A stretch of DNA of 39,033 bases, from assembly GCF_001436215.1 (NCBI RefSeq), contig NZ_AYYP01000008.1:1-39033 (forward strand), given 5' to 3'. This DNA is from Ligilactobacillus agilis DSM 20509. GTDB lineage: Bacteria; Bacillota; Bacilli; Lactobacillales; Lactobacillaceae. The position numbers and the translations under genes were made by a program. This document shows, piece by piece, positions 1 to 39,033 of the stretch (the stretch's first letter is position 1; each line of letters begins with the position of its first letter). The notes below the pieces were generated by a model. That model worked only from the letters and a program-made list of their open reading frames with translations, made no database searches and was not told the origin of the DNA.

Positions 1-75
1 CAGAGTAAGATACAGAATTTACATATTTCTGTGTCTACTCTAAAGGGAGCATATCATTTTGGGTAGAGGGCTTTT

Positions 76-198
76 TTAATGCCAACCTGTTATTTGGTGT
101 AGCCAGGCTTCTAGCCCAGGACATAAATTAAGTAGCAAGCCTGCGATTAAGCCTAATACTATTACCCCACCAAATAACGGTAAGGTTTTCTTACTCAT
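76..198 (-). CDS. Small single-span membrane peptide, 40 aa, downstream of glpO
   Basis: This short frame begins at an ATG preceded by a GAGGTT ribosome site and ends in TAA. It lies 30 nt beyond the glpO stop codon on the same strand, so it is probably the third gene of the glpK-glpO transcript. The peptide starts MSKKTLPLFGG, followed by a hydrophobic stretch over residues 8-24 (VIVLGLIAGLLL), then a short tail ending ITGWH. It is predicted to be one membrane span with a short outside or inside tail. I do not recognise a family. A T-rich stretch follows, and positions 2-41 can form a long imperfect hairpin. The gene is supported by ribosome site, spacing and hydrophobic composition only. 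Confidence 0.6.
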   Translation of the reverse strand: MSKKTLPLFGGVIVLGLIAGLLLNLCPGLEAWLHQITGWH

Positions 199-228
199 TG
201 GTAACCTCACTTATTTTATGATTCGTCG

Positions 229-2068
229 CTAACTTTTCTGCTTTAAATAAGTCAGCTGCGCCTGCTCAAGCGTTTGTTTTAACTCGGCTTGTTTAGCCGC
301 CGTCTCTTCTTTAGACCAGCCCAGCACCCGTGCCATTTCGTCAACAAAGGCCTCCTGCTTAAAACTAAGCTCATCGGCGTGGAAGAAGATATTATTGGTA
401 CGCCGGAGGAGATAATCAACTGGACTTAAGACCATTTCTTCATCTAATAGCGTAATGTAAACTGAGGGTATCTGCTAAGCTTAGGCCTGGGGCAGCTTTA
501 ACGAAATTAGCGTAGGAAATGACCCGGCCGGTGTTGGAACCATAAAGGTTGGCCAAGTAAGCAGCGTCTGCAGCCGGAATTCCCTTGTCCATCGCAATTT
601 TTTGGTAAAACTTCATCGTAGCTTCAATATTGGTTGGGTCAAAGTGACCGCCCGAAACCTGTAGACTCTTAGAGTCAATTTCCTTAGCCACAATTTTGAA
701 CTGCGTCCGTAACAGTTTTCTGATTAAAGTCAATGCCCCGGCTGCCATCTTACGATAATCGGTAATCTTCCCGCCTGAAAGGGTAATTAACCCATCGTCA
801 CCCAAATCGAGGGAAGAACCACGTGAAACTTGAGTCGGACTTAAAACTCGCTCTGAACGAGCTGTTTTTAAATCGCTAATCGCTTGCTCAACCTCCAAGC
901 GCGAAGCTGCCTTTTTGGTATAATCAGTAACTGTTGTAACTAATTTTTCAAAGCTTTCTTCAGAAACCTTTCCCCTGTTGGCGCTACCTCCGTTATAATC
1001 GGAACTCCCATTGGCTTCAATCAAAGGCCGAATTCCAGCCCAACTGGACTCAATATCATTCAGTGTCAATTCAGCCTGAGGGTAGCGGTTATTGACCGCA
1101 GCTAGGAGGTAATCAACGTCTGCTTGTTCTACCTGAGGACGACTGTAATCACCGTTAAAGTCTGTGTCAGTCGTTCCAAAGTAGGTTTTACCCTCCCGAG
1201 GAATCACGAAAATCATCCGACCATCGCCGACACCAGAGTCAAAGTAAGTTGGTTGGGGGACGCTTACCCGAGACTGGTCGACCACTAAGTGAACCCCTTT
1301 TGTTGGTCGCATCACCTGACCTTGTCCATTTTTAGGATCTAACTCTAAGAAGCGAGAAACCCATGGACCCGTAGTATTAATGACTAACTTGGCTTTAATC
1401 GGAAATTCTTCTCCGGTCAACTCGTCTCGTGCAATAATGCCACTTATCCGTTGCTTTTCGTTGTGGCTAACATCCACCGCCTTAACCCGATTAACCAGCA
1501 AGCCCCCTAATTCAGCAGCTTCTTTAATATTTTCAATCACCAAGCGGGCGTCATTATTAACATAATCCAGGTAAACTCCTGCTCCCAGTAAACCATCTGC
1601 TTTTAAACCCGGTTCCCGTTGCAAGACTTCCTCCCGGTCGATGGTGTAATTAGCATACTGAGTCCCCTTTATTCCTGCTAATTTATCATAAAGGTCCATA
1701 GCAATTTTAATGCTAAACATATCAAAGGTTGAATTAGGGTCGTCATAAATTGGAAGTAACATCGGGAACGGCCGGGGAATGTGGGGGGCAATTCTTTGAA
1801 TTACCGCTCGTTCCTGAACCGTGTCGGCTACTACCCCCACATCAAAGGTCTTGAGGTAGCGAATCCCTCCGTGTACTAACTTGGTAGACCGAGAGCTCGT
1901 TCCCTCAGCAAAATCTTGCATCTCAACTAACCCGGTCTTAATTCCCGATGCGACCGCCTGTAAAGCCACCCCAGCCCCAGTAATTCCACCCCCAACAATT
2001 AGGAGGTCTAGTTCCTCATTCTTTAACCTAGCTAACGTTTCTTTTCTACTCTGATATGAAAAAGTCAT
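229..2068 (-). pseudogene. glpO: Alpha-glycerophosphate oxidase (GlpO/GlpD), frameshifted near the C terminus
   Basis: FAD-dependent oxidase that converts glycerol-3-phosphate to dihydroxyacetone phosphate, giving H2O2 with oxygen in lactic acid bacteria. The N terminus carries the FAD-binding GGGITGAG motif and the family segment GTSSRSTKLVHGGIRYLK. The ATG at 2068 is chosen because GGGGAGGG lies about 7 nt upstream; upstream in-frame ATGs fall inside glpK. Reading runs intact to LHYA, then one extra base near position 448 shifts the frame and a TGA ends it at 440. Dropping that base restores LDEEMVLSPVDYLLRRTN and a normal tail to the stop at 229, about 612 residues, the usual family length. 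The loss removes roughly 70 C-terminal residues. It may be a true inactivation, a phase-variable change or a sequencing error; the FAD domain is intact. Confidence 0.88.
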
Positions 2069-2084
2069 ACTCATCCCTCCCCAG

Positions 2085-3668
<1,584 letters not shown>

Positions 3669-3825
3669 TGTTCGTTGCGTGAAATCTATATTTTTAAAGG
3701 ATTTTTCTCTTAATTTTTTAGCGTCCCAAACCCTTTCACTAAATTGTCACTTTTCCTTGCTGACTTGTTCAAATTCTATTCACATTTAGCCTGCATACTA
3801 AACTTATCAATACATAAATTAAAGG

Positions 3826-5517
3826 ATGATGAATTTGCAACTCAAAAGAAAACTTTTCTTACTAGTCTTTGGCTTGGCAGTAGTCACCTTGACTACTAGC
3901 TTAATCTTCGTTAAGCAAAAGGCTAGTTCTAACGCTACTTCTTCTGAGACAATTTTGCCAGTCGCAAACGGACAGACCGTCACCACCTTAGATTACTCCG
4001 ACTTAAACATTAAGAGTGTTAGCGACATTTATCAAACCGCCACTTAAACTAAAATTGCCCAAAAGATCAAGCAACTAGAGGCTAGCCAAACTTATTCTTT
4101 CGATAAAATGTTAGTACTAGCTAACCCCTACCTAACTAACACTACTGGTCTGTACCTACACTTTACAACCACGAAAGCAACTAAGGTCTCCTATACGGTC
4201 AAAAGTAAAGAGGCTAGCACCTTTAGCCAAACACTCTATAACCCCAACGGAACCTACGCTAAGAATCACACCTACCAGCTAATTGGTTTAATTGCCGGCC
4301 AGGAAAATACCATTACCATTACCGCCACGGGCCAAAATGGTCAAAAAGAAACTAAGACCTTCACTTACACCCCTAACAAGCTACGGGGAAGTGATCAAAA
4401 CCAACTTAAGGTTACTAAAGGCACTAGCAAAACCAAGCTTTCCTCCGGCCTTTACGCCGTAATTGGTGATAAAAGTCTAAAGACCCGCAACACTTACTTG
4501 GTCGATAATGACGGTTACATCCGTGCCGAAATTCCGACAATTAATTATAATTCCCTGCGCCTAATCCAAACCAACAATAAACTTTACCTAGCAGTTGACG
4601 ACGACCAACTAGTTACGTTAGACCGGTTAGGTCAAGTGGTGCAGTCTTACTCGCTTAAAAACACTAACTTCAAACTCCACCATGACTTTGCCGTGGATAG
4701 CCAGGGTAATATCATCGCCCTCGCGACTGATACCAAGCTTAAAGCCAGTGAGAAGCGGGTTGAAGATCAAATTATCAAGATTGACGCTACTTCCGGCAAA
4801 GTCAGTCGCCTCTTAGACTTCAAGGACTTGTTGGGCGATCTTTATAAAACCGCCACCGGGATTGAAACTCTAACTAATAACAAGGGCTACCGTGACGTTA
4901 TCCACGCCAATACTATTCAACTAACTAAGGATGACCAAGTTATTATTAGCTCCCGGGAAACTTCGACCATTATGAAAATTTCTAACCTTACTAGTCAGCC
5001 CAAGTTAGACTACTTTATTTCTGATCCGTCGGTTTAGCAAGGGATTGGCACGTATGCTAATTTGTTGTTGAATAAAGTTGGCAACTTTACTTCCCAAGCT
5101 GGGCAACACTCTGTAACCTATATTCCAACTGAGACAGCCGGGGTTTACTATTTGGAAATCTTTAACAACAACTCTGTAATTATGAACTCCCGAACTAACT
5201 TTAGTTGGACTAATTACCCTAATAGCGGGGGCGCAACAACTTCTAACGACTATCAATCTAGTTACTATAAGTACCTCGTCAACGAAAACACCGGTAGTTA
5301 CCAACTAGTCAAAAAAATTAGCCTACCTTACTCGCCATTTATCTCTAGCGTTCAGACTAATGATAATAACGTCGTGACTGATTCAGGAATGACCGCCGCC
5401 TTTGCCGAATATGACGCGGATGGCAAATTAATCCAGTCCTTTGAAACTACTGGTATCACTAAGTTTATCTACCGGGTCTATAAATACGACTTTAATAATT
5501 TTTACTTTGCTAACTAA
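3826..5517 (+). pseudogene. Arylsulfate sulfotransferase (ASST family), two in-frame nonsense codons
   Basis: A single 564-codon frame begins at ATG 3826 behind AAAGG and ends at TAA 5517, interrupted only by TAA at codon 74 (4045-4047) and TAG at codon 404 (5035-5037). The N terminus has one hydrophobic segment (about residues 9-28), as an anchored or secreted protein would. The central part resembles ASST beta-propeller proteins: HHDFAVDSQGNIIALA, DVIHANTIQLTKDDQVIISS, then VGNFTSQAGQHSVTY after the second stop. The TAG follows SDPSV, where a Trp codon (TGG) would fit. The family moves sulfate between phenolic compounds outside the membrane. Frame is otherwise preserved, suggesting recent loss. 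Two different stop codons argue against programmed readthrough. It is the only plus-strand gene in the first 19 kb. Confidence 0.82.
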
Positions 5518-5521
5518 AACA

Positions 5522-5554
5522 AGCCCCCTAACACCAAGGCCGTGTTAGGGGGCT
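5522..5554. terminator. Bidirectional terminator between ASST pseudogene and SPFH gene
   Basis: AGCCCCCTAACAC (5522-5534) pairs with GTGTTAGGGGGCT (5542-5554): a 13-bp GC-rich stem placed between two convergent genes. The T-tail is weak on either side. Confidence 0.85.
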
Positions 5555-5560
5555 GTTTAG

Positions 5561-6373
5561 CTATTTCTTCATATCCAACATTTTATCAATTACAGGAATA
5601 TTACCTAAATCGGTAATTTCATCCTTGGACATTACCACCAAGTTAGTATCCGACTGGGCTAGCTTAGTAAAGGCGGCAATACTTTGGTCCCTAAAGTAAT
5701 TGTCCGAAACTGACTCTAGGGCCGCACGAATCTTTTCAATCCGGTAACTTTCTGCGTCGGCCCGCATTCGGGTTGCTTCCGCTTCTGCTTGAGCCGTTTC
5801 CACCAAAGCTTGATTTTTGGCATCGGTGGTTAGCTTGATATTGCGAGCTTCCCTTTCAGCCTTAGCAATCACGGCCACCCTTTCACGGTCAGCCGTTAGC
5901 TGCTTATCCATCGCCTTTTGAATCTCAATGGATGGGGTTAACTCATCAATGTTCACACGGTCGACGTTAATTCCATAAATATTAGTCAAATCACCGATGG
6001 CGGCTGCGAGTTCCGCGTTAATCTTAGAAGTTGAACCTAAAGCCGCGTTTAAATCCATCCGGCCAATGATATCACGTAAGTGGCCCCGCACTAGTTGAGC
6101 CATGGATTCTACTGAATCAGTATTCTCATAGGTGTACTTCTTAGCATCCGTTACGTGATAGTTTAAGGTCACACTAGCTTCGATGTCAGCATTATCTTGA
6201 GTAATGACTGAGTACTTTTGCAACTTCAACGGGTGCATGGCTAGTTCTACCGACTCAATTCTCTGGATGAAGGGGATGTAAAAATGCAAACCTGCTTCCA
6301 CGCTGTGCCTGTATTTTCCTAAGGTCTCTACTAACCCCTGACAATTCTGTCTAATAATTTTAATTCCTAACAT
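5561..6373 (-). CDS. SPFH/Band 7 (stomatin-like) protein lacking an N-terminal membrane anchor
   Basis: A 270-residue SPFH-domain protein. The N-terminal SPFH core (about residues 1-150) has GLVETLGKYRHSVEAGLHFY and then RGHLRDIIGRMDLNAALGS. It is followed by a long alanine/glutamate-rich coiled coil (about 160-225, AEREARNIK to RADAESYRIE) and a C-terminal tail ending IDKMLDMKK. Stomatin relatives normally begin with a transmembrane or hairpin segment, but here the protein starts directly at MLGIKIIRQN with no hydrophobic span, so membrane contact would be peripheral or acylation-based. AAAGGGG lies ahead of the ATG, and only 14 nt separate it from the upstream RHH-NfeD gene. NfeD proteins are established SPFH partners, which supports a joint role for this pair. 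The exact function is unknown. Confidence 0.88.
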   Translation of the reverse strand: MLGIKIIRQNCQGLVETLGKYRHSVEAGLHFYIPFIQRIESVELAMHPLKLQKYSVITQDNADIEASVTLNYHVTDAKKYTYENTDSVESMAQLVRGHLRDIIGRMDLNAALGSTSKINAELAAAIGDLTNIYGINVDRVNIDELTPSIEIQKAMDKQLTADRERVAVIAKAEREARNIKLTTDAKNQALVETAQAEAEATRMRADAESYRIEKIRAALESVSDNYFRDQSIAAFTKLAQSDTNLVVMSKDEITDLGNIPVIDKMLDMKK

Positions 6374-6387
6374 GCTAAATTACCCCT

Positions 6388-6750
6388 TTACTCACCAACA
6401 AGCGGCCTTAACGTGATAATATTTCCTACGGCTTCAATTACAATATAATCTGCCTGCTTATCAACTGGCCGGTTGCCCTCGATTAGATAACGATAATAAA
6501 TCCCCTTAACTTCGACTAAACCATTAGCTTGGTCGATTTTTTGCCCGGCTATTTTCTGGCCGAGAAAGTTTCTCTTCTCAAACGAACCTGCTTCCACCTG
6601 CTGAGGCGGATCTTTCAAGGTTAGGGAGACAATTTCTTGCAAAGTTGCATTCACACTCTTATTTTCAGATTGAGCTTTACTCTCTAACCGCCTTTTTAAG
6701 TTTTTAGGCAGGCGAAAGAGAAAAGAAGTCATCTCTTCATCTCTTGCCAT
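6388..6750 (-). CDS. Ribbon-helix-helix (Arc-type) DNA-binding domain fused to NfeD-like OB domain
   Basis: The start at 6750 is chosen because AAGGTGG precedes it and an upstream in-frame ATG would place the start inside the promoter and operator boxes. This gives 120 residues, MARDEEMTSFLFRLP onward. Residues 7-45 match the Arc pattern: a strand FLFRLP, then LKRRLESKAQSENKSVNATLQEI-type helices. After a short linker, residues about 63-118 look like the C-terminal soluble domain of NfeD: GQKIAGQKIDQANGLVEVKG, a YYRYLIEGNRPVDKQ turn, then VIEAVGNIITLRPL. Typical NfeD is membrane-bound and pairs with stomatin; here the membrane part is replaced by a DNA-binding part. The next gene is an SPFH protein 14 nt away. 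I infer an autoregulator that may sense SPFH status. The NfeD assignment is by pattern only. Confidence 0.72.
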   Translation of the reverse strand: MARDEEMTSFLFRLPKNLKRRLESKAQSENKSVNATLQEIVSLTLKDPPQQVEAGSFEKRNFLGQKIAGQKIDQANGLVEVKGIYYRYLIEGNRPVDKQADYIVIEAVGNIITLRPLVGE

Positions 6751-6768
6751 CTCCGCCACCTTCTTTCT

Positions 6769-6804
6769 TGATATCATTATGATATCACTTTTTATATCAA
6801 CCAA
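6769..6804 (-). promoter_or_regulatory. Promoter of RHH-NfeD/SPFH operon with tandem palindromic operator boxes
   Basis: On the minus strand TTGGTT (6799-6804) and CATAAT (6776-6781) are 17 bp apart. Two perfect copies of the palindrome TGATATCA lie at 6769-6776 and 6780-6787, starts 11 bp apart, and a partial copy TATATCA lies at 6793-6799, about 13 bp further. Boxes spaced about one helical turn and overlapping the -10 are what an Arc-type dimer pair would be expected to bind, so autorepression by the first gene is likely. Inference from spacing and position. Confidence 0.6.
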
Positions 6805-6820
6805 CAACTTTTAGGTAAAT

Positions 6821-6846
6821 AAAAAAGCCACGACTAAGCGTGACTT
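6821..6846 (-). terminator. Terminator after nitroreductase
   Basis: AAGCCACG (6825-6832) pairs with CGTGACTT (6839-6846), one G-U pair; on the minus strand it is followed by a T run. Confidence 0.8.
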
Positions 6847-6864
6847 ACAATTAATATTTAGTTA

Positions 6865-7509
6865 CTAAGCAAAATCCATTACATCTTTAACCGGATAGCG
6901 ACTAGAAGTAACTTTGTCTACCCCTTCATCAACCGGCTTTCCAATCGCAATTGCCATCACCGGTACATAACGTTCTGGGTCCAAATCAAAAGCAGGAGCC
7001 GCTTTCTTAGCATCGTAACCTGCAATTGGGTTTGACTCGTAACCATGGGCCCGGGCCGCTAACATCAGCTGCATTGCCGCCAAGCTGCAGTCAACCATGC
7101 TATCATTAATCAACATTGACTTAGGCGCACTTTCATACAGTGGCAGGAAGGTTTTGAGGACTTCATCGCGCTTCGCAGCCGTAATCTGGCCATTTTCATA
7201 GGCCTTATTCCACAAATCCCGGTATGATTCAAAGGCTAGCGTATCCCCGAAAATCATGACCACCGCCGAAGCCGTTTCCAGTTGGGGTAGGTTAAAGCGC
7301 ATGAAAAACGACCGTAACTTATCCTTGCCCGCAGGACTATCAACCACCACGAACCGCCAGGCTTGTAAGTTGCAAGCCGATGGGGCAGTGATTGCCTCTG
7401 CAATCATTTCCGTTAGCTCAGAGCGCTCAATCTTTACCTGCTCATCAAATTTCCTAACCGAGTGCCGATTTAACATTACATCGCGAAAATCGTTATTTAC
7501 AACTGCCAT
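6865..7509 (-). CDS. Nitroreductase family FMN-dependent oxidoreductase
   Basis: NAD(P)H- and FMN-dependent cytoplasmic oxidoreductase of the nitroreductase fold, 214 residues. The FMN-binding N-terminal pattern is present: MLNRHSVRKF followed by ITAPSACNLQAWRFVVV. The C-terminal half has MQLMLAARAHGYESNPIAGY and VMAIAIGKP, as in the family. The start at 7509 is preferred to an upstream ATG because CAAGGAG lies 8 nt ahead of it. The physiological substrate cannot be read from sequence; quinones, nitroaromatics or flavins are possible. It is a single-gene unit with its own promoter, a cre-like box and a terminator. Confidence 0.93.
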   Translation of the reverse strand: MAVVNNDFRDVMLNRHSVRKFDEQVKIERSELTEMIAEAITAPSACNLQAWRFVVVDSPAGKDKLRSFFMRFNLPQLETASAVVMIFGDTLAFESYRDLWNKAYENGQITAAKRDEVLKTFLPLYESAPKSMLINDSMVDCSLAAMQLMLAARAHGYESNPIAGYDAKKAAPAFDLDPERYVPVMAIAIGKPVDEGVDKVTSSRYPVKDVMDFA

Positions 7510-7553
7510 TTCACTCACTCCTTGCTCAATAATTAACATGACTATACATCTTT

Positions 7554-7590
7554 ATTATAAAAGCTTTGCTATAAAATGTAAACGTTAACT
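7554..7590 (-). promoter_or_regulatory. Nitroreductase promoter overlapped by a cre-like box
   Basis: TTTACA (7577-7582) and TATAAT (7554-7559) are 17 bp apart on the minus strand. TGTAAACGTTAACT (7577-7590, plus orientation) fits the cre consensus at 13 of 14 positions and covers the -35, a position that would block polymerase. Confidence 0.7.
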
Positions 7591-7644
7591 TTGCTCCGTC
7601 ACCATAGGAAATTAAAATCTCAATCTAATTTCTTAGCACCTAAC

Positions 7645-7678
7645 AAAAAATCCCAAGAAAGCTTCTTTCTTAGGATTT
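7645..7678 (-). terminator. Terminator after YbjQ-family gene
   Basis: AATCCCAAGAAAG (7649-7661) pairs with CTTTCTTAGGATT (7665-7677) with one G-U; a T run follows on the minus strand. Confidence 0.82.
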
Positions 7679-7691
7679 ATATCTCAAATTT

Positions 7692-8006
7692 TTAATCGAC
7701 AAAACGTACGGCGGTGCCGTAAGCTACCACTGACTGCATATCGCCACCAATCGAACCAGAATCAAAGCGCATCATAACAACCGCATCTGCGCCCTTGTCC
7801 TTAGCCTCAGCAATCATCCGACTTACAGCCTTTTCCCGTGAAGTTTGTAGCATCTTAGTATAACCTTTGATTTCTCCGCCAACAATATTCTTGATGCCGG
7901 CTCCAAAATCACTAACAACATTGCGGGATTGAGTGGTTACTCCGAAGACTTCCCCTAATACTTCGTAATTTTTCCCTGGAATTTGTTCAGTTGTTGTTAC
8001 TAACAT
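7692..8006 (-). CDS. YbjQ family (heavy-metal-binding domain, UPF0145) protein
   Basis: A 104-residue protein, the usual length of the YbjQ/UPF0145 family of small cytoplasmic proteins that assemble as pentamers in known structures. It begins [20 protein letters not shown], then [20 protein letters not shown], and ends with the typical [16 protein letters not shown] and [10 protein letters not shown] segments. Family function is not established; the metal-binding name comes from domain databases, not clear biochemistry. AAGGGGAG precedes the ATG. Terminators flank it on both sides, so it is transcribed alone. Confidence 0.9.
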
Positions 8007-8096
8007 TAAAATCTCCCCTTCGTTATAAATTCTACTCCTCTATCATAACAAATAATTTACCTATAGGAGTTAACTTTTTATAAACAATCATTAACT

Positions 8097-8135
8097 AAAA
8101 AGGTCCCTAAGAAAGCTTACTTTCCTAGAAACCTT
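8097..8135 (-). terminator. Terminator after efp
   Basis: AAGGTCCCTAAGAAAG (8100-8115) pairs with CTTTCCTAGAAACCTT (8120-8135), allowing several G-U pairs on the minus-strand transcript, followed by TTTTTAG. Confidence 0.8.
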
Positions 8136-8156
8136 ATCTTCTAATTATTAATCAAT

Positions 8157-8714
8157 TTAGGCCCGTTGTTTATAGGTACCGTTAGCGGTATTAATTACTA
8201 ACTTTTCTCCAGTTTGGATAAAATCAGGTACCGTTACAACTAAGCCCGTTTCCATTGTGGCTGGCTTACCACCACTAGCGGCAGTTGCACCCTTAATGGT
8301 TGGTTCCGTTTCTGTAACCGTCAACTCAACCGTTCCTGGGAGTTGAATTCCAATTAGTTCCCCGTTACAAAAATCAAGTTGGACTTGGAGGTTTTCGATT
8401 AAGTAAGGCAACTCATTTTCTAACAAGCTAGCTGCCAACTCGTATTGCTCGTAAGTTTCAAGGTCCATAAAACAAAGTAGGTCGTCTTGGCGGTAAAGGT
8501 ATTGCGCCTGCTTTTTATCAACCATTGCCAATTCAACCTTTTCGGAAGGCCGCATCGTGGTTTGCACAATTGAGCCTGCCCGTACATCCGCTAACTTCAT
8601 CTGCATCACCGTGTTGCCCTTACCAGGCTTGTGATGATTAGCTTCTAAAACCTTAATCAACTTACCATCCTTTTCGAAAACCATACCACTTCTCAAATTA
8701 ATTGCTTCAACCAT
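8157..8714 (-). CDS. efp: Translation elongation factor P
   Basis: EF-P binds ribosomes stalled at polyproline stretches and promotes peptide bond formation. The 185-residue length and three-domain order fit: an N-terminal KOW-like domain (1-65), then two OB-like domains. The loop [15 protein letters not shown] carries Lys32, the residue modified in Gram-positive EF-P proteins, flanked by the expected Pro30. The C-terminal domain has the family segment ending [25 protein letters not shown] precedes the ATG. The approximately 140 nt upstream contain a TAGAATAA/TTATTCTA inverted repeat (about 8820-8837) and a short ACTTG/CAAGT hairpin followed by T residues in the leader, which might attenuate transcription; that is weak evidence. 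Confidence 0.96.
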
Positions 8715-8851
8715 TTTTCTTCTCCATTTCTGTTTTTAGTCTGCTGTAACTAAAAAAGACTTGGCGGTGCAAGTGAGAGGGCAAATTCTCGATCAGTCAA
8801 GAATATCACCATCTTTCAGTTAGAATAACCTTATTCTAGCATGTTTTAAAA

Positions 8852-9679
8852 TTAGAGGTCAATTTCTAGCATAATTGGCGTATGATCGCGCCTATCACCC
8901 GAATCAAGCATTTCTGCCTTTACGATTTTATCTGCAATCCGGTTGCTGGTCAGCCAGTAATCAATTCTCCAACCCGAATTATTAATCTTGCTAGTCTTGC
9001 TTCGTTGTGCCCACCAAGAATAAACTCCTTCAACTTGACCGTGGACATGGCGGAAACTATCGGTGAACCCAGCCTTTAACAAGTTAGTAAAACCTGCCCG
9101 CTCTTCATCTGTAAATCCAGCTGATTGGTGATTAGTCTTAGGGTGAGCCAAGTCGATTTCCTCGTGGGCCACATTATAGTCCCCCGAAGCCAAAACAGGT
9201 TTAGTCTTATCTAACTCTACCAAGTAAGCTGCGTACTTTTGATCCCAAACCTGCCGTTCGGCCAAGCGCTTAAGTCCATCCCCCGCATTCGGTGTATAAA
9301 CCTGGCTAACATAAAATTTAGGAAACTCCAAGGTAATAATCCGGCCTTCTTGATCCATCGGACTAGGCGCCCCGATTTCAGGATAGGTTACCTTAGGGGT
9401 TAAACTCTTACGGTATAAAAAGAGCGTCCCCGCATAGCCTTTCCGAGCCGGTTCCACCGAACTGCGCCAAACAAAATCATAGTCCGCAAACCACTTAGCC
9501 AGCGCTTCAACGTGCTTCTTGTTGGGACCACCAGCCGGCAACTTGGTTTCTTGAATAGCTACAATATCCGGTGCTTGGGCTTGAATGGTAGCAAGCACCG
9601 CCCGGCTTTGCTCTGCCCGCTCTGATTGGCCGGTCAGCGCCGCATTCAACGAATCAATATTCCAGGAAATAAGTTTCAC
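8852..9679 (-). CDS. exoA: Exodeoxyribonuclease III (AP endonuclease)
   Basis: Mg-dependent apurinic/apyrimidinic endonuclease and 3'-exonuclease of base excision repair. From GTG 9679 it gives 275 residues: MKLISWNIDSLNAALTG at the N terminus, then VAIQETKLP (metal-binding Glu), YTPNAG, SGDYNVAHEEIDL, and the C-terminal RRDHTPIMLEI with the catalytic His. The GTG start has AAGG at a suitable distance; the longer ATG-initiated frame runs back into CRISPR repeats and is rejected. The gene lies 77 nt downstream of the trailer end of the CRISPR array on the same strand and I see no clear terminator in between, so readthrough from the array is possible. No functional link to CRISPR is implied. 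Confidence 0.95.
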   Translation of the reverse strand: MKLISWNIDSLNAALTGQSERAEQSRAVLATIQAQAPDIVAIQETKLPAGGPNKKHVEALAKWFADYDFVWRSSVEPARKGYAGTLFLYRKSLTPKVTYPEIGAPSPMDQEGRIITLEFPKFYVSQVYTPNAGDGLKRLAERQVWDQKYAAYLVELDKTKPVLASGDYNVAHEEIDLAHPKTNHQSAGFTDEERAGFTNLLKAGFTDSFRHVHGQVEGVYSWWAQRSKTSKINNSGWRIDYWLTSNRIADKIVKAEMLDSGDRRDHTPIMLEIDL

Positions 9680-9755
9680 AAGATCACAACCTTCACTTAG
9701 TCTTGCCCCCATTTTACCACAGGGCCAAGTTGGCAAGCTATTCAGATACTTTATA

Positions 9756-11903
9756 CTACTAAACATTATTGATTTAACATACTTCTGAGACCTTGACGAG
9801 TAGCAGGCTTCACAAGGTGAAGTACTAAACATCATTGATTTAACATACTTCTGAGACATTGACTGTTAAACTAGTTGGGATAATTAAGTACTAAACATCA
9901 TTGATTTAACATACTTCTGAGACCTATTTACAAAAAATCTAACCCGGTTTTTAGTACTAAACATCATTGATTTAACATACTTCTGAGACTTATCATCTTC
10001 CAAATCCTCCATTCGGTAAGTACTAAACATCATTGATTTAACATACTTCTGAGACCACTTTGTCCTGCTTTAATATGATTTCCACGTACTAAACATCATT
10101 GATTTAACATACTTCTGAGACGGAAATTCACCTATTACTTGCCAGGTAAAGGTACTAAACATCATTGATTTAACATACTTCTGAGACCGGCGTTAGTCAA
10201 ACCTATGACAAAGGTTCGTACTAAACATCATTGATTTAACATACTTCTGAGACAGAACATAAAGTCGATATTCTAGCAAGTGAGTACTAAACATCATTGA
10301 TTTAACATACTTCTGAGACTTTATGTTTAACTATAATATAATTATTTATGTACTAAACATCATTGATTTAACATACTTCTGAGACATGTAACTGTCGGTG
10401 ATAGTAGCATATCAGGTACTAAACATCATTGATTTAACATACTTCTGAGACATTTACGACTGAGTCTCTACATGATGTAAAGTACTAAACATCATTGATT
10501 TAACATACTTCTGAGACTACAGTTGGTACAAAAAGACTCAATGTCAGGTACTAAACATCATTGATTTAACATACTTCTGAGACGTTTGAAAAGGAACCAT
10601 AAACAGAACCCAAGTACTAAACATCATTGATTTAACATACTTCTGAGACCCTTTTTCCTGTTTGTAGGGCTAAAAGAACGTACTAAACATCATTGATTTA
10701 ACATACTTCTGAGACATTCCCTCGCTTAAATCCGACCTGAGCACGGTACTAAACATCATTGATTTAACATACTTCTGAGACGAAATGTAGAAAGTAATTT
10801 GGAAATCATGAGTACTAAACATCATTGATTTAACATACTTCTGAGACAAGTGTAGCTGGTGGCATGGTTAGTGCAGGGTACTAAACATCATTGATTTAAC
10901 ATACTTCTGAGACACTTAGCTGGCAAGGATATTCGTTATAGTTGTACTAAACATCATTGATTTAACATACTTCTGAGACGGTTGCAAGCGACGCAGTTTC
11001 CATTGCTGCGTACTAAACATCATTGATTTAACATACTTCTGAGACTATCATCGACCTTTTAAGTAATAAAAATTTGTACTAAACATCATTGATTTAACAT
11101 ACTTCTGAGACAGTACCCTTCATGGTCTGGTAACACATGCAGTACTAAACATCATTGATTTAACATACTTCTGAGACTCGTGCCGGCGATTTCATCAATT
11201 ATTTTTTGTACTAAACATCATTGATTTAACATACTTCTGAGACCTATTAGTCAGCTACCCCTCACTAAAGTGAGTACTAAACATCATTGATTTAACATAC
11301 TTCTGAGACCGAAACAGTGGCGATTTTAGATGAAGCTAAGTACTAAACATCATTGATTTAACATACTTCTGAGACTGATGACACATCCACAGTTAGAATT
11401 GGCATGTACTAAACATCATTGATTTAACATACTTCTGAGACACAACTGCGTGATATTTATCTAGATTCTATGTACTAAACATCATTGATTTAACATACTT
11501 CTGAGACGATGATGAAGGTTTAATACAAGAAACGCTTGTACTAAACATCATTGATTTAACATACTTCTGAGACCCATCAGAAGCAAGAATTCTTGCTGGA
11601 TGTGTACTAAACATCATTGATTTAACATACTTCTGAGACAATAGTGTCAATCCTTTGATGGATTTATCTGTACTAAACATCATTGATTTAACATACTTCT
11701 GAGACTTGTGATAAAGAATTAATTGTAAAATTTGCGTACTAAACATCATTGATTTAACATACTTCTGAGACACGATATTAAAAAGATAATCATGGATAAT
11801 TGTACTAAACATCATTGATTTAACATACTTCTGAGACCCTAGGTTTTGCTGATTCTATTATGAAAAAGTACTAAACATCATTGATTTAACATACTTCTGA
11901 GAC
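9756..11903 (-). CRISPR. Type II-A CRISPR array, 33 repeats of 36 bp and 32 spacers of 30 bp
   Basis: Repeats start at 9756 and recur every 66 bp to 11868 without deviation. In transcript (minus) orientation the repeat begins GTCTCAGAAGTATG and ends GATGTTTAGTAC. The leader end is at 11903, beside csn2, because the degenerate repeat is at the opposite end (9756-9791: first base of the plus strand C instead of G, and a T for C at the twelfth base). All other repeats look identical. All spacers are distinct by eye, so there is no sign of recent duplication. The uniform repeats suggest an active or recently active locus. The spacer at 11244-11273 resembles the TnpB transposon end at 38478-38507. 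The spacer at 11574-11603 contains a 16-nt perfect palindrome. Confidence 0.99.
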
Positions 11904-11955
11904 CGATATTTATTAATCAATATCTAATCTTTAGAAGTACCAACCAACGAAGTCA
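11904..11955 (-). promoter_or_regulatory. Candidate CRISPR leader/array promoter overlapping the csn2 3' end
   Basis: Only 27 nt separate the csn2 stop from the first repeat. They contain an inverted repeat GATATT (11905-11910) and AATATC (11919-11924) and abut the repeat as AATATCG. On the minus strand TTGGTT, 17 bp, then GATATT is the best promoter-like pair, with its -35 inside csn2. The match is weak (3/6 and 4/6). Confidence 0.35.
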
Positions 11956-12602
11956 GCATCAATATAGTAATAATTACAGTTTTTATAATAATCCTTCTTA
12001 TCCAAATCTGAAAATTCAATTAGAAGGACTTTCGTTCCAATTTCATTATTAACATACTGAAGTTCACGAAATTGTTCTTGCGTCATATAACTAGCTAGGT
12101 TATTGAACACAATACACGATTTATCATCACACTCAATATGAAGTTTTAAATCACTTTCAATTATACCATAAGCATCATTAGATATAGAAGGATGTAAGTG
12201 GATGTTAGCATATTTAAGTAACCGTTTAACATCCCCATCAAAACTAACTTCTAAAGGAATATCTGTCATAAACAAACTTTCCTGCAAGAGTGTAAATAAT
12301 TCGCGCGCCTTCTTTTCAATACTTGTCCTCACGTGCGGAGCCAAGCCCTCGGTAATCTTATTAACTAACTCTAGCTTGTAACGTTTATCTAAGTCATGAT
12401 TAATCAAAGCGTCGCCGTCAAAATCAAAAGCTAAATTATTGTTAATAAGGCTAAAATCATCGCTGTACGCTTTTACCTTGTCATTGTAATCTTTTACACC
12501 TAAAATCAAATCTTTGTAAACTGTAGGATTATTAGTTGCTATTACCGTTATCTTACCTTCATCAATTTGTACTTCATCGTATCCTTGGTAGCTAAGTTTC
12601 AT
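11931..12602 (-). CDS. csn2: CRISPR adaptation protein Csn2
   Basis: Type II-A signature protein of about 220 residues; this one is 223. Csn2 forms tetrameric rings around free DNA ends and helps Cas1-Cas2-Cas9 acquire spacers. The assignment rests on length, position as the last gene after cas2, and an N terminus typical of the family (MKLSYQGYDEVQIDEGKITV), with a GILGVKD-like P-loop-remnant region near residue 33 and a C-terminal VLLIEFSDLD strand. The ATG overlaps the cas2 stop as ATGA, implying translational coupling. Its 3' end probably doubles as part of the leader of the adjoining array. Confidence 0.93.
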   Translation of the reverse strand: MKLSYQGYDEVQIDEGKITVIATNNPTVYKDLILGVKDYNDKVKAYSDDFSLINNNLAFDFDGDALINHDLDKRYKLELVNKITEGLAPHVRTSIEKKARELFTLLQESLFMTDIPLEVSFDGDVKRLLKYANIHLHPSISNDAYGIIESDLKLHIECDDKSCIVFNNLASYMTQEQFRELQYVNNEIGTKVLLIEFSDLDKKDYYKNCNYYYIDADFVGWYF

Positions 12603-12904
12603 AAAATTATCGTCCTTTGTGCTGAATTTCTAATATCTTTTTTCTTTTCACCTAGCAAAAAGTGCATATCATTGTACTGCTTTTCAGTTAACATCAAGGT
12701 CTGAATTGTCCCATTTTCAGGTAAATAAACACTGACCCTTTTTTCTAAGAACTCTGCTGACTGCCTTGTTACGCAAACCCTGACATAAACAGAGTACTGT
12801 ATCATAATAAAACCTTCTCTAATTAATGCCTTTCGAAATTTTCGATACTCTCTTCTATCTTTGCTAGTTTCCGTTGGTAAATCAAACATGATCATTAAGC
12901 GCAT
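12599..12904 (-). CDS. cas2: CRISPR-associated endoribonuclease/integration protein Cas2
   Basis: Small ferredoxin-fold protein that forms the Cas1-Cas2 spacer integration complex. The start at 12904 (MRLMIMFDLPTETSKDRREY) gives 101 residues, the usual length, with the conserved Asp in MFDLP near the N terminus; a GAGG lies about 8 nt upstream. A longer in-frame start at 12919 would add MRYRT and lacks a better ribosome site. It overlaps the 3' end of cas1 and the first base of csn2, so the three adaptation genes form one tightly packed transcript. Confidence 0.95.
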   Translation of the reverse strand: MRLMIMFDLPTETSKDRREYRKFRKALIREGFIMIQYSVYVRVCVTRQSAEFLEKRVSVYLPENGTIQTLMLTEKQYNDMHFLLGEKKKDIRNSAQRTIIL

Positions 12905-13787
12905 TGTACGATACCTCATTTGGTAGAGTCACCTCAATTTTTATATTGTCTTTCTTGCCGTTTAGATAATTTAAGCAATCGCTAACATATTTTGTTATCG
13001 CATTTCTTAATAGTGTATTTTTACCATTATATTTAATCTCTAAATTTAACATATCCACTAATCCGTACTTCACATCAGGTGTAAAATCAAGAAAATTTTG
13101 CCCATTTACCCAATAATCTACTATTGGTCTAAACGGTTCTATTAGGTCACACCCAAAATTAAATTGATTTTCATTACTATGATGATGAATTCCTAAATAA
13201 GTCAAAAAACCATTTTGCACTATCTCTCTATTTATCTTTGATAGAATAACCGCATATCCATAGTCTAGCGCCTTATTTATTACTGACCCTGTCCTTCTTG
13301 AAAAATCTTTAGTAAATAATGTTTGAAAATATTTTTTTGCAACTACAGCTTCGCGGTTAGTAACATCATTTACCTCTAAAACATCCAACTCATCTTCTAG
13401 TTCTTTGGTTTGTTGTCCGTTTAATCTTAAAACTTGAATTTGATTTTCAATTTTACCAATTATAATATTGGTCCATAAAAGCTCCATTCTTTCTTGGGGC
13501 CAATTGTATTGTAGATTGATATTTTCTAACGCTAAATTATTAGGATAATATCCCACCGTTTCACAAACAGGCTCATGTTGTCTATCTGTAAAAATTACCT
13601 TAGTTCCGTTCTTAGTTAGAGCTCCAATTAAACTCGAAGTAATAACCGCCTGAGTTGTTTCAATCACCAATAACTCTATATCTTCAACAGGAATTTGACT
13701 TATTCCCTCGTTATTCTGCACCACCATCATCCGCGAACTATATGATAATTTTGAATGTTGCGTTATAATTACTGATCTCCATCCCAT
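12882..13787 (-). CDS. cas1: CRISPR-associated integrase Cas1
   Basis: Metal-dependent integrase that inserts new spacers at the leader end. Start at 13787 (MGWRSVIITQHSKLSY) gives 301 residues, usual for type II-A; AGAGGAAG lies upstream. The longer frame from 13856 reads through the tracrRNA region and is rejected. Expected metal ligands are visible: Glu in REAVVAKKYF, His in TYLGIHHH and Glu in DLIEPFRP. The C-terminal end overlaps cas2. The gene diverges from the tracrRNA promoter within about 15 nt, so its own promoter must overlap that element, or transcription must arrive from cas9 through the shared terminator. No clear minus-strand promoter is visible. Confidence 0.96.
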   Translation of the reverse strand: MGWRSVIITQHSKLSYSSRMMVVQNNEGISQIPVEDIELLVIETTQAVITSSLIGALTKNGTKVIFTDRQHEPVCETVGYYPNNLALENINLQYNWPQERMELLWTNIIIGKIENQIQVLRLNGQQTKELEDELDVLEVNDVTNREAVVAKKYFQTLFTKDFSRRTGSVINKALDYGYAVILSKINREIVQNGFLTYLGIHHHSNENQFNFGCDLIEPFRPIVDYWVNGQNFLDFTPDVKYGLVDMLNLEIKYNGKNTLLRNAITKYVSDCLNYLNGKKDNIKIEVTLPNEVSYNALNDHV

Positions 13788-13801
13788 GAAAACACTTCCT
13801 C

Positions 13802-13831
13802 TTGACAAAAAAATTAAGTTTCTTGTATAAT
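13802..13831 (+). promoter_or_regulatory. tracrRNA promoter
   Basis: A perfect TTGACA (13802-13807) and a perfect TATAAT (13826-13831) are separated by 18 bp. The predicted start, about 13838, coincides with the first base of a hairpin. This is the strongest consensus promoter in the window. Confidence 0.85.
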
Positions 13832-13837
13832 ACAGAC

Positions 13838-13979
13838 GTTGGGTAGCTCCCAACATCTAAACATTATTGATTTAACATACTGTGTTGAGATCAAACGGAG
13901 CTTTTTAGCGATGTTTATCCTTTTGAGCCATTATATGGCCATACATATTATAAAAAGTGCCCCTAAAAGGGCACTTTTT
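13838..13979 (+). ncRNA. tracrRNA, between cas9 and cas1
   Basis: Trans-activating RNA that pairs with the crRNA repeat and loads Cas9. From the predicted start it has: a 5' hairpin GTTGGG/CCCAAC (13838-13843 with 13849-13854); the anti-repeat at 13857-13881, matching the repeat at 24 of 25 bases; a bulge and a lower stem at TGAGA (13886-13890); a nexus-like GCT-TTTT-AGC stem within an outer GGA/TCC; a GCCAT/ATGGC hairpin (13927-13939); and a terminator hairpin (13952-13979). Length is about 142 nt. It runs on the plus strand, convergent with cas9. Location between cas9 and cas1 is known for other type II-A loci. The ends are predicted, not mapped. Confidence 0.9.
13952..13979. terminator. 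Bidirectional terminator shared by tracrRNA and cas9
   Basis: AAAAAGTGCCC (13952-13962), six-base loop, GGGCACTTTTT (13969-13979): an 11-bp stem with T runs on both strands. It lies 5 nt from the cas9 stop codon. Confidence 0.92.
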
Positions 13980-13984
13980 CTTTA

Positions 13985-16900
13985 CTATAAATCTCTCAAA
14001 TAAACAACTCTTTCAAAAATACCAGTTGGTGATTGATAAATTAACTTAGCGTTCTCAGTTAACACTATTCCTGACGGACGTTGTAAAAATCCGAATGGAC
14101 TCCCGCTGATAATTTTCAATTTTTTAACAACAGGATTAGCATGTAACCCATCCAAAATATCTAGCAATTCCGTTACTTTATCTGCTGTATTTAATTCTAC
14201 AAATTTATCTTTGCTACTTGTTAATTTATTTCTAAACTGTCGTGCATCATACAACGTAAATTTATCATTCACTACGTTCAATATTTCCTCATAAACAGCT
14301 ACTAACTCCCTATCACTAGCATCTTTATTAGCTAAAGATTCGATACTTTTCACACTTAAAACTAATTGTTTTGCATTATATGGGTACGCAGCACTACCCA
14401 ACATAAATTTACCGCTATCATCTTCTACAAGTTGCTTAAAATGAACCTTTGGAAGGATAATTCTAAAAGTCTTTTTCTTACCTGAACTATTTATCTGCTC
14501 ATCAACAATCTCATTTAATCGTTGCATATATCCATTGTGGTCCTCTTTGGCAAGATTATCCAATTCCGCCTTGTTTCTCATCGGAATTCCTACCACCCTA
14601 AATTTGATACCTTTCTTATCTTCCAATCGTACTATGGAAAGGTAAGCATCGTAGTTATTAGAATATCCCCCATAAATGTCAACCGGCTTATCGTTTTTCT
14701 TTTGAATTAACTTCTGTTTTGGATTTACCGGGTAGATAGTCTCCTTAAACATAGCTCCACTGTTTGTATAGGTTTCTTGCGATACTAGCATATATTTATA
14801 TTCATATGCTTTTTTCAGTTGATTAATTGCGTCTTGACGATTCATGAATACCTTATGTTCGACATTATCAACTATTTGGTCGGTCTTTCCTTCTTCTAAA
14901 TCATACAAGAAATTGTATGATTTTAGGTAATTACGGTCTTTTTTGGCATCAAATTTATTGTAATCGCCATAAACGAAATAACCACGTAACTTAGGATATC
15001 GTTGATATAAGTATCGTCCACTAAACGCCGTTAAATAAGCATCAAAAGCGTGGTGATAATCGTTGAGTTGTCTAATCTTCACAAAATTGAAATGTTCACG
15101 TAGTTCATGTGTATACTTTTGACGAACTTCTATGATTTTTGTATCTTGATACAATGTCTGCAGTATTTCAGCAGACAATTTAATAACTTGCGAAGTTTCC
15201 ACTAATTGTCTCCGAATAAAGCCATTAGCCTTATATGGGCCAATCTCGTCCGGATCAGTAAGCAAGTTAGCCAGTTTTTGTTTACTAATTAGTCCGTTAT
15301 CATATAAATCATTCCAGAAATCCTTCATTTTAGCACCATATTCACAAACAGGTACCGTATCTGATTTCTCATTATTAACCGCACGTTTTGTCAATACTCG
15401 GTTGTCTAAAGAATCATCCTTAATAAAAGACCGTGGTAAGATATGATCGCCATCACTATATAAACTCAACTGGTCAATATTAAGCGGTTCCCCCGTGTAC
15501 ATATCTCGACCTAATTGAGTGAAATATAGATAATACTTGTTCGTTAGTTTCTTCTTACTTGCTTGAAAATCTTTAAACTCAGCTAGCAAAGCTTGGTCCG
15601 TCATTTCTTCAGAAAGACTCATCAAAGTTTTTTGAAGTTGTGTCATTCGTGAATTAGTCAATTCTGAGCGCCCATCGCTTCTTGTAAATTCGATGGAAAT
15701 GGATGTAGGTTTAGCTCCCATAGCCTTCTCTACATCTTGGACAACCTTAATAACCTTACGAATTGCTTTTTTATTTTGTGGAGATGTATATGCTTCACCA
15801 AGAATCTGTTCAATATCTCCTTGCTCTAATTTATCACTATTATATTCGACGATGGCTTTTTGAAAATCTGGTTGAGACTGAATTTGCATAAAATTATTAG
15901 TAGTGTCCCACAACCAATCCATAATTCTTTGACCATTACTATCACAAATTCCAGTTAATAATCTTCTTGAAAGTCTTCCCCAACCATTATAATTAAGTCG
16001 GGTTAGTTGTGTAATATTTTCTTCCGTCAGCCACTCAATCTCTTTCAGTTTAATTCTTAAGATTTTCTTATCTTCAAAAATTGTAAGCCACTCTATAATC
16101 TGTTCAAAATCTTTTTGTCTGCCAGCATCATCTACTGCCTTACCAAATATCTTCTTTAAATCATGATAAGTGGATAAATTATTATCAAACTTAGTCCCAG
16201 TACTTAGGCCCTCTAATTTAAGGGAATTCAAGTTTTTCAGTTTAACGTTCAACCAATTTTTAAAACATTTAGCTGAAACTGTTTTACTATCTCCGTTTTC
16301 AAATAAAGCAACATATGCTTCTCGTTTTAATTCAACTGGTAGTCGTCTTCCATTAACCTTAATATTGTTAAGCTCGTTAAGAACTTTATAACGTTGATAT
16401 AGTAGGCTATTAGCTGGTAAAACATCTTCGCCAACCAGATAAGTATCCTTGGCGGTCATTCGCTTGATGAAGTCATTTGCAGATGCAATTGTATCAACCT
16501 TTTCTTCAAAGTTCCAAGGAGTTATCTCCCCTTCTTGTTTTCTAACCATCCAAGCAAAATTACTATTAGAGGTTTGTTGCTGTTTTTTACTAGTCACCAT
16601 AGGACCTACATAGTAAGGGACTCTAAAGGTTAACAGTTCATCTAATTTATACGGCGCCCGCTTCTGATGACTTTTCACTGGATTCTTCTCAGCTAACCAA
16701 GGGTAGTATTTGGACTGCATTTCAATAATCTTATCTAATTCCACTTGGTGTAATTGATTAGGAATAACCCCATTCATTGCTGTTCTTTGTTTAGGTAAGA
16801 ATTGTCCCATTTCAATTAAACCAAGTAACTTTTCAGCCCGTGAATCGTCTAACTCAACTAAGACTTTCTTTACCTCTTTATAAAAATCAGCCCTATTTTG

Positions 16901-18043
16901 GTGTGCACGCTTATCTACTTTCTTAGCTTTTGGATCCTTCCCATCAATATACAAACTATATGCTTTCTTTATAGCTTTGATTTGCTTAGCATCCATCTTT
17001 TCGTACAAAGCCTTTAATACTTGTAATTGCTCCCTATGCGCCTCATATTTATCTACCATTGATTGCGAAATACTCTTCCCGTCTGGAACAATTTCATTTA
17101 GAATAATTTGATCATGAATTGTCTTTATTGCATCAAACAATTCAGCTTGTTTTTCATTGACTAATTCTAACAATCCACTGACATTTTCTTCGGCATTAGT
17201 ATCCAATAGCGAAAAGTTTTTCTTATTTTTGTCTATTTCTAAATCATCAGCTAACAATAAATTAGCAAACTGGGCTTTCATACCTAAGATAGCATTACTT
17301 AATTCCTTAGCAAGTGAAGCATTCAGCTTATTAATTTCTTTACGGTCACTTGAAACTGCTAGTAACTTTTTAAGTGCTCCAGCTTTGTCACGCCTACTTT
17401 TATTCTTATCAATTATAATATCTTGAATAGTTTCGACATCACTCACATTAATTTTGACATCCGTATTTAATTCGTTGTATAACTCTGCCACTCGTTTTAA
17501 TTGCCTGTCTAGTTGTTCTTTTAATTCTAAACCTTCTTGCTTAAAACTATCTACCGATAATGGGCTAAGGAAATTACCACGATACTTCATAATATGATGA
17601 ATTGCCAAAAATATTGCCCTTACATCGAATTTCCTATCTTCTTCCATCAAAGCCTTTCGCAAATGATAAATTGTCGGATACTTCCTATAGAAATTAGCAT
17701 CCTTTTCATTTGGAAAAAGCAAGGAGCCCCAAAAGCGTTTATTTTCATCCTTAGGCGAAATATCAGCTTCATGGAGACGCGCTAAGAAGTTCTCGTCTAC
17801 TTCAAAAATGTAAGGATCAAAAAAAGCTTCTAAAAGTTTTAACCTTCTCTTACGACGTTTTAAACGTCTTTGTGTCGTTCGATATCCTCTCCGCTCTGCT
17901 GCCGTGTTTCCCTCTCTAAATAAGCTTGTACCAATTAATGTTTTACCCTTTGCTCTCATTAAATGATAATTGCAATCCATCACTGCATAACCTATACTGT
18001 TAGTTCCAATATCAAGACCTAAATGGTACTCTTTTTCAGACAT
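13985..18043 (-). CDS. cas9: CRISPR-associated endonuclease Cas9, type II-A
   Basis: RNA-guided double-strand DNA nuclease, 1352 residues, typical of the large II-A group. RuvC-I: HLGLDIGTNSIG with Asp11. Arginine-rich bridge helix about 50-70. RuvC-II: SISIEFTRSDGRSE with Glu785. HNH: SDGDHILPRSF with Asp866 and His867. RuvC-III: NDYHHAFDAY with His998 and Asp1001. All catalytic residues are present, so it should be active. The C-terminal PAM-interacting region ends PTGIFERVVYLRDL and does not show an obvious RxR PAM-reading motif; PAM cannot be predicted by eye. The ATG has a GGGGG-containing ribosome site. It has its own promoter and is separated from cas1 by the oppositely directed tracrRNA gene. 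The cas genes look more AT-rich than the flanking metabolic genes. Confidence 0.98.
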   Translation of the reverse strand: MSEKEYHLGLDIGTNSIGYAVMDCNYHLMRAKGKTLIGTSLFREGNTAAERRGYRTTQRRLKRRKRRLKLLEAFFDPYIFEVDENFLARLHEADISPKDENKRFWGSLLFPNEKDANFYRKYPTIYHLRKALMEEDRKFDVRAIFLAIHHIMKYRGNFLSPLSVDSFKQEGLELKEQLDRQLKRVAELYNELNTDVKINVSDVETIQDIIIDKNKSRRDKAGALKKLLAVSSDRKEINKLNASLAKELSNAILGMKAQFANLLLADDLEIDKNKKNFSLLDTNAEENVSGLLELVNEKQAELFDAIKTIHDQIILNEIVPDGKSISQSMVDKYEAHREQLQVLKALYEKMDAKQIKAIKKAYSLYIDGKDPKAKKVDKRAHQNRADFYKEVKKVLVELDDSRAEKLLGLIEMGQFLPKQRTAMNGVIPNQLHQVELDKIIEMQSKYYPWLAEKNPVKSHQKRAPYKLDELLTFRVPYYVGPMVTSKKQQQTSNSNFAWMVRKQEGEITPWNFEEKVDTIASANDFIKRMTAKDTYLVGEDVLPANSLLYQRYKVLNELNNIKVNGRRLPVELKREAYVALFENGDSKTVSAKCFKNWLNVKLKNLNSLKLEGLSTGTKFDNNLSTYHDLKKIFGKAVDDAGRQKDFEQIIEWLTIFEDKKILRIKLKEIEWLTEENITQLTRLNYNGWGRLSRRLLTGICDSNGQRIMDWLWDTTNNFMQIQSQPDFQKAIVEYNSDKLEQGDIEQILGEAYTSPQNKKAIRKVIKVVQDVEKAMGAKPTSISIEFTRSDGRSELTNSRMTQLQKTLMSLSEEMTDQALLAEFKDFQASKKKLTNKYYLYFTQLGRDMYTGEPLNIDQLSLYSDGDHILPRSFIKDDSLDNRVLTKRAVNNEKSDTVPVCEYGAKMKDFWNDLYDNGLISKQKLANLLTDPDEIGPYKANGFIRRQLVETSQVIKLSAEILQTLYQDTKIIEVRQKYTHELREHFNFVKIRQLNDYHHAFDAYLTAFSGRYLYQRYPKLRGYFVYGDYNKFDAKKDRNYLKSYNFLYDLEEGKTDQIVDNVEHKVFMNRQDAINQLKKAYEYKYMLVSQETYTNSGAMFKETIYPVNPKQKLIQKKNDKPVDIYGGYSNNYDAYLSIVRLEDKKGIKFRVVGIPMRNKAELDNLAKEDHNGYMQRLNEIVDEQINSSGKKKTFRIILPKVHFKQLVEDDSGKFMLGSAAYPYNAKQLVLSVKSIESLANKDASDRELVAVYEEILNVVNDKFTLYDARQFRNKLTSSKDKFVELNTADKVTELLDILDGLHANPVVKKLKIISGSPFGFLQRPSGIVLTENAKLIYQSPTGIFERVVYLRDL

Positions 18044-18081
18044 ACTCTCGTCCCCCGCTTCCTAAGTACTTTATAAAAATA

Positions 18082-18110
18082 ATTATATAAGCGTTTTCTT
18101 TGATAGTAAA
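18082..18110 (-). promoter_or_regulatory. cas9 promoter with a weak cre-like box in the spacer
   Basis: TTTACT (18105-18110) and TATAAT (18082-18087), 17 bp apart on the minus strand. TATAAGCGTTTTCT at 18086-18099 matches the cre consensus at 12 of 14 positions, the two misses being symmetric. Promoter assignment is good; CcpA control is speculative. Confidence 0.7.
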
Positions 18111-18180
18111 TAGAATTTTAAAGCTACTCTAATTTTCTTTGTTGGTTCAAAAATAATTATCAAAATAATTTCACAAGCAA

Positions 18181-18227
18181 AAAATCGCTAGAAACAATGC
18201 ATTCAAACATTGTTTCTAGCGATTTTT
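18181..18227. terminator. Strong bidirectional terminator after fructokinase
   Basis: ATCGCTAGAAACAATG (from 18184) pairs with CATTGTTTCTAGCGAT (18208-18223); A and T runs on either side. It insulates the kinase gene from the cas9 promoter. Confidence 0.92.
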
Positions 18228-18264
18228 GAATTCTGAGTTTTTTTCTTAACCTCTATTACTTTAC

Positions 18265-19140
18265 TTAGTTCTTAGCGGCTTCTTCTTGGGCTAGTAAGAG
18301 GCAACCAGTGATACCAGCATCGTCGCCAAGGGCAACGTGGACGATGTAATCGTCTAAATCAGGTGTCTTGAGGTAGCCGTTCATTTGTTCTGCAAAGGAC
18401 TTGCGAATCATTGGGAAGAGTTGATCTTGCTTGGAAACACCACCGCCAAAGATAATCTTTTCTGGTGAAAGAATGACCGTGTAGTCTACGCAGGCTTGAG
18501 CCAAGTAGTAGGCTTCGATTTCCCAATCCTTAGCGTCCTTCGGGATATCGAAGGCTTTGATTCCGCCGGCCCGACCTTCAACAGCTGGTCCAGCACAGAG
18601 TCCTTCTAGACAGTCATGGTGGTATGGACAGTTACCTTGGTAGGTGTCTTCCGGATGACGACGCATGATGATGTGGCCCATTTCTGGGTGGCCAAAACCT
18701 TCAAGGAGTTGGCCGTTAACAACGCCACCTCCACCAACACCGGTCCCAACTGTGAGGTAAATACAGCTGTTCTTGCCTTGGGCGGAGCCTTTCTTCAATT
18801 CCCCGTAAGCGGCAACGTTAACGTCAGTTGTCCAAACATAAGGAATGTCATAGTGGGCCTTCATATCGCCTAAGAAGTTGTAGTTAGCCCACCCCTTCTT
18901 AGGTGTCGTAGTGATATAGCCGTATGTATCTGATGAGCGGTTGACATCAATCGGGCCAAAGGAGCCAATTCCCATTGCTACCACGGGATTTTCGTCAAAG
19001 AATTTGAAAACTTCGGCCATCGTTTCAGCTGGCACGGTAGTTGGAATCTTAACGCGTTTCAAAATATTTAAATTTTCGTCACTAACTGCACAGACGAACT
19101 TTGTCCCGCCGGCTTCAATTGCTCCGTATAGTTTAGTCAT
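18265..19140 (-). CDS. ROK-family fructokinase
   Basis: Sugar kinase of the ROK family, 291 residues, most like the Gram-positive fructokinase (ScrK/FruK-type) branch that phosphorylates fructose with ATP in the cytoplasm. N-terminal phosphate loop: GAIEAGGTKFVCAVS. Central GTGVGGGGVVNG and LEGFGHPEMGHI. The ROK zinc site shows as His and Cys residues in GNCPYHHDCLEG. Catalytic Asp in TTDVNVAAYGE. The ATG has AAAGGAGG. A promoter candidate, TTTAAA-17-TAAAAT, lies about 50 nt upstream on the minus strand. No neighbouring sucrose or fructose transporter is present, so the in vivo sugar source is unclear; other hexoses such as mannose are possible. Confidence 0.9.
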   Translation of the reverse strand: MTKLYGAIEAGGTKFVCAVSDENLNILKRVKIPTTVPAETMAEVFKFFDENPVVAMGIGSFGPIDVNRSSDTYGYITTTPKKGWANYNFLGDMKAHYDIPYVWTTDVNVAAYGELKKGSAQGKNSCIYLTVGTGVGGGGVVNGQLLEGFGHPEMGHIIMRRHPEDTYQGNCPYHHDCLEGLCAGPAVEGRAGGIKAFDIPKDAKDWEIEAYYLAQACVDYTVILSPEKIIFGGGVSKQDQLFPMIRKSFAEQMNGYLKTPDLDDYIVHVALGDDAGITGCLLLAQEEAAKN

Positions 19141-19303
19141 GATAAATCCTCCTTTAGAGTAACCGTTTTCTTTATTTTACCTTATTCAAGTAGGAATTTA
19201 AAGCCCTTTTCTGAAATTTCTGCTAAACGTTTGACATGTTTTTTAATTTACAAAAATTAGGTATAATAAAAGCAACTTTAAACTATAAAAGAGGGATTTA
19301 TCT

Positions 19304-19687
19304 GTGAAAATCAAACGTATCGACCATATCGTTTTAACAGTTACTAACCTGTCTTCAGCTAGCCGCTTTTACCACGAAGTGTTTGACATGCCGGTCTTGG
19401 CTGAAACAGCTGAAAGCCACACTTTAAGGTGTGGTCACCAATTGATTGTCTTGCAAAAAGTCGACGCCAAAGCGGACTTAAAGGCAAGCCACCCAACTAG
19501 TGGCAGCGCCGATTTATGTATCGTTGCCGGCGACAAGATGGACGACATTGTTAACCACTTGAAGAGTTACTTCGTTAACATTGTGGCTGGCCCAAGCCAA
19601 ACTAGCGGTTCCGAAGGTAAGATGACCTCCGTATTTGTCCGCGATTACGACAACAATTTAATCGAAGTAGCTACCTACAAGGGCTAA
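19304..19687 (+). CDS. VOC superfamily (glyoxalase/dioxygenase-fold) protein
   Basis: A 127-residue single-domain protein of the vicinal oxygen chelate fold. The N terminus IKRIDHIVLTVTNLSSASRF holds the usual first metal His (DHIVLTV), and the C terminus VFVRDYDNNLIEVATYKG holds the usual Glu (NLIEV), with GHQLIVL in between. Members include glyoxalase I, fosfomycin and bleomycin resistance proteins and dioxygenases; sequence alone does not choose. It starts at GTG 19304 behind GAGGGA. A TATAAT lies at about 19261-19267; the upstream TTGACA is 25 bp away, too far for a normal pair. It is followed by a strong terminator. Confidence 0.88.
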   Translation: MKIKRIDHIVLTVTNLSSASRFYHEVFDMPVLAETAESHTLRCGHQLIVLQKVDAKADLKASHPTSGSADLCIVAGDKMDDIVNHLKSYFVNIVAGPSQTSGSEGKMTSVFVRDYDNNLIEVATYKG

Positions 19688-19696
19688 CTTTTACAC

Positions 19697-19728
19697 AAAG
19701 ACCCCGAGCTTTTTTGCTCGGGGTCTTT
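19697..19728. terminator. Bidirectional terminator between VOC gene and icd
   Basis: AAAGACCCCGAGC (19697-19709), T6 loop, GCTCGGGGTCTTT (19716-19728): 13 perfect base pairs between convergent genes. Confidence 0.93.
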
Positions 19729-19756
19729 CTTATTTTTATGGATATTGGCCTAGATA

Positions 19757-21031
19757 CTAGCTATTTTTTTGCAAAATTAACTCTGCTAAATACTGACCAA
19801 ACTCGCTAGTACTTAGCGTTGTGGCCTCTTTGAGCTTAGCAGCAAAATCAACTGTGACATGGTGACTAGCAATTGCTTCTGCTAGGGCCGATTCAATCAA
19901 GTCAGCTGCCTGGCTCCAACCTAGGTAGTCAAACATCAGCTTGCCGGACAAGATTAACGAAGTTGGATTTAGCTTGTTTTGGCCTGCAAATTGGGGGGCC
20001 GTCCCGTGAGTTGCTTCAAAGATAGCTTGACCCGTCTGGTAATTGATATTGGCTCCCGGGGCAATCCCGATGCCCCCAACTTGGGCAGCTAGGGCATCTG
20101 AAATGTAGTCCCCATTCAGGTTTAAGGTCGCAATGACATCAAAGTCACCCGGCCTTAGTAAGGCTTGTTGGAAGAAGTTATCACAGATTAGGTCGTTAAC
20201 AATTACCCTGCCAGCTGCTTGAGCTTGATTTAGGGCTTGCTTCGCCTGGGCTAGTCCTTCAACTTCCTTGATTTTGTTATATTCCATCTGACTAAAGATT
20301 TTATCCCCAAACTCCGAGGCAGCTTGGTAGCCCCAATTTCTAAAGGAGCCCTCCGTTTGCTTCATAATGTTGCCCTTATGGACCAAGGTTACTGTCTTTA
20401 AATCATGAGCTAAGGCGTAATTAATGGCCGCCTTAACCAAACGCTTGGTTCCCTGGCTAGAAACTGGTTTGATTGCAAACGAACTACTTTCAGGAAAGCG
20501 GACCTTAGCTAGTTGTCCCTGTTCCTTTAAAAAGGCCAATAATTTCTCAGTCGCTTTTGTATGGCTTGCAAACTCGATACCGGCATAGATGTCTTCCGTA
20601 TTCTCCCGGAAAACCACCATGTTAACTTGTTCCGGAGCTACTACTGGACTAGGCGTACCTTGGTAATATGTTACCGGCCGTAAACAGGTATATAAATCTA
20701 ATTCCTGGCGCAAGGTAACATTTAAAGACCGGTGTCCTTCTCCGACCGGAGTTTCTAGTGGTCCTTTAATTGCTACTAAGTGTTTTTTTAGCGCCGTGAG
20801 AGTTTCAGCAGGTAACCAACTACCGGTTTGCTGGTAGGCGCTCTTTCCTGCTAACAACTTATGCCAACTAACTTTTCTTTGACCCCCGTAAGCTTTTAGT
20901 ACGGCGGCATCAAAAACTGTTTGGGCGGCCGCAAAAATTTCTGGGCCAATCCCATCCCCACTAATGTAGGGAATAGTAGGATTAGCAGGTACCTCCAACT
21001 TCCCAGCTACCATTTTAATTGCTTCTGCCAT
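19757..21031 (-). CDS. icd: NADP-dependent isocitrate dehydrogenase
   Basis: Oxidative decarboxylation of isocitrate to 2-oxoglutarate, giving NADPH and the carbon skeleton of glutamate. 424 residues, as usual for the bacterial homodimeric enzyme. Motifs: ISGDGIGPEIF at the N terminus, VVFRENTEDIYAGIEF in the substrate region, HKGNIMKQTEGSFRNWGYQ, the Asp ligands in NDLICDN and LNGDYISDALAAQVGGIGIAP. The ATG overlaps the gltA stop as TAATG, so the genes are translationally coupled. It is the last gene of the acnA-gltA-icd operon. Confidence 0.96.
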   Translation of the reverse strand: MAEAIKMVAGKLEVPANPTIPYISGDGIGPEIFAAAQTVFDAAVLKAYGGQRKVSWHKLLAGKSAYQQTGSWLPAETLTALKKHLVAIKGPLETPVGEGHRSLNVTLRQELDLYTCLRPVTYYQGTPSPVVAPEQVNMVVFRENTEDIYAGIEFASHTKATEKLLAFLKEQGQLAKVRFPESSSFAIKPVSSQGTKRLVKAAINYALAHDLKTVTLVHKGNIMKQTEGSFRNWGYQAASEFGDKIFSQMEYNKIKEVEGLAQAKQALNQAQAAGRVIVNDLICDNFFQQALLRPGDFDVIATLNLNGDYISDALAAQVGGIGIAPGANINYQTGQAIFEATHGTAPQFAGQNKLNPTSLILSGKLMFDYLGWSQAADLIESALAEAIASHHVTVDFAAKLKEATTLSTSEFGQYLAELILQKNS

Positions 21032-22137
21032 TAAAACTCACTTCCAATCTGATAATGATCCTTAGCGTACTTGCGACCTTTAGGGCCAATATACTCAGAC
21101 GAGGGCCGAATCAAGCGCCCCGTTCGTTTTTGCTCCATGATATGAGCCAACCACCCCGCCGTCCGGCAAGCCGCAAAGATAACGGTAAAGAGATCCTTTT
21201 CTAATCCCAGGCAGTGGTAAATCAACGCGGTATAGTAGTCGACGTTAGGATGTAACCCCTTAGTCTTTAGTAAATAATCGGCAAGCGTTACTTGCAAATC
21301 GTAGTAAGACTCATTGCCCGTCTTTTGCGCTAACTTCCTAGCTAGTCCCTGTAAAATCTTAGCCCGGGGATCCCCATCCTTATAGATGCGGTGCCCAAAG
21401 CCCATTACCTTCTTGCCAGCCGCCAACCGCTGTTTGACGTAGGTAATAGGATCTAAGTGCGAGCCCTTAATTTCTTCTAGCATTGCAAAAACCTGCTCGT
21501 TAGCTCCACCATGAAGCGGTCCTTTCAAAGCACATACCGCCGCCGTCAGACAAGAATAATAGTCAGCCGCCGTTGAGGCTACCACCCGGGCACTAAAGGT
21601 CGAGGCGTTAAATTCGTGGTCGGCATGCAAAACCATCACGGTGTTAAATAACCGACTCAAAAATTCATCCGGTTTCTTGCCAGTTAGCATGTATAAGAAA
21701 TTATCTGCCAACCCCAACTTAAAATCAGGTTCAATCAGTGGTTCGTCTTGCCGAATCCTGACAATCGAGGCAATCACCGTTAGCATCTTGGCAAGAATTT
21801 TCGGTGGTTCGTCAAAAATCACGTCGTTGGTAGTCCCTAGTAAGGAGGTAGCCGTCCGCAAGATGCTCATCGGATGTTGTGGTTCCTTAGCAATGTAAAG
21901 CAAAAGCCGAATTGATTCTGCCGGCAAAACCATCTCTGAAACTAACTGCTTGCTAAAAGCCGCAAGTTCGCCCTTTTGCGGTAGGCGCGTGTGCCATAAC
22001 AAAAAGACTATCTCTTCATAAGAAGCCTGGGCTAACTCTTCAATTTCATAACCAGCGTAAACTAACTTGCCACCCGCAGTTGAACTAATTTCCGTTTGAT
22101 CAACCACTACTCCAGCTAAACCTTTTGGTAAGTCCAT
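21031..22137 (-). CDS. gltA: Citrate synthase
   Basis: Condenses acetyl-CoA with oxaloacetate to citrate. From ATG 22137 the protein is 368 residues, the length of the Gram-positive CitZ/CitA type; the start has AAAGGGG 8 nt upstream. A GTG at 22146, overlapping the acnA stop as GTGA, would add three residues and is the alternative. Motifs: LKGPLHGGANEQV and KVMGFGHRIYKDGDPRA with the active-site His residues, and SEYIGPKGRKY at the C terminus. It sits between aconitase and isocitrate dehydrogenase in one operon, so the three enzymes run from oxaloacetate to 2-oxoglutarate. Confidence 0.95.
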   Translation of the reverse strand: MDLPKGLAGVVVDQTEISSTAGGKLVYAGYEIEELAQASYEEIVFLLWHTRLPQKGELAAFSKQLVSEMVLPAESIRLLLYIAKEPQHPMSILRTATSLLGTTNDVIFDEPPKILAKMLTVIASIVRIRQDEPLIEPDFKLGLADNFLYMLTGKKPDEFLSRLFNTVMVLHADHEFNASTFSARVVASTAADYYSCLTAAVCALKGPLHGGANEQVFAMLEEIKGSHLDPITYVKQRLAAGKKVMGFGHRIYKDGDPRAKILQGLARKLAQKTGNESYYDLQVTLADYLLKTKGLHPNVDYYTALIYHCLGLEKDLFTVIFAACRTAGWLAHIMEQKRTGRLIRPSSEYIGPKGRKYAKDHYQIGSEF

Positions 22138-22142
22138 TTCAA

Positions 22143-24743
22143 TCACCCCTTTGCCATCTTAGTCGCCACTACCAATGGTAAGATTCCATCCGCGGCGTAA
22201 TATTTCTTATCAATCGGCGCGTCAAAACGCACTTTCACCTCAAACTCGACCCGCTTTTGCTCACCAGTTGCCACTACGCGGGCCAGTTTGTCGGCTAGCT
22301 CAATTTCAAAGGTTTCGCTGCCATCTAACCCTAGTGTTGCTGCCGTTTGGCCAGGGAGATATTCCAAAGGTAAAATTCCCATCATCACTAAGTTAGCCCG
22401 GTGAATCCGCTCAAAACTTTCCGCAATGACGGCCTTGACCCCCAGTAACTTAACTCCTTTTGCAGCCCAATCTCTGGAAGAGCCCATTCCATAATCCTTG
22501 CCGGCCAAGATAATTGTCCCTATTTTCTTGGCTTGGTATGCCATTGCAGCTTGGTAAATGGTGGTCTCTTCTCCGGTCAACCAGGACTTGGTAAACCCTC
22601 CTTGCTTAGTTGCCAACTGATTTTGCAAACGAATGTTAGCTAAGGTCCCACGAACCATCACCTCGTGATGCCCCCGTCTAGCCCCATAAGAATTAAAGTT
22701 AGCTGGGGCCACTCCGTTAGCCAACAAATACTGACCAGCCGGAGTCTGTTGACCAATAAAGCCCGCTGGAGAAATATGGTCGGTAGTTACCGTGTCTCCT
22801 AACTTAGCTAGAACCCGCAAGCCAGTTAGCTCTTTAGTTCCCGTTCCCGCAACCACAAATGGAGGTTGGGCAATATAAGTTGAAGTCGCATCGAAATCAT
22901 AGGTTTCACTGGCCTGTGCATCTAATTCATTCCAAGCTTCATTTTGCTTGAAAATATCGCGGTAATTAGCGGAAAATAGGGCTGGTTTTACGTAGGCCTG
23001 GATTAAGGCAGTGATTTTGCTAGCAGCTGGCCACAAATCTTGCAGGTAAACAGCTTGACCATTAGGGGTAGTACCAACTGGCTCCTTAGTTAGGTCAATG
23101 TCCATCGTTCCCGCTAAGGCATAGGCCACCACTAAGGGTGGAGAGGCTAGGTAAACATCCTTAACTAAGGGATTAACCCGGCCTTCGAAGTTACGGTTCC
23201 CACTTTCAACCGCACTAACAGGGTAAGGTCTTGCTTCCAAAGCCGCCTGCAAATCCGCTTGCAACTTACCTGAGTTTCCGATGCAGGTTGTACACCCATA
23301 ACCAACCACATTAAAGCCTAGTTGATCTAGATAAGTCTGAAGCCCGGTCGTCTTCAAATAAGCTGTCACTACCCGTGAACCAGGCGCTAGTGACGTTTTC
23401 ACATAAGCTGGCACCTTCAAACCTAACTCACAAGCCCGTTTAGCTAGCAAGCCCGCTGCCACTAACACTTCGGGGTTAGAGGTGTTAGTACAGCTGGTAA
23501 TCGCCGCTAAGGCTAAGGCACCAGGCCGTAATTTAACTGGATTTTTTTCGATTTCCAGCTGATAATCTGCTAAGTCATCGTATTGGCGGAAATTAGTACT
23601 TACTTGGTCTAAGCCGACCAAATCTTGGGGCCGTTTTGGTCCCGCTAGACTTGGCTTAACGGTCGCCAAATCTAGCTCAACTAGCTCCGAGTAAGTTGGG
23701 GTAACATCCGCCTGATAAAAGAGGTGGTTAGCTTTAGCATAATCTTCCACTAACTTAACTTGAGTCGCAGTTCGGTCAGTGAGCTTAAGGTAGGCTAAAG
23801 TCTGATCGTCAATCGGAAAAAAGCCACAGGTTGCCCCGTATTCGGGCGCCATGTTAGCAATCGTTGCCCGGTTGGCTAACGGCAAGCTCGCTAGGCCGGG
23901 ACCGAAAAATTCAACAAATTTTCCGACCACATTATGGGTCCGCAACAACTTGGTAATGGTTAAGGCCAAATCGGTTGCCGTCGCAAATTCAGCCAGTTTT
24001 CCTGTGAGTTTGACTCCCACTACTTTAGGCATTGGGAAGTAAGATTCCTGCCCCAGCATACTTGCTTCGGCTTCAATCCCACCAACACCCCAGCCTAATA
24101 CCCCTAAAGCGTTGACCATGGTCGTATGCGAGTCGGTTCCAACCAAGGTATCAGGAAAAGCTAGACCGGCGGTATCAGTTCTAATGACATCGGCCAAATA
24201 TTCAATGTTTACCTGGTGGATAATCCCGGTGTCAGGCGGAATGATGGTTAAATTTTCAAATGACTTTTGTGCCCACTTCAAAAAGTGATAGCGCTCTTGA
24301 TTACGTTCAAACTCCTTTTTGATATTATAGGCTAAGGCATGGTCGTTTCCTGCCATATCAACCTGAACGGAGTGGTCCACCACTAGGTGAACGGGGACAT
24401 CTGGATTAATCAAGCTTGGATTACCTTTCTGGCGCTTGACCTCTGCCCGCATCGCTGCTAAATCCACTAAGGCTGGAACGCCCGTTAAGTCTTGGAGAAT
24501 GACCCGTTCTGGCTTGTAAGCAATGTCTTGGTCGTGCTTTTGGTCCCAGTCACAAAAATGCTTTAAAAACGGAGCTAATTCTGGCTTACGCGCACTCTGA
24601 CGTAAAGTTAATTCTAATAAGACTCGCAGTGAGTAGGGAAGATTTGCAACAGCTTGCCCCTGCTCTTTTAAATACGCCCCAATGTCATAGTAACTATACT
24701 CTGCTTTGTTTGAGTTAAACCTGCGCAAATACTTCCCGCTCAT
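22143..24743 (-). CDS. acnA: Aconitate hydratase (AcnA/IRP type)
   Basis: [4Fe-4S] enzyme that converts citrate to isocitrate. 866 residues with the AcnA/IRP-type order: N-terminal LVVDHSVQVD and GTDSHTTMVNALGVLGWGVG, cluster cysteines in AITSCTNTSNPE and GYGCTTCIGNSG, and the C-terminal swivel domain with YGARRGHHEVMVRGT and AGKDYGMGSSRDWAAKG. AGGAGG precedes the ATG. It is the first gene of the operon with gltA and icd. Members of this family can bind RNA as apoproteins when iron is low; nothing here shows that. The substantial upstream gap holds inverted repeats that could be operators. Confidence 0.96.
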   Translation of the reverse strand: MSGKYLRRFNSNKAEYSYYDIGAYLKEQGQAVANLPYSLRVLLELTLRQSARKPELAPFLKHFCDWDQKHDQDIAYKPERVILQDLTGVPALVDLAAMRAEVKRQKGNPSLINPDVPVHLVVDHSVQVDMAGNDHALAYNIKKEFERNQERYHFLKWAQKSFENLTIIPPDTGIIHQVNIEYLADVIRTDTAGLAFPDTLVGTDSHTTMVNALGVLGWGVGGIEAEASMLGQESYFPMPKVVGVKLTGKLAEFATATDLALTITKLLRTHNVVGKFVEFFGPGLASLPLANRATIANMAPEYGATCGFFPIDDQTLAYLKLTDRTATQVKLVEDYAKANHLFYQADVTPTYSELVELDLATVKPSLAGPKRPQDLVGLDQVSTNFRQYDDLADYQLEIEKNPVKLRPGALALAAITSCTNTSNPEVLVAAGLLAKRACELGLKVPAYVKTSLAPGSRVVTAYLKTTGLQTYLDQLGFNVVGYGCTTCIGNSGKLQADLQAALEARPYPVSAVESGNRNFEGRVNPLVKDVYLASPPLVVAYALAGTMDIDLTKEPVGTTPNGQAVYLQDLWPAASKITALIQAYVKPALFSANYRDIFKQNEAWNELDAQASETYDFDATSTYIAQPPFVVAGTGTKELTGLRVLAKLGDTVTTDHISPAGFIGQQTPAGQYLLANGVAPANFNSYGARRGHHEVMVRGTLANIRLQNQLATKQGGFTKSWLTGEETTIYQAAMAYQAKKIGTIILAGKDYGMGSSRDWAAKGVKLLGVKAVIAESFERIHRANLVMMGILPLEYLPGQTAATLGLDGSETFEIELADKLARVVATGEQKRVEFEVKVRFDAPIDKKYYAADGILPLVVATKMAKG

Positions 24744-25044
24744 AAAAACATCCTCCTTCGTGATTTCTTCTTATTTTTTAATCATTCTATCATGTTATAA
24801 AAAATTACACTAATCACATTTGTGAATTTAATTACGGCAAGCTAACATTATTCTTGTTACTTTGTCTCATTCTAAATCCCCGGCCAACCTCCCAATATAT
24901 CAATAATTATCTAAGCTTTTTTCAATTTAATAAGTTAACATACCTGCGGAAATAAATTTCGCACAATTTAGTAACTCTTTTAGGTGTCAAGCTAATCGAA
25001 TTATAATTTAAAGTCAAAAAATTGCTTGACACCCGGTGTTTTTT
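24744..25044. other. Intergenic region upstream of acnA with two inverted repeats
   Basis: No gene is visible in these 300 bases. They contain a short palindrome TCACATTTGTGA (24814-24825) upstream of acnA and a longer inverted repeat, GGTGTCAAGC (24983-24992) and GCTTGACACC (25024-25033), separated by 31 AT-rich bases and centred about 41 bp apart, about four helical turns. These could be operator pairs for the TCA operon or a remnant of a small element. The acnA promoter itself is not clear; TAGAAT near 24782-24790 and TATAAC near 24795-24800 are -10 candidates without good -35 partners. Confidence 0.5.
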
Positions 25045-25090
25045 CAAAAAAAATTCCGCAAGCACGCGTCTTAACCGTGCTTGCGGAATT
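25045..25090 (-). terminator. Terminator after oleate hydratase
   Basis: AATTCCGCAAGCACG (25052-25066) pairs with CGTGCTTGCGGAATT (25076-25090): 15 bp, with a T run on the minus strand. Confidence 0.92.
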
Positions 25091-25104
25091 ATTAGCCTCT
25101 CAAC

Positions 25105-26883
25105 TTAAAGTAAATGTTCTTGGCGCATAAGCTCGCCTAACCAAGTCTTTTCTAATTTCTTTAGCAAGGCCTTCTTAACCGGCTTAGGCACCGGCAAGGC
25201 TAGGTCCATTTCTGCTAGGCCTCGCTTGTCGTTCATATAGTACATTGCCCGCATCAACTCACGAATATCATAGATTGAATTGAAGACTTCCGGCACACCC
25301 CGGTCAACATTTAGCAAGCTGTAAACTGCCTCCATCGCCGTTCTGACAGAATATTCAGTCGTAAAGACCGTATCCCGGCTTGGAGACTCAGCAAAGTTCC
25401 CAATAAAGGCCAGGTTAGCAGATCCTTCTGGAACAACTGCCGGCCGGTCGCCTTTCTTTCTAAGCATGAAGTAACTGGTAATAAATGGCATGTAAACAGG
25501 AACGGTTTGGATTGACTCTTCCTTGGCGTAGCTAGCAATTAGACTTTCCGGTACCCCTAAATGATAGAGCCACTCTTCTGTAATCTCTTTTCCAGAACAC
25601 TCGGTGATTTTCTTATTAATATAGTTTCCCTTAGTGTCTGAATACAGCCCGTAAATCCAAACGACAATCTCATTTTCCTTTTGGCCCTTAAAATGTGGTT
25701 GGCGGTGGATTGTCCAAGACAGCATCCAGTTAGAGTCCGTGACCGTGATAATTCCCCCAGTGTTAACCTTATGGGCATGGAGGTCGCGTTTGGTTAGCCG
25801 TTCAATGTAAGGCTCAATTTGGGGATTCCTAATTGTAGCCGTGGCAGAAACAAACCAACTTCTCTCTGGTAGATTTTGACAGAAGACATCTGGATTACCA
25901 AAGTCAGGGGATTGCTTAGCTAAGTTTTGCCATAAACGCCAGGAGCCACCTAACTCATGGGTTGGTGGAGCGGGAGTCTCATGGCTTCCATAAGTTGAGC
26001 TTTCTGTAATTGACCCATTGGTTACAAAGACAATGTCATCATCGGTTAAACTAATCGCTTCACTCTTCCCAGCCTTGGTTAGCTGCAGCTCCTTGGCGTG
26101 TTTTTGTCCTTCGGCTGTATCAACCACAACATTATCCACCTGGCAATCATAGTCAAACTGAACTTTATGGTCCTTAAGGTAGGCCAAGAGTGGCTTAGTC
26201 ATTGATTCGTATTGGTTATACTTGTTGAACTTTAAGGCCGTAAAGTCTGGCAAACCATCGATATGGTGGATAAAGCGCATCATATAGCGCCGCATTTCAA
26301 TCAAAGAGTGCCACTTTTCAAAGGCAAACATGGTTGCCCAGTAAGTCCAAAAGTTAGTTTCAAAGAAGTCGGCAGAAAACCAGTCTTCAATAGTCTTTCC
26401 TTCTAAATCATCTTCCGGAGTCAAGACTAGCTTTACTAATTCATTGGATAGCTTACCTAATTGATACTGACCGTCACTTGGAACTTGGTTACCCCGGTTG
26501 TAAATTAAGCGACAGTTAGAACTGTTAGGGTCGTCTTTATCTAACCAATAATATTCATCTAAGTAGGAAGCACCAGGGATTTCTAGCGACGGAATGGAAC
26601 TATACATATCCCACATACATTCAAAGTGATCTTCCATTTCACGACCACCCCGGACAACGTAACCTAATCCCGGCTTCAAGGCCCCGTCTAAGGAGCCACC
26701 GGCTACCGGCAATTCTTCCAAAATGTGAATATTTTCTCCAGGCATCTGTGCATCCCGCACCAAAAAGACGGCTGCAGACAAACCGGCTAAGCCCCCGCCG
26801 ACAATGTAGGCCCGCTTCTTCTCTACTCCTGCTGGTTTCTTAGGGCGTGCATGACCCTCGTAATTACCATTTGAATAATACAT
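25105..26883 (-). CDS. ohyA: Oleate hydratase (MCRA family)
   Basis: FAD-binding hydratase that adds water to cis-9 unsaturated fatty acids such as oleic acid, giving 10-hydroxystearate; it detoxifies fatty acids at the inner membrane face. 592 residues, the family length. N-terminal FAD motif RAYIVGGGLAGLSAAVFL, then HILEELPVAGGSLDGALKPG. The family block VRGGREMEDHFECMWDMYSS carries the conserved catalytic-region Glu. The C-terminal half has FTTEYSVRTAMEAVYSL. AAGGGGA precedes the ATG. It has its own promoter with a cre box and its own terminator, so it is monocistronic. Confidence 0.96.
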   Translation of the reverse strand: MYYSNGNYEGHARPKKPAGVEKKRAYIVGGGLAGLSAAVFLVRDAQMPGENIHILEELPVAGGSLDGALKPGLGYVVRGGREMEDHFECMWDMYSSIPSLEIPGASYLDEYYWLDKDDPNSSNCRLIYNRGNQVPSDGQYQLGKLSNELVKLVLTPEDDLEGKTIEDWFSADFFETNFWTYWATMFAFEKWHSLIEMRRYMMRFIHHIDGLPDFTALKFNKYNQYESMTKPLLAYLKDHKVQFDYDCQVDNVVVDTAEGQKHAKELQLTKAGKSEAISLTDDDIVFVTNGSITESSTYGSHETPAPPTHELGGSWRLWQNLAKQSPDFGNPDVFCQNLPERSWFVSATATIRNPQIEPYIERLTKRDLHAHKVNTGGIITVTDSNWMLSWTIHRQPHFKGQKENEIVVWIYGLYSDTKGNYINKKITECSGKEITEEWLYHLGVPESLIASYAKEESIQTVPVYMPFITSYFMLRKKGDRPAVVPEGSANLAFIGNFAESPSRDTVFTTEYSVRTAMEAVYSLLNVDRGVPEVFNSIYDIRELMRAMYYMNDKRGLAEMDLALPVPKPVKKALLKKLEKTWLGELMRQEHLL

Positions 26884-26942
26884 AAGAAAGTCCCCTTCCT
26901 AAACAACTATCTAATGCGACAGTCGTTTCATAATCTACCTCC

Positions 26943-26971
26943 ATTCTAGTGTTAGCGCTTACGTTAGTCAA
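26943..26971 (-). promoter_or_regulatory. Oleate hydratase promoter with cre-like box
   Basis: TTGACT (26966-26971) and TAGAAT (26943-26948), 17 bp apart on the minus strand. TGTTAGCGCTTACG (26950-26963) lies exactly in the spacer and fits the cre consensus at 12 of 14 positions, which would block polymerase binding. Confidence 0.65.
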
Positions 26972-27017
26972 TTTAAATTCACTAATTTACAACAGTCTTA
27001 AGCTTTTGACCGATTTT

Positions 27018-27053
27018 TAAAAAAAGCTAGCCCGCAAAAAGCCAGGCTAGCTT
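27018..27053 (-). terminator. Terminator after ecfT
   Basis: AAGCTAGCC (27024-27032) pairs with GGCTAGCTT (27045-27053); T run on the minus strand. Confidence 0.88.
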
Positions 27054-27060
27054 ATCATCA

Positions 27061-27891
27061 TTATTTAAAAGGGTTATAAAAGCGTCCCCCGTTAATTTTA
27101 AAGAGAATCAAACTGATTATGAATAAAACTAGGCCACTAACTACTAATAAATAGTCCCGCGTCCTAAACGGTTCAGCCACATACCAGGTCCGTTTCTTTT
27201 TAGCCCCAAAACGCCTTAATTCCATGGCGGTACTAATTGTTTCGATGCGCTCTAAGCTTGAAAAGACTAGGGGCAAGACAATTTGTAAGGCCCCTTTCAT
27301 CCTGTTAAAGAACTTACCCTTCTTAGACATTTCAAAGCCCCGGGCCTGTTGGGCTTGTGAAATGGCAAAGTAGTCCGCTTGAATATCAGGAATATAGCGC
27401 AAGGCTAGCGAAACGGCGTAGCTAACCTTATAGCTCACCTTTAGCTTAGATAAACTAGCTGCAAAGGCACTGGGATTAGTTGTCAAAATAAAGCCTAAGG
27501 TCAAGGGAATCGTGCAAAAGTACTTTAAGGCCACGTTAGCTAGGTAAAACAGCTCTTGGCTAGTCAAAGTAAAATAACCGGCTGAAATTAAAACCTGCTT
27601 AGCCCCATAAAGTTCTTGGCCATAGGTTGGCTGAAAAACAAAGACCGCTAAGATGTTTAGGACTGAAAAAAAGCAGACGAACTTAATCACAAAGGAAATC
27701 TGATTCCACTTAAGATCAGCTAACTTAAAGATAAAAGTTGAACAGATTCCCACTACCAATAAAAAGCGGGTATCATAAGTAGTCATACATGCAAAGGAAA
27801 CGGCTAAGACAAAGAATAACTTGGCCGTCGCATTAAAACTATGAATAACGGTTTGCTTCGGAATGTATCCTAAAATTTGATGCTCATTCAT
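27061..27891 (-). CDS. ECF transporter transmembrane coupling subunit EcfT
   Basis: Membrane scaffold that joins the ATPase and the substrate-binding S component of an energy-coupling factor transporter. The start at 27891 (MNEHQILGYIPKQ) has AAAGGAAG at correct spacing and overlaps the end of the ATPase gene by 8 nt; the longer frame is unlikely. 276 residues with several hydrophobic segments (about 25-95, 120-150 and a C-terminal span near 250-270). The coupling helices are visible as QAQQARGFE and STAMELRRFG; the second departs from the usual Ala-Arg-Gly. Last gene of the S-A-T operon. Confidence 0.92.
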   Translation of the reverse strand: MNEHQILGYIPKQTVIHSFNATAKLFFVLAVSFACMTTYDTRFLLVVGICSTFIFKLADLKWNQISFVIKFVCFFSVLNILAVFVFQPTYGQELYGAKQVLISAGYFTLTSQELFYLANVALKYFCTIPLTLGFILTTNPSAFAASLSKLKVSYKVSYAVSLALRYIPDIQADYFAISQAQQARGFEMSKKGKFFNRMKGALQIVLPLVFSSLERIETISTAMELRRFGAKKKRTWYVAEPFRTRDYLLVVSGLVLFIISLILFKINGGRFYNPFK

Positions 27892-29596
27892 CACGTCGCT
27901 TCCTTTCTTCATAGTTAATGAAATTAGCCACAAAATCAGTCTCAGCTGGTAATCCAGCTAGTTTAGCTAGTTGATACAAGCTTGTTTCCTTTAAGGCAGC
28001 CTGCTTAATCAAGGACTGGTTAGTCAAAAGTTCTGCCGGACTTAAATCAGCTAATAACTGTCCTTCGCTAAAGACCAAGGCTCGCTTGGCGTACTCTAGC
28101 ATCAAGTGCATGTCGTGGGTAATCATTACGATTGTTTGACCGGCTTGATTTAAGGCGGTAATAAACTTCATCATCTCAGTATAATTGCGAAAATCTTGGC
28201 CAGCCGTAGGTTCATCTAAAATTAACAGTTCGGGCTCTAAGACTAAGATGGAAGCAATCGACACCCGTTTTTTTTGCCCGAAGCTCAAAGCGGCTACCGG
28301 CCAGTTGCGAAATTCATATAGGCCGCAGACCTTCAAAACAGCCAGCACTCGCCTTTTAACCTCTGCTTCTTCCACCTGCCGTAACCGTAATCCTAAAGCC
28401 ACTTCATCAAAAATCATCGTCTTAGAAATCATTTGGTTAGGACTTTGCATAACATAGCCAATCTTATCAGCCCGCTCCTTAATAGACTCAGCTTGTAGGT
28501 CCTGCCCCCGCCAACTAATGCGGCCGCTTGGGGTAATAAAGCCACACAAGGCCTTAAATAAGGTCGACTTGCCGGCTCCATTGCGACCCACCACCGCTAG
28601 CATTTCCCCCTGCTTAATTTGGGCGGAAATTTTCTTTAGGGCCGGTGGATTTTGGGGCAGATATTGATAAGAAAGGTCGGCTACTTCTAGTAGCGGTTGG
28701 GCTTGCTTTTGAGTAGTCTCAGCTGGCTGCTGGGCTTGCCAGTCAGCCAACTGTTGGGCTTGCTCATCCGTCAAGCAAAGACTAGCCATTGACTCTATGC
28801 CCTTAACCTCATTCAAATCAACGCCAGCGTATTTGAGCGCGGTCACGTAAAGAGGCTCCCTAATACCACTGTTCATCAGCAAGTCAGACCGTAATAACTC
28901 TGCCGGCGGCAAATCAGCAACAATTTGCCCATCGTTAATCACAATTACCCGGTCAACTGGCTTAGTCAAAACTTCCTCTAAGCGGTGCTCTACGATTACA
29001 ACCGTTACGTCTTCCTGACGGTGCAAGTCGTCGATTAAATCAATCGTCGCTTGGCCACTGGCTGGATCCAAATTAGCGAGGGGTTCATCAAACAAAAGTA
29101 AGGGACTTTCATCAATTAACACCCCAGCTAAAGACACCCTTTGTTTTTGACCCCCTGATAATTCTTGGGGCCGGTAGTTAAGGTGACTAGCTAAGTTGAC
29201 CCGCTTAGCCCACTTAGCTACTCGTTTTTGCATCTCGCTTTTAGCTACCCCATCATTTTCCAGGGCAAAAGCAATGTCTTCTGCCACGGTCAAGCCAATA
29301 AACTGACTGTCAGTATCTTGCAAAACCGTGCCCGTTTCAAAGGAGAGGTCAAACATAGTCGTCTTAGTAATATCCTTTCCTGCTACTAATGCCTGCCCCT
29401 TGATTTCACCTTCATACTGGTTGGGAATTAGACCGTTTAAGCATTGCAGTAGGGTTGACTTACCACTCCCAGACGGACCACAGATACAAATTTTTTCGCC
29501 AGGATAAATCTGCAAATTAATATTTTTTAAAGTTGGGTGGGCTTGACTTTCATAGCGGAAAGAGAAGTCTTTAAAGTCAATAATTGCATCTGTCAT
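27884..29596 (-). CDS. ECF transporter ATPase, two ABC domains fused in one chain
   Basis: 570 residues with two complete ABC cassettes. First: Walker A CGPSGSGKSTLLQC, signature LSGGQKQRVSLAG, Walker B LLLFDEPLANLD, His switch VVIVEHR. Second: VGRNGAGKSTLFKA, LSFGQKKRVSIAS (Gly-Gly replaced by Phe-Gly), LLILDEPTAGQD, VMITHD. This fused layout is the YkoD-type EcfA, used in dedicated (group I) ECF systems rather than the shared EcfAA' pair. It ends overlapping ecfT and begins 3 nt after the S component stop. Hydrolyses ATP at the inner face to drive vitamin or metal uptake. Confidence 0.94.
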   Translation of the reverse strand: MTDAIIDFKDFSFRYESQAHPTLKNINLQIYPGEKICICGPSGSGKSTLLQCLNGLIPNQYEGEIKGQALVAGKDITKTTMFDLSFETGTVLQDTDSQFIGLTVAEDIAFALENDGVAKSEMQKRVAKWAKRVNLASHLNYRPQELSGGQKQRVSLAGVLIDESPLLLFDEPLANLDPASGQATIDLIDDLHRQEDVTVVIVEHRLEEVLTKPVDRVIVINDGQIVADLPPAELLRSDLLMNSGIREPLYVTALKYAGVDLNEVKGIESMASLCLTDEQAQQLADWQAQQPAETTQKQAQPLLEVADLSYQYLPQNPPALKKISAQIKQGEMLAVVGRNGAGKSTLFKALCGFITPSGRISWRGQDLQAESIKERADKIGYVMQSPNQMISKTMIFDEVALGLRLRQVEEAEVKRRVLAVLKVCGLYEFRNWPVAALSFGQKKRVSIASILVLEPELLILDEPTAGQDFRNYTEMMKFITALNQAGQTIVMITHDMHLMLEYAKRALVFSEGQLLADLSPAELLTNQSLIKQAALKETSLYQLAKLAGLPAETDFVANFINYEERKRRDE

Positions 29597-29599
29597 AGC

Positions 29600-30154
29600 T
29601 TAGTCTTTTCTTAGTGATCCTTTCTTAGTCCGAGTGGCTGCATAAGCTTTGAGCAAGAGGGTTCCTAAAATCGCAACGGAAATAGCGTTGGCAGTCGCAG
29701 ACACAATCCCTTGCAGATAAACTTTATTAGCTGGTTCAGAGTAAATCAAGATATCAAGCGATGGAGCAACTAGGGCCCATACTAGGTAGTTGGCCACTAC
29801 TTGAACCAGGTTAAAACTTAAAATTTGCTTTAACTTAAATTCACCGTGCTTGAGGTCAAACCTTGAACCTACTAGCCCAAAGATTAAACCGATGATGCCA
29901 GAACAAATAACCCATGACCACCATGGACTCCCATACGCAGTCGCATCCTTAATCGTATGTCCGATTAACCCAATCAAAAAACCGGCAACCGGCCCATATA
30001 AGGAGGCCATCAAGGCTAAAAAGGGATAGGTTGTTTCGATACTTGTGTTAGCTACTCCGGTTGGAATCGACACGAACCGGCCTAAAATCACAAACACGGC
30101 CGCCCCAATTCCAATTGCAACTACTGTTTTCACAGAAAAACCATTCTTTTTCAT
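29600..30154 (-). CDS. ECF transporter S component, UPF0397 family
   Basis: Integral membrane substrate-binding subunit, 184 residues with about five or six hydrophobic spans. The N terminus [20 protein letters not shown], followed by [20 protein letters not shown], is typical of UPF0397 proteins, which some annotations call riboflavin-type S components; the real substrate of this branch is not settled in my knowledge. GAGAGGAG precedes the ATG. It heads the operon with the fused ATPase and EcfT, so the transporter is a dedicated unit. I see no riboswitch in the short (about 50 nt) leader, so regulation gives no substrate clue. Confidence 0.9.
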
Positions 30155-30205
30155 AAAAAAACTCCTCTCTTAGCATTAGTCTTCCTTCATTTTGCAAAAA
30201 ATCAA

Positions 30206-30248
30206 CTAAAAAAGCAAGCGGGACTACTTAATAAATCCGCTTGCTTTT
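30206..30248 (-). terminator. Terminator after the hypothetical gene 30251-30748
   Basis: AAAAGCAAGCGG (30210-30221) pairs with CCGCTTGCTTTT (30237-30248): 12 bp; T run on the minus strand, separating it from the ECF operon. Confidence 0.9.
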
Positions 30249-30250
30249 CA

Positions 30251-30748
30251 CTAATTTTCATTTTCCGTTGTGTTTTCTTGCTCACTAGCAGCTAGCATTG
30301 CCAGGTAACTTTCAAACTGAGCCACCACTAGGCCTAAAAACTTAGCCGGTTTAGCTTGGGCGCTGGCCAAGTCCGTAATTTCATCAATCCGGTAACCAGA
30401 CGCATTCAAGCCCGGCGCTTCAAAACTTAGATACACGTTGAGAGGAACTTCTGCCTCCTCGTCACTAAAGAAATTATCCACCCGCTTAATATCTCTGAAA
30501 GCCAAGTTAATAATCCCGGTTTCTAAAAACAACTTGAAGTCACTATCACCCTTAATAGTTAAACTTACCTGGGCTAAGTTTTGGGGATGGTCAGCCACTT
30601 CTTCCAAAAAGGCCGTAACCACTTGCCCCAAGGCTTGTTTTAGGTCAGCTTGAACTTGCTTTAAGTCAGCACTAAATTCTTGGCTAGCAAAAGTCTGCGC
30701 CTCTCCAGCTGCTAAAAAATCTTTAACTCTTATCTTCAATATGTCCAC
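30251..30748 (-). CDS. Hypothetical acidic protein, 165 aa
   Basis: Not recognised. The chain is acidic, soluble and without signal or membrane segments. It starts MDILKIRVKDFLAAGEAQTF, has a helical region (about 25-60) rich in Gln/Ala/Leu, and then beta-like segments (VSLTIKGDSDFKLFLETG, LNVYLSFEAPG), ending in an Asn/Glu-rich tail. The beta-rich half loosely recalls SecB-like folds, but this is not firm. Start: the GTG at 30748 has AGAAGG only 2 nt upstream, which is too close; a TTG a few codons inside would have better spacing, so the exact N terminus is uncertain. It is followed by its own terminator; the dipeptidase stop lies 28 nt upstream on the same strand. Confidence 0.72.
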   Translation of the reverse strand: MDILKIRVKDFLAAGEAQTFASQEFSADLKQVQADLKQALGQVVTAFLEEVADHPQNLAQVSLTIKGDSDFKLFLETGIINLAFRDIKRVDNFFSDEEAEVPLNVYLSFEAPGLNASGYRIDEITDLASAQAKPAKFLGLVVAQFESYLAMLAASEQENTTENEN

Positions 30749-30776
30749 ATCCTTCTGTCAGCCATTTTACACGAAA

Positions 30777-32201
30777 TTAAAGGTTAATGTCCATATTGAA
30801 AGTGAGCTTAGACAAGGTTAGCCCTTCAGTAATGCAACTAGCAATCTGTTCTTCCGTCCGTTTCCTCATATCCGCTACTAACTTATGGTTTTGCTTGGTC
30901 AAATAGTCGGTTAAAGCTTTGCCTTCTAGTTTCTTAGCCACCTTATCAGTTGCTTCTAGGTGAGCCAGTTGCGCTTGGCGGGCAGCCGTTAGGTAGTCGC
31001 GGTTGGCTTGGATAAAGTTTGAGTAGTGCGATTCGGTTAACATCGAGAGAGCCCGGTACATCCAGTAAGCACTAGTCATATCGAATTTGAGTGGGGTGTT
31101 AGCCCAAGATGGGTCGGTATCATTAGCGTTGGTATAAAATGGCAGGTAAGGTGTAAACGTTGGCACCCCAAAGCAAATCCACATTAAAGCCGCTTGTTTT
31201 TCAGGTACATCGTTTCTGATTTGTAACACATGGGAGTTTTGCGTCCGGTTTAAAGAAATCGGCCGGTATCTCCGCTTATCCTCCTCGCTTCCATGACCTA
31301 ACGGATCAAAGGGCGTTTCATTGTAATGTGAACTTAAAACCGCCTGCAGATCTGCAACGCTCAAAAGCCGGTTGGCCTTTCGCAAAAATGGTAGGTCACT
31401 TGACTCGGGCTCTTGGCTAACTTCCGGGTTAAATAACTTTTGCCCATACCACACGCGGGGCGTATTGTAATGCCGGTCCTTTTCGTTATCGGTCCCAAAA
31501 ATTTTCCTAAAGTTAAACTTACCGTGAGGATTAGGATTTAGGTGGTACTTAGCAACAAATTCTTCTAGTCCATCTGACCATAAATAATTTTTAGAGTCCT
31601 TAAAATCAATGTAGTCTTGCGCAACCTGGTTAGCACAGATAGCGTAGGAATCGTCAGGAATCCTGGTAGCAGCCCAGTGGTGGCCGGTAACAATTTCCAT
31701 GTACCACACTTCATCTTTATCGCTAAATAAGACCCCGTTACCTTCGGGAGAACCATACTGCTTGATTAACTTTCCTAAATACTCAACCCCGTCTCGGGCC
31801 GAATCAATGTAGGGTGCAACCATGTCTTGGATTGAGTCTTCTGCTAGTCCATTTTCTACCCACGGATCGTGAGCTAGCGCAGCCGGGTTACCGTAAACAG
31901 ATTCCGTCGCCGACATGGCCACGTTTTTTTCATTGATTGAGCTTTCACCAAAGACCCCGTTTTTGGCTACGTCGGCATTAGGTGTCATCGTGGTCCGGTA
32001 GCCTTTAGCAGGCAAAGGTGCGCTAAAGCCATTTTTATTTGAAACCCAAGTTTCCTTGCGGTTCTTCACAGCAGGTTGCATAATAAACCTTTGCGGTGTT
32101 AGGGGTAAAAAGGTATCGTCATTGCGCGCAATCATCGTTGAGCCATCAATCGTCGCCTTCTTGCCGACTAAAATTGTTGTACATGCTTGTTCCATCATCA
32201 T
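30777..32201 (-). CDS. pepD: Dipeptidase, peptidase family C69 (PepD)
   Basis: N-terminal-nucleophile dipeptidase that cleaves short peptides in the cytoplasm. About 474 residues. The nucleophile Cys lies at the very N terminus in EQACTTILVGKKATIDGSTM, followed by IARNDD, the family hallmark; other blocks are GVFGESSINEKNVAMSATES and NGVLFSDKDEVWYMEIVTGH. The likely start is one of three consecutive ATGs (32201, 32198 or 32195) behind GGGGGCG; a TTG at 32213 would overlap that ribosome site. It is divergent from the L,D-transpeptidase gene, which has its own promoter in the shared gap. Confidence 0.94.
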   Translation of the reverse strand: MMMEQACTTILVGKKATIDGSTMIARNDDTFLPLTPQRFIMQPAVKNRKETWVSNKNGFSAPLPAKGYRTTMTPNADVAKNGVFGESSINEKNVAMSATESVYGNPAALAHDPWVENGLAEDSIQDMVAPYIDSARDGVEYLGKLIKQYGSPEGNGVLFSDKDEVWYMEIVTGHHWAATRIPDDSYAICANQVAQDYIDFKDSKNYLWSDGLEEFVAKYHLNPNPHGKFNFRKIFGTDNEKDRHYNTPRVWYGQKLFNPEVSQEPESSDLPFLRKANRLLSVADLQAVLSSHYNETPFDPLGHGSEEDKRRYRPISLNRTQNSHVLQIRNDVPEKQAALMWICFGVPTFTPYLPFYTNANDTDPSWANTPLKFDMTSAYWMYRALSMLTESHYSNFIQANRDYLTAARQAQLAHLEATDKVAKKLEGKALTDYLTKQNHKLVADMRKRTEEQIASCITEGLTLSKLTFNMDINL

Positions 32202-32299
32202 GGACGCCCCCAATATCTTTTATAAATACAATTTTATTGTACTCTCATCCTTCAACAAGACAAGTTAATTAAGATTGTGTAAGACTTAAGTCGCAAAGC

Positions 32300-32328
32300 T
32301 TGCACCCACCAGGTTAACTTCCTATAAT
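32300..32328 (+). promoter_or_regulatory. Promoter of the L,D-transpeptidase gene
   Basis: TTGCAC (32300-32305) and a perfect TATAAT (32323-32328), 17 bp apart, about 30 nt before the ATG at 32359. Confidence 0.75.
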
Positions 32329-32358
32329 AAAGGCAAATCAAGCATTAGAGGGACTTTT

Positions 32359-32979
32359 ATGCGTAAATTTTTTAAATTAATCTTACTAGTATTGCTCTTC
32401 ATAGGAGGAGCTACTTACTACTACCATCATCAGGTCAAGCTAAATCAGGCAACTACCTTATCTAGTCGCGCCCAGTCTAAGGTTAGCCCTAAAAAAACGG
32501 TTATGCGGACCCCGATTAACTGGCGCTTACCTTCTGAAACCGTGGCCTACCCTAATTTAAAGCAACTGAATGATTTTTGGATTAAGGTGGTTATTTCCAA
32601 GAACCGGGTCTACCTAATGGATGGCAAAAAGGTGGTCTACACCATGTATGCTTCCGCCGGTGAATACGAACGGCAAGCCGACGGCAAAAAGAAGTCTACC
32701 ACCCCAACCGGGACTTACTACATTCAAGCCGAACGCGGGGATAGCTTTTATAATCCCACCCTCAGCGAGGGGGCTAACTACTGGACTTCCTGGTTAAACC
32801 ACGGCGAGTACCTCTTCCACACGGTTCCCACCGATGCCAACGGAAACTACAAGGTGACAGAAGCCAAAAAGCTGGGTAAAAAACCGGCTTCCCACGGCTG
32901 CATTAGGCTCTCAGTTGCCGATGCTAAGTGGATTAATCAAAATGTTCCCCAGGGTACTAAGGTCGTTATTACTGATTAA
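32359..32979 (+). CDS. L,D-transpeptidase catalytic domain (YkuD) protein
   Basis: Extracytoplasmic cysteine peptidase-like enzyme that can form 3-3 cross-links in peptidoglycan or attach proteins to it. 206 residues: an N-terminal signal anchor (about residues 7-24, LILLVLLFIGGATYYY), a linker, then a YkuD domain with VVISKNRVYLMDG at its start. The full catalytic set is present: His in YLFHTVPTD and the SHGCIRLSVADAKW block with His and nucleophile Cys. AGAGGGA precedes the ATG. A closely related paralogue faces it convergently at 33038-33778 but lacks these residues. Confidence 0.93.
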   Translation: MRKFFKLILLVLLFIGGATYYYHHQVKLNQATTLSSRAQSKVSPKKTVMRTPINWRLPSETVAYPNLKQLNDFWIKVVISKNRVYLMDGKKVVYTMYASAGEYERQADGKKKSTTPTGTYYIQAERGDSFYNPTLSEGANYWTSWLNHGEYLFHTVPTDANGNYKVTEAKKLGKKPASHGCIRLSVADAKWINQNVPQGTKVVITD

Positions 32980-33032
32980 AAAAGCTAAGCTATTGAAAGT
33001 ACAAATTACCTTTCAATAGCTTAGCCTTTTTT
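32978..33032. terminator. Bidirectional terminator between the two YkuD genes
   Basis: GCTAAGCTATTGAAAG (32984-32999) pairs with CTTTCAATAGCTTAGC (33010-33025): 16 perfect pairs flanked by A and T runs. Confidence 0.94.
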
Positions 33033-33037
33033 ATAGC

Positions 33038-33778
33038 CTACTCTTCGTAATCATCTGGAAAATGGTTCTTAGGGTCTTGGTGGATAAAGATTGGCGTTTT
33101 GGCCGGCATGTTTTCAGCAAACCACTGGGCATCAGCTAACGACAAACGGATTGACCCGTAAGCCTTAACATTGTGCTTTTTAGTTACCTTTTGACCTAGT
33201 TGCTTAGCGCTTGCTTTAATTACCTGGCCGTCCTTATTGACAGGTACCGACTCGAAGCGGTGCAAGCCCCCGTCAGTAAAACTGACCCAACTCTTAGCTC
33301 CATAACCCCTGGTAGCGTCGAAGTAAGCTTGCCCCCGGTTCTTATCGAGCTTAAATAAACCTAACGGTGTTTTTTGATACTCTTTTTGACCCTTGTCATA
33401 GTTCTTCGCAGCCGAAGCATTCATTGTATAAAGTGTGTAGCGCCCAGACTTAATGTAGACACGTTGCTTAGCTAAGGAGACTTCAACCCATAACCTGTAA
33501 GGGTGTTTTTTAGTGTTATGATATTGTTTAGCCCTAACGTTAGGGTAAGGCATCGTCAGCGACGAGAGTTCATAACTAAGCGGTTTGCGTTCGTGGCGCT
33601 TAATCTTTTTTAATAATTGTTTCTCCCGTTTAGCGGCCTTTTTATCCAGTTTGGCTTGCTTAGCCATTTTAATAGCATTCTTCTGGTTAGCATGGTGGAC
33701 ATGAACCGCGGTGTAAGCCGTCACTAATACTAGGCATACTGCCACCACCCACTGAATTAGGTTTCCTTTTTTCATCAC
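33038..33778 (-). CDS. YkuD-domain paralogue with degenerate active site (probable pseudoenzyme)
   Basis: 246 residues: N-terminal signal anchor (about 8-26, WVVAVCLVLVTAYTAVHV), then a very basic helix (KMAKQAKLDKKAAKREKQ) and a YkuD domain starting VEVSLAKQRVYIKSGRYTLY. Aligned by eye with the neighbour, FHTVP has become FESVP and SHGCIRLS has become AYGSIRLS, so both His residues and the Cys nucleophile are replaced (Glu, Tyr, Ser). The rest of the fold, including IRLSLADAQWF, is well kept and the frame is open, which argues for selection on a non-catalytic role such as peptidoglycan binding. The nuclease gene lies only 9 nt upstream, so it is probably the last gene of an operon with it and the glutamine amidotransferase. 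Confidence 0.87.
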   Translation of the reverse strand: MMKKGNLIQWVVAVCLVLVTAYTAVHVHHANQKNAIKMAKQAKLDKKAAKREKQLLKKIKRHERKPLSYELSSLTMPYPNVRAKQYHNTKKHPYRLWVEVSLAKQRVYIKSGRYTLYTMNASAAKNYDKGQKEYQKTPLGLFKLDKNRGQAYFDATRGYGAKSWVSFTDGGLHRFESVPVNKDGQVIKASAKQLGQKVTKKHNVKAYGSIRLSLADAQWFAENMPAKTPIFIHQDPKNHFPDDYEE

Positions 33779-33787
33779 TTACCTCAC

Positions 33788-34849
33788 TTAATCTGCCGGG
33801 GTCATTGTCCCGGTAGCGTAGTTAATCTTAAAGCCTGGTTCAACGTTAGGCACGATGACATTCAGCTTAAATTTACCATCCCGACTCCGGGCTTGAATAT
33901 GGTAGCAACGCGGAATAACCTCCCCGCTACTATGGTAAAGGGGTTCTACTTGGTAGCGGACATTGTCATGGCTCTTGACTGCCTCTAAAACTTCCTTTTC
34001 AATCTCAGCTTGCAATACCCCGTTAGACCACTGGGTTTGGGGAGTTAGGTTTGTCCGCTTAGTGTTTTTAGTCTTGAATACCCGGTCATCGAACAGACTC
34101 CGCGCAATCAAGTGTCCCCGGGTAAAGCCTTCAGCAAAGCCAACTGGATCAGTTTTAATTGCTTCTTTATTGCTTAACCTTGGCAAGTTAGCCTTAACAA
34201 TCCACATGCTTGCCTTGGTAGGACGACCCCGTCCATCAACCCTTAACGTCGGAATCTTTTGCGTCCGTGGTTGCGTAAAGCCCAGGCGGGTCTTGTTATC
34301 ATTAACCACAAAGACGTTTCGTTCCGTGTCGAATTCCAAGCTAGCCGTAGCTAGTTTATAGCTCTTTTGAATACCTTCGGTTAAAGAATTCCGGGCCCGG
34401 TTAATATCATCAGTCGGAATATTTTCGTATAAAGCTTCGTCTAAATTGGTGACCGTCCGCGCGTTAGGTGTAGGATTCTCCACCTTCTTAGGTGCATTTA
34501 AGCGTAATACCTGGTTGGAATTAGCTTGTTGGAAGCGATTCTTAGCCTTATTTTCGCGAATCACATAGTTGCCGGTTTGACCTTCTTGCCGCCGGTTGCT
34601 TTCTGCCTTCTTCTTAGTTGCTAGCAACTGACTCAATTTATCCGTAACCTTGGTGACATCGGCTGGTTGCTTTAAATCCGTTGGCTTAAAGCCTAACAAA
34701 TTCAGCACTTCCTTACGTAATAAGGCATCTATCGCCGCTTGCTTTTGCCGTTCATTTTCGATTAATTGTTTTTGTAAGGCATCTATTTGTGCCTGCAATT
34801 TCTTTTCCTCTTCTAATAGCTGGTTAAAAGAATCATCCTTGATTCCCAC
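33788..34849 (-). CDS. DNA/RNA non-specific endonuclease (beta-beta-alpha-metal type) with N-terminal coiled coil
   Basis: About 353-356 residues. The N-terminal 10-50 region is a heptad-like coiled coil (LLEEEKKLQAQIDALQKQL), followed by a long polar linker and a nuclease domain in the C-terminal half with GFTRGHLIARSLFDD (general-base His; the usual Asp of DRGH is Thr) and KRTNLTPQTQWSN, the metal-binding Asn region of EndA/NUC1-type enzymes. There is no signal peptide, unlike most secreted nucleases. GTG 34849 has AAAGG 9 nt upstream and is preferred; ATG 34858 is possible but sits on the ribosome site. It starts a few bases after the amidotransferase stop. Its role (DNA uptake, recycling or toxin-like) cannot be fixed from sequence. 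Confidence 0.84.
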   Translation of the reverse strand: MGIKDDSFNQLLEEEKKLQAQIDALQKQLIENERQKQAAIDALLRKEVLNLLGFKPTDLKQPADVTKVTDKLSQLLATKKKAESNRRQEGQTGNYVIRENKAKNRFQQANSNQVLRLNAPKKVENPTPNARTVTNLDEALYENIPTDDINRARNSLTEGIQKSYKLATASLEFDTERNVFVVNDNKTRLGFTQPRTQKIPTLRVDGRGRPTKASMWIVKANLPRLSNKEAIKTDPVGFAEGFTRGHLIARSLFDDRVFKTKNTKRTNLTPQTQWSNGVLQAEIEKEVLEAVKSHDNVRYQVEPLYHSSGEVIPRCYHIQARSRDGKFKLNVIVPNVEPGFKINYATGTMTPAD

Positions 34850-34863
34850 ATAAACCATCCTTT

Positions 34864-35544
34864 CTACTTATGCGTAATAAAATCCAACAATTTAAATAAT
34901 GTTTGCTTATTAGCAGGCGGAACCGGGTAGGCCATCACTTCGTCTGGGTACTGCTTAAATTCTGACCCCCGGAGATAATCCTTATCGTTGATGACAATTT
35001 CTCTGACATTATCCGCCAAGGTTTCGAAGTGAAATTGCAAGCCAATCACATTATCTCCCACCAAAATTCCTTGATTTTCAGTGTACTCACTGCTAAATAG
35101 GGTCGTTATTTCCCGAGCGATGTAAGGCGGAAAATGACATTGCTCAGCATGCCAGTGAAGTGCCGTCAAAGCCACGGGAATTTCTGGAATGACGTTGCTG
35201 GTCTTTTCCACCATCCCCCAGCCAGCCTCTTTAGGCCCACTGGACACTTCGCCCCCAATCGTAATGGCGATTTGTTGCATCCCAAAACAAACACCAAAGA
35301 CCGGTTTATGAACTTCCATCATCTTAGCGATTAGGGCTCGTTCTTCTAAAATCCACTCATCCTTGTCGTTGACACTCATTGGTCCACCTAAAATAACCAA
35401 AAGGTCGGTTTCGGCCGCAGTGGGTAAACCACAGTCAAAATGAACGGGATGGTAAATATAGAGTTGATGCCCGTGTTCGTGGGCCCAATCAGCAATCGCT
35501 CCCGGTCCCTCGTTAGGAGTATGTTGAATTACATTAATCCGCAT
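34864..35544 (-). CDS. Class I glutamine amidotransferase-like protein
   Basis: 226-residue stand-alone GATase1 domain related to the GMP synthase glutaminase half. The triad is visible: nucleophile Cys in VFGVCFGMQQIA, His and Glu in VIGLQFHFETLADN; oxyanion region VILGGPMSV. Stand-alone members typically release ammonia from a gamma-glutamyl bond and may act on glutamine or gamma-glutamyl compounds; the partner here is unknown. It is the first gene of an apparent operon with the nuclease and the degenerate YkuD gene. The leader contains a structured region (35638-35763). Confidence 0.9.
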   Translation of the reverse strand: MRINVIQHTPNEGPGAIADWAHEHGHQLYIYHPVHFDCGLPTAAETDLLVILGGPMSVNDKDEWILEERALIAKMMEVHKPVFGVCFGMQQIAITIGGEVSSGPKEAGWGMVEKTSNVIPEIPVALTALHWHAEQCHFPPYIAREITTLFSSEYTENQGILVGDNVIGLQFHFETLADNVREIVINDKDYLRGSEFKQYPDEVMAYPVPPANKQTLFKLLDFITHK

Positions 35545-35637
35545 AATTAAATTACCTTCCTTTCAAGGCATTTTACTTAATTATACCCTAGAAAGGCTGG
35601 ATAAGTTAGTGCTAGCCAACTTTTAAACAAAAATAAA

Positions 35638-35763
35638 TCCACATGTGCACCAAAGAGGGCCCATGTGGAGCTATTTAATCTTCAATTAATTGAACAAGTC
35701 CCTAGTTTTAACTACTTACTCGAGTTAAGCAGCTCACCTAAACTAGAGTCGAGCTCCACGTGG
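35638..35763 (-). other. Structured intergenic region, possible terminator or attenuator ahead of the amidotransferase
   Basis: The region between the small basic protein gene and the amidotransferase holds several inverted repeats. TCCACATG (35638-35645) can pair with CATGTGGA (35662-35669) as a minus-strand terminator followed by TTTATTTTT. The same sequence, 35661-35672, can instead pair with 35752-35763 (11 of 12), enclosing CTAGTTT/AAACTAG (35702-35708 and 35740-35746) and a TTCAATTAATTGAA hairpin. Two mutually exclusive pairings suggest an attenuator, but the long stem is slightly better on the plus strand. No known riboswitch or T-box motif was recognised. Confidence 0.45.
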
Positions 35764-35779
35764 CTAGCACGCTTTGCCC

Positions 35780-35920
35780 TTATTTAGATTCTTTTTCAGC
35801 TTCTTCGCGTTCCTTCAAGAAGTTTAAAACAGCTTGGTGTTGAGCGCGACGCTTCTTAATGTTCTTGGAGTTAACAGGACGACGATCGTTAGCTACCCCA
35901 ACGTGTGTGTTTTGTGACAT
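35780..35920 (-). CDS. Small basic hypothetical protein, 46 aa
   Basis: A 46-residue frame from ATG 35920, preceded by a strong AGGGAGG site. The peptide begins MSQNTHVGVANDRRPVNSKN, then has IKKRRAQHQAVLNFLKERE and an acidic tail AEKESK. It is highly charged with no membrane segment; the Arg/Lys-rich middle could bind nucleic acid. I do not recognise the family. The ribosome site, clean start and charged composition make it a real gene more likely than not. Confidence 0.72.
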   Translation of the reverse strand: MSQNTHVGVANDRRPVNSKNIKKRRAQHQAVLNFLKEREEAEKESK

Positions 35921-36057
35921 GTGTTAAACCTCCCTTCGTCTATCCATGCATCTTCTCATTTTATACAATTTTTCAAGCTTTTTCAAGGCTTTTCTGTAAA
36001 TTAGCCTGTTTAACCAAAAAAGGCCCGCAACAAGAGCGGACCAACGTTAACTTTTTT

Positions 36058-36156
36058 CTAAAATAACCAGTATAATTGAACGACGCTAACAACTAACACC
36101 GTCCATGCTAGGGCTGAAAACAACAATCCCCAAACTAAACCCTTTAAAAATTCCAT
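36058..36156 (-). CDS. Small single-span membrane protein, 32 aa
   Basis: Frame from ATG 36156 with GAGGT upstream: MEFLKGLVWGLLFSALAWT followed by VLVVSVVQLYWLF. Nearly the whole peptide is one hydrophobic helix. The codon use is normal and the frame is bounded by non-coding sequence. No family is recognised. It may belong to the group of small stress-related membrane peptides, but there is no direct evidence. Confidence 0.55.
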   Translation of the reverse strand: MEFLKGLVWGLLFSALAWTVLVVSVVQLYWLF

Positions 36157-36266
36157 TTTCTTTACCTCGTTTACTCTCAAGTCCCCTAAATTATACCCAA
36201 TTAATTGGCAATTAGTAGTCCTTTTAAGATAACTTGATAAAAAAACAAACTTTCTTTAAAATTCGT

Positions 36267-36998
36267 TTACTTTTGGTGTCTGAACTGGTGCACCACTACC
36301 GTTGCGACTAGAGAAATTAACACCAACGCTCCAAAGATAGCCGCCGGAATTTCAATCTCAATCATCGGAATTGTTAAGAAGAGTTTGATGGCAATTAAGG
36401 CAATTAAGAAGTAAGCCGTCACTTCTAATTCAGGCACAATATCCATCAACTTCATGATTACCTCCGCAATCCCCCGCATCGCTAAAATTCCAATTAGGCC
36501 CCCGATTAAAACAATCACCGGGTTAGTTGAAATTGCCAGGGAGGCTAAGATTGAATCGATTGAAAAGACAATGTCCATCGCCTCAATCGAAACAACTACC
36601 GACCAAAAGAGGGGTAAAATTCGCTTCTTTTCCTTCTTCTTTTTCTGCTTAGCGACTGGGTGAGCCATATGGTAGAAGTGACTTAGTGCCAGATACATCA
36701 AGTACCCTGCCCCAATCACCTTGATTTCCCAAAAGTGAATCAAATAGGTCCCTACCCCGATTAAAAGGAAGCGGAAGATATAGGCGCCCCACAAGCCGTA
36801 AAACAAGGATTTTTCCTGCTGGACCTTGTCAGGTAGCTTTTGGGTTTGAGCTGCTAAGACAATCGCATTATCAACCGAAAGCAAGCACTCGATTAAAACT
36901 AAGGACAGGATAATCATCCAGTCTTGGCCCGAAGTAATAACCGTTTTCCAATTTTCCAATTCAAAAAATGGTCCGTATAAATTTTGTAAAAGTGACAA
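36267..36998 (-). CDS. TerC family integral membrane protein
   Basis: 243 residues with about seven hydrophobic spans. The family's acidic membrane motifs are present: LIECLLSVDNAIVLAAQTQ near residue 35 and VSIEAMDIVFSIDSILASL near residue 125. TerC relatives in Gram-positive bacteria are linked to manganese export to secreted metalloenzymes and, historically, tellurite resistance. A Lys-rich loop (QKKKKEKKR) separates the two halves. The start is TTG 36998, with AAGGAG about 12 nt upstream, slightly long; the N terminus MSLLQNLYGPFFELENWKT fits the family. I looked for a yybP-ykoY-type manganese riboswitch upstream and did not find one. Confidence 0.92.
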   Translation of the reverse strand: MSLLQNLYGPFFELENWKTVITSGQDWMIILSLVLIECLLSVDNAIVLAAQTQKLPDKVQQEKSLFYGLWGAYIFRFLLIGVGTYLIHFWEIKVIGAGYLMYLALSHFYHMAHPVAKQKKKKEKKRILPLFWSVVVSIEAMDIVFSIDSILASLAISTNPVIVLIGGLIGILAMRGIAEVIMKLMDIVPELEVTAYFLIALIAIKLFLTIPMIEIEIPAAIFGALVLISLVATVVVHQFRHQK

Positions 36999-37192
36999 TT
37001 AACTTATCTGCTCCTTCAAATTGAATTTTTCCCTCTTAATTTTAGCACATCCGCATTATAAAAATAAAATTTCTACTACTTAAAATTTTAGAAAAGATAG
37101 CCGATTCTTAATATGTAGCGCATACATTCCTACTGTGAATGTGCTATACTATTACTTGTGTTTACACGATTTAATTATAGGAGTTGTTTTTT

Positions 37193-38161
37193 ATGAAACA
37201 TGACACAGATGAGTTGCGGACGCATAAGCACCATCACCACCACAGAAACAAGAAGCGTCGCCGACTCATGAAATGGGTATTAGGGATTTTAGCTTTTGTC
37301 ATCATCATTGGGGCAGCCGGTGCCATCAAGATTTACACCGATACTAAATCAGCCATTCAAAGTACATATAAACAAGTTAAACATAAAGATATCCGCAAGG
37401 GAGCAGCCGCTGATGTGACTGCCGGCGATCCTTTCTCCGTCTTAATCCTCGGGGTCGATACTGGTGAATACGGGCGGACTTACCAAGGACGTTCTGATAC
37501 CATCATGGTAGCTGCCGTTTCTAAAGATAAGACCAGCTTGGTTTCCATTCCCCGTGATACCAAGGTTGCTATCTCCGGTCACGGTGAAAACAATAAGATT
37601 AATGCCGCTTACGCTTACGGTGGCGTCTCCGGGGCAATTAATACCTTGCAAAATTACCTTGATGTCCCTATCGACCACTATATTAAACTTAACATGCGGG
37701 GCTTAGTTCAGTTATCAGAAGCCGTTGGTCCAATTACAGTTGACAACGACCTCGACTTCACCAACCTTGGTTACCACTTCAAGAAGGGTAAGGTTACGAT
37801 TGATAAGAACAACATCTTGGCGTATACCCGGATGCGGTATGAAGATCCCCGGGGCGATTATGGTCGGCAACTACGACAACGAGTAGTTACTATCGCACTT
37901 GTTCATAAATTAGCTACTATTGATAATTTGTCTAAGTACAAGCAAATCTTAAACGCCGTCTCAGCTAACATGACAACTGATTTAACCTTTAGCGAAATTA
38001 AGTCATTAGTAACTGAATATAAAGGCGCTGATGATAACATCCAACAAGTCCAACTCCAAGGGACGGGCAAGATGATTGACGGTGTTTCTTACGAAGTGGT
38101 TTCCCAAGCTAGTCTAAACAAAGTTCAAACGGAACTTAAGGACACTTTGAAAATCAAATAA
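37193..38161 (+). CDS. LytR-CpsA-Psr (LCP) family cell wall polymer ligase
   Basis: Membrane-anchored phosphotransferase that attaches teichoic acid or polysaccharide to peptidoglycan. Start ATG 37193 behind AGGAG (322 residues). N-terminal cytoplasmic tail rich in His, Lys and Arg, one membrane span (about 27-45, VLGILAFVIIIGAAGAI), then the LCP domain: DPFSVLILGVDTGEYG, GRSDTIMVAAVSKD, TSLVSIPRDTKVAI, NNKINAAYAYGG and a C-terminal MRYEDPRGDYGRQLRQR with the conserved Asp and Arg residues. It converges with the LiaF-like fragment across a terminator. The His-rich tail is unusual. Confidence 0.95.
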   Translation: MKHDTDELRTHKHHHHHRNKKRRRLMKWVLGILAFVIIIGAAGAIKIYTDTKSAIQSTYKQVKHKDIRKGAAADVTAGDPFSVLILGVDTGEYGRTYQGRSDTIMVAAVSKDKTSLVSIPRDTKVAISGHGENNKINAAYAYGGVSGAINTLQNYLDVPIDHYIKLNMRGLVQLSEAVGPITVDNDLDFTNLGYHFKKGKVTIDKNNILAYTRMRYEDPRGDYGRQLRQRVVTIALVHKLATIDNLSKYKQILNAVSANMTTDLTFSEIKSLVTEYKGADDNIQQVQLQGTGKMIDGVSYEVVSQASLNKVQTELKDTLKIK

Positions 38162-38170
38162 TAATTAAAT

Positions 38171-38204
38171 AGGCAGTGACTTCTCACAATGAAAGTCACT
38201 GCCT
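38171..38204. terminator. Bidirectional terminator after the LCP gene
   Basis: AGGCAGTGACTT (38171-38182) pairs with AAGTCACTGCCT (38193-38204): 12 bp between convergent genes. Confidence 0.9.
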
Positions 38205-38210
38205 TATTTG

Positions 38211-38483
38211 TTAGACTTGTTTAACGATAATTGAACCCAGCACCGCATCGCCTTTGATGATTAAGTCTGGCTGGGCAGCATAGTCGGTCATTTCCACCGG
38301 AATTTTCGTAGCCCCCATAATGTTGGCCGTTTGCGTAGCTACCTGCCAGCTAGCAGGTACATAAACCGTTACGTTACCCATAATCACATCTAGGTTTAAG
38401 GTAATCGGCTTGCTGGCATTTTCATCCACATACAAATTGAGGTTGCCCATAACCACGTCTGCATTAACATTATTATCATTTTG
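38211..38483 (-). pseudogene. LiaF-like C-terminal domain fragment, cut by the TnpB element
   Basis: The minus-strand frame ending at 38211 reads back through NVNADVVMGNLNLYVDENAS and into the transposon end at about 38484 without a start codon of its own. The segment ITLNLDVIMGNVTVYVPASW and the ending GDAVLGSIIVKQV match the repeated beta pattern of the C-terminal domain in LiaF/YvqF cell-envelope stress regulators, where LiaF holds back the LiaRS two-component system. Only about 90 residues remain; the membrane-spanning N-terminal part would lie on the other side of the transposon, beyond the window, or be lost. Confidence 0.72.
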
Positions 38484-38619
38484 GTCAACTACCCCTCACT
38501 AAAGTGAGAGGCTTGTAGCTCACGACCTTACGGTCAGTGGTCATAACGCAATTAATTGCTTCCACACTATACGTGGCTACATCATTGGGTGGTTGACAGC
38601 ACCCACTTAACTAACACGT
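38484..38619 (-). mobile_element. Right end of an IS200/IS605- or IS607-type TnpB transposon, with probable omegaRNA region
   Basis: The non-coding stretch after the tnpB stop carries the structured features of such ends: CTCACT/AGTGAG hairpin (38495-38508), an ACGACCTTACGGTCAGTGGT hairpin region and ACACGTTTACGCGT. In this family the omegaRNA comes from the 3' end of tnpB through the right end, with the guide taken from DNA just beyond the end. The end is placed at about 38484 because the matching CRISPR spacer diverges beyond this point. The guide would then be the LiaF-like sequence at 38483 and lower. Confidence 0.72.
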
Positions 38620-39033
38620 TTACGCGTTAGTCGTTAATTCAAATTTAGGTTGTTCTTGCCCACTAATATATTGCGTACCCAATAATTGGATATTCATTGC
38701 ACCTAAGCGGTCATCATTAGAGCGATAACCACAATTAGAGCAGTGATATTCATGTAAATCGTGATTCCGGTTAGATTTTTTAATCGTTCCGCATTTAGGA
38801 CAACGTTGGGAAGTATATTGAGCTGAAACTTCAATCACTTCACTACTATTTAAGTGCGCTTTGTAAGTCAAGAATTGTGCTAATTGGTAAAAAGCCCAAG
38901 ATTTATTTTGATTACGTAAAGCTTTAGGTAAATCAGTGCGTTCAAAAGAAACACCTGTTAAATCTTCTAAGACAAATAAGGTGTTGGAACCAAATTTTTG
39001 GACCAGTGTCTTAGACAGCCGATGATTAACATC
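38620..39033 (-). CDS. tnpB: TnpB RNA-guided nuclease, C-terminal part (runs off the window)
   Basis: Open from the window edge to a TAA at 38620, 137 residues. It shows the RuvC-II Glu in TLFVLEDLTGVSFE, the zinc ribbon CPKCGTIKKSN with the second pair in HCSNCGYRS, and the RuvC-III Asp in SNDDRLGAMNIQ. TnpB proteins are RNA-guided nucleases encoded by IS200/IS605 and IS607 elements and related to the ancestors of Cas12. The catalytic C terminus looks intact. Whether a tnpA transposase is present lies outside the window. The right end follows directly at 38484. Confidence 0.93.
   Translation of the reverse strand, partial: DVNHRLSKTLVQKFGSNTLFVLEDLTGVSFERTDLPKALRNQNKSWAFYQLAQFLTYKAHLNSSEVIEVSAQYTSQRCPKCGTIKKSNRNHDLHEYHCSNCGYRSNDDRLGAMNIQLLGTQYISGQEQPKFELTTNA

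Follow-up and report, generated by a model that had tools for sequence, protein, structure and literature searches.

In Ligilactobacillus agilis DSM 20509, a protein that joins an Arc-type ribbon-helix-helix (RHH) domain to an NfeD-like OB domain (hereafter RHH-OB) is encoded just ahead of an SPFH/Band 7 protein without a predicted membrane anchor, and this pair is a family-wide module of the Lactobacillaceae, in which it is widespread. We consider it reasonably probable that the two genes form a self-repressing operon in which the OB domain docks on the SPFH protein and the balance between DNA-bound and SPFH-bound repressor reports SPFH assembly. The window, by which we mean the whole stretch of 39,033 nucleotides that was analysed, carries the following features at this locus.

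6388..6750, minus strand: RHH-OB gene, 120 aa, Arc-type RHH plus NfeD-like OB domain (ORF and translation, Pfam Arc, AlphaFold2, Foldseek)
6610..6735, minus strand: RHH domain, residues 6-47 (Pfam PF03869; model helices 16-28 and 33-45; Mnt alignment)
6400..6582, minus strand: NfeD-like OB domain, residues 57-117 (model strands between 66 and 117; Foldseek to QmcA-YbbJ and NfeD; hhalign 85.9%)
5561..6373, minus strand: SPFH/Band 7 gene, 270 aa, no N-terminal transmembrane (TM) segment (Band_7 E 3.5e-32; hydropathy)
6769..6776, minus strand: putative operator box 1, TGATATCA, a palindrome; exact, and conserved in relatives
6780..6787, minus strand: putative operator box 2, TGATATCA; exact, 11 bp from box 1, with an 11-bp period in relatives
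6792..6799, minus strand: third, imperfect box, TTATATCA on the plus strand; one mismatch, 12 bp from box 2, read from the window sequence
6773..6800, minus strand: promoter-like site TTGATA-16-AATGAT, overlapping the boxes; three found against 2.8 expected, not significant alone
6825..6846, minus strand: terminator-like hairpin between the upstream gene and the RHH-OB/SPFH pair
5522..5554, minus strand: terminator-like hairpin directly 3' of the SPFH gene, 13 pairs with a T-rich tail; two terminator-like sites found against 1.6 expected

The RHH-OB reading frame runs on the minus strand from an ATG at 6750 to a TAA stop at 6388-6390 (120 codons). Pfam Arc matches residues 6-47 of its product (E 4.3e-4; score 20.5 bits, cut-off 20.4), and the AlphaFold2 model, a monomer in which the ribbon strand is unassigned, contains the two helices at 16-28 and 33-45; Foldseek matched this fold to Arc, AmrZ and CopG. 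In an alignment with Mnt, the FRMP of that protein corresponds to FRLP in the window protein, and Arg13 together with the KSVN motif ((R/K)SVN; Ser32/Asn34) occupies the same residue numbers as in Arc. A Pfam search of 40 relatives recovered Arc in 24/40 and HicB in 23/40, and matches to RHH families of the antitoxin type (ParD_like, TacA1, FitA-like and CopG_antitoxin) were also found among relatives.

For the C-terminal half of the window protein Pfam returned no match, NfeD included. The AlphaFold2 model, built with 40 sequences (mean pLDDT 88.6, whole-chain pTM 0.54), has a weak linker between the halves and places strands between residues 66 and 117, with pLDDT of about 94 to 97 in blocks 61-110. 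Compared with the PDB by Foldseek, the model matched QmcA-YbbJ (8z5g) at rank 1 (E 0.015, probability 0.99), followed by 3wwv (the stomatin operon partner 1510-C), 2k5h (MTH693) and 1par (an Arc-operator complex, probability 1.00); further matches were to 2exd (NfeD), to 3cp0, also an NfeD protein, and weakly to 2k14, mixed with unrelated structures, and no match in the PDB reached E ≤ 0.001. When 40 OB halves were compared by hhalign with NfeD domains of the same phylum (26 of them), the probability was 85.9% (E 5.2e-6). Pfam NfeD matched 5/40 relatives, the four scores inspected all lying under the curated cut-off of 29.1 bits, and in L. murinus (L002) a single protein matches both Arc (2e-8) and NfeD (0.007, residues 59-112, below cut-off). 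A sequence search of the PDB with the OB profile gave a single chance-level match, to a Pumilio chain (E 0.5). Hydropathy detected no TM segment in RHH-OB (maximum over 19 residues, 1.2); because N-terminal TM segments are missing, the C-terminal half is an NfeD-like domain and RHH-OB is not an NfeD protein, and the similarity to NfeD, judged from sequence and model comparison, appears remote.

The SPFH gene begins 14 nt past the RHH-OB stop on the same strand. Its product matches Band_7 in Pfam at E 3.5e-32 and the HflK model below that model's own cut-off, and hydropathy found in it no N-terminal membrane anchor of the sort that most SPFH subfamilies have (top 19-residue value, 0.74); a missing TM helix does not prove that the protein stays off the membrane. 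An earlier note on this DNA had proposed an Arc-type RHH domain fused to an NfeD-like domain beside an anchorless SPFH protein, a proposal that depended on an OB-like fold after residue 60. It was right about the domains of the 6388-6750 product: Pfam Arc, the predicted helices and the Foldseek match to operator-bound Arc (1par) agree for the first half, and for the second AlphaFold2 predicts OB strands after residue 60, which Foldseek relates to an SPFH-NfeD complex. Hydropathy and coordinates likewise agree with an SPFH partner lacking an anchor 14 nt downstream.

The pair reads as a two-gene operon, with a promoter-like site over the boxes and terminator-like hairpins on either side, both kinds of site occurring in the region no more often than by chance. 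Co-folding of the concatenated RHH-OB and SPFH proteins, for which the natural in-frame read-through of both genes at 28 related loci served as input, gave a pTM of 0.34 with a disordered junction and no confident interface; in the L031 model a single long helix follows the SPFH domain. Read-through of the stop codon, suggested by fusion-like loci that have long open frames and, close to the match end, an in-frame stop (TAG, TGA or TAA), was rejected as a candidate: the gap length is variable, and of two loci from the same genus group (L031 against L036) one is out of frame. The apparent read-through frames are taken as chance together with a Shine-Dalgarno sequence overlapping the stop.

Elsewhere in the window, three ORFs in the same frame on the plus strand at 3826-5517 (3826-4047, 4108-5037 and 5062-5517), with in-frame stops between them, resemble one gene interrupted twice. 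ORFs of 1352, 324, 106 and 223 aa on the minus strand at 11931-18043 have the look of a type II CRISPR-Cas system (cas9, cas1, cas2, csn2) recognised by eye, and repeat-like ORF translations lie near this set at 11468-11815.

With the window RHH-OB as query, matches, some to the OB half only, were found in 171/397 Lactobacillaceae genomes and 28/40 genus groups, and the SPFH protein was found at E 1e-60 in 216/397. The SPFH gene is present in 168 of the 171 genomes with an RHH-OB match compared with 48 of the 226 others (Fisher p 1e-62, ancestry ignored), and the three exceptions look degraded: G175 has an internal stop and no SPFH nearby, G295 has its SPFH in two pieces, and in G377 the neighbouring SPFH is seemingly shortened. 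Among loci fetched by RHH-OB alone, SPFH is the next gene on the same strand in 30/30 and 80/80 cases of two sets that share species, the median gap being 24 nt in the first and 14 nt in the second. RHH-OB copies are carried by 19 L. salivarius plasmid records, annotated as hypothetical in 19/19; the one L. salivarius plasmid record inspected has the same operator and gene pair among different neighbouring genes, with an SPFH protein adjacent. When RHH-OB was sought outside the family, among 295 genomes sampled from the order and 398 from the phylum, the matches listed were mainly to the RHH part or contained stops, and viral contigs yielded one RHH-OB locus (L210 3680-4009, on a contig classed as viral in IMG/VR). 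In four loci of one genus group (L027, L029, L096 and L100; g19) a third small ORF of roughly 110 aa lies between RHH-OB and SPFH, with a similar ending in 4/4.

Two further points of the earlier note concerned relatives and DNA. The gene pair, whose loss in relatives was to count against the note's reading, is conserved in the 168 genomes and in every locus of both sets; and the boxes at 6769-6799, named there as the DNA on which binding should be sought, qualify as a putative operator, the consensus TGATATCA-N3-TGATATCA lying just 5' of most RHH-OB genes. When 136 loci were first scanned, unrelated RHH loci among them, it was found at ≤2/16 mismatches in 81/136 upstream regions, compared with 0/680 simulated and 0/266 flanking stretches. 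The locus set used thereafter comprised 247 loci, 246 of them with an SPFH match and 189 remaining after duplicate removal; it excludes L101-L129, which are unrelated RHH loci, L211-L245, which are box-scan and NfeD loci, and further L070, L095 and two 10-base placeholders, and L037, which is cut by a contig end, was not counted as lacking the RHH arginine. Among non-redundant loci with the arginine in the RHH strand, the operator is present in 96/108 at ≤2/16 mismatches and in 97/108 at ≤3, compared at ≤2 mismatches with 0/23 scoreable RHH loci without the arginine and 0/30 OB-only loci (together 0/53), and with 0/29 loci, duplicates kept, upstream of partnerless SPFH. Of the 11/108 Arg-type loci that have no double box even at 3 mismatches, seven (L042, L046, L202, L203, L205, L207 and L209) keep one perfect half-site. 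Inspection by eye and a simple scan saw no alternative shared palindrome in the RHH loci without the arginine. The box spacing is 11 bp in 46/64 neighbouring box pairs.

The exact box pair is the sole match in the window at ≤3 mismatches (0.14 expected), and the 2.06-Mb genome to which the window belongs has one site at ≤2 mismatches, the operon's own; at 3 mismatches, 13 further places were found compared with 9 for the reversed pattern. A wider regulon in this genome is ruled out at ≤2 mismatches by the single site. We also scanned the genomes of 40 relatives at ≤1 mismatch, 28 of them picked for a known good operon box and 12 serving as controls. Exactly one site was recovered in 26/28 good-box relatives; the remaining two, G087 and G225, have overlapping triple boxes, and G225 has one extra intergenic site. 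One control genome of the 12 (G297) has a site, inside a terminator-like hairpin, and the reversed operator pattern gave zero matches in the 40 relatives' genomes at ≤1 mismatch. In G225, of the Liquorilactobacillus group, a second perfect double box lies between genes (L317 2001-2019; G225:C143:103587-103605), and the ORFs listed in its surroundings include none that resembles RHH-OB.

Together, the conservation of the operator and its single genomic site are good evidence, at the level of sequence, in favour of an autorepressor. The placement of the sites bears equally on the proposal that the RHH domain tethers the SPFH assembly to the chromosome, as a nucleoid or DNA-to-membrane scaffold exerting no promoter control. 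An SPFH ring displays many copies, and without an anchor the protein may depend on a recruiter, which would suit such a tether; but the one good genomic site lies in the operon's own promoter region, the 28 good-box relatives together have one site elsewhere, and in 59 loci the operator starts 15-74 nt before the RHH-OB gene. Sites so placed do not amount to a distributed anchor, and we regard tethering as very unlikely.

The partner of SPFH also varies with the presence of a membrane anchor. Across the 189 non-redundant loci, SPFH is anchorless in 108 and anchored in none of the loci with an Arg-type RHH, anchorless in 20 and anchored in three with an RHH lacking the arginine, and anchorless in nine and anchored in 21 with an OB-only partner; where no partner was detected (27/189 loci) it is anchorless in two and anchored in 25, and at least one locus counted as partnerless, L271, probably has a weak OB partner that was missed. 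In the 49 loci with an anchored SPFH the partner is thus OB-only, a degenerate RHH or none detected, and the exceptions to the pattern are 31 anchorless loci without an operator-type RHH. In species counts, operator-type RHH and SPFH anchor show a striking near-exclusion, with few independent events behind it. Because the OB domain adjoins SPFH in 30 non-redundant loci without any RHH, we take the OB to be the SPFH-linked half; and because 20 anchorless loci keep an RHH that has neither the arginine nor an operator, the RHH there would have another role or be in decay.

Ancestry was considered on a tree of 120 SPFH proteins, made by a quick method and with several long branches; it excludes L290, near-identical rows and any row shorter than 220 residues. 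On this tree we count 5 changes of the anchor and 13 of the arginine. On well supported branches, 4.2 of 5 independent pairs agree for arginine and operator and none is opposed (median p 0.125, range 0.06-0.5); for RHH and anchor, 1.1 of 4 independent pairs agree and 0.6 are opposed, which is not significant. The evolutionary sample behind both contrasts is small.

Several loci show other arrangements. More distant anchored SPFH proteins are found at L268-L278, 10/11 of them beside a short OB-only protein (at L271 none was detected), and this arrangement is possibly the ancestral form of the pair. In three Pediococcus loci (L167, L181 and L189) a basic, hydrophilic stretch of about 70 residues extends the SPFH frame at its N-terminus in place of an anchor. 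At L090 (G154) the SPFH frame has a far-upstream hydrophobic segment and the adjoining RHH has neither arginine nor operator; this locus lies on a long branch among Ligilactobacillus-type loci of the SPFH tree.

These counts weigh on two rival accounts of the pair. Under plain autoregulation the RHH half keeps the operon low, the OB half lets RHH-OB serve the SPFH assembly as a normal soluble subunit of NfeD-like kind, and the halves are independent, with assembly having no effect on repression; a single good genomic operator suffices for simple feedback of this kind, and the 30/189 loci that keep OB and SPFH without an RHH indicate that the halves are separable. Simple feedback does not, however, predict that 0/108 operator-type RHH loci have an anchored SPFH, an observation with few independent events behind it, and we judge plain autoregulation unlikely, if far from negligible. 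The second account is a toxin-antitoxin-like module with RHH-OB as antitoxin and SPFH as toxin. Type II modules have a short upstream RHH antitoxin with a C-terminal partner-binding domain, autoregulation and a small gap, which the layout here fits, and the antitoxin-type Pfam matches among relatives are in keeping with it. Against it, the toxin of a type II module is one that cannot be kept alone, and SPFH lacks a detected upstream partner in the 27/189 loci given above, two anchorless ones included and L271 probably a missed partner, and SPFH proteins form a scaffold family in which we know of no toxin; we hold this account to be extremely unlikely.

In the self-repressing operon that we favour, the RHH half of RHH-OB would dimerise and bind the tandem TGATATCA palindromes, one helical turn apart, and a repressor placed on boxes over its own promoter would shut the operon down, as the conservation of the operator suggests. 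The OB half, being of NfeD type, would dock on the SPFH protein that the shared transcript encodes, by analogy with QmcA-YbbJ, with repressor molecules decorating an SPFH ring or cage. More tentatively, SPFH assembly might control repression, as the earlier note also suggested: where SPFH is anchorless, repressor on the assembly might compete with repressor on DNA; with the two set against each other, the output of the operon would report the amount or state of SPFH, most plausibly of assembled or membrane-seated SPFH. The effect of SPFH could run in either direction, as co-repressor or as anti-repressor.

A more specific form of this mechanism, which we advance tentatively as a possible but doubtful one, is that the SPFH cage works as a DNA-or-membrane switch: its assembly or its settling on the membrane would either pull the repressor off the single operator or present an array of RHH dimers to that operator, by which the cell would count or sense its SPFH platforms. 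A TM anchor would break such a switch, which would explain why operator-type RHH and anchor are not found together. More generally, the pair suggests a linkage between an SPFH protein and control of its own gene. This bears on what SPFH-NfeD systems do and on how a cell adjusts or gauges their abundance: because the partner domain is carried by a putative repressor whose operator is a defined stretch of 19 bp, partner binding or assembly could become readable by a promoter reporter.

Among known systems, E. coli QmcA-YbbJ consists of two proteins that are both membrane-seated. The window pair resembles it in combining an SPFH gene with an NfeD-type OB partner, and its structure (PDB 8z5g) is the best Foldseek match; unlike in QmcA-YbbJ, RHH-OB and SPFH of the window are both without a TM segment and the OB is borne by a DNA-binding domain. 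In the description of this complex, 26 heterodimers form a cage that projects into the cytoplasm (2026; cited passage of PMC13086221). With the NfeD proteins YuaF of B. subtilis and 1510-C of P. horikoshii, the window pair shares the OB fold and an operon with SPFH. According to the cited passages of PMC2636767, NfeD homologues are mostly of 140-150 aa with three N-terminal hydrophobic stretches; in RHH-OB, compared with such a typical NfeD, the RHH occupies the place of these stretches. SPFH-NfeD operons and soluble SPFH subfamilies are on record in the same source (Hinderhofer et al. 2009, PMC2636767), whose cited passage reports no NfeD homologue for SPFH3, 4 and 6-12 and adds that weakly conserved ones were possibly overlooked. 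The soluble SPFH8 and SPFH9 subfamilies resemble the window SPFH in having no predicted membrane segment, that feature alone having been compared.

On the DNA side, Arc resembles RHH-OB in its RHH fold (Foldseek) and Mnt in sequence alignment. Arc has paired half-sites about one turn apart, as in the window boxes, and both Arc and Mnt are repressors of phage origin that have neither an OB domain nor an SPFH partner. PutA is an unrelated protein offering a functional analogy, its RHH (2jxg) being a weak Foldseek match at rank 34. This proline-oxidising enzyme bears an RHH with which it represses the operon that encodes it, and it leaves DNA to go to the membrane, which makes it the nearest precedent for an RHH protein exchanging one for the other; compared with PutA, the membrane side here would be an SPFH assembly. 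The closest regulatory relative in print that our search found is the LRS-like operon (LytTR regulatory system) of Bacteroides, in which, in the cited passage, a regulator accompanies a membrane protein with an NfeD-like domain (PMC6193735). In LytTR systems, as compared with RHH-OB, the DNA-binding LytTR domain is on a separate protein, and that passage names neither SPFH nor an RHH-NfeD fusion (PMC6193735).

Changes in SPFH proteins have been recorded in proteome studies of lactic acid bacteria, although neither protein is equated here with the paired SPFH: in the passages cited, one is among the proteins reduced under ethanol when Oenococcus oeni overexpresses mscL (PMC13209313), and SPFH/Band 7 lp_1690 of L. 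plantarum changed -1.6-fold in a biofilm comparison (PMC11066574). The open-licence literature, which was the scope of our search, with subscription papers and preprints outside it, yielded no described RHH-NfeD protein. To our knowledge no further SPFH system is directly connected to DNA, and the literature search agrees. Seen against these systems, the pair appears to be an SPFH-NfeD module whose NfeD half became a putative repressor, a known type of module in a new form.
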